From the NCBI GenBank assembly GCA_016195085.1, contig JACQAG010000019.1:1-57992 (forward strand): a stretch of DNA of 57,992 nucleotides. The letters run 5' to 3'. Positions 1 through 57,992 of this stretch are shown here, piece after piece (the first letter of the stretch is position 1; the number at the start of each line of letters is the position of its first letter). The stretch is from Pseudomonadota bacterium. GTDB taxonomy: Bacteria; Pseudomonadota; Alphaproteobacteria; SHVZ01. The notes under the pieces are model-generated. The model worked only from the letters and a program-made list of their open reading frames with translations. It made no database searches and had not been told where the DNA came from. Made by a program: the position numbers and the translations under genes.

Positions 1-335
<335 letters not shown>

Positions 336-594
336 TCGATACATCCAATTCCAATCGCCCAGCCATAGCCAGACAACAAAACCAGACATACCTACCAACA
401 GGAACCATCCTGTCTTACGCGTTCTCTCTACCAAGACGCGCGAGCCAAAACAGCACCTAAAAGCGCCGCCGCCCACGCATCCCTTCCATCCTATAAACAC
501 TGTCAAAGAGCGCCCGAACGACTGGACGTCGCTTACTTCCACCCAGAACCGTCGGGGTATACCCGCCGCGGTCACTTTCGCGGCCGGGTCTGGG
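336..594 (-). other. rRNA operon leader and transcription start region
   Basis: This stretch between the rrn promoter and the 16S gene holds no credible protein gene. It contains a boxA-like antitermination element and, on the minus strand, a purine-rich segment just downstream of it, as usual in alphaproteobacterial rrn leaders. The 98-codon minus-strand open frame covering it has no recognisable domain and is judged spurious. Confidence 0.7.
499..512 (-). promoter_or_regulatory. boxA antitermination site of the rrn leader
   Basis: On the minus strand the sequence reads CGCTCTTTGACAGT, close to the E. coli rrn boxA core TGCTCTTTAACA. It lies about 165 nt upstream of the mature 16S 5' end and about 80 nt downstream of the promoter. 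In known rrn leaders boxA in the RNA recruits NusB and NusE to make RNA polymerase resistant to premature termination. The TTGACA inside it resembles a -35 box, but no -10 box follows at the right distance. Confidence 0.75.
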
Positions 595-623
595 AATATA
601 GCGACCGGCCCCAGCCTATGCAA
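595..623 (-). promoter_or_regulatory. rrn promoter (-35 TTGCAT, 17 nt, -10 TATATT)
   Basis: On the minus strand, TTGCAT (618-623) is followed after exactly 17 nt by TATATT (595-600). Its position upstream of boxA and 16S, and its near-consensus form for housekeeping sigma factor, make it the main candidate promoter of the rRNA operon. The expected start point is near 588. Confidence 0.75.
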
Positions 624-719
624 GCCCTCGTAACGGCCTGTGGATAGGTTTTTCAGCCGGTTGCGGCCTCGGCGGGCGAACCTGCCCGGAGGTTTGGCCG
701 CCGCCCGCAGCCGCCACGC

Positions 720-1139
720 TCACAGGAGCCCAAGCGCGCGGAGTTCGGCCACCAGCTTCGCCGGCAGATCGTCTCCCTTCCCCGTGGCCGCGACCAAGTC
801 AAGGGGTGCGGCATCGGCTTCGAGATAGCGCCAGCCCTGCATCGCTCGCATCGGCCGCGGCAACGTCGGCACCAGCTTGCGATCCAGCACCAGGGCGCAG
901 CCGGTCCAGCCGTCAGCATCGGTATGACGTTCGATCTTCTTCAGCCGCTGGCGGACCCGAATCTGGCCGCGGATAATCCAGTAGAGCGAGCCCTCATCGA
1001 GCAGCTCGTCGGCGCGCTTGGGCATGTTGCGGGTGTAGTGGCAGAGGCGGCCCTCGGTCTTGAGTCGGCGCCGCTGGGCTTGAGCCAGCTCGTCGATGTC
1101 GCCGATGCCGACACACATTTTCAACAGATGGAGGGGCAT
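720..1139 (-). CDS. DUF1489 family protein
   Basis: This 139-residue protein belongs by sequence to the DUF1489 family, conserved across Alphaproteobacteria and of unknown function. Recognised features are the N-terminal MPLHLLKMCVG, the PKRADELLDEGSLYWIIRG segment, and the central region with PTLPRPMRAMQGWRYL. ATG at 1137-1139 is preceded by a weak purine-rich stretch. It follows the HMG-CoA lyase gene by 27 nt on the same strand and may be cotranscribed with it. It ends roughly 100 nt before the rrn promoter. No catalytic motif is visible and no function is assigned. Confidence 0.85.
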   Translation of the reverse strand: MPLHLLKMCVGIGDIDELAQAQRRRLKTEGRLCHYTRNMPKRADELLDEGSLYWIIRGQIRVRQRLKKIERHTDADGWTGCALVLDRKLVPTLPRPMRAMQGWRYLEADAAPLDLVAATGKGDDLPAKLVAELRALGLL

Positions 1140-1166
1140 GGATCCAGAATGCGCGTGGAGTGAGAA

Positions 1167-2078
1167 TTAAGCCGCCGCCGGGCGGCCTGCCAAGACTTGG
1201 GCCACCCTGGAGGCGCTCGGCCGGCCAAGATACTCTGAGATGAACCGGCCGGCAGCAGCGAGCTTCTCGAGATCGACGCCGGTTTCGATGCCGAGGCCGT
1301 CAAGCATGTAGAGCACATCCTCGCTCGCGACATTGCCGCTGGCTCCCGGCGCGTAGGGGCAGCCGCCCAGGCCCGAGACCGCGCTGTCGACAACGCCCAC
1401 GCCCAACGCCAGCGCCGCCAGGATATTCGCCAGCGCTTGGCCGTAGGTGTCATGAAAGTGCACCCCCAGACGATCGATCGGGACCCGCCCGGCGACCGCG
1501 ATCAACATCGCCTCCGCCATCGCTGGCGTACCGACGCCGATCGTGTCGCCGAGGGAGATTTCGTAGCAGCCGAGCTCATAGAGCCGCTGGGATACATCGG
1601 CGACCGCACCGGGGGCGATGGCACCCTCATAGGGACAGCCGAGCGCGCAGGACACATAGCCGCGCACCCTGATCCCGCGCTCCTGGGCAAGGGCCGCCAC
1701 GGGCTGGAACCGCTCGAGGCTCTCGGCGATGGAGCAGTTGATATTGCGCTTGGAGAAGCTCTCCGAGGCGGCACCGAAGATCGCGATCTCCTCCACACCG
1801 GCGGCGAGTGCCGCCTCCAGGCCCTTGTCGTTGGGTACGAGCACCGGGTAGCTCACGCCGGGGCGCCGGCGCAATCCGGCCAAGACCTGGGCGGTGTCCG
1901 CCATCTGCGGAACCCACGTCGCCGAAACAAAGGCGCCCGCTTCGATGACGCGAAGCCCCGATTCCCCCAGCCGCTCGATGAGCTCGATCTTGATCGACGC
2001 CGGAACCGCCTTCGCCTCATTCTGCAAGCCGTCCCTGGGACCTACCTCCACCAGCTTGACGCGGTTCGGAACACGCAT
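1167..2078 (-). CDS. mvaB: Hydroxymethylglutaryl-CoA lyase
   Basis: The enzyme cleaves 3-hydroxy-3-methylglutaryl-CoA to acetoacetate and acetyl-CoA, the last step of leucine degradation. It is a 303-residue single-domain DRE-TIM metallolyase. The start of the barrel carries [12 protein letters not shown] with R15 and D16. HFHD at 207-210 supplies metal-binding histidines, and the family signature [14 protein letters not shown] holds active-site C240. The ATG at 2076-2078 was chosen because the homologous N-terminus begins there; the open frame continues far upstream without homology. It is divergent from the ABC ATPase gene, with a 126-nt gap holding a palindrome. Part of the dispersed leucine cluster (liuE-type). 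Confidence 0.95.
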
Positions 2079-2128
2079 GGCAGCCTCGATCTCGAATCCA
2101 GCGACTATGATGGCGCCAAATGCCTGGG

Positions 2129-2152
2129 CCTGCCAACGCCGCCGTTGGCAGG
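2129..2152. promoter_or_regulatory. Perfect 10-bp palindrome, candidate operator
   Basis: CCTGCCAACG, four bases (CCGC), then CGTTGGCAGG: perfect 10-nt inverted arms in the 126-nt gap between divergent mvaB and the ABC ATPase gene. As neither gene ends here, a terminator is unlikely, so a binding site for a dimeric regulator of one or both genes is the preferred reading. No regulator gene is adjacent. Confidence 0.45.
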
Positions 2153-2204
2153 GCCGGCCACACGGGCCTCTCCTCCTCGGCGACACCCTGCTAGGCTTGA
2201 TCCC

Positions 2205-3029
2205 ATGACGCAATCCGAACATAGCCGGGGCGGCGAGGCGACGAGCGAGCCCCTGCTCAAGGTCGATGGGCTGACGCTGCAATACAAGACCCGCGATCGC
2301 CTGGTGACCGCCACGTGGCGCGTGAGCTTCCAGGTCTTTCCGGCGGATCGTTTCGTTCTCTTGGGTCCGTCGGGCTGCGGCAAGTCGACGCTGCTGAAGG
2401 CGATCGCGGGATTCATGCAGCCGAGCGAAGGCACGATCCGGCTCGCCGAGAGGCAAGTCGATCGCCCTGGTCCGGATCGGATGATGGTGTTCCAGGAGTT
2501 CGATCAGCTGCTGCCCTGGAAGACGGTCCGCCAGAACATCCTCTTCGCCATGCTCGCCAGCGGCAAATACCGGCGTTCCGACGCCGAAGCGCGGGCCGAG
2601 ACCTACATCGATAAGGTCGGCCTGCAGAAGTTCCGCGACGCCTATCCGCACATGCTGTCGGGCGGCATGAAGCAGCGCGTGGCGATCGCCCGCGCCATGG
2701 CGATGGAGCCGGCAATCCTGTTGATGGACGAGCCATTCGCCGCTCTGGATGCATTGACCCGCCGCAAGATGCAGGAAGAGCTCCTGCAGCTCTGGGCGGA
2801 TACGCGATTCACGCTTCTCTTCGTCACCCACTCGATCGAAGAAGCCATCATCATCGGCAGCCGGATCCTCGTGCTCTCGCCGCACCCCGGCCGGGTCAGG
2901 GCCGAGCTCAACGCCCATCAGTTCGGTTACGCCGAACAGGGCGGCGAGAACTTCGCCCTCCTGCAGAACCGCATTCACGACATGCTGTTTTCCGAACGCG
3001 TGGAAGAGGAAAGGACTCACGTGCGATGA
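2205..3029 (+). CDS. ABC transporter ATP-binding protein (nitrate/sulfonate/taurine type)
   Basis: This 274-residue ATPase would power import through the permease encoded next. It has Walker [10 protein letters not shown] (54-62), Q-loop [10 protein letters not shown] (95-104), the signature LSGGM (150-154), Walker B LLMDEP (171-176) and switch H208. It resembles the SsuB/TauB/NrtD group, whose substrates include sulfonates, nitrate, taurine and pyrimidine precursors; the substrate here cannot be read from sequence. ATG at 2205 was chosen because it starts the conserved domain; the open frame extends back antisense to mvaB, which is spurious. Its TGA overlaps the permease ATG (ATGA), indicating translational coupling. 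No periplasmic binding protein gene is nearby. Confidence 0.9.
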
Positions 3030-3907
3030 CCGACGCGTCGATGCCCGTTCCGCCCATTCGTCCGGAGTTCATCGTGCCGGTGATCGACGACGATGCCATC
3101 ACCGCCGTCGAGCGCCCGCTGTCGCCCTGGGAGCGCATCGGCAACGTCGAATGGGTGCGCCGTGGCCTGATCCTGCTGGTGCTCGGTCTCCTGTGGGAAT
3201 CCTATGCCCACTTCCTCGACAATTCCCTGATGTTCCCGCCGCTCAGCGAAGTGCTCTCGGCGCTTTGGATGGAGATGCTGCACGGCCCGCTCGCCCTGCG
3301 TGTCGCCACCTCGATCCAGGTGTTGTCGATGGGTTATGCGATTGGCATCGTAGCCGCCGGCGTTCTCACCACCATCGCCGTGTCGACCCGCATCGGCACC
3401 GATCTCCTGTCGACGCTGACCGCCATGTTCAACCCGCTGCCTGCGATCGCGCTTCTGCCGCTGGCGCTGCTGTGGTTCGGGCTCGGTAGCGGCAGCATCG
3501 TCTTCGTCATCGTCCATTCGGTGCTGTGGGCGGTCGCGCTCAACACGCATTCGGGCTTTCTCGCCGTATCGGAGACGCTCAGGATGACCGGCCAGAACTG
3601 CGGGCTGCGCGGCCTCGCCTATGTGGGGAAGATCCTGATCCCGGCGGCATTTCCCTCGATCTTGACCGGCCTCAAGATCGGCTGGGCATTCGCCTGGCGC
3701 ACTCTCATCGCCGCCGAGCTCGTCTTTGGCGTCTCCTCACGTTCGGGAGGCATCGGCTGGTTCATCTTCGAGAACCGCAATCGCCTGGAGACGGCCTCGG
3801 TGTTTGCCGGGCTCACCATGGTGATCATCATCGGTCTGGTGGTCGAGAGCGTGATCTTCCGCACGGTCGAGCGCCATACCGTGCGGAAATGGGGAATGCA
3901 GCGCTAG
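3026..3907 (+). CDS. ABC transporter permease (SsuC/TauC-like)
   Basis: This 293-residue inner-membrane protein has about six hydrophobic segments. The permease EAA-type loop with [22 protein letters not shown] (near 190-215) contacts the ATPase. It starts on the ATGA overlap with the ATPase gene, so the two are a pair. A hydrophilic N-terminal tail of about 45 residues precedes the first membrane span. The pair lacks a substrate-binding protein within the window, so a partner elsewhere is inferred. Its TAG abuts directly on the stop codon of the convergent mccA gene, so the two transcripts must overlap. Confidence 0.88.
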
Positions 3908-5908
<2,001 letters not shown>

Positions 5909-5926
5909 GGGACCGCCCTAGCCCGG

Positions 5927-6718
5927 CTAAGCCCGCATCCAGGCGGGCTTGCGTTTTTCCAGAAAGGCCGCCACCCCCTCCTTGCCTTCCGCGGTCGCCC
6001 GACGATGGGCGATGCGGCTGGCGGTCAGCTCCCGGATCGCGCCATCGATCGGCCGATCGGCGACATCGCGGATGAGCCGCTTGGCGTCGGCCTGGGCTTC
6101 GGGCCCGCACGTCAACAGTTCCTCGACGGCGCGGGCTATGGCGGCATCGAGGCCGTCCTTCGCGACAACCTCATGCACGAGCCCGAGGCGATGCGCGGCC
6201 GAAGCATCCAAGCGCTCGCCGCTGATCGCATAGCGCCCGGCGTGGCGCGGGCCCATCGCGGCGGTCACATAGGGGCTGATCACTGCCGGAATGAGCCCGA
6301 GCCTCACCTCGGAAAGCGCGAAGACGGCCGCCTCGCTCGCAATCGCGATGTCGCAGGCTGCAACCAGGCCGACGCCTCCGCCGAAGGCAGCCCCATGCAC
6401 GCGGGCAATCGTCGGCTTCGGCATCTCCGCCAGCTCTCGCAGCATTTCGGCGAAGTTGAGGGAGTCGGCCATGTTCTCCGCCGGCGAGGCCGCGGACAGA
6501 CGCTTCATCCAGGTGAGATCCGCACCGGCCGAGAAGCTCTCCCCATTGCCGGCAAGGACCATGACGCGAACGCCCTGGTCCGCGGCAATACCGCGGAACG
6601 TCGTCGCCAACTCGGCGATCAGCGCCTCGCCGAAGGCGTTGTGCACCTCCGGACGATTGAGCGTGACGGTCGCCACGCCGCGTCGATCGACTTCCATCCT
6701 CACGGCTGTCTCGCTCAT
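5927..6718 (-). CDS. liuC: Methylglutaconyl-CoA hydratase (enoyl-CoA hydratase family)
   Basis: A 263-residue crotonase-fold enzyme. Flanked by the two MCC subunits, it is best read as methylglutaconyl-CoA hydratase, making HMG-CoA for the lyase encoded at 1167. Oxyanion-hole motifs are SFSAGADLTWM (near 61-71), where ADLTWM is typical of this subgroup, and HGAAFGGGVGLVAACDIAIA. ALSEVRLGLIPAVISPYV is also conserved. The C-terminus with FLEKRKPAW is usual for the family. Gaps to mccB and mccA are 7 and 18 nt, so the three form an operon. Generic enoyl-CoA hydratase is the alternative, but context argues against it. Confidence 0.9.
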   Translation of the reverse strand: MSETAVRMEVDRRGVATVTLNRPEVHNAFGEALIAELATTFRGIAADQGVRVMVLAGNGESFSAGADLTWMKRLSAASPAENMADSLNFAEMLRELAEMPKPTIARVHGAAFGGGVGLVAACDIAIASEAAVFALSEVRLGLIPAVISPYVTAAMGPRHAGRYAISGERLDASAAHRLGLVHEVVAKDGLDAAIARAVEELLTCGPEAQADAKRLIRDVADRPIDGAIRELTASRIAHRRATAEGKEGVAAFLEKRKPAWMRA

Positions 6719-6725
6719 CCCGGCC

Positions 6726-8333
<1,608 letters not shown>

Positions 8334-8344
8334 GGAAGAGGGCT

Positions 8345-8977
8345 CTACCAACCCCCGGTATCGAGCCAGCGATCGAGCTGGTCGAAACGATCGTGACCCC
8401 AGAACGGCTCGCCGTCGGCAATGACGAAGGGCGAGCCAAAGATGCCCTGAGCGATGGCCCGCTCGGTTTCGGCGCGCAAGCGATCCTTGACCTTTGGCTC
8501 GGCCATGCCGGCCAATAGGGCGCTGCGATCGATGCCGATGCCGGCGGCGATGTCGGCCACCTGCTCCGGCTTGTCGATGACCCGTCCCTCCCCGAAAATT
8601 GCGTGGTAGACGGCCAATGCCAGAGCCTTGGCACGGCCCGGCTCGTTGTCGGTGAGCCAATAGAAGGCCCGCGCCGGGGCCACCGATAGGAACGGGAATG
8701 GCTCCGGCAGCTTGAACGGTACGCCAAGGAAGCCCGCCGTCCGCTCCATGTCGCGGCGCGAATAGGCGCCTTTCATGGGAATGCCGGTGAGCGGCTGACC
8801 GCCGGTCGCTTTGAAGACCACGCCCAAGAGGAAGGGATGCCACCCGACCGGGCGGCGATGCTTCTCCGCGAGCTTGTCGATTCGGCTCGCGGCGAAATAG
8901 CCATAAGGCGAGGCGAACTCAAACCAGAACTCAATGGGACCGGGCAAGACAGGCTCCCCCACGATCGTGGCGCCCAC
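8345..8977 (-). CDS. DsbA-family 2-hydroxychromene-2-carboxylate isomerase-like protein
   Basis: This 210-residue protein has the thioredoxin-like DsbA/GST-kappa fold. The N-terminal [19 protein letters not shown] contains S23, the glutathione-activating serine position. The C-terminal [21 protein letters not shown] is the family cis-proline region and tail. Characterised relatives isomerise 2-hydroxychromene-2-carboxylate in naphthalene catabolism, but no such pathway lies here, so the reaction is unknown. Position directly before mccB suggests a side role in CoA-thioester or branched-chain acid metabolism. The start is GTG at 8975-8977; a second in-frame GTG five codons on is possible. Confidence 0.85.
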
Positions 8978-9051
8978 ATATTAACGCGGCGCCAGGGGCC
9001 CGCGGAACAGCGATGACGAGCGCCGCCCGAAGCCGGACGGCGCTCCTCCGG

Positions 9052-9441
9052 TCACCCGATGATCGCCAAGAAGATCATCGCCATGCCGATGACGCCAACG
9101 AGGAAGGCCAGCGTCCTGAGCCAAGGAATGCCGGCGATGAACACGATGGCGTGCGCAACCCGCGCCCAGAAGAACAGCGTGGCGCCCAGGGCCGTGGTGG
9201 CGTTGGCATGGCCGCTCACCTGCGCGACCAGGACCAGAGCGGCGAAGGGAGCCAGGTTCTCGACCATGTTCACATGCGCACGGTAGGCGCGCTCGGCCCA
9301 GTCGGGCAGGGCCGGCGGGTTCTTCGGGTAGCCGACGGTGTCAGCCAATCCCCAGACCATGGAACGCGACAGCACATAGGGCAGGAACAGCACGACGCAG
9401 AAAGCGGAGCTCCAGGTGAGCATGATGAGGTCGGTGGTCAT
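9052..9441 (-). CDS. MAPEG family membrane protein
   Basis: A 129-residue integral membrane protein with four predicted spans. The MAPEG pattern is visible in [24 protein letters not shown] (N and E in the second span) and [24 protein letters not shown]. Known relatives are microsomal glutathione transferases, but bacterial members are mostly uncharacterised. It follows the acyl-CoA dehydrogenase gene by 85 nt on the same strand. Next to the glutathione-fold DsbA-like protein, a shared thiol role is possible but is only an inference. Confidence 0.85.
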
Positions 9442-9526
9442 GGTATCCCCCCAAGGTTGGAATTCGCTGGTCTCCTACCCGGCTCGAACCAGCACGAGAT
9501 TGGACTGTCGCCGCTTCCCCAGACTC

Positions 9527-10663
9527 TCAAGCCCCCGCGATCGCCCGGGCGATGACGAGGCGTTGGATGTCGCTGGTGCCTTCATAGATCTGGCATACCC
9601 TGACGTCGCGGTAAATGCGTTCGACCGGAAAGTCTACGAGATAGCCGTAGCCGCCATGGGTCTGGATCGCTGCCGAGCACACCTCTTCGGCGATCTCGGA
9701 GGCGAAAAGCTTGGCCATGGCCGCTTCGGTGAGGCAGGGACGCCCGGCGTCGCGGAGCTGGGCGGCATGCAGCACCAGCTGGTGCGCGGCTTCGATCTTG
9801 GTCGCCATGTCGGCCAAGCGGAAGCCGACGGCCTGGTGGTTGATGATGGCGGTGCCGAAGGCTTGCCGTTCCTTGGCGTAGGCGAGCGCTGCCTCATAGG
9901 CGGCCCGCGCCATGCCGACTGCCTGGGCGCCGATGCCGATTCGCCCACCCTCGAGATTGGCAAGAGCGATGCGATAGCCCTGCCCCTCCTCTCCCAGCAT
10001 CAGATCCGGCGTCAGCCGCATCTCCTCGAAGACGATCTGGCAGGTATCCGATGCCCTTTGGCCAAGCTTGTGCTCGACCCGTGCCACCCGGTACCCCTCC
10101 GTGTCGGTCGGCACGATGAAAGCGCTGATCCCCTTCTTACCGGCCGCGGGATCGGTGACCGCAAAGACGATCGCGAGATCGGCGTTGGCCCCCGAGGTGA
10201 TGAACTGCTTGGTGCCGTTGAGCACCCAATGATTGCCGTCGCGGCGCGCCCGGGTGCGGATCGCGGCGGCATCCGATCCCGCGCCGGGCTCGGTCAAGCA
10301 AAACGCCGCGAGCGTCTCCCCCTGCGCCAGCGGCTTCAGAAAGCGCACTTTCTGCGTCTCCGAACCGAACTTGTAGATGGGCATGCAGCCGACGGAATTG
10401 TGCACGCTCATGATGGTGGAGCAGGAGCCGTCGCCGGCCGCCACTTCCTCCAGCGCCAGCGCGTAGGAGACGTGGTCCGCGGCGGAGCCACCCCATTCCT
10501 CCGGCACCAGCATACCCATGAAGCCGAGCCGGCCCATCTGAGCGACCGCTTCCTTGGGATAGCGCGCCTCGGCATCCCACAAGGCGGCGTTCGGCTTCAG
10601 CTCCTGCTCGGCAAAGGCCCGAGCCGCATCGCGGATCATCGTCTGCGTTTCGGTCAGCAGCAT
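9527..10663 (-). CDS. Acyl-CoA dehydrogenase (short/branched chain type)
   Basis: A 378-residue FAD enzyme that introduces an alpha-beta double bond into an acyl-CoA and passes electrons to ETF. Visible motifs are [10 protein letters not shown] (122-131), GTKQFITSG (150-158), and the C-terminal [28 protein letters not shown] supplies the catalytic base E361. The C-terminal position of the base matches short-chain, isobutyryl- or 2-methylbutyryl-CoA dehydrogenases rather than isovaleryl-CoA dehydrogenase. In this branched-chain amino acid cluster, valine or isoleucine intermediates are likely substrates, not proven. The preceding SDR gene ends 31 nt upstream. Confidence 0.9.
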
Positions 10664-10694
10664 GCGTTCCCCCGCACCGGCGCTGGGCCCGACC

Positions 10695-11375
10695 TCACCA
10701 TGCCACCGGCGCGCCTTGGAAATCGTAGAACTTTCCGGTATCGGCGAGACCGGCGCGAGCGATCACCTTGCGCATGCCTTTGATGCTGTCGGGAATTGCG
10801 ACCGCAGCCGACGCGCCACCCATATCCGTCTTGACCCACCCTGGATGCAGCAGCAGGCAGGCGATCCCCTTTGACTTGAGGTCGAGGGCAAGGCAGCTCA
10901 CCGCCATGTTGAGCGCGGCTTTGGAGGCGCGATAGGCGTAGCTCCCGCCGCCGTTCTCGGTGACCGAGCCCAACCGGCTGGTGATGAAGACCATCAGCTT
11001 CTTGCCGCTCCGACCGACATTGTCCACCAAGGCCTCGGCAACGCGGAGCGGCGCCACCGTATTGACGCGGAAGGTCTCCTCCCAGGCGCCAAAATCGAGC
11101 GCCCCCAGCGCGCCGTTGCGATCGAGATAGACGCCGGCGTTGTTGATGAGAATGTCGACCGGCATGCGGTCAAGCGCCTTCGCCAAATCGACAACCGATT
11201 GCATGTTGGTGACGTCGGCTTGGTGGATCCGCACGCTGCCCTTCAGGCCCTTGAGCTCGGTAGCCTTGGCAGGATCGCGGACGGCGGCGTGGACGGTCCA
11301 GCCGTCGGCGGCGTAGGAGCGGGAGAATTCGAGACCGAGGCCCCGATTTGCGCCGGTAATCAGCAAGGTTGGCAT
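10695..11375 (-). CDS. SDR family oxidoreductase (C-factor-like)
   Basis: A 226-residue short-chain dehydrogenase. The NAD(P)-binding TGANRGLG motif is at residues 7-14, followed by NNAG, and the catalytic serine lies in the FITSRLGS strand. Catalytic Tyr and Lys are in [12 protein letters not shown], and the C-terminal part has [13 protein letters not shown]. This matches the classical SDR subgroup with CsgA/C-factor-like proteins. The substrate is unknown. It is the last gene before the lower-GC island, and a broken relative lies at the far side of that island (21351-21490) in the same orientation. ATG at 11373-11375. Confidence 0.9.
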
Positions 11376-11751
11376 GATTTGTTCCCCAGGATTGGGACAA
11401 TGCGAAATGAGGTCAGCCCCGACGGCCCGGCGTTCCCGCGCGGCTTCCGTGAACCGCTTACGGCCGATCAGGCACCGAACTCGCAGAGCTTCGCATCACG
11501 TAGCAATTCAACGAGGCTACTATCTTCGGCTACGCTTGGAAACCTCGGCGATCGAGCCCCGTCCCAAACTATTTACCTCAAATGGGAGACTGTCGTCGGG
11601 AACTTTGCGTGGCGCATGTCGCGGCCAAACTCCACTCTTCATTCTAAGTTACCGCTGAAGCGCCGCGCCGTCGGCTACGGATTCGTCGGATCTATGCGAA
11701 CGGTGCAACTCAGCATTTGCCAATGCCGGGCCAACGTGAAGGAAGACAACG
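11376..11751 (+). other. Intergenic region, left edge of the island
   Basis: 376 bases between divergent SDR and dehydrogenase genes. Base composition drops here. The open frames crossing it show no recognisable domain. It must contain both start regions; a ribosome site (AAGGAAG near 11739) precedes the ATG at 11752. No clear promoter or repeat was recognised. Confidence 0.4.
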
Positions 11752-12831
11752 ATGTTGCGGGTGGGGATTGTTGGTTGCGGGCTTGTTGCTCAGTGTATTC
11801 ACTTGCCGACCCTGCGGGAACTTCGGGATCGCTTGATCGTAACCGCGATTTGCGACGTGAGCCGCAGCGTTCTCGATGCGATCGGAAGCGAATGGGCGAT
11901 CCCTACCCGCCTCGAGGACTATCGCGATCTCATCGCTCGCGAGGATGTCGATATCGTCCTCGTGGCGAATCCGCACGTCTTTCACGCCGAGACCGCCATG
12001 GCGGCCATGCGAAAAGGAAAGCATGTTCTCATCGAAAAGCCGATGTGCATGACGGTTGTCGAGGCGGATGCGCTCATCAAGGTTGAGGAGGAGACTGGCG
12101 TAGTCGCGCAGGTCGGCTACAACCGTCGCTACGCGCCAAATCTTGCAGCCGCCGCCGAGGTCGTGCGCGCGCTACCTGGAATACGCCTCGCACGCGTGCA
12201 TGACGTTCTGGGGCGAAATGCCATCATCGTTCCACAGGTCACCAAAGTGATCACACCCTCGGATGCGTCACCGATCGCCACACAGAAATTGGGCGATATC
12301 ACAGCGGCAAAGGTGATCGAAGCAATAGGACCGGCGTCCGCCCTACTGCAGAATGTCTACATGGGATTGGTGGGTCTCAGCAGCCACGACCTTTCGGCCA
12401 TGCGTGCCGTTCTCGGCTTTCCTCAGCGTGTGTTGTTCGCCACCGCCCGTGGTGACGATGGCAGAAGTCTCGCAGCTGCCTTCGACTACGGAACCTATAC
12501 CTGCCTATTCTCCTCCGACATCGACCTGATCCCGCGCTTTGACGCAAACATGGAAGTCTACAGTGCGTCCAAGGTTGTGAGGGTCGAGTTCAACACGCCG
12601 TTCGTGAAGAGCATCCCGGCGACCCTGACGATAACGGATATCGACACTCACGGAATGGCGCGAACCAGCTCGAGTTTCTCATTCCGAGATAGCTTCCTTC
12701 TCGAATGGATTGCTCTGCATGAGACCGTTAGCACCGGCCGGCGGCCGAATACGTCGATCGCCGATGCGCGCCAAGACCTGTTGCTGTTCAGAGATATGAT
12801 CGACCACATGCGCACGAATGGATCGAGTTGA
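11752..12831 (+). CDS. Gfo/Idh/MocA family oxidoreductase
   Basis: A 359-residue NAD(P)-dependent dehydrogenase acting on sugars or cyclitols in the cytoplasm. The N-terminal Rossmann domain has VGIVGCGLVAQCIHLPTL, the family EKP motif at 95-97 (LIEKPM) and VGYNRRYAPN. The C-terminal domain carries SSHDLSAMRAVLGFP, with the histidine position used in catalysis. Substrate is not predictable; relatives oxidise myo-inositol, glucose derivatives or aminosugars. ATG at 11752 has a good ribosome site. It is the leftmost island gene and is convergent with the small IclR-like regulator, so it has its own promoter. Codon use is noticeably less GC-rich than in the leucine genes. Confidence 0.9.
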   Translation: MLRVGIVGCGLVAQCIHLPTLRELRDRLIVTAICDVSRSVLDAIGSEWAIPTRLEDYRDLIAREDVDIVLVANPHVFHAETAMAAMRKGKHVLIEKPMCMTVVEADALIKVEEETGVVAQVGYNRRYAPNLAAAAEVVRALPGIRLARVHDVLGRNAIIVPQVTKVITPSDASPIATQKLGDITAAKVIEAIGPASALLQNVYMGLVGLSSHDLSAMRAVLGFPQRVLFATARGDDGRSLAAAFDYGTYTCLFSSDIDLIPRFDANMEVYSASKVVRVEFNTPFVKSIPATLTITDIDTHGMARTSSSFSFRDSFLLEWIALHETVSTGRRPNTSIADARQDLLLFRDMIDHMRTNGSS

Positions 12832-12966
12832 GAGCGCGACCGGTGGCAAATCCGACTTAAGGGCAGGAATGGGCAGACCGTACAATCGTCGAGACCTTCG
12901 GACGCAGTCAGCCCGATCTCGTCAAAAGCTGGAACCTAGCCACGAACATCGAACGGATCTGCTGCG

Positions 12967-13539
12967 CTAGGCCCGCTGGAATTCACTCGGGTTCCCCTTA
13001 TCGAGCGCGTTTTTCAAGGCATGAGCGACTCGATCGAGGCAGGTGGCGGCCAAAGCGAGATCGGTCTTCTTGGCGCTTGGATGTACGCGCAGCCGCACGA
13101 CCACTCGGCGGCCGTCTTGCGTCCGATGGATTTGCGCTTCAAGAGAACGGAGGCCGAGGACAGAGCGTGTCTCCCCGGTGTCCCACGACGCCCTGCGACG
13201 CACGAGCGCCATTTCCTGGCCATCGGACAGCAGAATGAGCGCAGCCGAAGCGTTGGTGTCGCTGCGAAGCACCGTCAACAGTGGAGCAGTTGGACCCTGC
13301 AATGCTCCAATCCCGTGGCGTGCAAAGCCAAGCCGCGCTGCTTCAGGCCCCGGCGATACCCGACGAGCGCCGTCACGTTCGACGAGCCCGGCGCCCTCCA
13401 AGGCCCGGACGCAGGCGAAGACCGACGAGCGGGGCAAGGCCAGCGCCGCCGCCAGAGCAGACACCGATATCGGGTCACCCTCGGCCAGCTTGACCAGGAT
13501 ACGCCCGACCATAGCCAAGCCGCCCCGACTAGACGCCAT
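12967..13539 (-). CDS. IclR-like winged-helix transcriptional regulator, short form
   Basis: A 190-residue putative DNA-binding protein. Residues about 10-65 fit an IclR-type winged helix (VGRILVKLAEGDPISVSALAAALALPRSSVFACVRALEGAGLVERD). The remaining 125 residues are shorter than the usual IclR ligand domain (whole proteins are typically about 250 residues) and are only weakly recognisable. Its ATG lies inside the 3' end of the fused regulator gene (11-nt overlap), so the two are cotranscribed and perhaps act together on the island. Function as regulator is inferred from the helix-turn-helix and context. Confidence 0.72.
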   Translation of the reverse strand: MASSRGGLAMVGRILVKLAEGDPISVSALAAALALPRSSVFACVRALEGAGLVERDGARRVSPGPEAARLGFARHGIGALQGPTAPLLTVLRSDTNASAALILLSDGQEMALVRRRASWDTGETRSVLGLRSLEAQIHRTQDGRRVVVRLRVHPSAKKTDLALAATCLDRVAHALKNALDKGNPSEFQRA

Positions 13540-14950
13540 CGCGCAGTTCCTGCATCAACGCTGCCGACCGGTTGTAGCGATTGCCGCGATAATGCACGCG
13601 AAACGCGCGCGGGTTGTAAAATTGGCCGATCCCCGTGGCGAGGATCAACTCGTCCGGCAAGTCCCAACGGACATGTTCATCGGCCCACAGGTCGGGTCGA
13701 ACCGAGGTTGTTGCATGCCCGCGCGTGATGACGACCTCCGTTGCGACGTCGACGCGACGCGGAACCCACCGCCCCCTCAGGACATCGAGAAGCACTTCAA
13801 TCGCACGGAGGCCCATGACCGGTGGATAGTCGACCGCGGCAAGCGGCACTCTGTGTCGCACCGCCAGTTTGTAGGTCAGGTTGAGATCGCCGCCGGTGTG
13901 GGGCGGGATGCGGCACAGCGGACCGCCAGCATCGATGCAAGCCATAAGAGAACCGGCGGCCTGAAGCCCGGAATCGCACCACACGCCGCGGATCGCATCA
14001 CCATGTCGCCGCAGCGCCTCGATCATGGCCGCTCGCCCGGCATCTCTCTGCCAAGCAGTCCACTGCACGTCGAGGATCTCGATCCCGGAAAACTCCGCGA
14101 AAACCGACCGCGCGCCTGAAAGCCGGCGCTGGGCCGGCTCCGCCTTCTCATCGCCCGGCAGCAGCAGTACACCTCCCTCCCCACTGAGATATTCGGCGAG
14201 CCACCGGGCCATGGTGCGGCCGATCATCCAATCGTCGCAGGTGACAAAACTGGTGTGGGGAATGGCTTCCGGCAGTCCGCGATCGACCAACACGGTGGGC
14301 ACACCGCGTTCGGCGGCGCGCGCGATGACAGGGCCAACGCGCTCGCCGCCCAAAGCGCTGACGACAAGGCCGTCCACGCCTCCGTCAACCAGCGACTCGA
14401 TATCGGCGATCTGGCGATTGACGTCGTGAGCGGCATGGCGGACGGCGAGGGACGACACCAATTCGCAGCGCTTCGCCGAGCCGAACTCGACGGCGTGAAC
14501 CAGGGCCGTGCGCCACGGACTGTCGAGAGCGGCATTAAGAAATCCGATCCGAAACTTCGGCGTGCGGCGGAACCGCCCGGCATCGGTCAGCATGCATGCC
14601 TGATCGTGGCGCAGCAGGCCGAAGCCATCCTGGCCGATCACCGAGCTCGAGGAGTGGCGGGCGAGCTGCTGCTCGTCCTCTCGTCGCGCCCCAGCCTCGA
14701 AGCGCTGGGCCAGCGCATCGCAAAGCGGCCCGAGGCCGATCCTTCCCCTCTGCGAGGTATCGAGGATATCGCTCGCGGCGAACGTCCTGGCGATGCGATG
14801 CATGCTGGCATGGGGAATATCGAGATTGGCGGCGATTTCCGCGGCGCAGCAGGTGCCGCTCACGGTCCCCATGGTCTTGAGGAGCGCAATTGCGCTGTCT
14901 ATTCCGCGCTTGTACCGCCGGCGCGGCCTGCGCTTTTTCGTGATCGCCAA
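13529..14950 (-). CDS. Fused regulator: IclR-type HTH plus periplasmic-binding-type sensor domain
   Basis: Residues about 14-75 match an IclR winged helix (RGIDSAIALLKTM, AAEIAANLDIPHASMHRIARTF, IGLGPL). Residues about 133-455 form a type-1 periplasmic-binding fold of the ribose/galactose-binding kind (KFRIGFLNAALDSPWRTALV, GVDGLVVSALGGERVGPVIARAAERGVPTVLVDRG, GVLLLPGDEKAEPAQRRLSGA). LacI proteins normally carry a LacI-type HTH on this fold, so the pairing is unusual. No signal peptide is visible, so it should act in the cytoplasm as a sugar-responsive regulator (inference). TTG at 14948-14950 was chosen: GGGGG lies upstream and the residues before it look non-conserved. The open frame reaches 15091, so the start is uncertain by up to 47 codons. 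Confidence 0.75.
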   Translation of the reverse strand: MAITKKRRPRRRYKRGIDSAIALLKTMGTVSGTCCAAEIAANLDIPHASMHRIARTFAASDILDTSQRGRIGLGPLCDALAQRFEAGARREDEQQLARHSSSSVIGQDGFGLLRHDQACMLTDAGRFRRTPKFRIGFLNAALDSPWRTALVHAVEFGSAKRCELVSSLAVRHAAHDVNRQIADIESLVDGGVDGLVVSALGGERVGPVIARAAERGVPTVLVDRGLPEAIPHTSFVTCDDWMIGRTMARWLAEYLSGEGGVLLLPGDEKAEPAQRRLSGARSVFAEFSGIEILDVQWTAWQRDAGRAAMIEALRRHGDAIRGVWCDSGLQAAGSLMACIDAGGPLCRIPPHTGGDLNLTYKLAVRHRVPLAAVDYPPVMGLRAIEVLLDVLRGRWVPRRVDVATEVVITRGHATTSVRPDLWADEHVRWDLPDELILATGIGQFYNPRAFRVHYRGNRYNRSAALMQELRDGV

Positions 14951-15010
14951 GGCGTTACCCCCGCCGGTGATAGTCCGGCTCCCATGAAAGCCACATCGGC
15001 GACGTAAAAT

Positions 15011-15045
15011 GCAATCCGAATTGCTCAAATGCGGGACCCCGTCCC
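15011..15045. promoter_or_regulatory. Two adjacent palindromes, candidate operators of the island
   Basis: Between the divergent regulator and VOC genes lie GCAAT-CCGA-ATTGC (15011-15024) and GGGAC-CCC-GTCCC (15033-15045), both perfect inverted repeats. Placement in the shared control region suggests binding sites for the fused regulator or the small IclR-like protein. Short palindromes can arise by chance, so this is tentative. Confidence 0.4.
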
Positions 15046-15123
15046 GATCATTGCACCCTGGAAGACACGGAGATCGGGGATGATGCGCCAATAGGCCGAC
15101 ACGAGAGTCGATCGGGGAGCGCT

Positions 15124-15582
15124 ATGGCGAGCCAAATCTTCAAGAAAAACAGCATCCTCCACGTCTCACTCGTGTCGAATTCCCTGGACGAATCGATCGC
15201 GTTTCTCACCGGCTTGTTCGACCGCAAGCCCGATCGGATCGGCGGATCGGCCGATCCCGCCGAGGCGAACGCGCAATATCGAGGCGGCCCCTCTCGCGCC
15301 TCCTGTCGCCTCGCGGTGTGGAATTTCGACAACATGTATCTCGAGGTCATCGAGCCGGACAAAGAGCCCAGCGCTTGGCGGGACTATCTGGATCGACATG
15401 GTCCAGGCCTGCATCATATCGCCTTCGAAGTCAGCGACATGCCGGACAAGATCGCCAAGCTCGAGGCGAAGGGGCTGCCCCTCCTGCAATTGGCGGAGTT
15501 CGGCGGCGGTCGTGGGCGCTATGCCTATGTCGATGCCGAACGGCAGATTGGCGCCGCGATCGAACTCTTGGAATGGTACTGA
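15124..15582 (+). CDS. VOC superfamily protein (glyoxalase / epimerase-like)
   Basis: A 152-residue protein with two beta-alpha-beta-beta-beta modules typical of the vicinal oxygen chelate fold. The four metal-ligand positions are plausible: His in ILHVSLV, Glu in YLEVIEP, His in GLHHIAFEV and Glu in AAIELLEWY. The overall look resembles methylmalonyl-CoA epimerase or glyoxalase I relatives, but no reaction can be assigned. It is the first plus-strand gene after the regulator, with GGGGAG before ATG. It is followed after 48 nt by the isomerase gene, so it probably starts the main catabolic operon. Confidence 0.8.
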   Translation: MASQIFKKNSILHVSLVSNSLDESIAFLTGLFDRKPDRIGGSADPAEANAQYRGGPSRASCRLAVWNFDNMYLEVIEPDKEPSAWRDYLDRHGPGLHHIAFEVSDMPDKIAKLEAKGLPLLQLAEFGGGRGRYAYVDAERQIGAAIELLEWY

Positions 15583-15630
15583 AACCGTCAGGCGCCTCGA
15601 ACCGATATCCGGGAAGCTTGGAGTAAGCGC

Positions 15631-16416
15631 ATGGCCGCGGATAAGAGGAAGCCTCCGACACAAATCTCGTTCCAGCTCTACTCATCGCGAAAATTCCCAC
15701 CCCTCGAGCGGCAATTGGAGACACTTGCTCGCATAGGGTACGCCGCCGTCGAGCCGTGGCTACCGGCTTATGACGCCGATCCGGCCGAGTTTCGCCGGCA
15801 GATCGATGCCGCCGGCCTCGCCTGTTTTGGATTTCACATGTCGTTTCCCGGCCTTGTCGACGAGCCCCAGCGGTTCATGGACATGGCGAGGACCTTTGGC
15901 GCGAGCACGCTGATCGTCCCATCCGTGCCGCGCGGAGAGCGCGTCAGGGATGTCGACGGGTGGCGGCGCGTCGGTGACGGCCTTCGCCGCGGCGCCGAGC
16001 TCGCCGATGCGGCGGGGCTGCGGGTGGCATGGCACAATCACGACTTCGAATATGTTCGCCTGGCGGATGGCAAGCGCCCGATCGATCACATCTTCGAGGC
16101 GGCGGGCCCGACGGTCGAGTTCGAGATCGATTGCGGCTGGATCACGCGCGCCGGCACGAGCGTGGCCGACGAGCTGCAGCGCTTCGCAGAGCGCATCACC
16201 ATCATTCAGACGAAGGACATGGCTCCTCTCGGGACCGTCGAAGAGGACGGATGGACGGCGACCGGTGACGGCATCATCGATTGGAAAGCCTTGTGGCCGC
16301 TCTTCCTCTCGACGCCGGTCGAGTACTTTGTCGTCGAACATGACGATCCGGCGGACTGGGCGCGCTTTGCGGAACGGTCGTACCGCTACCTGAAGCGCAT
16401 CATCGACAATGGCTGA
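15631..16416 (+). CDS. Sugar phosphate isomerase/epimerase-like TIM barrel
   Basis: A 261-residue xylose-isomerase-like TIM barrel (AP endonuclease 2 fold). Likely metal and catalytic positions are WHNHDFEY (H135, H137), EFEIDCGW (D167), QTKDM (K195, D196) and VVEHDDP (E236). Relatives include IolE, hydroxypyruvate isomerase and ketose 3-epimerases, all acting on small sugars or cyclitol intermediates. Together with the MocA-type dehydrogenase it suggests oxidation followed by isomerisation, dehydration or epimerisation of a sugar or cyclitol. ATG is preceded by GGAG at a normal distance. Confidence 0.85.
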   Translation: MAADKRKPPTQISFQLYSSRKFPPLERQLETLARIGYAAVEPWLPAYDADPAEFRRQIDAAGLACFGFHMSFPGLVDEPQRFMDMARTFGASTLIVPSVPRGERVRDVDGWRRVGDGLRRGAELADAAGLRVAWHNHDFEYVRLADGKRPIDHIFEAAGPTVEFEIDCGWITRAGTSVADELQRFAERITIIQTKDMAPLGTVEEDGWTATGDGIIDWKALWPLFLSTPVEYFVVEHDDPADWARFAERSYRYLKRIIDNG

Positions 16417-16716
16417 CGCTCTGGCGATCAGCGCCGCCTGTATGGTCATCCTCATCCAGGCGCTTCGATCGGCCTAGAACAGGACCGCCGCGATTGACGG
16501 TCGCGACAGCGAATTGCGCGCCGCGCGCCCGCTGCGATCCGCAGCGCGGCCCGGCGGCACCGACGCCTTCGTTTGCCGCAATCTCTGTCTCAAATCGCGG
16601 ACTGGTGAGCCAACCTCGCGCTTTACCGGTCCGGTGACCCGCCTACGATCGTTGGCACGCCCTACCGACCCGATTGCGCAGGGACGCGGCGACGATACCG
16701 GCACGGAAAATTCGAG
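16417..16716 (+). other. Intergenic gap between isomerase and amidohydrolase genes
   Basis: 300 bases without a convincing gene. It contains a perfect hairpin (see 16530-16546) and a short ACCGG-T-CCGGT palindrome near 16624. The 76-codon minus-strand frame and the 68-codon plus-strand frame across it show no domain. A new promoter for the amidohydrolase-transporter segment may lie here, but no clear one was identified. Confidence 0.4.
16530..16546. other. Perfect 7-bp hairpin in the island
   Basis: CGCTGCG-ATC-CGCAGCG. It lies 114 nt after the isomerase stop. No T-run follows on either strand, so a factor-independent terminator is not supported. It may be an mRNA-processing hairpin or an operator. 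Confidence 0.35.
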
Positions 16717-17982
16717 ATGACTGCCTATTTGTTCAAAGACGTGTGGATTTGGGACGGCGAGCGCGACGACCGATATCCGGGCGAGGTTCTGATCGAGGGG
16801 AACCGGATCAAGTCAGTCGCTAATGGCGCCGATCAGATCGGTGCCGATGCCGCACCGCGCGTGATCAACGGCAATGGAAAGACCTTAATGCCGGGGCTCG
16901 TCGACGGGCACTGCCATCTTTCCTTCGTCGGGCCCACGCGCAATCAGGACCTCGGAGAAATCCCGGTAGAAGAGCATTTGCTGAGGACCTGCCGCAACGC
17001 GACGTTCGTCCTCGAGCACGGATTTACCAGTTGCTATTCCGCCGCTTCCGCCAAGCTCAGGATCGATGTCGTCGTCCGTCAGGAGATCGAGGACGGATTT
17101 CTGGCCGGTCCGCGGTACCGCGCCGCCGGACCGGAGATAACGGTCACCGGCGGCCTCGGCGACGAGCGCAAGGCGCACATGCATGCGGAAAGCTTTGGCA
17201 TGATTGCAGACGGGCCGGACGGCATACGCATGGCCGTCCGCCTGTGCTGCCGCGAGGGCGTCGACAACATCAAGATCAACATCTCCGGCGACGAATTCGT
17301 GAGTACCGCACGCGCCGAGATCGCGTCGATGGGCGAAATCGAGGTCGCAACCGCCGTTGAAGTCGCGCACGAATGGAGCAAGCGGGTGTCATGCCACGCA
17401 AGGGGCGCGGAGTCGGTCAAACGAGCCGTGCGAAACAAGGTCGACTGCATCTACCATTGCGATTTCGCCGACGAGGAAGCTCTCGACATGCTCGAAGGCG
17501 TCAAGGACACCGTGATCGTGGGCCCCGCCTTCGGCTTGGTGCACAACTCGGTATTTGAAGGCGAGATCGCTGGGCTTTCGAAGGAGATTGCGGCGCGGAT
17601 GGGATTGCCCCGCAAGCTCGAGGCGACATGTCGAACCTACGAGCAGATCAGGAAGCGCGGAATCAAGGTAGTGATCGGCGGCGACTACGGATTCAGGATC
17701 ACGCCGATGGGACAGAATGCCAGGGATATCGGGCACTTCGTGAAGTTCTTCGGCTACACGCCGGCCGAAGCCATGCGATGCGCGACGACGGTCGGGGGCG
17801 AATTGATGGGCCACAAGGGCGAGCTCGGCGTCATAAAGGAAGGGGCCTTGGCCGATATCCTCCTTGTCAACGGAAACCCGCTCGAAGACTTGTCCCTCCT
17901 GGTCGGCGCAAAGGCGTTCGCGATGATCATGAAGGACGGAAGACTCCATCGCGATCCGGGATCGAATTGGCGCGCAGGGTGA
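16717..17982 (+). CDS. Amidohydrolase family protein
   Basis: A 421-residue metal-dependent hydrolase with beta-sandwich and TIM-barrel layout. All expected metal ligands are present: HxH (H65, H67 in GLVDGHCHLSF), K186 in NIKINISG (the position of the carbamylated lysine), H227 in SCHARG, H247 in IYHCDFAD and D323 in GGDYG. Relatives hydrolyse cyclic amides, lactams, imidazolonepropionate or dipeptides. Here a lactam, lactone or N-acyl bond in the imported compound is a reasonable guess. Cytoplasmic, with no signal peptide. ATG at 16717 follows a weak GGAAAA/GAG site. The transporter genes follow directly. Confidence 0.88.
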   Translation: MTAYLFKDVWIWDGERDDRYPGEVLIEGNRIKSVANGADQIGADAAPRVINGNGKTLMPGLVDGHCHLSFVGPTRNQDLGEIPVEEHLLRTCRNATFVLEHGFTSCYSAASAKLRIDVVVRQEIEDGFLAGPRYRAAGPEITVTGGLGDERKAHMHAESFGMIADGPDGIRMAVRLCCREGVDNIKINISGDEFVSTARAEIASMGEIEVATAVEVAHEWSKRVSCHARGAESVKRAVRNKVDCIYHCDFADEEALDMLEGVKDTVIVGPAFGLVHNSVFEGEIAGLSKEIAARMGLPRKLEATCRTYEQIRKRGIKVVIGGDYGFRITPMGQNARDIGHFVKFFGYTPAEAMRCATTVGGELMGHKGELGVIKEGALADILLVNGNPLEDLSLLVGAKAFAMIMKDGRLHRDPGSNWRAG

Positions 17983-18025
17983 GGAAGAGGATGCTTGGGC
18001 GCATCGGCCAGGCCGGAGACAAGCC

Positions 18026-18934
18026 TTGACCACGATCGTCGGCCCGCGGCACCGCTTGGGCAGAACGACGCTCGCGCCCTACCTGTTCATCCTGCCGTTT
18101 GCCAGCCTTTTCGCTTTTTTCGTGCTGGCTCCGATGCTCTACGCGGCGCAGCTCAGCTTGTTCCGCCAGACGATCGTCGGCGGAAACCGCTTCGTATGGT
18201 TCGACAACTACGCGCGCGCGCTGGTCGATCCCGATTTCTGGGACGGCGTCAGCAACATGCTGCTGTTCGGCGCGATATTCATCCCGACCCTCATTGCGTT
18301 CGCTCTAGCCGCGGCGCTGATTCTAGATACCGACGTGATCCGCCGAAAATCGCTGTTTCGGATAGGCATCTTCCTGCCATACGCCATTCCGGCGGTGATT
18401 TCGACGCTCCTGTGGGGATACTTGTACGGTCGGAACTACGGCCCCGTCGCTCAGATCGCGAAGGCGCTTGATTTGCGGCCGCCCAACTTCCTTTCCGACG
18501 GCATGATCCTGCCTTCGCTGGCGAATGTCGCGATATGGCAAAGCACGGGCTACTATTTCGTCATCCTCTATGCCGCGCTGCAGTCGATTCCGACCGATCT
18601 CGCTGACGCAGCCGCCATAGATGGGGCCAATCGCTGGACATACGCCTGGCACGTCAAAATCCCGATCATCGCGCCGACGATATCGATCGTGCTGGTTTTC
18701 GCCGTCATCGGGACGCTGCAGCTGTTCAACGAGCCCTATCTGCTGCGGATCGCCGCGCCGGACGTGATCAACGTCCACTTCACGCCGAACATCTATGCTT
18801 ATGGCCTCGCATTCATCAATCACCAATACAATTACTCCGCGGCGATCTCGTTCGCCATTGGGGCGCTCGTCGCGATTCTTTCCTACTTGTTGATCTGGAG
18901 CGTCTCTCGCCGCAGCGGGGGGAAATTGTCGTGA
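18026..18934 (+). CDS. Sugar ABC transporter permease (MalF/UgpA type)
   Basis: A 302-residue inner-membrane permease with about six spans. The EAA loop DLADAAAIDGANRWTYAWHVKIPIIAPTI fits the carbohydrate uptake transporter-1 family. TTG at 18026 was chosen because GGAG stands seven bases upstream and the conserved N-terminal span follows at once. Its stop overlaps the GTG of the next permease (GTGA). Partner of the permease and binding protein encoded downstream; the ATPase is missing from the window. Confidence 0.9.
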   Translation: MTTIVGPRHRLGRTTLAPYLFILPFASLFAFFVLAPMLYAAQLSLFRQTIVGGNRFVWFDNYARALVDPDFWDGVSNMLLFGAIFIPTLIAFALAAALILDTDVIRRKSLFRIGIFLPYAIPAVISTLLWGYLYGRNYGPVAQIAKALDLRPPNFLSDGMILPSLANVAIWQSTGYYFVILYAALQSIPTDLADAAAIDGANRWTYAWHVKIPIIAPTISIVLVFAVIGTLQLFNEPYLLRIAAPDVINVHFTPNIYAYGLAFINHQYNYSAAISFAIGALVAILSYLLIWSVSRRSGGKLS

Positions 18935-19812
18935 CCAAGCCCGGCACGAATGCGGTCAGCTTCAGGCGGACGAAAACCCTGAACACCATCGTTCTGTCGC
19001 TGTTCCTGATCTATTCGCTGCTGCCGATTTACTACTTGGGCATCTCGACGACGAAGAGCAGCCGAGATTTGTATTCGACGTTCGGCCTGTGGTTTTCATC
19101 GGAATTTCACCTCATCGCCAACCTGCAGGAGCTATTTGCCTACGACGGCGGCAGATATCTCCGCTGGATGACTAATTCGATCTTTTATTCCGTGGCTTCG
19201 GCCTCGGGTGCGACCCTGATCGCAAGCATGGCGGGGTACGGGCTCTCGCGATACGAATTTGCCGGCAGGCGCCTGCTCGTCGCGATCGTCATCGGCGCCG
19301 TGCTGATTCCGCAAACGATCATGGTGATCCCTATCTTTCTCATGCTGGCGAAGATCGGTCTTCTCGATTCAGCCTGGGGCTTCATCTTACCGTCAACGGT
19401 CTACGCGCCGGGCGTCTACCTGATGCGTGGCTATATCGACCAAAGCGTGCCGATGGAGCTCATCGAAGCAGCGCGCATGGATGGCGCCAATGAGCTGACG
19501 ATATTCGCTCGGATCGCCTTGCATCTGATGTCACCCGGTCTGGTAACCGTCTTCCTCCTTTCATTTGTGCATTGCTGGAATAGCTACTTTCTGCCGTTGG
19601 TCGTCTTCACCTCGGCCGACAAGTTTCCAATCAATGTCGGCCTCCCAATTTGGTACCAGTACGCAACGCAGGGATCGGGCGGCTCCAGCGGGCAGGGGTT
19701 GTTTACCCTGATCCTGACCGGCGCATTTGTCGGCGTCCTGCCGATCGTCGCAGCCTTTGTGTATCTGCAGCGCTATTGGCAGGGCGGCCTCGCCAGCGGC
19801 GCGATCAAATGA
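18931..19812 (+). CDS. Sugar ABC transporter permease (MalG/UgpE type)
   Basis: A 293-residue second permease of the carbohydrate importer. Six spans are predictable and the EAA loop reads ELIEAARMDGANELTIFARIALHLMSPGL. The GTG start overlaps the TGA of the first permease, so translation is coupled and equal stoichiometry is likely. A family-typical QGLFTLILTGAFVGVLPIVAAFVYLQRYWQGGLASGAIK tail segment marks the C-terminus. After the stop there is a 173-nt gap before the binding-protein gene. Confidence 0.9.
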   Translation: MTKPGTNAVSFRRTKTLNTIVLSLFLIYSLLPIYYLGISTTKSSRDLYSTFGLWFSSEFHLIANLQELFAYDGGRYLRWMTNSIFYSVASASGATLIASMAGYGLSRYEFAGRRLLVAIVIGAVLIPQTIMVIPIFLMLAKIGLLDSAWGFILPSTVYAPGVYLMRGYIDQSVPMELIEAARMDGANELTIFARIALHLMSPGLVTVFLLSFVHCWNSYFLPLVVFTSADKFPINVGLPIWYQYATQGSGGSSGQGLFTLILTGAFVGVLPIVAAFVYLQRYWQGGLASGAIK

Positions 19813-19946
19813 AGAGATCACGCTCCGCATCTGCGTCGGATGGATCGGGACATTGCCGGTTTGGTTGCCAGCATTGCACGGGTCGCGGGATCCGCAGCGC
19901 TGGGAGCGCTCGTTCGAAATTCGACGATGAAGCATCGAGAAACCAA

Positions 19947-19964
19947 CGCCCCTTGCAGGGGGCG
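19947..19964 (+). other. Hairpin before the binding-protein gene
   Basis: CGCCCC-TTGCAG-GGGGCG, a perfect 6-bp stem, ends 21 nt before the GTG of the solute-binding protein gene and just ahead of its ribosome site. Such hairpins between permease and binding-protein genes often stabilise the downstream mRNA so that more binding protein is made; here this is an inference. Confidence 0.4.
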
Positions 19965-19985
19965 GCCAACCAAGGGAGAAGCGCC

Positions 19986-21299
19986 GTGAAGCAGACCAAA
20001 GCCAGCATTATCGGTCGCCGAGACATCCTCAAGACAATGGGAGTGAGTCTCGCATTGCCGGCAGTGTCGATTTTTCCTGGAAGAGCTCGAGCAGCGGAGC
20101 CGGTGACATTGAACATGTGGCAGTGGATTCCTGACTTCGATACCCAGGTAGAGCTGTTCAATAAAGCCAACCCGAACATCAAGCTGGCGCAGCTCAATGT
20201 GGGCGGCTCGGCGGCACAGTCTGTGAAGCTGCGCAACGTCCTCACGGCCAAGACCGGTGGGCCGGATATCGTGATGTTCACCTATGCCCAAGTGAATGGA
20301 TTCGCCCGACTGGGAGCCATGGCCGATCTCACGCCCTTCGGAGCGGCAGATCTAAAGAGCAAGTTCACGAGCTACGCCTGGAATGAATTGAGCAAGGACG
20401 GAAAGATCTACGGCCTTCCCCTCGATTGCGCGCCTTTAGTGCAGGTGTATCGGCAGGATCTATTCGAGCAGTTCAACGTGAAAGTTCCGCAGAATTGGGA
20501 TGAATTCGCCGATGCGGCCATGAAGGTCCACGCGAAGTCGCCGAAGACCTTCTTATCCAATTGCCTGTTCAGCAGAGGCGAGTGGACCATCGCGCAGCTT
20601 TGGCAGATGGGTTGGCGCGGTATCGAGACGAAGGGCGACACGATCAGCATCGAGATGAACGGCAAGATCAGCAAGGATCTTGCAAAGTACTGGCAGGCGC
20701 TCCTCGATGACAAACTGGTGGAGGCGCAGCCCGGCTTCACAACCGACTTCTTCTCGGCCCTCGATGACGACCGCTATTTGGAGATCATCGCGGGATCATG
20801 GTTCCCCAACTATTTCCGCCCGCAAGCCAGGAAGACGGCTGGGAAGTGGCGGGTGGCGGCGGCCCCGCAGGTCAAGAGCGGCAATACCCAGACGGCTTTT
20901 GGCGGCGCCGCTTTCGGCGTGTGGCCTGACACGAAGCACCCGAAGGAAGCGTTCGAGACGATCAAATGGCTGCTCACGGAGCGAAAGCCCACGGAACTGT
21001 ACGTCAACAAGCAGTTCCTGACGCCGACCCTGAACGAGCTCCTCGACGACCGCCCCTTGTTGGACACGGCCTTTGAGTTCTGCGGCGGACAAAAGGTCAA
21101 CGAAGTAGTCTTTGACGCCGCGAAGAAGATCCTGCCGCCGGTCGCGACGGCGCCATTCCATGACTACGTGCTCGAAATCATGAACGACGAGCTGAGCCAG
21201 GCCGCGGCTGGAAAACGGAAGCTGGCCGAGGCATTCGATCGCCTGCAGGACAAGCTGGTAGCATTCGCGAAAGATCAGGGATTCACCGTGAAGACCTGA
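19986..21299 (+). CDS. Sugar ABC transporter substrate-binding protein, Tat-type signal
   Basis: A 437-residue extracytoplasmic solute-binding protein (family 1, maltose/glycerol-phosphate type) feeding the two permeases. The N-terminus has a twin-arginine motif GRRDILK (R11, R12), a hydrophobic stretch and a likely cut after A36 (RARA-AEP). The mature protein shows WQWIPDFDTQVELFNKANPNIKL, TAKTGGPDIVMFTYAQVNGF and GAAFGVWPDTKHPKEAFETIKWL, typical of the family. GTG at 19986 was chosen for its GGGAG site and because the signal peptide starts there; the longer open frame upstream covers the preceding gene antisense or out of frame. Tat export suggests folding in the cytoplasm, possibly with a cofactor or ligand. 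Confidence 0.9.
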   Translation: MKQTKASIIGRRDILKTMGVSLALPAVSIFPGRARAAEPVTLNMWQWIPDFDTQVELFNKANPNIKLAQLNVGGSAAQSVKLRNVLTAKTGGPDIVMFTYAQVNGFARLGAMADLTPFGAADLKSKFTSYAWNELSKDGKIYGLPLDCAPLVQVYRQDLFEQFNVKVPQNWDEFADAAMKVHAKSPKTFLSNCLFSRGEWTIAQLWQMGWRGIETKGDTISIEMNGKISKDLAKYWQALLDDKLVEAQPGFTTDFFSALDDDRYLEIIAGSWFPNYFRPQARKTAGKWRVAAAPQVKSGNTQTAFGGAAFGVWPDTKHPKEAFETIKWLLTERKPTELYVNKQFLTPTLNELLDDRPLLDTAFEFCGGQKVNEVVFDAAKKILPPVATAPFHDYVLEIMNDELSQAAAGKRKLAEAFDRLQDKLVAFAKDQGFTVKT

Positions 21300-21329
21300 T
21301 TCGGGTCAAGGTAGCGGACAGGGATTCAG

Positions 21330-21368
21330 CTCGTCCGGTTGGAAGAGCGTTCAAACCGGCCGGACGAG
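21330..21368. terminator. Candidate terminator hairpin after the binding-protein gene
   Basis: CTCGTCCGG (21330-21338) and CCGGACGAG (21360-21368) form a perfect 9-bp stem 30 nt after the binding-protein stop. The loop is 21 nt and no strong T-run follows, so it may be factor-dependent or only an mRNA 3' stabiliser. Its right arm overlaps the end of the SDR remnant. Confidence 0.4.
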
Positions 21369-21490
21369 TTGACTCTCACGCTGGTTACGACACCTGAGCG
21401 AGGGGTGGGCCGTTTCCCTATCGGCTGAATATAAACGGGTGAATTCCGGCCCCAGCCCGCGACTCGCACCGGTTACGAGAAGAGTAGCAT
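21351..21490 (-). pseudogene. SDR oxidoreductase remnant (5' fragment with frameshift)
   Basis: On the minus strand, from the ATG at 21488-21490, codons read T-L-L-V-T-G-A-S-R-G-L-G-P-E-F-T-R-L-Y-S after a single-base deletion just after ATG. This mirrors the intact SDR at 10695-11375 ([19 protein letters not shown]) for about 37 residues, including the cofactor motif. The bases before the ATG are also similar in both. Similarity then stops and the frame ends at a TGA. The encoded piece lacks the catalytic Tyr-Lys, so it is a dead fragment of a paralog, in the same orientation as the intact gene but on the other side of the island. Confidence 0.7.
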
Positions 21491-21550
21491 GGATTTTCCT
21501 TCGTCGGGTTCGGCCGATTGGTTTTACATGCGACAAGAAATCTTCGCCGA

Positions 21551-21964
21551 CTAGCGCCACGCGCCGATGACCACCCCCATGAGCGCCAGATAGATAAGCT
21601 GATAGCCGGCATCGATCACGAAGGCCTGCAGCGATTTACCGGAATGTATGTTGGCGATGAGGCCGAAGGGGGCGGCAAAGCCGATCCAGACGGAGAGACC
21701 GAGCCCGAGCCCCTGCTGCCATCCTGCGGCGCCAGTCCATTCGATCAACACGGCGATCGCCAATGCGATGACGATTTGCGAGAGGAACGTCACCACCAAG
21801 GCACGCGCCGCATTGGGGCCCCGCTGCATCTCCTGAATCTTTTCCGGCGTGATGCCACTGGATTTAATCCAAGCATTCTTGAAGAGGCCGCCATACCAGG
21901 CCCAACCCAGCATGAACGATGCGAAGCCAGCGAGGAGAACGGCGAGATAGTTCACATTGGCCAT
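21551..21964 (-). CDS. DUF1761 family membrane protein
   Basis: A 137-residue protein with about four predicted membrane spans and the DUF1761 pattern: an N-terminal AVLLAGFASFMLGWAWYGGLFKNAWIK, and a C-terminal half with WIGFAAPFGLIANIHSGKSLQAFVIDAGYQLIYLALMG. The function of the family is unknown. ATG at 21962-21964 was chosen because upstream codons overlap the preceding gene. It lies 26 nt downstream of the isovaleryl-CoA dehydrogenase stop on the same strand, so the two are probably cotranscribed. Confidence 0.85.
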   Translation of the reverse strand: MANVNYLAVLLAGFASFMLGWAWYGGLFKNAWIKSSGITPEKIQEMQRGPNAARALVVTFLSQIVIALAIAVLIEWTGAAGWQQGLGLGLSVWIGFAAPFGLIANIHSGKSLQAFVIDAGYQLIYLALMGVVIGAWR

Positions 21965-21990
21965 GGTGGGCGCTCCCTCAAAGATTCTGC

Positions 21991-23163
21991 CTAAGCCGTT
22001 TCCTTGAACAGCTCCCGGCCGATCAGCATGCGGCGGATCTCCGAGGTGCCGGCGCCGATCTCGTATAGCTTCGCATCGCGCAGCAGACGCCCGGTCGGGT
22101 ATTCGTTGATGTAGCCATTGCCGCCCAGGCACTGGATCGCCTCGAGCGCCATCCAGGTCGCCTTCTCGGCAGCATAAAGGATGGCGCCGGCCGCATCCTT
22201 GCGCGTGGTCTGGCCGCGATCGCAGGCCTTCGCCACGGCGTAGACATAGGCCTTGGCGGCATTCATCGTCGTGTACATGTCGGCGAGCTTGCCCTGCATC
22301 AGCTGGAACTCGCCGATCGGCTGGCCGAACTGCTTGCGCTCATGCACATAAGGAAGCACCGCGTCCATGCAGGCCTGCATGATGCCGATGGGGCCGGCGG
22401 CGAGCACGGCGCGTTCATAGTCGAGCCCGCTCATCAGCACGTTGACGCCGCCGTTCACCTGGCCCAGCACATTCTCCTCGGGCACCTCGCAGTTCTCGAA
22501 GACGAGCTCGCAGGTGTTCGAGCCGCGCATGCCGAGCTTGTCCAGCTTCTGCGCCGTAGAGAAGCCCCGCATCCCCTTCTCGATGATGAAGGCGGTGATG
22601 CCGCGCTGCGCTGCTTCCGGATCGGTCTTGGCATAGACGACGAGCGTATCGGCGTCCGGGCCGTTGGTGATCCACATCTTCGAGCCGGTGAGGACATAGC
22701 GGTCGCCCTTCTTGACCGCCCGGGTCCGCATGCTGACGACGTCGGAGCCGGCTCCGGGCTCGCTCATCGCCAGGGCCCCCACATGGGTCCCCTGGATCAG
22801 CTTCGGCAGGTACTTCTGGCGTTGCGCCTCGGTGCCGTTGATGCGGATCTGGTTGACGCAGAGATTGGAATGGGCGCCGTAGGAGAGGCCGACCGAGGCC
22901 GATGCCCGGCTGATCTCCTCCATCGCCACGCAATGCTCCAGATAGCCCATGCCGGCGCCGCCATACTCCGGCCCGACGGTGATGCCGAGCACCCCCAGCG
23001 TGCCGAGCTTGGGCCAGAGATCCATGGGAAAGGCGTTCGAGCGGTCGATCTCGGCGGCTCTCGGCGCAATCTCGTCCGCGGCAAAGCCGCGGACCGTGTC
23101 GCGCAGCATCTCGGCGGTGTCGCCCAGATCGAAGTCGAGACTGGGAAAGTCATTGGCTGCCAT
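21991..23163 (-). CDS. ivd: Isovaleryl-CoA dehydrogenase
   Basis: A 390-residue acyl-CoA dehydrogenase for the first committed step of leucine catabolism, isovaleryl-CoA to 3-methylcrotonyl-CoA, which MCC then carboxylates. The catalytic glutamate sits internally in [15 protein letters not shown] (E250), the feature that separates isovaleryl-CoA dehydrogenase from other family members. [40 protein letters not shown] and the C-terminal [21 protein letters not shown] also match. ATG at 23161-23163. It belongs functionally with the genes at 1167-8333, but is now 10 kb away. Confidence 0.95.
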
Positions 23164-23350
23164 GGTGATATCCTCGATCCCGCACCGCCCCGGCCGAGTC
23201 CGGAACAGCCCCCCCCGAAGCCCAAACGCGGGGAAACTATACACCTTCCGAGCGCTTCTATCGGAGCGTGCGGTAAGCGCCTATGATGAATTGGGCAGGC
23301 ATGCCCAGCAATCAGCCTACCAATCAACCGACAAAGAGCGGGAGGTCACA

Positions 23351-23689
23351 ATGCCTTACTATCTGCACCGCATCGCCTTTACGCCGCGCTCGATGCAGGC
23401 GCTGGTGTTGAAGCCGCAGGATCGCACGCCCATCGTCAAGAAGCTGTTTGCCGCCCATGGCGGCAAGCTGCATCAATACTTCTTCGCCTTCGGCAAGTAT
23501 GACGTGGTGATCATCAGCGAGTTTCCGAACAACGAGAGCGCGTCAGCGGCGTTGATGACGGCCATCGGCTCCGGCGCGCTTGCCGGCGGCGAGACGACGG
23601 TGCTGATGACGGTTGCGGAGGCGGTCAAAGCCATGAAGCAAGCCAAGAAGGCCAAGGGCACCTACACCCCGCCCGGCAAGGGTAGGTGA
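23351..23689 (+). CDS. GYD domain protein
   Basis: A 112-residue single-domain protein with the GYD pattern: a MPYYLHRIAFTP start and GGKLHQYFFAFGKYDVVIISEFPNNESASA in the middle, then a Lys-rich C-terminal tail. The family fold is ferredoxin-like and its function is unknown. GGGAGGT stands just before the ATG, a strong ribosome site. It is divergent from ivd across 187 nt and convergent with the alpha/beta hydrolase gene. Confidence 0.85.
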   Translation: MPYYLHRIAFTPRSMQALVLKPQDRTPIVKKLFAAHGGKLHQYFFAFGKYDVVIISEFPNNESASAALMTAIGSGALAGGETTVLMTVAEAVKAMKQAKKAKGTYTPPGKGR

Positions 23690-23711
23690 GCGCCGCGGCG
23701 CCCGATGCCGC

Positions 23712-24500
23712 TTAGCCGATGAGATGCCGCCGGAATAGCTCGATATAGATCTCGGGGCGGGTGATGTAGGGAAAGTGCCCTCCCATCGGCAGGCGCACAT
23801 GCCGCGCCTTCGGATAGCGCCGGCGCACGGCGGCAAGCTCGGCCTGAGGCAGGATCTGGTCGTCCTTGCTGTCGATGGTCACGATCCGGCTTTGGGGTAA
23901 GCTCAGCTTCGGCACCGGCGGCCCGCCGCGCACGATGAGTACGCGCATCTTCAAGGTGGCAGCGCCGAGGCGGAGACCGGCGTCCAGGAGCGCCTTCTGC
24001 ATGAGCTTGAAGCCGGCATCGGGCGTCGGCATGGTCCGCACCCGCGCCTGGTTGATCTCTAGGTGCTGCTTTGCCGGCATCCGCCGCGCCTCGGCGACCG
24101 ACGGGCCGCGAAGACGCGTGGGATCGATGAGGGTGTTGGCGACGAAGAGCGTCTCGATCCGCTCTGGGTGCCTGGCCGCGAAGTGCTGCACCAGATAGCC
24201 TCCGAGCGAGGAGCCGAGCAGACTGGCTTTGGCGATGCCGAGCTTGTCCATGAGCTTGGCCAACGCGTCGGCAAGCCCGGTTATGGTGCGCGCGTTGGGT
24301 ACGGTCAGCGAGACGATGCGGACGTGCTGGCCGAGGGCGGCCATCTGGTTCCAGAAAATGTCGGCTGTCCCCAGCGTGCCGGGAACCAGAATGAGCGTGG
24401 GCCCGCCCTTGCGGCCCTTGGTCTGGATCACGCCCCAGCCAAGCCCGCCGGCCTCGACCCGGCGCTCGCGATGGCGCTTTCGAAACGTCTCTTGCTTCAT
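23712..24500 (-). CDS. Alpha/beta hydrolase
   Basis: A 262-residue alpha/beta-fold hydrolase with the nucleophile elbow GSSLGG (S98), an acid in TIDSKDDQILPQ and H242 in GGHFPYITRPE. The SLGG elbow and the short loop-poor core recall maspardin-type proteins, but ordinary esterases are equally possible. The N-terminus is rich in Arg and Lys and shows no signal peptide, so it is cytoplasmic. It follows the Rieske oxygenase gene by 31 nt on the same strand. Confidence 0.83.
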   Translation of the reverse strand: MKQETFRKRHRERRVEAGGLGWGVIQTKGRKGGPTLILVPGTLGTADIFWNQMAALGQHVRIVSLTVPNARTITGLADALAKLMDKLGIAKASLLGSSLGGYLVQHFAARHPERIETLFVANTLIDPTRLRGPSVAEARRMPAKQHLEINQARVRTMPTPDAGFKLMQKALLDAGLRLGAATLKMRVLIVRGGPPVPKLSLPQSRIVTIDSKDDQILPQAELAAVRRRYPKARHVRLPMGGHFPYITRPEIYIELFRRHLIG

Positions 24501-24531
24501 TCCGGCCCTTCCTCTCGCTGCTGCGCTCGCC

Positions 24532-25581
24532 TTAGCTTCTCCACCGCAAGGTCCTGGGCTTCACCGGATTGACAAAGGTTCTGCCTTCGCTCCGGCTCGC
24601 CGCATATTCCTTCTTCAGGCGGTAGTACCATTTCGCCTGGGTATCGGCATCATCGATGAGCATCAGCGCCGGCACGTGCTTGAGGCCGATCGCCTGCCTC
24701 GCCATGATGTCGCGGTCCTGGCGGAGGAACGCCCGCACATAGGGCCTCGCCATCGGCTTGACGAAATCCAGCCAACGCGCCGTCCACCAGATCGCATGAT
24801 TGATCTCGGTCATGCCCGGTTCGGTCGGCGTGACGGACGTCAAGGCGCCGACAACCAGTTTGTCCGTGCGAATGTGCTCGACTCGCACCCCCGGCAAGCG
24901 AAAGGAGATCTCGGTCTCGGGCTTGCCGCCGATCAGCCGGTAGGCGCGGCTATTGGTCGAGGGCGCATGCCTGAGCATGGTGAAGCCCCAGGGCGACGGC
25001 TGGAACGCCTTGGCCTTCTCGTGGATGGAGGCGGCCGAGCGCCACCACCAGGCGCGATGCACGAAGGGACCATGCGCGGGGTCCATGAGACCGACCACGG
25101 CGTGGTCCATGGCGCAGGGAAAATTCATCGCCTCGGCGAGGTCGGCGGCCCGCTCGCCTATATCGGGCACGACCGGGATATCGGGCGCTCCCGACGGATC
25201 GGCACCGAAGAACACCCAGATGTTCCCCTGCACCTCGCGCGCCGGATAGGAGCGGACCTTGATCCGCGATGCATCGAAGGCCTGGCCTTCGACCAGGGAT
25301 GGGATCGCCGTGCAGCGGCCGGAGGGCTGGAACCGCCAGCCGTGGTAGCAGCATTCGATCTCCCTCCCGTCGAAGCGCCCGAAGCTGAGCGGCATGCCGC
25401 GGTGGGGGCACACATCCAAAAGGGCGAAGGCTGCGCCTGCCTGATCTCTGCCCAGCAGCAAAGGCTCGCCTAAAAGCGTCTTGGCCCGCATCGTGCCCGG
25501 TTTCAGATCCCGGCCAGGAAGCGCGAAATACCAGACGTCCCTGAGCAGTTCGGATCGTTCGGCAGCTACGGGGTCAGCCAT
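24532..25581 (-). CDS. Rieske 2Fe-2S aromatic ring-hydroxylating oxygenase, alpha-type
   Basis: A 349-residue iron oxygenase. The Rieske cluster ligands are CPHRG (C58, H60) and CCYHGW (C77, H80). The mononuclear iron site appears as MDPAHGPFVH with D167, H170 and H175. The protein is one of the single-component-like oxygenases of the vanillate/phenoxybenzoate group; its reductase is not in the window, so an external electron donor is needed. The substrate is unknown. Its ATG lies within the last codons of the MgtE-like gene (16-nt overlap), and the hydrolase follows, so the three may be cotranscribed. Confidence 0.9.
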   Translation of the reverse strand: MADPVAAERSELLRDVWYFALPGRDLKPGTMRAKTLLGEPLLLGRDQAGAAFALLDVCPHRGMPLSFGRFDGREIECCYHGWRFQPSGRCTAIPSLVEGQAFDASRIKVRSYPAREVQGNIWVFFGADPSGAPDIPVVPDIGERAADLAEAMNFPCAMDHAVVGLMDPAHGPFVHRAWWWRSAASIHEKAKAFQPSPWGFTMLRHAPSTNSRAYRLIGGKPETEISFRLPGVRVEHIRTDKLVVGALTSVTPTEPGMTEINHAIWWTARWLDFVKPMARPYVRAFLRQDRDIMARQAIGLKHVPALMLIDDADTQAKWYYRLKKEYAASRSEGRTFVNPVKPRTLRWRS

Positions 25582-26954
25582 GAGACCAATCCGAAAAAGA
25601 TTAAAAGTCCGGCAGCGACGGTGGCGGCGGCAAGCATCAGACCAGCCTGCTGCCGGATTCCCTTCTTCATACGAAGCCCGACGAGCGGGATCAACGATCC
25701 TAGAAGACAGGAGACGGCGAGCGTCGCCGTCATCGCGATGGCAATCGCCAAGGCGGCTTGCCAGGACTCAAGCCAAATCCCCGCGGCCAGCGCCGCAATC
25801 GCCGTGATCGGCGTGCTTGCCGTTGCCGCGACGGTGATCTCTTCACCGATACGCCCCCAGTCTAGGATGCCGGGCAATCGGCTCCGAAACGCCCGTGCCA
25901 AGCTTTGCCGACCGGCACCCAGGCCGACCCCGACGACGATCGGCGCCATTGCGGCGATCGGCATTCCTCGCGCAATGAGGCTCTGAAACAAGAAGATCAT
26001 CGCCGACGCCGGCAGTGCCACCGCCAGAGCGGGCAAGAGCTCGGCGAAATGATCGGCCGACACAAAGTACCGCTTGGCAACGTCCGCACCGCCGCTGTCC
26101 AGCGATGGCGAAGCCCCGCCTTCGCTCGGATCGATGACGTCAACGACATCGTCGATGGTGATTTGGCCGAGCACCCGGCCGTCACCGTCGACGACCGCGA
26201 CCGAAAGCAATGCGTAGCGGCGGAATAGGCGAGCGACATCGCTTTGAGCCGCTAGCGCCGACACGTTGGGAGCATCGGCGAGCATGACGTCGGCCACCCG
26301 CTCCAAGCGGCGTGCGCGCAGCAGCCGATCGAGCGGCACGGCGCCGACGGGACGACCCTCGCTGTCGACCACGAATGCCGCATGGAGAGCGCTCGGCAGA
26401 TCCCGAGCATGCTGCAAAAAATCCAACGTTTGGCCCACGGTCCATTGCTGAGGCACGCTCGCGCATTCCAGCTGCATCAGCCGCCCGGCGCTGCCTTCGG
26501 GATAGGTGAGCATCCGCGCCAGGAGCGCGCGGTCAGCCTCCGGCATATGGGCCAAAATGGCGTTCCGGCGTTCGTCGTCGAGATCGGCCAGCAAGTCGAC
26601 GGCATCGTCGGTCTCCAGCGTCGCCATGGCGAGAGCCACCTCGGCAAGGCCGAGCCGGGTGAAGAGCTCGGAGCGAACCGGCTCGTCGAGATAGGGCATG
26701 ATGCGGGCGTCGAAGCGTTGCCGCAGCGCGTCCAGAGCCGAGCCCAGATGCGTCCGCGGCAGGCGCGCCAAGAGCTCCGCCCCGTCGGCCGGATGCAGCT
26801 TGTGCATGAGCGCCCAGGCCTGATGCGGCCTCGCGGCATCGAGGGCCTGTACGACCTCGCGCTCGATTGCGGCGGTCAGCCCCTGAAACGGCGCTTGGGC
26901 CACCGGTCCTCCAGTCGCGGCAACGGGGTTCGCCGCATCCTTCGGCCGTCCCAT
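25566..26954 (-). CDS. MgtE-like transporter with CBS domains and degenerate pore motifs
   Basis: A 462-residue protein with the MgtE layout: an N-terminal helical domain (about 25-150), the linker YPEGSAGRLM (151-160), two CBS domains (about 165-275) and five membrane spans (about 305-460). However, GVGLGAGRQS (342-351) stands where MgtE proteins usually have GGNAGTQ. The last span has V446 where the pore aspartate is expected and lacks the DP motif before it. Magnesium transport is therefore doubtful; another ion or a sensing role is possible. It follows maeB by 3 nt and overlaps the Rieske gene. Confidence 0.85.
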   Translation of the reverse strand: MGRPKDAANPVAATGGPVAQAPFQGLTAAIEREVVQALDAARPHQAWALMHKLHPADGAELLARLPRTHLGSALDALRQRFDARIMPYLDEPVRSELFTRLGLAEVALAMATLETDDAVDLLADLDDERRNAILAHMPEADRALLARMLTYPEGSAGRLMQLECASVPQQWTVGQTLDFLQHARDLPSALHAAFVVDSEGRPVGAVPLDRLLRARRLERVADVMLADAPNVSALAAQSDVARLFRRYALLSVAVVDGDGRVLGQITIDDVVDVIDPSEGGASPSLDSGGADVAKRYFVSADHFAELLPALAVALPASAMIFLFQSLIARGMPIAAMAPIVVGVGLGAGRQSLARAFRSRLPGILDWGRIGEEITVAATASTPITAIAALAAGIWLESWQAALAIAIAMTATLAVSCLLGSLIPLVGLRMKKGIRQQAGLMLAAATVAAGLLIFFGLVSWLTP

Positions 26955-26957
26955 GCC

Positions 26958-29237
26958 TCAGCCGGGGGCCTGTCGGCTCAGCGCATCCACCGCCGCATAG
27001 GCGGTCATGTTGACGATGCCACGCACGGTGACGGACGCGGTCAGCACATGGGCCGGTTGCGCCACGCCGAGCAGCATCGGTCCGACCGACAATCCTTCGC
27101 CCAAGACCTTGAGCGCGTTGAAGGTGATGTTGGCGGCATCGAGTGTCGGCATGATCAGGAGATTGGCGACACCCTTCAGGCGCGAATTCGGAAAGACCTG
27201 TTTGCGGATCTCCTCCGACAGCGCCGCGTCGGCATGCATCTCGCCATCGACCTCGAGTTCCGGCGCCCGCTCGCGAATGAGCTTGAGGGCCTCCCGCATC
27301 TTCACCGCCGAGGGCGCGTCTCTGGTGCCGAAGCTGGAATGGGACAGCAGTGCGACCTTGGGTTGAATGCCGAACCGGTTCACCTCGGTCGCCGCCATGC
27401 ACACGGTCTCGGCGATGTCTTCGGCGCTGGGATCAGTCGTGACATGGGTATCGGCGATGAAGTAGAGGCCGCGCGGCAGAATGAGCAAATTGAGCGCCGC
27501 CAAATGACGGGCGCTCGGCCGGCGGCCGACGACGTCGAGCACCTGGCCCAGGTGATCGTTGAACCGGCCGACCGTCCCGCAGATCAGCGCATCTGCCTCC
27601 TTTCGGCGCAGCATCAGGGCGGCGATCGTCGTCGTTCGGGTACGCACGTGGCGGCGTGCGAGGTCGGGCGAGACGCCCCGGCGTTCCATCAATAGGTGAT
27701 ACGCCTTCCAATACTCAGGATAGCGCGGATCGTCATCGGGATTGACCAGCTCGAACTCGACGCCGGGACGGATCCTCAGACCGAGCCGATCGATCCGCAT
27801 TTCCACGACCGACGGACGACCCACCAAGATCGGTCGGGCGACGCCCTCGTCGACCACGGTCTGCACCGCACGCAGCACCCGCTCCTCTTCGCCCTCGGCG
27901 TAGACGACCCGCTGCGGCTCCAGCCTGGCACGTTGAAACACCGGCCGCATCACCAGGCCGGAGCGGAAGACGAACTGGGTGAGACGCTGCCGGTAGGCCT
28001 CGAGATCGGCGATCGGCCGTGCGGCGACTCCGCTTCGCATCGCGGCCTCGGCGACCGCCGGTGCGATCTTGATGATGAGCCGCGGGTCGAACGGCTTCGG
28101 GATCAGATTCTCCGGCCCGAAGGCGGGCGGCTGTTCGCCATAGGCGGCGGCGACGATGTCCGAGGATTCGGCGAGCGCCAGGTCGGCGATCGCATGCACG
28201 CAGGCGACCTTCATCGCCTCGTTGATAACCGTCGCGCCGACATCGAGGGCACCGCGGAAGATGAAGGGAAAGCAGAGGACGTTGTTGACCTGGTTCGGAT
28301 AGTCGGAGCGGCCGGTGGCGATCACGGCATCGGGTCTGACCGCCTTCACCTCTTCGGGCATGATCTCCGGGGTCGGGTTGGCCAGCGCCAGGATGAGCGG
28401 GCGTGTCCCCATGCGCGCCACCATCTCGGGCTTGAGCACAAGCGGTGCCGATAATCCGAGGAAGATGTCGGCCCCGCCGATGGCGTCGGCGAGCGAACGG
28501 GCGTCGGTCGCCCGCGCATAGCGTTCCTTGCGCGGATCCATGAGCTCGGTTCGGCCCTTGTAGACCACGCCGACGATGTCGGTGACCGTCGTATGCTCGA
28601 GCTTGAGTCCGAGGTCGACCAGCAGATCCAGGCAGGCAATGGCCGCGGCACCGGCGCCCGACGTGACGAGCTTGACCTCGCCCAGCGTCTTGCCGACGAC
28701 CCTAAGCCCGTTCAGGATCGCGGCGGCGACGATGATCGCCGTGCCGTGCTGATCGTCGTGGAATACCGGGATGCGCATCCGGGCCTTGAGGCGGCTCTCG
28801 ATCGCGAAGCATTCCGGCGCCTTGATGTCTTCGAGATTGATGCCGCCGAAGGTCGGCTCCAGGGAAGCGATGATATCCACCAGCTTGTCGGGATCACGCT
28901 CATCGATTTCGATGTCGAAGACGTCGATGCCGGCGAACTTCTTGAACAGCACCGCCTTGCCTTCCATGACCGGCTTCGCTGCCAAGGGGCCGATCGAGCC
29001 CAGCCCGAGCACGGCCGTGCCGTTGGTTATGACGGCGACCAGATTGGCCCGCGAGGTGACGGTGGAGGCTTCACTCGGATCGGCGACGATGGCGTTGCAG
29101 GCGGCGGCTACGCCTGGGGTGTAGGCGAGCGCCAGGTCGCGCTGGTTGGCGAGCGGCTTGGTCGCCGTGACGCTGATTTTGCCGGGTGTGGGGTGGCGGT
29201 GATAGTCGAGTGCCGCTTCGCTCAAATCCTGCGCCAT
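26958..29237 (-). CDS. maeB: NADP-dependent malic enzyme with phosphotransacetylase-like domain
   Basis: This 759-residue enzyme converts malate to pyruvate and CO2 with NADP and supplies NADPH. The N-terminal malic domain contains [13 protein letters not shown] and [26 protein letters not shown]. An NADP-binding domain follows ([27 protein letters not shown]), and a C-terminal phosphotransacetylase-like domain covers about 425-755. The fused domain is typical of MaeB proteins and normally serves regulation by acetyl-CoA. ATG at 29235-29237 follows a GGGGGAG site; the in-frame TTG five codons upstream is not needed. The tRNA-Leu gene ends 185 nt upstream. Confidence 0.95.
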
Positions 29238-29363
29238 TACGCTCTCCCCCAAGCGGCTTCTTCTTCAACCTCGCCGAACGCGATCGTCAGCATAGCCGAG
29301 GCTCTGCCGTCGCGGAAATTGCCCCAGCAACGGAGAGAAAGGGCATTCCAGCCGCTCTTGGGC

Positions 29364-29392
29364 GCGGCACCGAGGCGGCCCTGGGGTGCCGC
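29364..29392 (-). other. Candidate hairpin downstream of tRNA-Leu
   Basis: GCGGCACC and GGTGCCGC form a perfect 8-bp stem with a 13-nt loop, 31 nt beyond the tRNA CCA end on the minus strand. No T-run follows, so termination is only a possibility. Confidence 0.35.
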
Positions 29393-29422
29393 CGGGCCGG
29401 CGCGAAAATGGGCAATTTAGAA

Positions 29423-29509
29423 TGGTGCGGTCGAGAAGACTCGAACTTCCACGGGGTTGCCCCCACAGCGACCTCAACGCTGCGCGTCTACCAGTTCCGC
29501 CACGACCGC
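29423..29509 (-). tRNA. tRNA-Leu (anticodon GAG)
   Basis: The minus strand folds into a class II tRNA of 87 nt including an encoded CCA. Acceptor GCGGTCG pairs with CGACCGC. The D arm is GCGGAACTGGTAGACGC. The anticodon stem CAGCG/CGCTG carries loop TTGAGGT, with anticodon GAG reading CUC and CUU. The variable arm is GGGG-CAA-CCCC, and the T arm GGAAG-TTCGAGT-CTTCT. Discriminator A and the long variable arm agree with leucine. Confidence 0.96.
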
Positions 29510-29558
29510 TTGGATTACTTCGGCCAGGCCCTTACGGCCTTGCCAAAGGCGATGGCGG

Positions 29559-29587
29559 GGAATAGCAAATCGTCTCAACCGACGCAA
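29559..29587 (-). promoter_or_regulatory. Candidate promoter of tRNA-Leu
   Basis: On the minus strand TTGCGT (29582-29587), 17 nt, then TATTCC (29559-29564), about 45 nt before the tRNA 5' end. It resembles the rrn promoter in spacing and in its -35 start, although the -10 is weaker. Confidence 0.4.
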
Positions 29588-29620
29588 GCGGCGCCGAGGG
29601 CGCTCGGGGATGGGTCACGA

Positions 29621-30355
29621 ATGGCCGCAGATGGCGTGGGCCGGGCCGGCCGAAGCATAGAATGGCGGATCGCCGAGACTGCGATCGCCTATCCCGAGGC
29701 CGTGGCCGCGATGGAGGCTCGGGCCGAGGCGATCCGGGCTGGAACCCAGCCTGAGCTCGTCTGGCTCCTCGAGCATCCGCCGCTCTACACCGCCGGCACC
29801 TCCGCCGATCCCAGCGAGCTCCTCGACCCGGGGCGCTTCCCGGTGTTCCAGACCGGCCGCGGCGGCCGCTACACCTACCACGGCCCTGGCCAGCGGGTCG
29901 CTTATGTGCTGCTCGACCTGAAGGCCCGAAAGCCCGACATCCGCTGTTACGTGCATGCGCTCGAGGCATGGTTGATCCATGCGCTCGGCCGCTTCGGCGT
30001 CGGTGCCGAGCGGCGCGCCGAGCGCATCGGTCTCTGGGTCCCGCGGCTGGATCTCAACCTGCCCCTGCGCGAGGATAAGATCGCGGCCATCGGCGTACGC
30101 GTGCGCCGATGGGTCAGCTTCCATGGCGTTGCCCTGAATGTCGAACCCGACCTCAGCCATTTCGCTGGAATCGTGCCGTGCGGCGTCGCCGGGCATGGGG
30201 TGACCTCGCTCGTCGACCTCGGGATACCCGCGACCATGGCAGACGTCGACACGGAGCTTGCGCAAAGCTTCGATGCGGTATTCGGGGCGGGCGGCAGCTT
30301 CGCACGCGCCTCTGAGCCCAATTCAAAGGGTCTCGCGCTGGAGAAAGCCTCCTAA
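29621..30355 (+). CDS. lipB: Lipoyl(octanoyl) transferase
   Basis: LipB moves an octanoyl group from acyl carrier protein to the lipoyl domains of 2-oxoacid dehydrogenases and the glycine cleavage system, the first step of lipoate synthesis. The 244-residue protein has [11 protein letters not shown] (81-91), catalytic K153 in [19 protein letters not shown] and acyl-accepting C187 in [18 protein letters not shown] at 29621 was chosen because upstream in-frame codons run through the tRNA gene antisense. The C-terminal tail of about 35 residues is longer than necessary, and its last codons overlap the convergent acylphosphatase gene by 33 nt. Confidence 0.94.
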
Positions 30356-30619
30356 CGGGCGTTCCGAGGAAGGCTCGACCGCAACGCGCGTCACCCGGGC
30401 GGCCGGCGGCCCGCGATGGCAGAGCGTCACCATCGCGTCCACCGCATCGGATGAACCCGAGAGAAGCGCCTCGACCGAGCCGTCGCGCCGGTTGCGGACC
30501 CAACCCGCGAGGCCCCGGCGCTGCGCCTCTTCGATGGTCCACGCCCGATAGGCGACACCCTGCACGCGCCCCACGATGCGCACCAGCACGGCGCGTTGGC
30601 CGAGGTCGTCAACGCCCAT
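30323..30619 (-). CDS. acyP: Acylphosphatase
   Basis: A 98-residue small enzyme that hydrolyses acyl-phosphates. Both family motifs are present: [11 protein letters not shown] (active-site Arg in the phosphate loop) and [17 protein letters not shown] (catalytic Asn). Its ATG shares one base with the TGA of pccA (TGATG), so the genes are coupled. Its 3' end overlaps lipB, which is transcribed from the opposite strand. Physiological substrate in bacteria is unclear. Confidence 0.93.
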
Positions 30620-32640
30620 CAGGCGAATTCCAGGATCTTCTGATCGACCGCGAGGCTGTCGCCGGGCTTGGCCAGCAGCTCCTTGATGGTGCCGTCGCGC
30701 TCGGCTTTCAGCACGTTCTCCATCTTCATCGCCTCGATGACCGCCAAAGTCTCGCCGGCCTTGACCTCCTGACCGGTGGCAACCGCCAGCGAAACTAGAA
30801 GCCCCGGCATCGGCGATATGAGATAGCGCGAGAGATCCGGGGGCGCCTTGACCGGCATCGTCTCGGCATAGGTGGCTGCCGACGGCGTCAGCACCAGCGC
30901 GTCCACCTCCACCCCGCCATGGGCCAGCCGGTAGCCGATCCCGGCGCGCTCGACCTTGACGGCGAGCGGATGACCGTTGACCGTGCCGTCGAAGAGGTGA
31001 CCGCCCGGCGTCAGATCGCCCCTCAGGGTCATGGTGCGGCCGCCGACCTCGACGTCGGTGCCGCCATTGGCTGCCTTCACCGAGACCGGATGCATGTCGC
31101 GGCCGAGCCGCACCACCCAATTTCCATCGAGGCCGCGTCGGCGCCCTGGGAGCTGGCCGCTGATGCAGGCATCGCGCTCGGTAGCCCGCTGGTGCAGCGC
31201 CGCCGCCAGCGAGGCCAGCAGGATCGTATCGTCCCGGCCGAGTGCCGCACCGTGGAATCCTTGCGGGAATTCCGCCGCGATGAGGTTGGTGGAGAGCTGG
31301 CCCGCCCCGAACCGCTTCAAGCCCAGGAGCGTCGAGAGAAAATCGACATTGTGGCGTACGCCGCCGATGATGAAGCGATCCAACCCGGCACGGGCATGGC
31401 GAATGGCCTCGGCGCGATCGCCGCCATAGCCGATCAGCTTGGCGATCATCGGATCGTAGTAGATGGAGATTTCCGCGCCCTCATAGACGCCGGTATCGAC
31501 CCGAATATGCCCGTCCTCCGGTGGCGGCCGATAGCGCGTGAGCCGGCCGGTCGAAGGCAGGAAGCTCCGCCTGGGATCCTCGGCATAGACCCGTGCCTCG
31601 ACGGCCCAACCGCGGATGCTAACGTCTTTCTGCGCGAGGGCGAGCTTTTCGCCGGCGGCAATGCGGATCATCTGCTCGACCAGATCGAGACCCGTGACCA
31701 GCTCGGTCACCGGGTGCTCGACCTGGAGCCGGGTGTTCATCTCCAGGAAATAGTAGGTACTCTCGGTATCGACGATGAATTCCACGGTCCCGGCAGAGCG
31801 GTAGCCGACTGCCTTCGCCAAGGCGACCGCCTCCGCCCCCATGGCCGCACGGGTCTTGGCGTCGATGAACGGGCTCGGCGCTTCTTCGAGCACTTTCTGA
31901 TGCCGGCGTTGCACCGAGCACTCCCGCTCTCCCAGATACAGCACGGTGCCGTGATGATCGGCGAGGATCTGTATTTCGATATGGCGCGGCTCTTCGATAT
32001 AGCGCTCGATGAACACCCGGTCGTCGCCGAAGGCCGAGCGCGCCTCATTGGCGGCGGAGAGAAAGCCCTCGCGCACCTCGCGGTCGTTGCGGGCGATGCG
32101 CATGCCCTTGCCGCCTCCGCCGGCGGAGGCCTTGAGCATGACCGGGTAACCGACCCGGCGCGCGACTTCGACTGCCTCGTCGGCCCCCTTCAGGGATTGG
32201 AGATGTCCGGGTACCGTCGAGACACCGGCTTTCTCGGCCAATTTCTTCGACTCGATCTTATCGCCCATGGCGGCAATCGCCTTGGCCCCTGGACCGATGA
32301 AGGTGATGCCGGCATTATCCAGCGCCTCGGCGAATTGAGCGCGTTCGGAGAGAAATCCGTAGCCCGGATGGACGGCCTCCGCCCCGGTCTCCCGGCAGGC
32401 AGCCAGGATGGCGTCGATCGAAAGATAGCTTTGCGCCGCCGGCGCCGGCCCGATGCGCACGGCCTCATCGGCCTCGCGCACATGCAAGGCATCGGCATCC
32501 GCATCGGAATAGACCGCAACCGTCTTGATCCCGAGCCGCCGGCAGGTGCGGATCACCCGACAGGCGATCTCGCCCCGGTTGGCGATGAGGATTTTCGAGA
32601 AGAGCTTGGACGCACCCTTACGCCCGCCAGATTGGCTCAT
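30619..32640 (-). CDS. pccA: Propionyl-CoA carboxylase, biotin-carboxylase (alpha) subunit
   Basis: This 673-residue subunit, with pccB, forms methylmalonyl-CoA from propionyl-CoA coming from valine, isoleucine and odd-chain acids. It has the biotin carboxylase domain (ILIANRGEIACRVIRTCRRLG, ASAGGGGKGMRI, EMNTRLQVEHPVTE), a middle segment of the PCC type and a C-terminal biotinyl domain EAMKMEN with biotin lysine K639. ATG at 32638-32640 was taken as start; the true homologous region begins about 13 residues later. The longer frame upstream runs into the GIY-YIG gene and is spurious. It is separated from pccB by the GIY-YIG gene. Confidence 0.94.
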   Translation of the reverse strand: MSQSGGRKGASKLFSKILIANRGEIACRVIRTCRRLGIKTVAVYSDADADALHVREADEAVRIGPAPAAQSYLSIDAILAACRETGAEAVHPGYGFLSERAQFAEALDNAGITFIGPGAKAIAAMGDKIESKKLAEKAGVSTVPGHLQSLKGADEAVEVARRVGYPVMLKASAGGGGKGMRIARNDREVREGFLSAANEARSAFGDDRVFIERYIEEPRHIEIQILADHHGTVLYLGERECSVQRRHQKVLEEAPSPFIDAKTRAAMGAEAVALAKAVGYRSAGTVEFIVDTESTYYFLEMNTRLQVEHPVTELVTGLDLVEQMIRIAAGEKLALAQKDVSIRGWAVEARVYAEDPRRSFLPSTGRLTRYRPPPEDGHIRVDTGVYEGAEISIYYDPMIAKLIGYGGDRAEAIRHARAGLDRFIIGGVRHNVDFLSTLLGLKRFGAGQLSTNLIAAEFPQGFHGAALGRDDTILLASLAAALHQRATERDACISGQLPGRRRGLDGNWVVRLGRDMHPVSVKAANGGTDVEVGGRTMTLRGDLTPGGHLFDGTVNGHPLAVKVERAGIGYRLAHGGVEVDALVLTPSAATYAETMPVKAPPDLSRYLISPMPGLLVSLAVATGQEVKAGETLAVIEAMKMENVLKAERDGTIKELLAKPGDSLAVDQKILEFA

Positions 32641-32651
32641 GGACTTGACAG

Positions 32652-33029
32652 TCACTGATCGCGGCCCCGTTTGGGTTCTTTTGCTACCGCAATGCCTTCG
32701 GCATGGGTTCGGCTCGTCCTGAGCTTGTCGAAGGACGAGCCGCCGCACGACCGGGACGCCGCGAGCATCCGCAATGCTTCGAAATCACCACGCATAAGCG
32801 CTTCTTTCTTGGCGCGCCGCCATCCTTTGAGCCGTCGCTCAGCCGATACGGCTTCCAGGGGATCGTCGAAGGATTGATGGAACACAAGGGTAACCGGACG
32901 GCGGCTCTTCGTGTAGCCATCGTACGTGCCGCGATTGTGCTCTGCCAAGCGTTCTTCCAAGGACCGGCGCGTCGATCCCACATAGTAGTGCCCGTCAGAA
33001 CAACGCAAGATGTACACGAAGACTGTCAT
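32652..33029 (-). CDS. GIY-YIG endonuclease-domain protein
   Basis: A 125-residue protein whose first 85 residues are a compact GIY-YIG nuclease domain of the UPF0213/YhbQ kind. FVYILRCSDGHYYVGSTRRSLEERLAEHN carries the Tyr-Tyr-Arg pattern, and AVSAERRLKGWRRAKKEALM follows. The last 30 or so residues are translated from a palindromic repeat (32711-32741) and show the hallmark SSFDKLRTS, so the C-terminus was altered or lengthened by that element. Function unknown; relatives are proposed to act in DNA repair. It sits between pccB and pccA. Confidence 0.85.
   Translation of the reverse strand: MTVFVYILRCSDGHYYVGSTRRSLEERLAEHNRGTYDGYTKSRRPVTLVFHQSFDDPLEAVSAERRLKGWRRAKKEALMRGDFEALRMLAASRSCGGSSFDKLRTSRTHAEGIAVAKEPKRGRDQ
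32711..32741. repeat. REP-like palindrome, copy 1
   Basis: GGCTCGTCCT-gagcttgtcga-AGGACGAGCC: perfect 10-nt arms around a core containing GAGCTTGTCGA. The same core with similar arm design occurs at 33045-33075 and 48132-48164. It is the well-known dispersed extragenic repeat of many alphaproteobacteria, here placed inside the 3' end of the GIY-YIG gene. Confidence 0.85.
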
Positions 33030-33044
33030 CGCCGTCCTTCGGCA

Positions 33045-33075
33045 GGCCCATCCTTCGACAAGCTCAGGATGAGCC
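33045..33075. repeat. REP-like palindrome, copy 2
   Basis: GGCCCATCCT-tcgacaagctc-AGGATGAGCC. The core is the reverse complement of that in copy 1, with arms matching except for one central mismatch. It lies between pccB and the GIY-YIG gene, about 46 nt from the pccB stop. Confidence 0.85.
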
Positions 33076-33120
33076 TGACTGCTACGTCGATGCGTTTGGA
33101 CGGATGCTCCGTTCCAACAT

Positions 33121-34653
<1,533 letters not shown>

Positions 34654-34739
34654 CGACGCTCCGGTAGGTTGCGGCTACGCCCAAGCGAGATAGCACCATC
34701 AGCGGGTCGACACCAGCGTCGGGGTGCCGCCGGCTACCC

Positions 34740-35438
34740 TCAGAGCACCCGGATCAGCGCGAGGAAGCGCGCCGAAATGGCCGCATCGGCACGAATCGCG
34801 GCGCGGCGCTCGGCCGCCTCGTCGTCCTCGCCCCATTGCTCCGCCTGGCAGGTCTCTTCCAGCAGCGCCAGCTCGGCGGCGGCGGCGGCATCGAGGCGGC
34901 CCTCGACCACGGCCAGTGCCAGCACGACCGAGCCCAGGGTCTGAGTCAAGGCGTGCAACGCCATCAAGGTCAGGCCCTGGTGCTGGAGGACCGCTTTGCG
35001 GATCGCCGCCAAGGCGGTCTCCGACTGGCGCACCGGCGCCACGCCCTCCGTCACCTCGAGCCGGGCGCCATAGCGCTCCGACGCCCAATCGAGCCAAGGC
35101 TGCCAATCCCGGGCCTGGCGTCGGCAGAGCTCCGGTGGTCGATCGGCGCGGTAACAGAGGAGCTCGGATTGGGCGTAGCTGCAGATCTCGGCGACCGCCG
35201 GGCCCGATTCGGGCAGCACCCGGTCAAGCGCGGTCGCGATCAGCGTGGTGAGCGGCATGGTCGCCGGCAGGACCGTCTCCCCTTGCCTTCGCCACTCCTC
35301 GGCGATCGCCTCGGCCAAGGCTTTCGTCGGCACCCGCATCGGTGCTTTGGCCGGGCTCAGCAGGGGCATGGCATCGAGGGTGACGATGAAGCCGTCGCCC
35401 AGGGCCGCCACCGCAACGCTCTTGTAGGACCGGTGCAC
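34740..35438 (-). CDS. ATP12 family F1-ATPase assembly chaperone
   Basis: A 232-residue protein matching ATP12 (ATPAF2), which in mitochondria binds the alpha subunit of F1 during assembly; alphaproteobacterial homologues are thought to do the same. Recognised parts are FIVTLDAMPLLSPAKAPMRVPTKALAEAIAEEWRRQGE at the N-terminus and HHQG-like ALHALTQTLGSVVLALAVVEGRL near the C-terminus. The GTG at 35436-35438 is preferred, because the family N-terminus starts there and the longer frame is antisense to AsmA. It follows the AsmA gene by 11 nt. Confidence 0.9.
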   Translation of the reverse strand: MHRSYKSVAVAALGDGFIVTLDAMPLLSPAKAPMRVPTKALAEAIAEEWRRQGETVLPATMPLTTLIATALDRVLPESGPAVAEICSYAQSELLCYRADRPPELCRRQARDWQPWLDWASERYGARLEVTEGVAPVRQSETALAAIRKAVLQHQGLTLMALHALTQTLGSVVLALAVVEGRLDAAAAAELALLEETCQAEQWGEDDEAAERRAAIRADAAISARFLALIRVL

Positions 35439-35449
35439 GGGGTTCCGAC

Positions 35450-37693
35450 CTAGCGCTTGAGGATGCTGCCAAGGCCCTCGAAGAGGCCTTGGATGCCGCC
35501 CGGCTTCGCCGGCTGGGCGGCGCGGGGCGTCGGCGCCTGGGCCGGTCGCGCGGCCGGTTGTTCGGATATCCGCGGAGCGCCGTCGGCCATTGCCGGTCGC
35601 GCCTTCTGGCAGGGTTGCTCGCCGCTGCCCGCACTCAGAAACGGTACCAGCGCGCCTAAGGGATTGATGGCGGTGCCGACGACCACACCCGCGACACCGC
35701 GCGCCAGCCCCAGCGGATCGGGGAACGCCGTGGGATCGCTGAGGGTGCCGCGCACCAGGATCGGTACTGCGAGGCTCACGATCGCCGCCTGCTTTGGATG
35801 CGGCGTCAGCTTCAGATCGATCGTCTCCCGCCCGAGATCCACCTTCCCTTCTCCGGCGACGGTCATGCGCTGGGTGTCGAGCAGCAGGACTTTCGACTCG
35901 GCGAGGCCGCGGGCGATGTCGGCGCGCAGCAGCGCGCAATTCATCCGCGCATCCCCGTCATTGCGGGCCCAGGGCGCCAGCCTGGTCACAAGATCGCCGG
36001 CAATCAGCTCCAGCCGATGGCTGCGAATGACCCCCTCGCCGACATCGAGGATGACCAGACCATCGAGGCTTTGCGCGAGCTCGTGCGCGGAGCCGCCCTT
36101 GGCGTTCAGCCGGAAATGCCCGTCGGCTTTGCCGACGAGCATGTCGGTCAGCTTGAGCTCGGAGAGCAATCGGCCGAGATCGAGCTTCCGAAACTCGCCG
36201 GCGCCCGACACGCGCGCGGCCGAGTCCTCGGCCGCCAGCACGCCCTGGAGCGATACCTCGCCGTCGACCAGCTTGCCGGCGAAGCGCTCGAGCTTGAACG
36301 TACCATTGGCGAGGCTGATCACAGCCTTGGCCTCATGCAGGGCGGTTCCCAGGGCGAGGATCTCTCCCGCCGCCATCTCGGCGTCGACATCGGCCCGAAG
36401 CAGCGGACTGAGATCGACCGGTGCCGTGTCGAAGACGGGACCGCGACGCGCCGGGCGCTGGCCCGCGGGCGGTTCGGAAGCCGCCAGCAGCGGGGCAAGG
36501 TCGATACGGGTCGCAGAAAGCGAGGCGAGGATCTTCGGTCGCGGCGCATCGACCGTGATGACGACCTTGCCGGCAAGGTCGCTGTCGCCGAGGCGGGCCT
36601 TGATCGCGTCCATGGTCACGGATCGTCCATCGAGACGGACCCGCGCCGTCGCCTCGATGGGTCCGACGGGCGGGAGTCGTACCGTCAGCAGCCGGCCGAA
36701 ATCGTCCAGCGTTTCCGCGGCGGCTCCGAGCGTCAGGTCGCCCGTCGCCAGGGTCGGATCGAATGTCCCTTCGGCATCGAGCCTGATCGCACCGAGCCGC
36801 AATTTGACGCCGCTCAGCGCGATCCTGCTGGCATCGCCGGCAAGTTCCGCGGAGAACTCGACCGGGGCCACGTCGGCTAAGGATAGGGCGGCAGGGCGGC
36901 CGAGCTCGGCCAGAGACGGAGCCGCAAGGCTCAGCTGCAGGCGGGCGGAACGCAATGCCGGCTCGACCGTGCCGAAGACCTGAACGGCTGCCGACCCCAC
37001 GCTTCCCTTGAGGTCGACCGGGAAGGCAGCGCCGCTGACGATCGCCTCGGGGGCACCGAGAATGCCGGCAAGGGTCACGGGCATCTCGGCAAGGCGCGCT
37101 GCCAAGTCGAGCTTCAGTCCGTCCTCGGCGTCCTGCTCGAGGTTGAGGGCTTGCAAGGCGAGGCTATAGCGCTCGCCGGCGCGTTCGTCCTGATAGGTGA
37201 TCCTGCCGGCCTCGAGCGCCAGTTTCCGGACCCGCGGCAGCCCGGGCAGGCCGCCGGCCGCTTTGGGTTCCGCATTGGCGACATCGGCGCTGCCGCCCGT
37301 TCCAGACAGCTGCCAATTTCGATGCCCGCTCGCATCCGTCTCCAGCAGGAGATCCGGCTCGACCAGCACGATGCGCTCGATGATGATCTCGCCCTTGAGC
37401 AATGGCCACAGCGCCACCTCCAGCTCGAGGCGCTTCAGCGTCAGCATCGCCAGCCGCGAGCCGCCGGCTGGATTGGCGAAGGAGATGCCCTCGGCGCGCA
37501 TGGCCGGGCGCGGCCAGAGCTGAACGCCGATCGGCCCGGCGATGGTCAGCTGCCGTCCCGTGGCCTCCCGCACACGCTCGGCAGCGAACGTGGCGTATGC
37601 TGCGGGGTCGATGCTCGAGACGATGGCCACCGCGCCGCCGACGGCGAGCAGGGTGAGGATGCCGAGAGCGAGCGCGACGCGTCTTGACCGCAT
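35450..37693 (-). CDS. AsmA family protein
   Basis: A 747-residue protein anchored by an N-terminal membrane span (about 7-28) with most of the chain on the periplasmic side. It shows the AsmA N-terminal domain (AERVREATGRQLTIAGPIGVQLWPRPAMRAEGISFANPAGG) and a C-terminal AsmA_2-type region (LNAKGGSAHELAQSLDGLVILDVGEGVIRS). A low-complexity Pro- and Ala-rich segment lies near the end. AsmA-like proteins are repeat-beta-groove proteins linked to phospholipid movement to the outer membrane. Its ATG overlaps the stop of the HAD gene by one base (TGATG). Confidence 0.9.
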   Translation of the reverse strand: MRSRRVALALGILTLLAVGGAVAIVSSIDPAAYATFAAERVREATGRQLTIAGPIGVQLWPRPAMRAEGISFANPAGGSRLAMLTLKRLELEVALWPLLKGEIIIERIVLVEPDLLLETDASGHRNWQLSGTGGSADVANAEPKAAGGLPGLPRVRKLALEAGRITYQDERAGERYSLALQALNLEQDAEDGLKLDLAARLAEMPVTLAGILGAPEAIVSGAAFPVDLKGSVGSAAVQVFGTVEPALRSARLQLSLAAPSLAELGRPAALSLADVAPVEFSAELAGDASRIALSGVKLRLGAIRLDAEGTFDPTLATGDLTLGAAAETLDDFGRLLTVRLPPVGPIEATARVRLDGRSVTMDAIKARLGDSDLAGKVVITVDAPRPKILASLSATRIDLAPLLAASEPPAGQRPARRGPVFDTAPVDLSPLLRADVDAEMAAGEILALGTALHEAKAVISLANGTFKLERFAGKLVDGEVSLQGVLAAEDSAARVSGAGEFRKLDLGRLLSELKLTDMLVGKADGHFRLNAKGGSAHELAQSLDGLVILDVGEGVIRSHRLELIAGDLVTRLAPWARNDGDARMNCALLRADIARGLAESKVLLLDTQRMTVAGEGKVDLGRETIDLKLTPHPKQAAIVSLAVPILVRGTLSDPTAFPDPLGLARGVAGVVVGTAINPLGALVPFLSAGSGEQPCQKARPAMADGAPRISEQPAARPAQAPTPRAAQPAKPGGIQGLFEGLGSILKR

Positions 37694-38370
37694 CAGGATT
37701 CAGCCTTTTCGACCGTCAGGCGATCGACGAGCTCCACGAAATCGCGGGCAATGAAGACGGCGCCGGCCGCCTTCAGCTCAGGTGCGCAATGGTAGCCCCA
37801 GGCGACGCCGAGGGCGCTGACGCCGGCGGCTCCGGCCATGAGCATGTCGAAGGTGGTATCGCCAATCATCACGGTTTCGCCCGCGGCGACGCCGGAGTGC
37901 TCCATCGCCGCGTACAGCATGGCCGGATCGGGCTTGCCCGGTCCGTCATCGGCGGTATGCAGCGAGACGAAGCGATCGACCAGACCATGGCGTCCGAGCG
38001 TCGCCAAGAGGCCGCGGCGCGCCTTGCCGGTCGCAACCGCCAACCGGTATCCCCCATCCGCCAGCCGATCGAGCGCCTCGATGGCGCCGGGATAGAGCGG
38101 CTCGTGATGCTCCGGTCCCTGGCGCTCGGCCAGAAACGCCGCACGATAGGCGGCGACGACGGAGTCCCGCAGCGCCGCATCGGCATCGGGCAAGAGTTCG
38201 GCCACCGCGACGTTGAGATTGAGGCCGATGATGCGGCGAACCTGGTCCGGCAGCGGATCGCCGAGGCCGTTCCTCCGCCAGGCGGCGGTCATGGCCTTAA
38301 GGATATGTGCCTGGCTGTCGACCAAGGTCCCGTCGCAGTCGAATACCGCAAGCCGAGGGGGCCGGGTCAT
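37693..38370 (-). CDS. HAD-superfamily phosphatase (phosphoglycolate phosphatase-like)
   Basis: A 225-residue hydrolase with HAD motif I FDCDGTLVDS (nucleophile D11, acid D13), motif II AVATGK, and motifs III/IV KPDPAML and MIGDTTFDMLMAGAAG. Cap type and length fit Gph-like phosphatases and related 6-phosphosugar phosphatases; substrate uncertain. ATG at 38368-38370 was chosen since upstream codons are antisense to the RluC gene. It follows RluC by 34 nt and overlaps AsmA by one base. Confidence 0.88.
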   Translation of the reverse strand: MTRPPRLAVFDCDGTLVDSQAHILKAMTAAWRRNGLGDPLPDQVRRIIGLNLNVAVAELLPDADAALRDSVVAAYRAAFLAERQGPEHHEPLYPGAIEALDRLADGGYRLAVATGKARRGLLATLGRHGLVDRFVSLHTADDGPGKPDPAMLYAAMEHSGVAAGETVMIGDTTFDMLMAGAAGVSALGVAWGYHCAPELKAAGAVFIARDFVELVDRLTVEKAES

Positions 38371-38404
38371 GTGCAGGCTCCGCGGGCGGGCTGCGGCAGG
38401 GCGC

Positions 38405-39376
38405 TCATAGCTCGGCAAAGGGGTCGACGGGCGGGCGTGGGGGAAACCCCATCGCCTCCCAGGTCGTCGCCAAGGCTTTCGGCAGGGGCGCCTCGACCTT
38501 GAGGGTGCGTCCATCCGGCCGGGTAATCGCGATGGAGCGGGCATGCAGATGCAGCTGCCTTGCCACCCCGGCGATGTCGAGCGTGGCCGCCGCTCCGCCA
38601 TACTTGCCGTCGCCCAGAATGGGATGCCCGATCGCCGCCATATGCGCGCGCAGCTGATGGGTGCGCCCGGTCAACGGCATCAACGCCACCCAGGCGGCCC
38701 GCTTACCCAGCGTGTCGACGACCGAATAGAACGTGACAGCGCGCTTGCCTGTCTCATCGACACCCATGCGCTCGCCGGCGGCGCCCGGAAGCTTGGCAAG
38801 CGGCGCATCGATCTTGCCTTGCCGCGGGCGCGGCACCCCCGCCACCACCGCCCAATACACCTTCAGCGTATCGCGGCTGCGAAACGCCTCGCCGATCCAC
38901 CGGGCAGAGGCCGCGCTGCGGGCCAGCAGCAGAACGCCCGAGGTGTCCTTGTCTAGACGGTGCACCAGCCGCGGCCGCTCCGGCGCCTCGAAGCGCAAGG
39001 CATCCAGCATGGCATCGAGATGCCGGTCGGTCCCAGTGCCGCCCTGCACGGCAAGGCCGGCCGGCTTGTCCACGGCCAGAACCTCGGCATCCCGGTGCAG
39101 AACCAGCCGCCGCACGCGCTGCGCATCGGCCTCGGAGACCTGGGGAGCGGCGCGCGATGCGGCAACGGCCTCGGAGAGCGGCGGAACGCGCACCACCTGA
39201 CCGGAAGCGAGCCGAAGCCCCGCCTTCGCCCGCTTGCCGTCGACACGGACCTGGCCGGTGCGCAGGAGCTTCTCGAGCGCGCCGTGGCCGAGGCTGGGGA
39301 AATGCTGCTTGAACCAACGGTCGAGCCGCATCTCGGCTTCTCCGGCGCTGACATGGCGCTGCTGCACCCGGCTCAT
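38405..39376 (-). CDS. rluC: 23S rRNA pseudouridine synthase, RluC/RluD type
   Basis: A 323-residue RNA-modifying enzyme. An N-terminal S4 RNA-binding domain (about 17-65, RLDRWFKQHFPSLGHGALEKLLRTGQVRVDGKRAK) precedes the catalytic domain with HRLDKDTSG, catalytic D142. PLTGRTHQLRAHMAAIGHPILGDGKYG follows. The S4 plus catalytic layout fits RluC, which modifies 955, 2504 and 2580 in 23S rRNA of E. coli; RluD is the alternative. Its ATG overlaps the stop of the preceding gene (ATGA). Confidence 0.88.
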   Translation of the reverse strand: MSRVQQRHVSAGEAEMRLDRWFKQHFPSLGHGALEKLLRTGQVRVDGKRAKAGLRLASGQVVRVPPLSEAVAASRAAPQVSEADAQRVRRLVLHRDAEVLAVDKPAGLAVQGGTGTDRHLDAMLDALRFEAPERPRLVHRLDKDTSGVLLLARSAASARWIGEAFRSRDTLKVYWAVVAGVPRPRQGKIDAPLAKLPGAAGERMGVDETGKRAVTFYSVVDTLGKRAAWVALMPLTGRTHQLRAHMAAIGHPILGDGKYGGAAATLDIAGVARQLHLHARSIAITRPDGRTLKVEAPLPKALATTWEAMGFPPRPPVDPFAEL

Positions 39377-40254
39377 GCGCCAACCCCGAAGATCCAGCCT
39401 TCCTGGCGCCGCGCCCGCGTGTCCAACCCCGCGGGCGACCACACCGTCCTAGAACCCGCCAGGCAGCGAAGGCCGGCGGCGGAGATCAGCGCATCGGTAT
39501 CGTGGTCGCTTGGCGTCTCGAGCCCAGCAAGCACCGGCTTGCTGTCCAACTGGACGAGGCAGGCATTCAACGCCTCCCAGCTTTCGAGCTTGCGGTTGCC
39601 GCCGCCCGTCCGGCGAATGAACAGGCGCGGATAGATTTCCACGCAGACGAGGCGGCTTTCCCGCCAGTCGTCGTCGAACGGCCAGATTGCGACCTCACCC
39701 GCCAGAGCCTGGCGCAGGGCGTAGAGCACGCGCATTCCGGCGAGTGCGCCCATTCCCACCTGCTTGGCACCGATCAGGTTGAACGGGCTCTGCGGGTCTC
39801 CCAGCCGGGCTGCGGAGCATGCGCGCTCGGTGGTCCGCTGGTTCGCCCGGTAGAGGCGCGACACGGGTTGGTTTCTGCGGCGGAACCAATCTCGGTAGTC
39901 GGGGTGTGCGACGAAGCTGCCGGCATAGTAATCGTCACCATCGCTGCCGAGGTCTTCGACCCGCTGCCACAGATCGAAGGCGCTGGCGCCGTCGCCGACG
40001 ATGAAGCCGAGATCGGGATGGCTGCCGACCGAAAACGCGAAGTCGAAGCCGACGAGGAGCCGCCCCTCCGATTCCATCGCCAGCCTAGTGAGCCAGCTCA
40101 GCACATCCAAGCGGCGCCAGCGCCGGCGTGTGCCGGCGGGTCGCACCAGCTTCGGGGCGCTCCTTCCCGGACGGCAGCGGGCAACGGCGATGCCGTTGGC
40201 GGTCTCGGCTCCGGACCAATCGATGCCGATGAAGGCCGCGAAGCCGCCGCTCAC
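39373..40254 (-). CDS. DUF429-like RNase H-fold protein
   Basis: A 293-residue protein of uncertain function. It begins with an RNase H-like strand containing FIGIDWSGAET and shows VGFDFAFSVG; near the C-terminus it has SDHDTDALISAAGLRCLAG. These together recall DUF429-type predicted nucleases. The start is GTG at 40252-40254, overlapping the TGA of rarA (GTGA), which fixes the start well. Being coupled to rarA and RluC suggests a nucleic-acid role, but this is inference only. Confidence 0.7.
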   Translation of the reverse strand: MSGGFAAFIGIDWSGAETANGIAVARCRPGRSAPKLVRPAGTRRRWRRLDVLSWLTRLAMESEGRLLVGFDFAFSVGSHPDLGFIVGDGASAFDLWQRVEDLGSDGDDYYAGSFVAHPDYRDWFRRRNQPVSRLYRANQRTTERACSAARLGDPQSPFNLIGAKQVGMGALAGMRVLYALRQALAGEVAIWPFDDDWRESRLVCVEIYPRLFIRRTGGGNRKLESWEALNACLVQLDSKPVLAGLETPSDHDTDALISAAGLRCLAGSRTVWSPAGLDTRARRQEGWIFGVGA

Positions 40255-41567
40255 GGCTCCTTGTCTCCCGATTTGCGCTGGCGGAGCTTCGCCCAATACT
40301 CCAGCCGCTTCTGCACCTCGCGCTCGAAGCCGCGCTCGACCGGGCGATAGAAGCTCTCTCGAGCCATGCCGTCGGGGAAGTAGTTCTGGCCGGAGAAGCC
40401 TTCGTCTTCGTTGTGGTCGTAGGCATAGCCCTTGCTGTAGCCGAGCTCCTGCATGAGCCGGGTCGGTGCGTTCAGGATATGCATCGGCGGCACCAAGGAA
40501 CCGGTCTCCTTGGCCCGGCGCATCGCGCTTCCGAAGGCAGCATAGGCGGCATTCGACTTCGGCGCGGTGGCGAGGTAGAGCACGACCTGCGCCAGCGCCA
40601 GCTCGCCCTCGGGCGAGCCCAGGCGCTCGTAGCTGTCCCAGCCGGCAAGCGCCTGCACGATCGCCTGCGGATCGGCGAGGCCGACATCCTCGACCGCGAA
40701 GCGTGCCAGCCTTCGGGCGACGTAGAGAGGATCCTCGCCTCCGGCCAGCATGCGCGCGAACCAATAAAGCGCCGCGTCGGCATCCGAGCCGCGCAACGAT
40801 TTATGCAAGGCGCTGATGAGGTTGTAGTGGCCCTCGCGGTCCTTGTCGTAGACCGGAGCCCGGCGCTGCACCGTCGTCATCAACCGCTGCGCATCGAGCT
40901 TGGCGTCGCCCGGCAGCTGGTAGAGCTCATCGATGAGATTGAAGAGGAAGCGGCCATCGCCGTCGGCCATGGCATAGAGGGTGGTTCGCGCGTCGGGCTC
41001 GAGCGGCAACGGCTTGCCCATGACCGCTTCGGCCCGCGCCGCCAGCTTCTCCAGGGCGGCGCTATCCAGCCGCTTCAGCACGAAGACCTGCGCGCGCGAC
41101 AACAGCGCCGCATTGAGCTCGAAAGAGGGGTTCTCGGTGGTGGCGCCGACCAATGTCACCGTGCCGTCCTCGACGTAGGGCAGGAAGGCGTCCTGCTGGG
41201 CGCGGTTGAAGCGATGGACCTCGTCGACGAAGAGCAGGGTCCCCTGGCCGGCGAGACGGCGCCCCTTCGCGGCTTCGAAGATCTTGCGGAGATCGGCCAC
41301 GCCGGAGAACACCGCCGACAGCGGCTCGAAGGCGAGACGGGTATGCTCGGCCAGGAGCCGGGCGATGGTTGTCTTGCCCGTGCCTGGGGGCCCCCAGAGG
41401 ATCATCGAGGCGAGGCGGTCGGCCGCCAGCATGCGGCCGATGGGTCCGCCCGGGCCGATCAGGTGCTCCTGGCCCACGACCTCTTCGAGCTTCCCCGGAC
41501 GCAGTCGGTCGGCAAGCGGCCTCGGCGCCTCGGATTCGAACAGGCCGCGGGATTTCGGCTCAGCCAT
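40251..41567 (-). CDS. rarA: Replication-associated recombination protein A (AAA+ ATPase)
   Basis: A 438-residue AAA+ protein of the RarA/MgsA/Mgs1 group that acts at stalled replication forks. Walker A GPPGTGKT is at 59-66, Walker B LLFVDE at 111-116, and sensor GATTENPSF follows. The C-terminal tetramer domain has HYNLISALHKSLRGSDADAALYWFARMLAGGEDPLYVARRL. ATG at 41565-41567 lies inside the last codons of the upstream HtrA protease gene (8-nt overlap). Confidence 0.94.
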   Translation of the reverse strand: MAEPKSRGLFESEAPRPLADRLRPGKLEEVVGQEHLIGPGGPIGRMLAADRLASMILWGPPGTGKTTIARLLAEHTRLAFEPLSAVFSGVADLRKIFEAAKGRRLAGQGTLLFVDEVHRFNRAQQDAFLPYVEDGTVTLVGATTENPSFELNAALLSRAQVFVLKRLDSAALEKLAARAEAVMGKPLPLEPDARTTLYAMADGDGRFLFNLIDELYQLPGDAKLDAQRLMTTVQRRAPVYDKDREGHYNLISALHKSLRGSDADAALYWFARMLAGGEDPLYVARRLARFAVEDVGLADPQAIVQALAGWDSYERLGSPEGELALAQVVLYLATAPKSNAAYAAFGSAMRRAKETGSLVPPMHILNAPTRLMQELGYSKGYAYDHNEDEGFSGQNYFPDGMARESFYRPVERGFEREVQKRLEYWAKLRQRKSGDKEP

Positions 41568-42996
41568 TGACCTGGACGCTGAGCGTTCGCTCGCCGCGGC
41601 GAATCTGCAGCCGCCAGCTCGGACGCTCGGCCGACAGCAGGCGTTTCAGGTCCTGAACGGTGGCGATCTCCCGGTCATTGATGCGGGCCACGATGTCTCC
41701 CGGCTGGATACCGAGACGTTGCGCCGGCGATCCGCCGCGAAGCTGCAGGACCATGACGCCGCGGATCATCGGATCGATCGCCAGCTCCTCGGCCAAGGCG
41801 GGAGAGAGATTCGCCACCGTTGCGCCCGAGAACGGGTGCTTGCCTTCCAGCAGGCTCAGATCCCGCGGCGGGTCCTCCGGCGGCTGCGCCAGGGTGAGGG
41901 TGACCGTGTGCTGTTGTCCCTGGCGCTGCACGGCCAAGTGCACGCTGGAGCCGAGCGGCAGGGTCGCCAAACGGAACTTGAGGGCTTGCGAGTCCTCGAC
42001 CTCGTGCCCGTCCACCGTCAGCAGCACGTCGCCCACCTTGAGCCCGGCGCGGGCCGCGGGACTGTCGGGATAGACCGAGCTCAGGATGACACCGGCCGGC
42101 CGCTTCAAGCCGAGGGATTGTGCCATCTCGAACGTGACACCCGCGCCGGTAATGCCAATCCAGGGCCGAACCAGGCGGCCGCCATCGACCACGCCGGTCA
42201 AGACGGCGCGCACCATGTTCGAGGGCACGGCGAAGCCGATGCCGACCGAGCCGCCGGACTGGGTATAGATGGCCGAGTTGATGCCGATGAGCTTGCCGTC
42301 CATGGCGACGAGCGCGCCGCCGGAGTTGCCGGGGTTGATCGCGGCATCGGTCTGAATGAAGAAGCGATAGTCGCTGGCGCCGACAGCCGTGCGCGCCAGC
42401 GCCGAGACGATGCCGCTCGTCACCGTCTGGCCGACTCCGAAGGGATTGCCGATGGCGAGCACGAGGTCGCCCACTTCGAGCGCGTCGGAATCGCCGAGCT
42501 CGAGCGCGGGAAGGTGCTCGTCCGGCACCTTGATCCTGAGCACGGCCAAGTCCGTGCGCTCGTCGGAACCGACGATCGAGGCATCGAATTCGCGCCGGTC
42601 GGTCAAGACCACAGTGATCTCGTCGGCGTCCTTGATCACATGGTGGTTGGTGACAATGGTGCCGTCTGAGCGGACGATGACGCCGGAGCCAAGCGAGTTC
42701 TGGACGCGCTGGCTGGGCGCCCCCTGGCCCGGCAGGTCGCCGAAGAAGCGGCGGAAGATCGGATCCTCGAAGAACGGTGGGACGCTGCGCTGGCGGACGA
42801 CCTTGCGGGCATAGATGTTGACCACCGCCGGCGCCACCTCCTTGACCAGAGGCGCGTAGGAATATCGGATGGCGGTCTCGCTGCGCGGCACGGTGCCGCT
42901 CTGGGCCTGGCCCAAGCCGGGTCCCGCTAGCTGGGCGGCGAGCGCGAAGCCGAGGACGAGCGCGGCGCTTCGGCGAGGGATCCCCGAGGACTTCAT
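41560..42996 (-). CDS. degQ: Do-like (HtrA/DegQ) periplasmic serine protease
   Basis: A 478-residue protease with an N-terminal signal peptide (about 1-32, ending GQAQ), a trypsin-like domain and two PDZ domains (about 280-370 and 390-475). The triad is H119 (TNHHVI), D149 (ERTDLAV) and S225 (NPGNSGGA). It degrades or refolds damaged periplasmic proteins; which of DegP, DegQ or DegS it matches functionally cannot be told, but two PDZ domains exclude DegS. It starts 84 nt downstream of a VOC gene and ends overlapping rarA. Confidence 0.92.
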   Translation of the reverse strand: MKSSGIPRRSAALVLGFALAAQLAGPGLGQAQSGTVPRSETAIRYSYAPLVKEVAPAVVNIYARKVVRQRSVPPFFEDPIFRRFFGDLPGQGAPSQRVQNSLGSGVIVRSDGTIVTNHHVIKDADEITVVLTDRREFDASIVGSDERTDLAVLRIKVPDEHLPALELGDSDALEVGDLVLAIGNPFGVGQTVTSGIVSALARTAVGASDYRFFIQTDAAINPGNSGGALVAMDGKLIGINSAIYTQSGGSVGIGFAVPSNMVRAVLTGVVDGGRLVRPWIGITGAGVTFEMAQSLGLKRPAGVILSSVYPDSPAARAGLKVGDVLLTVDGHEVEDSQALKFRLATLPLGSSVHLAVQRQGQQHTVTLTLAQPPEDPPRDLSLLEGKHPFSGATVANLSPALAEELAIDPMIRGVMVLQLRGGSPAQRLGIQPGDIVARINDREIATVQDLKRLLSAERPSWRLQIRRGERTLSVQVNG

Positions 42997-43033
42997 GGCG
43001 CCTTATGTAGCAATCTCGGCGGCTTCTTCCCAG

Positions 43034-43049
43034 CCCGCGAGCGCGCGGG
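43034..43049 (-). other. GC-rich hairpin between VOC and protease genes
   Basis: CCCGCG-AGCG-CGCGGG, a perfect 6-bp stem 32 nt after the VOC stop on the minus strand. It may end or shield the transcript coming from the rpoA-rplQ operon, but no T-run follows. Confidence 0.35.
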
Positions 43050-43080
43050 GCCAGCCCAAGGAAGACCGTAGAGCGCCGGC

Positions 43081-43476
43081 TCAGCCCTGCTCGTAGCTGG
43101 CGATCTCGATCAGGTTGCCGTCGGGATCACGGCAGTAGACCGACGTCATCGCTCCCAAGGCCCCGGTCTTCGCCACCGGGCCGTCGACGACGGCAATTCC
43201 GCAGTCTTTGAGGTGCCGCAGGACCCCTTCCGGGGGTTCCGAGGTGATGAAGCAGAGGTCGAGGGAGCCCGGCGCATCCACCCTCCCCGTTGCCCAATTG
43301 GGCGCACCCGTCGGGCGGATGTTGAGCTTTTGGCGACCGAATTTGAGCGCAACGCGGCGGTCCGGGCCGAAGCTTTCCCGCTGCATGCCGAGGACACGCG
43401 CGTACCACTCCGCGATCGCCTCGGGATCCCGGCAGTTGACGACGATATGGTCGATGCGATCGATGGCGAAAGGCAT
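43081..43476 (-). CDS. VOC family protein
   Basis: A 131-residue vicinal oxygen chelate protein. N-terminal IDHIVVNCRDPEAIAEWYARVLGM and C-terminal SVYCRDPDGNLIEIASY are typical of glyoxalase/fosfomycin-resistance-like proteins. The metal ligands H9 and the C-terminal Glu (LIEIAS) are present. The substrate is unknown. It lies 17 nt after rplQ, so it may be read from the ribosomal alpha operon, which is an unusual neighbour. Confidence 0.85.
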   Translation of the reverse strand: MPFAIDRIDHIVVNCRDPEAIAEWYARVLGMQRESFGPDRRVALKFGRQKLNIRPTGAPNWATGRVDAPGSLDLCFITSEPPEGVLRHLKDCGIAVVDGPVAKTGALGAMTSVYCRDPDGNLIEIASYEQG

Positions 43477-43493
43477 ATTGCCTCCGCCAGGGC

Positions 43494-43922
43494 TTACGCG
43501 GCTGCGGTCGCTTCTTCGTCGACCTTGGCCTGCACCGGGCCGGAATCCTTGCCCTTGGCCTCTGGATCGCGATCCACCAGCTCGATCACCGCCAGCGCGG
43601 CAGCGTCGCCATAACGGAACCCGGCCTTGAGCACCCGTGTATAGCCGCCTTTGCGCTCGGCATAGCGGGGGCCCAGAGTGTCGAAGAGCTTCTTGGTCGC
43701 GGCATCGTCGCGCAGCATCGCGAAGGCTTGCCGGCGGGCATGGAGCGAGGCGCGCTTGCCGAGGGTGATCAGCTTTTCCACGACCGGGCGCAGATCCTTC
43801 GCCTTGTGCAAGGTCGTGGTGATCTGCTCATGCTTGATCAGCGCCTGCGCTAGGTTCTTGAACATGGCATTGCGGTGTCCGGTGCGCCGGCTGAAGCTGC
43901 GGCCGCTCATACGATGACGCAT
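43494..43922 (-). CDS. rplQ: 50S ribosomal protein L17
   Basis: A 142-residue large-subunit protein, last ribosomal gene of the alpha operon. [42 protein letters not shown] is the standard N-terminus, and [24 protein letters not shown] follows. The C-terminal 25 residues form a charged tail ([24 protein letters not shown]), common in alphaproteobacterial L17. It starts 33 nt after rpoA. Confidence 0.97.
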
Positions 43923-43955
43923 GGTGCTCTCCTAGGCTACGCCTCAGCCTTTCTC

Positions 43956-44972
43956 TTAGAACGGCTCTTCCAGCCGCTTTGCCAGCTCTTCGATGTTCTC
44001 CGGCGGCCAGTTCGGGATCTCCATGCCGAGATGCAACCCCATCTGAGCCAGTACCTCCTTGATCTCGTTCAAGGATTTCCGGCCGAAGTTGGGTGTCCGC
44101 AGCATCTCCTGCTCGGTCTTCTGCACGAGATCGCCGATATAGACGATGTTGTCGTTCTTGAGGCAGTTGGCGGAGCGAACCGAAAGCTCGAGCTCGTCCA
44201 CCTTGCGCAAGAGATTCTTGTTGAAGGGCAGCTCGGCGCCGCGCTCCTCGGCTACCGCGGCCTGCGGCTCCTCGAAATTGATGAAGAGCTGCAGCTGGTC
44301 CTGGAGGATGCGCGCGGCCAAGGCGACGGCATCCTCGGGCGTGACGGCGCCGTTGGTCTCCACCGTCATCGACAGCTTGTCATAGTCGGTCACCTGGCCG
44401 ACGCGGCTGTTCTCCACCTTGTAGGAGACCTTGCGCACCGGGCTGAACAGCGCATCGACCGGCACCAACCCGATGGGCGCGTCCTCCGGCCGATTGGAGG
44501 TGGCCGGCACATAGCCCTTGCCGCTCTCCACGGTGAGCTCCATCGACAGCTTGGCGCCCTGATCCAGGGTGCAGATGACCAGCGTCGGATCCATGACCTC
44601 GATGTCGTGGCCCGTCTCGATCATCCCGGCGGTCACCTCGCCGGGGCCGGTCGCCTTGAGGCGCATGCGCTTCGGCCCCTCGCCATGCATGCGCAAGGCG
44701 AGCGACTTCAGATTGAGCACGATGTCGGTCACGTCCTCGCGCACACCTGGAATCGAGGAGAATTCGTGCAAGACCCCCTCGACCTGGATCGAGGTGACGG
44801 CCGCCCCCTGCAGCGAGGACAGGAGCACCCGGCGCAAGGCATTGCCGAGGGTGAGACCGAAGCCGCGTTCCAGCGGCTCGGCCACCACATTGGCGACCCG
44901 TTTCGGGTCGCCGCTGGCCTCGACATTGAGCTTGTTCGGCTTGATCAGCGTCTGCCAATTCTTCTGGATCAC
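43956..44972 (-). CDS. rpoA: DNA-directed RNA polymerase subunit alpha
   Basis: A 338-residue subunit that nucleates RNA polymerase assembly; its C-terminal domain contacts promoter UP elements and activators. N-terminal domain: [25 protein letters not shown]. The C-terminal domain is at about 250-330, with [44 protein letters not shown]. The start codon is GTG (44970-44972). A rather long 103-nt gap separates it from rpsK. Confidence 0.98.
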
Positions 44973-45075
44973 GAGCGGTACCTCATCGACGAGGGAGGTA
45001 AAAATCTAGGCAACTGCGCCTGAAAAACACCTGCCGGGGGAGCCCAAAGGCCGCCCGCGGGAGGGTGAAGCCAAG

Positions 45076-45471
45076 TCAAACGCGCCGACGCTTCGGGGGC
45101 CGGCAGCCGTTATGCGGGATCGGCGTCACGTCACGGATCGAGGTGATCTGGAAGCCGACCGCCTGGAGCGCCCTCAGGGCCGATTCCCGACCGGCACCCG
45201 GCCCCTTCACCTCGATCTCGAGCGTGCGCATGCCGTGCTCCATGGCCTTCTTGCCGGCATCTTCGGCGGCGACCTGGGCGGCATAGGGGGTCGATTTCCG
45301 GCTCCCCTTGAAGCCCTGGCTACCCGAGGACGACCAGGCGATGGTGTTGCCCTGGGCGTCGGTAATGGTGATCATGGTGTTGTTGAACGAGGCGTTCACA
45401 TGGGCGACGCCGGAAGTGATGTTCTTGCGCTCGCGGCGACGGACGCGCCCAGCGGCAGCCTGCTTGGCCAT
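45076..45471 (-). CDS. rpsK: 30S ribosomal protein S11
   Basis: A 131-residue small-subunit platform protein. The [47 protein letters not shown] and C-terminal [18 protein letters not shown] segments are diagnostic. ATG at 45469-45471, 44 nt after rpsM. Confidence 0.98.
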
Positions 45472-45515
45472 AGTTCAAATCCTTCAAGACTGACCGCGGC
45501 TGGCCCGCGGCCCGG

Positions 45516-45884
45516 TTACTTCTTCTTGCCGGCGATCGGCCGCGCCTTGCCCTTGCGGGTCCGGGCGTTGGTGTGGGTCCTCTGGCCGCGGACCGGAAGG
45601 CCCTTGCGGTGGCGGAGCCCGCGGTAGCAGCCGAGATCCATCAGCCGCTTGATATTCATGGCGATCTCGCGCCGGAGGTCGCCTTCCACGACGACCTCGC
45701 GGTCGATATACTCGCGGATACGCAGAACCTCGTCGTCGGTCAGCTGGTGCACCCGACGGGCCTCGGGAACGCCGATCGTGGAGCAGATCTGCTTGGCGCG
45801 GGTCCGGCCGATCCCATAGATGTAGGTCAGCGCGATCTCTACCCGCTTTTGCGTCGGAATGTTCACGCCAGCAATGCGCGCCAC
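45516..45884 (-). CDS. rpsM: 30S ribosomal protein S13
   Basis: A 122-residue head protein. [26 protein letters not shown] and the C-terminal [28 protein letters not shown] are diagnostic. The start is GTG (45882-45884) with AGGAGAC upstream. It is the first gene of the alpha operon and has its own strong promoter, 80 nt upstream. Note that no rpmJ (L36) lies between secY/adk and this gene. Confidence 0.98.
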
Positions 45885-45963
45885 GCTCTACGTCTCCTGT
45901 TCGATTGGCCCGGTGCGGAAACGAGCGACCCCGCTCGGTCGCCTGTAGGCACCAAGGCGCGCG

Positions 45964-45991
45964 ATTATATTCCCCGGCGCCCCCGTGTCAA
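45964..45991 (-). promoter_or_regulatory. Consensus promoter upstream of rpsM (TTGACA-16-TATAAT)
   Basis: On the minus strand TTGACA (45986-45991), 16 nt, TATAAT (45964-45969). Both hexamers are exact. It lies in the 152-nt gap after adk. It allows the alpha operon to be transcribed independently of secY-adk. Confidence 0.8.
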
Positions 45992-46036
45992 CACTCCCTT
46001 GGCGGGCCCCGGGAATAAACCCGAAGGCCCGGTTTT

Positions 46037-46680
46037 TCAGTGCAAAATCCGGTCGATCTCGACGGCCACACGGTCGGGCTCGGCCATGCCGTCGACCGTC
46101 TTCAGGACACCCCGGGCGCGGTAATAGGGCAGGATCGGCTCGGTCTGCTCCCGGTAGACGTCGAGGCGGGCCTTGACCGTCTCGGGCTTGTCGTCGGCCC
46201 GCCTGATGAACTCGGTCGCGCCGCACTTGTCGCAGACCCCGTCCACCTTGGGGCGCTGGAAGCGGTCGTGGTAGCCGCTGCCGCATTTGGCGCAGGTGTA
46301 GCGGCCGGCCAGTCGCTCGATCAGCGCCGGCTCGTCGACCTTGAGCTCGATCACGTGGTCGAGCTTGAGGCCCATATCGGCCAGCATGGCGTCGAGCGCC
46401 TCGGCCTGGCGCGGCGTCCGCGGAAAGCCGTCGAGGATGAACCCCTTTTCGCAGTCCGGCTTGGCGATCCGCTCGCCGATCATGCGGATCATGATGTCGT
46501 CGGTCACGTAGCGCCCGGATTCCATGATCTGCTTCGCCTGGCGGCCGAGCTCGGTTCCCGCCGCGACCGCGGCACGCAGCATGTCGCCGGTCGACAGCTG
46601 AATCAGGCCGCGCTTATCCTGCAGCTGCCGCGCCTGGGTTCCCTTCCCGGCGCCGGGCGCCCCCAACAGGATCAAGTTCA

Positions 46681-46681
<1 letters not shown>
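46037..46681 (-). CDS. adk: Adenylate kinase, zinc-type LID
   Basis: A 214-residue kinase that balances AMP, ADP and ATP. It has P-loop GAPGAGKGT (7-15), GFILDGFPRTPRQAE, and a zinc LID with C130-x2-C133 and C150-x2-C153. Its ATG overlaps the secY TAA by one base (TAATG), with GGAGG ahead. The gene after secY is the usual alphaproteobacterial and Gram-positive order. A GC-rich hairpin region with arms CGGGCC and GGCCCG follows the stop. Confidence 0.97.
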
Positions 46682-48036
<1,355 letters not shown>

Positions 48037-48109
48037 GATGACCCCGCTCAGTGTCCGATCAACGCCAAACCCATTGCCACGAGCGCTTCGCCAAGCGGCG
48101 GGCCCTCGT

Positions 48110-48164
48110 GTCTCGACAAGCTCCACATGAAGGCCTCATCCCGAGCTTGTCGAGGGATGAGGCC
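48110..48164. repeat. REP-like palindrome, copy 3 (with adjacent half copy)
   Basis: GGCCTCATCCC-gagcttgtcga-GGGATGAGGCC at 48132-48164 has perfect 11-nt arms and the same core as the copies near 32.7 and 33.1 kb. A partial copy (TCTCGACAAGCTC, from 48111) precedes it. The element occupies the gap between rplO and secY, 13 nt from the rplO stop. Confidence 0.85.
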
Positions 48165-48176
48165 CGCCGGCTCGTT

Positions 48177-48827
48177 CTAGGCGTCCGCTTTCGGCGCCTT
48201 ACCCGGCTTCTCGCCGGCAGGCTTCTCAGACTTCGCAGCCTTCTCTCTCTTGGCGGGCTTCTCGGTCTTCTCGCTGGCCTTTTCCTCGGCAGCCTTGGCC
48301 GCCTTCTCGCACGCAGCCTTGGCGGCCTCCAGACGGGCGGCCTTCTTCGACGACTTCTTCGGCTCCACCGGCTTCGGCAGCTCGACCGCGCCGCCAGCGG
48401 CTTCGACAGCGGCAACCGCGGCCTTGCTGGCGCCCGCGAGCTTCAGCGAGACCTTTGCCTTCAGCTCTCCCGTCGCGAGCAGCCTGACCCCGTCCCGGGC
48501 GCGCCGGAGCACACCCGAGGCCACGAGCGCTGCGGCGTCGATCGGCTGCTTGCTGTCGAGCGCTCCCGCATCGATTGCGGCCTGCAAGCGACCGAGATTG
48601 ACCTCGGCGAAATCGCGGCCTGAGGGATTCTTGAAGCCCCGCTTCGGCAGACGGCGATGCAAGGGCATCTGACCGCCTTCGAAGCCGTAAAGGGCGACTC
48701 CGGTCCGCGCCTTCTGGCCTTTGACGCCGCGGCCTGCGGTCTTGCCCTTGGTCGAGCCGATGCCACGGCCGACGCGCAGGCGCGGCTTGCGGGCTCCCTG
48801 GTTGTCGCGAATCTCATTGAGCTTCAT
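48177..48827 (-). CDS. rplO: 50S ribosomal protein L15 with long charged C-terminal extension
   Basis: A 216-residue protein. Residues 1-150 are ordinary L15 ([41 protein letters not shown]). The last about 65 residues are a Lys/Ala/Glu-rich tail with repeated EKPAK/AAK units, giving about a third more length than usual. The extension probably forms a flexible or helical arm on the ribosome surface. It directly precedes the repeat before secY. Confidence 0.95.
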
Positions 48828-48856
48828 GGCTGTCCAATCCCAAACGGCTTGTCGTT

Positions 48857-49057
48857 TTAGCTCTCGCCCTCGACCCGGACCAGGTGCTGCACCTTGCGGA
48901 TCATACCGCGGACCGCAGCCGTGTCCTCGAGCTCACGCGTGCGATGGCGCTTGTTGAGCCCGAGGCCGATCAGCGTCCGGCGCTGACTGTCCTCGCGGCC
49001 GATCGGGCTACCCATCTGGGTGACGCGCAAGGTCTTCTTTTTCTTTGCCGCCGCCAT
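48857..49057 (-). CDS. rpmD: 50S ribosomal protein L30
   Basis: A 66-residue protein. [54 protein letters not shown] is the usual L30 core, with a short Lys-rich N-terminus. It is absent from many bacteria but normally kept in this position in proteobacteria. Confidence 0.96.
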
Positions 49058-49062
49058 GCTCT

Positions 49063-49743
49063 CTACTCCTTGGCCTCGCCCTCGCGCCGCCCGATGAGAT
49101 CGCTCACCTTCTTGTTGCGACGCTGGGCAACCGCCCGAGGCGAGGTCACCACCGACAATGCGGCGAAGGTCGCCTTGATCATGTTGTGGGGATTGGAGGT
49201 GCCGATCGATTTGGCCACTACGTCGGAAACGCCGAGCGCCTCGAAGATGGCCCGCATCGGCCCGCCGGCGATGATGCCGGTGCCGGGTGCGGCCGTGCGC
49301 AGCACCACATGGCCGGCGCCGTAGCGCCCGCGCACGTCGTGATGCAGCGTGCGTCCCTCGCGCAGCGGCACGCGGATGAGGCCGCGCTTTGCCTGTTCGG
49401 TTGCCTTGCGGATCGCCTCCGGCACCTCGCGCGCCTTGCCGACGCCATAGCCGACCCGACCCTTGGCATCGCCGACCACGACCAAGGCGGCGAAGCCGAA
49501 GCGCCTGCCGCCCTTCACCACCTTGGCGACACGGTTGATGCTGACCAGCTTCTCGGTCAGCTCCGCCTCGTCCCGGTCCCGGCCTTCGCCGCGGCCACGG
49601 CGATCGCCGTCGCGCCCGCCTCGGCCGCGACGCTCGCCGCCCTCGCCCCGGCGGGGCCCTCGCGGGCCGGCGCGACCGCTGCGCTCGCTCGGCGCCGGCT
49701 TGGCGGGACGTTCGTTTTCCGGGGTCGGGGTCGTGGTCGTCAT
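49063..49743 (-). CDS. rpsE: 30S ribosomal protein S5 with Arg/Gly-rich N-terminal extension
   Basis: A 226-residue protein. Core S5 begins around residue 60 with [31 protein letters not shown] and ends with [19 protein letters not shown]. The preceding about 58 residues are a low-complexity Arg/Gly/Pro/Glu tail. S5 contributes to decoding accuracy and the mRNA entry channel. ATG at 49741-49743. Confidence 0.97.
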
Positions 49744-49755
49744 GCGTCTGCCTTC

Positions 49756-50118
49756 CTAGAACGAGAGGCCGGATTCGCGGGCTGCATCGGCCACCGCCTT
49801 GACCCGACCGTGGAACAGATAGCCGCCGCGGTCGAAGACCACGGCCTTGATGCCGGCCGCCAACGCCCGCTCGGCCAAGAGCTTGCCGACTTCCTTCGCG
49901 GCATCCTTGGTGGCGCCGGTCTTCAGCTGCCCCTTCAATTTCGGATCCAAGCTCGACGCCGCGGCCAGCGTCACCCCGCGGGCATCGTCGATCACCTGCG
50001 CATAAATATGGCGCTCGGAGCGGAACACCGATAGCCGGGGACGGCCGGCGGAGTTCTGCCGCAACCGATGGCGCACGCGGCGCTGGCGCCGCTCGAACAG
50101 TTCTTTGGCGGTCAACAT
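49756..50118 (-). CDS. rplR: 50S ribosomal protein L18
   Basis: A 120-residue 5S rRNA-binding protein. [36 protein letters not shown] and the C-terminal [26 protein letters not shown] are diagnostic. Confidence 0.98.
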
Positions 50119-50127
50119 GGGGCGCCT

Positions 50128-50661
50128 CTACTTCTTCTTGCCTTCCTTGCGCAGGATGGTCTCGTAGTCATATTTGATGCCCTTGCCCTTGTAGGGCTCG
50201 GGCGGACGGTAGCTGCGGATCTCGGCGGCAACTTGCCCCACCTTCTGGCGATCGGCGCCGCTGATGGCGACCGCCGTCGGCTTCTCGCATTTGATGGTGA
50301 TGCCCTCGGGGATCCGATAGGTCACGTCATGGCTGTAGCCGAGCTGGAGCACCAGGTCCTTGCCCTGCATGGCGGCGCGATAGCCGACGCCGTTGATCTC
50401 CAGATTGACCGTATATCCGCTGCTCACGCCCGCCACCATGTTGCGGACGAGGTTGCGGGTGGTGCCCCACATCATGCGGGCGCGCTTGCCCTCGCCGCGG
50501 GGCTTGACCACGACCTGGCCATTCTCGACGGCGATGGTCACCTCGGAGGTGACCAGCATCGACAGTTGGCCGAGCTTGCCCTTGGCCGAGAAGCGATTGT
50601 TCGCCACCTCGACATTGACGCCGGCGGGCACCGGAACGGGATTCTTGCCGACACGCGACAT
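50128..50661 (-). CDS. rplF: 50S ribosomal protein L6
   Basis: A 177-residue protein with two related domains. [17 protein letters not shown] opens it, and the C-terminal [33 protein letters not shown] is diagnostic. It binds helix 97 of 23S rRNA near the factor-binding site. Confidence 0.98.
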
Positions 50662-50685
50662 GGGACTTCTCCGGGCTTCGCCGCT

Positions 50686-51084
50686 CTAGAACACGCGACA
50701 CAAAACTTCGCCGCCGACATTGGCGGCGCGGGCTTCGGTGTCGGACATCACGCCCTGCGGCGTCGACAGGATCGAGATGCCGAGGCCGTTGAACTGCCGC
50801 GGCAGGTCGGCGATCTTCGCATAGACGCGCCGGCCGGGGGTGGAAACGCGGCTGATCGCCTTGATCACCGGCTCGCCCTCCAGATATTTCAGCTCGATCG
50901 TAAGCTCGGCTATGCCGGGGCGCACCTCGGCGGCCGAATAGCTGCGGATGTAGCCTTCGCGCTTCAGCACATCGAGCACGCTCTCGCGCAGCCGCGATTT
51001 CGGGCTGACGATGGTGGCTTTTCTCGCCTGTTGTCCGTTGCGAATGCGGGTCAGCATATCGCCGAGCGGATCGGTCATCACCAT
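50686..51084 (-). CDS. rpsH: 30S ribosomal protein S8
   Basis: A 132-residue protein binding the central domain of 16S rRNA. The TDPLGDMLTRIRNGQ start and the C-terminal STPQGVMSDTEARAANVGGEVLCRVF are diagnostic. Two ATGs lie two codons apart at the start (51084 and 51078); the upstream one is listed. Confidence 0.97.
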   Translation of the reverse strand: MVMTDPLGDMLTRIRNGQQARKATIVSPKSRLRESVLDVLKREGYIRSYSAAEVRPGIAELTIELKYLEGEPVIKAISRVSTPGRRVYAKIADLPRQFNGLGISILSTPQGVMSDTEARAANVGGEVLCRVF

Positions 51085-51100
51085 ATTCGACTACCTTTCC

Positions 51101-51406
51101 TTACCAGCTCGACTTGACCATGCCGGGTATCTGCCCGGTCGCAGCCAGCTCTCGGATCGCGATGCGCGACAGCTTGAACTTGCGATAGAAGGCCCTGGGA
51201 CGGCCGGTGAGCTCGCAACGATTGCGAATGCGGACCTTGGAGGAGTTGCGCGGCAGCTGCGCCAGCTTGAGACGCGCGGCGAAGCGCTCCTCCATCGGCA
51301 AGGTCTGGTCCTTGGCCATCTTCTTCAAGCCGCTCCGCTTGGCCTCGAAACGCTTGGCCATACGCTCGCGCTTCTTGTTCCGCTCGACTGAACTCGTCTT
51401 TGCCAT
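51101..51406 (-). CDS. rpsN: 30S ribosomal protein S14, zinc-independent form
   Basis: A 101-residue protein of the long, cysteine-poor type (only one Cys, in [23 protein letters not shown]). The zinc-ribbon cysteines of the short form are missing, as usual in alphaproteobacteria. Confidence 0.97.
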
Positions 51407-51426
51407 TTCGCTTCTCCGCCGCGACC

Positions 51427-51966
51427 CTAATTCGTGAACGGCATGTCAAAGCCCTTGAGCAGGGCCTTGGCCTCACGATCGGATCTGGCCGTAGTGACGA
51501 TCACGATATCCATACCGCGCACCGCGTCGACCTTGTCGTAGTCGACCTCCGGAAACACGATCTGCTCCTTGAGACCGAGGGTGTAGTTGCCGCGGCCGTC
51601 GAAGCTCTTGCCCGACACGCCGCGAAAATCGCGCACCCGCGGCAGCGCGATGGTGATCAACCGATCGAGGAACTCGTACATGCGGTCCTCGCGCAGCGTC
51701 ACCTTGACGCCGATCGCCTGGCCTTCGCGCAGCTTGTAGTTGGCGATCGACTTCTTCGCCTTGGTCACCACCGGCCTCTGCCCGGTGATCTGCGCCAGAT
51801 TGTCGAGCGCCGATTGGATCTTCTTGGAATCCTGCACCGCCTCGCCGACGCCCATATTGACGACGATCTTGGTGAGCCTCGGCGCCTGCAGCGGGTTCTT
51901 GTAGCCGAACTCCGTGATCAGCGCGGGCTTCACCGTCTTCTCGTAGTGCTGCTTGAGCCGTGTCAT
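51427..51966 (-). CDS. rplE: 50S ribosomal protein L5
   Basis: A 179-residue 5S rRNA-binding protein of the central protuberance. [20 protein letters not shown] and the [31 protein letters not shown] motif are diagnostic. Confidence 0.98.
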
Positions 51967-51983
51967 GGCTTCCGAGTCCCGGT

Positions 51984-52307
51984 CTAGAGATCGAGCACTT
52001 CGCCCGAGCGCCGGGCGAAGCGCACCTTGCGACCGTCCGCGAGCGTCTTGAAGCCCACCCGGGTGGGCTTGCCGCTCTTGGGGTCGATGTGTGCGACGTT
52101 GGAAATGTGGATCGCGGCTTCCTTCTCGACGATGCCGCCGGGATCGCCCGGGCGCGGACGCGTATGGCGCTTGACCGTGTTGACGCCCTGCACCAGCACC
52201 CGGTAGCGGATGCGGTCCACGCGCAGGACCTCGCCCTGCTTGCCCTTGTCGCGACCGGTCACGACCACGACCTTGTCGCCCTTCTTGATCTTGTACTTCT
52301 CGGACAT
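51984..52307 (-). CDS. rplX: 50S ribosomal protein L24
   Basis: A 107-residue assembly-initiating protein with a KOW motif ([23 protein letters not shown]). The ATG directly follows the rplN stop with no intervening base. Confidence 0.97.
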
Positions 52308-52676
52308 CTACAGGACCTCCGGGGCGAGGCTCACGATCTTCATGAACTTCTTGGCGCGCAGCTCGCGGGTGACCGGTCCGAAGATGCGGGTGCCGATCGG
52401 CTCACCCTGCGGATTGATCAAGACCGCGGCGTTGCGATCGAAGCGGATGGCGCTGCCGTCGGGGCGGCGGATCTCCTTCGCCGTGCGCACGATCACCGCC
52501 TTGTGCACGTCGCCCTTCTTCACGCGGCCCCTGGGGATCGCCTCCTTGACCGAGACGACGATGACGTCACCGATCGAGGCAAACCTGCGCTTCGAGCCGC
52601 CGAGGACCTTGATGCACTGCACGCGGCGCGCGCCGGAATTGTCGGCGACTTCGAGATTGCTCTCGACCTGGATCAT
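52308..52676 (-). CDS. rplN: 50S ribosomal protein L14
   Basis: A 122-residue protein at the subunit interface. [31 protein letters not shown] and [25 protein letters not shown] are diagnostic. Confidence 0.98.
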
Positions 52677-52696
52677 GGCTTAGGGCCTTCCTCGGC

Positions 52697-52948
52697 TCAG
52701 GCGCTCGCGCCGGCGGAGGCCTCGTCGAGGACCTCCCAGCGCTTGGTCTTGGACAACGGCCGGCACTCGCGGATCTTCACCATGTCGCCGACCTTGTGGG
52801 TGTTGTTCGGATCATGCGCCGAGTACTTCTTCGAGAGCGTGATGATCTTTTTGTACATCGGGTGCATGACGCGACGCTCGACCAAGACGGTAATCGTCTT
52901 CTCGCGCTTGTCGCTCACCACCCGACCTTGCAGAACTCGCCTGGGCAT
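52697..52948 (-). CDS. rpsQ: 30S ribosomal protein S17
   Basis: An 83-residue OB-fold protein. [32 protein letters not shown] and the [17 protein letters not shown] segment are diagnostic. Confidence 0.97.
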
Positions 52949-52963
52949 GTCCGTGAAATCCTC

Positions 52964-53161
52964 TTAGGAGGCCTTGGCCGGCTTGACGTTCAGCACGGTC
53001 TTGATGCGTGCGATATCGCGGCGCACCGACTTGACCCGTGCGGTGTTCTCGAGCTGCCCGGAGGCTGCCTGGAAACGTAGGTTGAACTGCTCCTTCTTCA
53101 GATCGAGAAGCAGCTGCGCCAGCTCGTCCGGCGACTTCGTGCGCAAATCCTGGGCGTCCAT
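52964..53161 (-). CDS. rpmC: 50S ribosomal protein L29
   Basis: A 65-residue coiled-coil protein near the exit tunnel. [40 protein letters not shown] is diagnostic. ATG at 53159-53161 was chosen; the longer frame upstream lies antisense or out of frame to rplP. Four nt follow rplP. Confidence 0.96.
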
Positions 53162-53165
53162 GGCT

Positions 53166-53585
53166 TCAGCCCTCCTCGCCGATGCGCGCGACCACGCGGG
53201 TGGCGAGCGGCAGCTTGGCCGCCGCCAGCTCGAAGGCGCGGTGGGCAAGCTCGCGCGACACGCCGTCGAGCTCGAACATGATCCGGCCGGGCTTCACCCG
53301 GCAGACCCAGAACTCGGGCGTGCCCTTGCCGGAGCCCATGCGGACCTCGGCCGGCTTCACCGAGACCGGCACGTCGGGGAAGATGCGGATCCACATGCGT
53401 CCGGTTCGCTTCAGGTGCCGGGTGATGGCACGGCGCGCCGCCTCGATCTGGCGTGCGGTCACGCGCGACGGCTCCGCCGCCTTCAGCCCATAGGAGCCGA
53501 AGTTGAGCGTGAAGCCGCCCTTGGCCTTGCCGTGAATGCGGCCCTTGAAGGCCTTGCGATATTTAGTGCGCTTTGGGCTCAGCAT
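53166..53585 (-). CDS. rplP: 50S ribosomal protein L16
   Basis: A 139-residue protein at the A-site side of the large subunit. [16 protein letters not shown] and [24 protein letters not shown] are diagnostic. Confidence 0.98.
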
Positions 53586-53590
53586 GAGAG

Positions 53591-54283
53591 CTAGCTCCGC
53601 GTCGTCGTCTGCTGTTGCTGCTGCTCGTTCAAGCGCTTGTCCTGCGCCATCGGGTCATGCGCCAGGATCTCGCCCTTGAACACCCACACCTTGACCCCGC
53701 AGGTGCCGTAGGTGGTCTTGGCCGTCGCCTGGCCGTAGTCCACATCGGCGCGCAGCGTGTGCAACGGCACCCGACCCTCGCGATACCACTCCACCCGCGC
53801 GATCTCGGCGCCGCCGAGGCGACCGCCGCAATTGATGCGGATGCCCTGGGCACCGAGCCGCATGGCGGATTGCACCGCCCGCTTCATCGCCCGGCGGAAG
53901 GCGACGCGACGCTCGAGCTGCTGGGCGATGCCCTCGGCCACCAGCTTCGCGTCGATCTCCGGCTTGCGGATCTCCAGGATGTTGAGATGCACTTCGGAGC
54001 CGGTCATCTTCGCCAGATCGGCGCGCAGCTTCTCGATGTCGGCGCCCTTCTTGCCGATGACCACGCCCGGCCGCGCCGTATGGATGGTCACCCGCGCCTT
54101 CTTCGCCGGCCGCTCGATCACCACCCGGCTGATGCCCGCCTGAGCCAGGCGCTCGAACAGGTAGCCGCGCAGCTTCAGATCCTCGTGCAGCATCGAGGCA
54201 TAGTCGCGTTTGGCGAACCACCTGGAATCCCAGGTGCGGTTGATGCCGACCCTGAGCCCGATCGGATTGACCTTATGTCCCAT
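53591..54283 (-). CDS. rpsC: 30S ribosomal protein S3
   Basis: A 230-residue protein of the mRNA entry site. [24 protein letters not shown], a KH domain with [17 protein letters not shown], and [15 protein letters not shown] are diagnostic. The tail is Gln/Thr-rich. Its ATG shares a base with the rplV stop (TGATG). Confidence 0.98.
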
Positions 54284-54669
54284 CAGGCGACCTCCTCACG
54301 CTCACGCTCGTGCACGACCACCGTCAGGTGGCTGAACGGCTTTTCGATACGCGCGCCGCGACCGCGGGCGCGGGCGTGGAAACGCTTCATCACCATCCCG
54401 CGGCCGACCGTGGCCTCCTTCACATAGAGCCGGTCGACGTCGAGCTGATGGTTGTTCTCGGCATTGGCGATGGCGGCCTGCAGCGCCTTGCGCACGGCAA
54501 GCGCGATGCGCCGCTTCTCGAAGGCGAGCCGGGCGAGCGCGGCGCTGGCCGACAGGCCGCGGATCGATTCTGCGACCAAGTTCAGCTTGCGCGCGCTGCC
54601 GCGCACGTTCTTCAGCACGGCCAAGGCCTCGGTTTCGCCGACGCGTCGTTCGGCTTGCGGCTTGCCCAT
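54283..54669 (-). CDS. rplV: 50S ribosomal protein L22
   Basis: A 128-residue protein lining the exit tunnel. [27 protein letters not shown] and the tunnel loop region [25 protein letters not shown] are diagnostic. Confidence 0.97.
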
Positions 54670-54673
54670 GGCG

Positions 54674-54952
54674 TCAGGCCCTCTTCACTTTCTTGTCGGC
54701 CGCATGGCCGTAGAAGGTGCGGGTGGGCGAGAACTCGCCGAACCGGTGGCCGACCATGTTCTCCGTCACCAAGACCGGCACGAATTTGTGTCCGTTGTAG
54801 ACGCCGAAGGTGAGGCCGACGAACTGCGGCAGGATCGTGGACCGTCTGGACCAGATCTTGATCACCTCGTTGCGTCCCGAGGCCCGCGACGCCTCAGCCT
54901 TCTTCAGGAGAAAGCCGTCGACGAACGGGCCCTTCCAAACCGAGCGAGCCAC
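54674..54952 (-). CDS. rpsS: 30S ribosomal protein S19
   Basis: A 92-residue head protein. [27 protein letters not shown]-type [24 protein letters not shown] and [21 protein letters not shown] are diagnostic. The start codon is GTG. Confidence 0.97.
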
Positions 54953-54963
54953 TAGCTTCTCCT

Positions 54964-55791
54964 CTACTTCTTGCCGCGCCGGCGGACGATGAACTTATCG
55001 GTCCGCTTGTTGTTGCGCGTCTTCGTGCCCTTGGTGCCCTTGCCCCAGGGGGTGACCGGGTGGCGACCACCCGAGGTCTTGCCTTCGCCGCCGCCGTGGG
55101 GGTGATCGATGGGATTCATCGCCACGCCGCGCACCGATGGCTTGATACCGAGCCAGCGCGACCGTCCGGCCTTGCCGAGGACGATGTTCTGCTGATCGGG
55201 GTTCGAGACCGCGCCGATCGTGGCCATGCAGTCGGCACGCACCATCCTGGTCTCGCCCGATGACAGCCGCAGCATGGCGTAGCCGGCATCGCGGCCGACG
55301 AGCTGGCAGTAGTTACCGGCAGCGCGCGCAATCTGGCCGCCCTTGCCCACCTTCATCTCGACATTGTGGACGATGGTGCCGACCGGGATGTTCTTCAGCG
55401 GCAACGCATTGCCGGGCTTGATGTCGACCCGTTCGCCCGCGACCACCTTGTCGCCGGCCTTCAGGCGCTGCGGGGCGAGGATGTAGGCGAGCTCGCCGTC
55501 CTCGTACTTCACCAGCGCGATGAAGGCGCTGCGGTTCGGATCGTATTCCAGCCGCTCCACGGTCGCCTGCATGTCGAACTTGCGACGCTTGAAATCGATG
55601 ACCCGGTAGCGCTGCTTGTGGCCGCCCGCCTTGCGCCAGGCGGTGATGCGGCCGAGATTGTTGCGGCCGCCGGTCTTGCGCTTGCCCTCGGTCAAAGCCT
55701 TGACCGGCTTGCCCTTCCACAACTCCGAACGATCGACCAGCACCAGCTGTCGAGTCGACGGCGTTACCGGCTTGTAGCTCTTGAGTGCCAT
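54964..55791 (-). CDS. rplB: 50S ribosomal protein L2
   Basis: A 275-residue protein needed for subunit joining and peptidyl transfer. [29 protein letters not shown] and the C-terminal [30 protein letters not shown], holding the conserved His loop, are diagnostic. Confidence 0.99.
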
Positions 55792-55802
55792 GTCGTTACC
55801 CG

Positions 55803-56132
55803 TCAGATCCCGGTGGTCACGTCGATGGAGTTGCCTTCGGCCAAAGTCACCACGGCCTTCTTATAATCGCTGCGCACACCGGGAAAGCCGCGGAAGCGCT
55901 TGGTCTTGCCGCCGACGACGATGGTGTTCACCGCCTTCACCTTGACTTGGAACAAGGTCTCGATGGCGACCTTGACCTCGGGCTTGGTGGCGCTCATCGG
56001 CACCTCGAAGGTCACCTGGTTGTGCTCCGAGCCCTTGGTCGACTTCTCCGTCACGATCGGGCGGCGCACCAGGTCGTACATGCGCTCGCGGGTGAGCGAG
56101 ACCTCTTTGGCGTTGTGTGGGCGCATGCTCAT
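55803..56132 (-). CDS. rplW: 50S ribosomal protein L23
   Basis: A 109-residue protein at the tunnel exit that docks SRP and trigger factor. [52 protein letters not shown] is diagnostic. The listed start overlaps the rplD stop (ATGA); a second ATG two codons on is possible. Confidence 0.97.
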
Positions 56133-56749
56133 TTCAGACGCGCCTCCAAGCGCTCGACCGCGGCCCGGGTCAGCACCAGGGTGTCGCGGCGCAGGATGTC
56201 GTAGACGTTGACGCCGGCGGCCGGCAGCACGTCGATCTTGGGAATGTTGCGAGAGGCGCGGGCGAAGTTGGAATTCACGGTCGCGCCGTCGATCACCAAG
56301 GCCGAGGACCAGCCGAGCTTGGCCAAGCGCAGGGCCAAGCCCTTGGTCTTCGGCTCCGCCAGCTCGGTCGAATCGAGGATCACCAGCTGGCCGGCCACCT
56401 GCTTGGCCGAGAGCGCAGCGATGAGGCCGAGCTTGCGCACCTTTTTCGGCAAGTCATACTCGTGGCTGCGCACCACCGGCCCGAAGATGCGCGCACCGCC
56501 GCGGAACTGCGGCGAGCGCAGGCTGCCCTGGCGGGCGCGTCCCGTGCCCTTCTGGCGATAGGGCTTCTTGGTGGTGCCGCTGATGTCGCTGACGCCCTTG
56601 GTCTTGTGGGTGCCGGCGCGGCGCTTGGCGAGCTGCCAATCGACCACGCGGGCCAACAGATCGCGCCTGGGCTTCGAGCCGAAGATCGCCTCGTCGAGAT
56701 CGATCTCGCCGACGCTCTTGGCTTCGAGATTGGTCACTTTCAGCTTCAT
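56129..56749 (-). CDS. rplD: 50S ribosomal protein L4
   Basis: A 206-residue tunnel-lining protein. [31 protein letters not shown] is the tunnel loop, and [14 protein letters not shown] follows. In gammaproteobacteria L4 autoregulates this operon; no such leader was recognised here. Confidence 0.98.
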
Positions 56750-56753
56750 GACA

Positions 56754-57467
56754 CTATTCCTTCGGCGCTTCCGCCGCCGCCGGCGCCGCAGCCGCCGCCT
56801 TGAGGGCGGCCGGGAACGGCACTTCCTTGGGCAGCTTGCGCTTCACCGCGTCGCGCACCAGCACCCAGCCGCCCGGGGCGCCGGGCACGGCGCCGCGAAC
56901 CATGATGAGACCGCGCACGGCATCGGTGGACACCACCTTGAGGTTCTGCACCGAGACCCGCTCATGGCCGAGATGGCCGGCCATCTTCTTGCCGGGGAAG
57001 GTGCGGCCGGGATCCTGCCGATTGCCGGTCGAGCCATGGCTGCGGTGGGAGACCGACACGCCGTGGGAGGCCTCGAGGCCGCTGAAGTTCCAGCGCTTCA
57101 TCGCGCCGGCGAAGCCCTTGCCGATCGAGGTGCCGGTGACGTCGACAAATTGCCCGGCGATGAAGTGCTCGGCCGAGAGCTCGGCACCGACGGCAACCAG
57201 CCCATCGGGATCGACGCGGAACTCGACGAGCTTGCGCTTGGGCTCGACCTTGGCCTTGGCATAGTGGCCCCGCATCGCCTTCGGCACGTTCTTGACCTTG
57301 GCCTTGCCGATGCCGAGCTGAACGGCGGTGTAGCCGTCCTTCTCCTTGGTCCGCTGCGCCACCACCTGGCAGCCTTCGACCTGCAGCACGGTCACCGGCA
57401 CGTGCTCACCCTCATCGGTGAACAGCCGGGTCATGCCGACCTTGCGCGCGATCAATCCGGTACGCAT
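56754..57467 (-). CDS. rplC: 50S ribosomal protein L3
   Basis: A 237-residue protein. [32 protein letters not shown] and [34 protein letters not shown], which holds the glutamine methylated in many bacteria, are diagnostic. An Ala-rich tail of about 20 residues closes it. ATG at 57465-57467. Confidence 0.98.
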
Positions 57468-57483
57468 GGCTGTCCTACGTCCT

Positions 57484-57792
57484 CTAGAGCTTGATCTCGA
57501 CGTCGACACCGGCCGCGAGGTCGAGCTTCATCAGCGCGTCCACGGTCTGCGGCGTCGGGTCGACGATGTCCAAGAGCCGCTTGTGCGTGCGGATCTCGAA
57601 CTGCTCGCGGCTCTTCTTGTCGACATGCGGCGAGCGGTTCACGGTGAATTTCTCGATCTGCGTGGGCAGCGGGATGGGCCCGCGGACCCTGGCACCGGTG
57701 CGCTTGGCTGTGTTGACGATCTCCGAGGTCGATTGATCGAGCACCCGGTGGTCGAACGCCTTGAGGCGTATGCGGATATTCTGGTTGTCCAT
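57484..57792 (-). CDS. rpsJ: 30S ribosomal protein S10
   Basis: A 102-residue protein that also acts as NusE with NusB in rRNA antitermination, including at boxA sites like that at 499-512. [30 protein letters not shown] and [36 protein letters not shown] are diagnostic. ATG at 57790-57792. Confidence 0.99.
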
Positions 57793-57809
57793 GACGTCCT
57801 CGAGCCTCC

Positions 57810-57832
57810 GCCCGGAGCCGTCTGCCCCGGGC
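57810..57832 (-). other. Hairpin between tuf and rpsJ
   Basis: GCCCGG and CCGGGC form a 6-bp stem with an 11-nt loop in the 58-nt gap between tuf and rpsJ, ending 17 nt before the rpsJ ATG. It may separate mRNA levels of tuf and the S10 operon, or serve in translation control; no T-run is present. Confidence 0.3.
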
Positions 57833-57850
57833 TGAAAAGCGTTCCTCGTG

Positions 57851-57992
<142 letters not shown>

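Follow-up and report, generated by a model that had tools for sequence, protein, structure and literature searches.

Background

Several described systems lie close to parts of the locus examined here. The O-glycoside beta-eliminase AtOGE (8BVK), which acts on 3-keto-glycosides, is encoded in a four-gene operon of Agrobacterium tumefaciens, and its H189A variant has less than 0.1% activity (PMC10628242). The cog1228 amidohydrolases include Xaa-Pro dipeptidases, the Cc2672 carboxypeptidase, ochratoxinase and ADH3. The Weimberg-type pentonate pathway includes XylX and a ketoglutarate semialdehyde dehydrogenase. Among regulators and binding proteins, a winged helix is found in the IclR regulators and an RbsB-type sensor domain in LacI and CUT2 proteins.

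We analysed a stretch of 57,992 nucleotides (the window), which is the whole of one contig in a 4.8-Mb, 95-contig assembly. A first-pass annotation had proposed that a lower-GC block of catabolic genes is inserted there into a leucine-degradation cluster. The island is a genuine, mobile and undescribed combination of known protein families, and the strongest specific results are an empty insertion site with a scar, a pair of regulators that stays together throughout the loci examined, and a His-to-Gln split among TIM-barrel enzymes.

Results

The nine genes named in the first-pass annotation are all present as intact open frames (gene calls, Pfam), and domain hits bear out its inventory of a MocA dehydrogenase, a VOC protein, a TIM barrel, an amidohydrolase, two permeases, a binding protein and two regulators. 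The lower GC content assigned to the whole block holds for the MocA, permease and binding-protein genes (57-59%, against 64-67% in the flanks) but not for the two regulators, which at ~65% are host-like. Codon adaptation to the flanking genes ranges from 0.50 to 0.68 in the island; most flanking genes reach 0.68-0.80 and one stands at 0.62. No integrase or transposase occurs among the annotated genes of the block, and the sole tRNA lies at 29423. A terminator-like palindrome with 16-nt arms of 88% complementarity (21323..21375, no strand) is located 3' of the binding-protein gene, and a gene for a DUF1761 membrane protein (21551..21964, minus strand; DUF1761 9.4e-29) lies within the inserted interval and adjoins the dehydrogenase gene. 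No operator palindromes were found between the regulator and VOC genes.

The block is a real insertion between the genes for an IVD-like acyl-CoA dehydrogenase (21991-23244; the name is without confirmation by a curated model) and an SDR (10695-11375), which stand 10.6 kb apart in the window. In two genomes of a sister genus, G003 and G006, these two genes are adjacent with 5 and ~37 bp between them, the loci L079 and L080 show the junction without any intervening gene, and in G004 the same junction holds a different insert of ~900 bp. Between the SDR and MocA genes lies a degraded copy of the 3'-terminal part of the IVD-like dehydrogenase gene (left scar, 11440..11505, minus strand), of which 66 bp align to 21995-22085 with one 25-bp deletion, a score reached by none of 1000 dinucleotide shuffles. 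Its minus-strand translation, read by eye, is LLRDAKLCEFGA at the place of 12 residues of the intact dehydrogenase, and the scar looks like the trace of an event that duplicated the end of its target. Both this remnant and the empty site of G003 and G006 support the proposed foreign insertion, but the sister genomes with that site represent another genus, in which a loss of the block is conceivable. Close relatives were not found to share the block in the same place, since the amidohydrolase is absent from all six other genomes of the same family (the family- and order-level set comprises seven genomes only); at E 1e-130, only five of the 384 other class genomes carry it.

The proposed interruption of a leucine-degradation cluster stands for the IVD-SDR unit and not for the cluster as a whole. 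Carboxylase, crotonase and HMG-CoA-lyase genes are present further left of the SDR gene in the window, but only a dehydrogenase-SDR-dehydrogenase trio is contiguous in the sister genomes, where a further 13-16 kb beyond the trio yielded no MCC genes. The ancestral unit shown to be interrupted is therefore limited to the IVD-SDR pair.

The core enzyme of the module is a prolidase-like amidohydrolase of cog1228 (16717..17982, plus strand; Amidohydro_1 4.7e-18). Its H65, H67, K186, H227, H247 and D323 are invariant in all 49 aligned sequences, a distant paralogue included, and sequence and fold match together provide the HxH motif, carboxylated Lys, two His and Asp of a cog1228 amidohydrolase. 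The structural model (pLDDT 90.6) has as its top fold matches the prolidase-like amidohydrolases 3mkv, 3feq and 2qs8, so that the family named at first stays in place and the enzyme is now described, from its fold and closest solved relatives, as prolidase- or carboxypeptidase-like.

Downstream of this gene are two CUT1-type ABC permeases on the plus strand, both matching BPD_transp_1: permease A (18026..18934), with homologues of 53-55% identity, and permease B (18931..19812), with homologues of 49-56%, in loci of Rhizobium, Bosea, Caballeronia and Paraburkholderia. They are followed by a predicted Tat-exported sugar-binding protein (19980..21299, plus strand; SBP_bac_1 1.4e-23), which has homologues of 37-48% in CUT1 loci. 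Its start was placed at the GTG before KQTKASIIGRRDILK in the translation, and its leader carries the Tat-type motif GRRDILK; leader and domain matches agree with the binding protein and two permeases recognised at first pass. There is no ABC ATPase in the block, which is thus short of a complete CUT1 importer. The host genome outside the island contains 23 matches to a UgpC/MalK-type ATPase, the best of which is 56% identical to the ATPase of the Rhizobium locus.

The two regulators are encoded on the minus strand with an 11-bp overlap. The larger (13529..15019; true start probably near 14945) joins an IclR-type HTH to a Peripla_BP_4 domain (2e-34) that takes the place of the IclR-type effector domain, and its model (pLDDT 79.5) shows HTH helices at the N-terminus and a domain of the RbsB type. 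The smaller (12967..13539) is a short IclR-like HTH protein (HTH_IclR 5.9e-08). Three of four scanned fusion orthologues passed the HTH_IclR cut-off, as did the window's short partner. In each of the 25 other fusion loci the next gene after the fusion encodes such a short HTH partner, in many with a 4-bp overlap. As the sensor domain of the fusion is ~40% identical to CUT2 binding proteins of the same operons in relatives, this similarity suggests that the sensor is a captured transporter binding protein. A fusion of this kind was not described in the open-licence papers searched, which is a weak argument for its novelty.

The TIM-barrel enzyme (15631..16416, plus strand) had been taken for an isomerase. 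A reading as a xylose or inositol isomerase was rejected, the best solved relative being the 3-keto-glycoside beta-eliminase AtOGE (9e-36). Similarity in sequence and barrel is of the AtOGE type, and seven of eight compared active-site residues are kept; the metal ligand His189 is not, being replaced by Gln193. This Gln is present in all seven island-type TIM barrels (that of the window and six linked to the amidohydrolase) and in none of eight unlinked homologues, all of which have His. Because loss of His189 nearly abolishes AtOGE activity, the AtOGE reaction cannot be assumed for the island enzyme.

Two further genes are accessory. The Gfo/Idh/MocA oxidoreductase (11752..12831, plus strand; Pfam GFO_IDH_MocA) has the C-glycoside 3-oxidases DgpA1/DgpA as best solved relatives of its NAD-binding half, and a homologue in only one other of 372 class genomes (48% identity), where its neighbours are an AtOGE-like TIM barrel, another TIM barrel and a Gfo protein. 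The VOC or glyoxalase-like protein (15124..15582, plus strand; Glyoxalase_4 7.9e-15) has no homologue in related loci, and an orthologue of the MocA protein was likewise not found there. Both probably lie outside the conserved core of the module, judging from gene content.

Scanning species genomes yielded 61 loci that share partners of the island genes, and gene order is conserved in other genomes. The amidohydrolase occurs at 45-85% identity in ~60 named genomes, patchily distributed through the alpha- and betaproteobacteria and reaching as far as Bacillota. Of the 61 loci, 25 have the HTH/Peripla_BP_4 fusion, 29 an alpha/beta hydrolase, ~30 a CUT2 importer and seven a CUT1 importer; 14 encode a XylX-like FAH protein and 13 an aldehyde dehydrogenase. 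The closest gene content is that of the CUT1 loci of Rhizobium and relatives, Bosea, Caballeronia and Paraburkholderia; six CUT1 loci encode a TIM barrel 56-58% identical to that of the window, together with a Gfo/Idh/MocA protein that is non-orthologous and dissimilar to the window's own. In roseobacters and in Acidisoma, XylX/KDP-dehydratase-like FAH and ALDH genes adjoin the amidohydrolase gene, and the host genome has a XylX-like protein (59%) outside the island. On the amidohydrolase tree the transporter type switches between CUT1 and CUT2 a minimum of three or four times, and sequences from Burkholderiales and Bacillota are nested within those of alphaproteobacteria, which indicates that the module spread horizontally. 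Among plasmid-borne amidohydrolase homologues, a set of GntR, FAH, alpha/beta hydrolase and amidohydrolase genes recurs, which gave no substrate clue. Two CUT2 loci lacking the amidohydrolase (L125 and L126) seemingly encode a histidinol-dehydrogenase-type and a TPP enzyme.

Discussion

With little more than even confidence, we read the block as a horizontally acquired catabolic module that would import, sense and degrade a sugar-like compound, the amidohydrolase, MocA and TIM-barrel steps being drawn from their families. The compound would enter through the CUT1 permeases and the Tat-exported binding protein, with a UgpC/MalK-type ATPase from another part of the genome supplying the energy. 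The same or a related compound would bind the sugar sensor of the fusion regulator, and this IclR-type protein together with its short partner would control the divergent operon. The prolidase-like amidohydrolase would hydrolyse a C-N (or lactone C-O) bond and the MocA-type dehydrogenase would oxidise the sugar part. The AtOGE-like TIM barrel could then carry out a beta-elimination or, with its Gln ligand, an isomerisation or epimerisation, and the product might join the acid-sugar metabolism of the host, as the XylX-like dehydratase and semialdehyde dehydrogenase genes of relatives hint. That order, with import and sensing first, then hydrolysis, then oxidation and last an elimination or isomerisation, is our inference from protein families. 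The catabolic gene mix noted at first pass is supported, and its failure to match a standard operon agrees with our search of open-licence papers, in which no described pathway with this gene combination was found. More tentatively, and with some doubt on our part, the amidohydrolase module may define a so far undescribed route for the use of sugar amides, lactams or lactones. It would be switched on by a regulator with a sensor derived from the cognate sugar-binding protein, acting jointly with a short, co-translated IclR partner, and its beta-eliminase-like TIM barrel of altered metal site would catalyse a new reaction.

Some features sit uneasily with a catabolic module of this kind. MocA and VOC are not conserved with it, no alpha/beta hydrolase of the kind frequent in relatives occurs in the island, and Gln at the position of AtOGE His189 argues against an identical reaction (PMC10628242). 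The module is partial in the island, which lacks both the ATPase and the alpha/beta hydrolase, and this would fit a patchwork in decay, a possibly non-functional copy of the complete module found in Rhizobium, in which MocA was replaced and VOC added; the best genome match to the alpha/beta hydrolase is 32-37% over part of its length, and no close copy was found. We nevertheless judge decay improbable, as all island frames are intact with conserved catalytic residues and several suitable ATPases are encoded elsewhere in the genome.

The match to AtOGE also raises a 3-keto-glycoside deglycosylation of the OGE or levoglucosan type, in which MocA would oxidise C3, the TIM barrel would eliminate the aglycone and the amidohydrolase would act on it. 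The proximity of MocA to the DgpA 3-oxidases, its sole class homologue beside an AtOGE-like TIM barrel, and the Gfo/Idh/MocA gene found with the TIM barrel in six further CUT1 loci all favour such a route, which we still regard as rather unlikely: every island-type TIM barrel has Gln for the metal ligand, the known four-enzyme pathways (PMC7676230, PMC10628242) have hydratase and reductase steps that are missing here, and this TIM barrel and MocA are both absent from most amidohydrolase loci. That the amidohydrolase is instead a dipeptidase or N-acyl-amino-acid hydrolase, with the sugar genes as neighbours belonging to a separate system, is distinctly improbable; its closest solved relatives are indeed prolidase, arginine carboxypeptidase and ochratoxin amide hydrolases, but sugar-type importers and a sugar-sensing regulator stay with it across loci of many orders, unlike passenger genes. 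An ordinary inositol or rhizopine operon (IolG/IolE, MocABC type) was rejected as highly improbable, for the weak matches of MocA to IolG (94.7 of 355) and of the TIM barrel to IolE (50.1 of 290) fall far under curated cut-offs, and the amidohydrolase and regulators are foreign to that pathway as known.

Conclusions

The amidohydrolase, without known function, occurs in ~60 species, in many of them with the linked module, and the cultured hosts Kaistia hirudinis, Rhizobium lusitanum and Mameliella sediminis make the pathway testable. Since the sensor resembles the binding protein of the transporter, a single ligand screen might identify what regulator, transporter and pathway all act on, and the change from His to Gln lends itself to a clean test of how an eliminase of 3-keto-glycosides alters its reaction.

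As to the Weimberg-type pathway, the operon of marine relatives closes with XylX-like and ALDH genes, which are not in the island, and no sugar dehydrogenase or aldonate dehydratase was recognised in the clusters examined. The island regulator shares its winged helix with IclR regulators and its sensor domain with LacI/CUT2 proteins, and differs in fusing the two and in the second short IclR-like protein encoded in overlap. The amidohydrolase has the fold and all metal-binding residues of the cog1228 enzymes but is only 22-29% identical to them in fold comparison, and its own conserved motifs KINISGDEF, YHCDFADEEA and GGDYGF set it apart, as does its genomic link to sugar importers. With the AtOGE operon (PMC10628242) the island shares a TIM-barrel family and a nearby oxidoreductase; it is without the flavin glycoside dehydrogenase (none was found in the block) and the hydratase-type second TIM barrel, and it has instead an amidohydrolase, an importer and Gln at the position of His189.

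Insertion site and related loci

The junction between the IVD-like acyl-CoA dehydrogenase and SDR genes, which houses the island in the window, carries another, low-GC insert of approximately 900 bp, distinct from the island, in the sister genome G004 (L081:3055-3981, G004:C145). Insertions may therefore be favoured at this site, making it a possible hot spot.

The host genome encodes a second cog1228 amidohydrolase outside the island (L002, G000:C88:2020-3228) with 33% identity to the island enzyme. Amidohydrolase homologues (43-56%) are also carried on large plasmids (L064, L066, L067 and L068), and a set comprising GntR/FCD regulator, FAH, alpha/beta hydrolase and amidohydrolase genes recurs in Azospirillum, Paraburkholderia and Pantoea. 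Ammoniphilus sp. YIM 78166, a member of the Bacillota, has two amidohydrolase copies (L036 and L045), accompanied by the alpha/beta hydrolase, that nest among alphaproteobacterial sequences.

A further locus (L099:1-7071) combines two TIM barrels, of which one resembles the O-glycoside beta-eliminase AtOGE, with a MocA-like and a Gfo gene. These adjoin apparent LigA/LigB-type ring-cleavage subunits, and the locus is possibly a phenolic glycoside cluster. Two CUT2 sugar importer operons (L125:2648-10752 and L126:4660-12860) encode a binding protein 58% identical to that of the amidohydrolase operons, with two other enzymes in place of those of the amidohydrolase operons, apparently one of histidinol-dehydrogenase type and one TPP-dependent.
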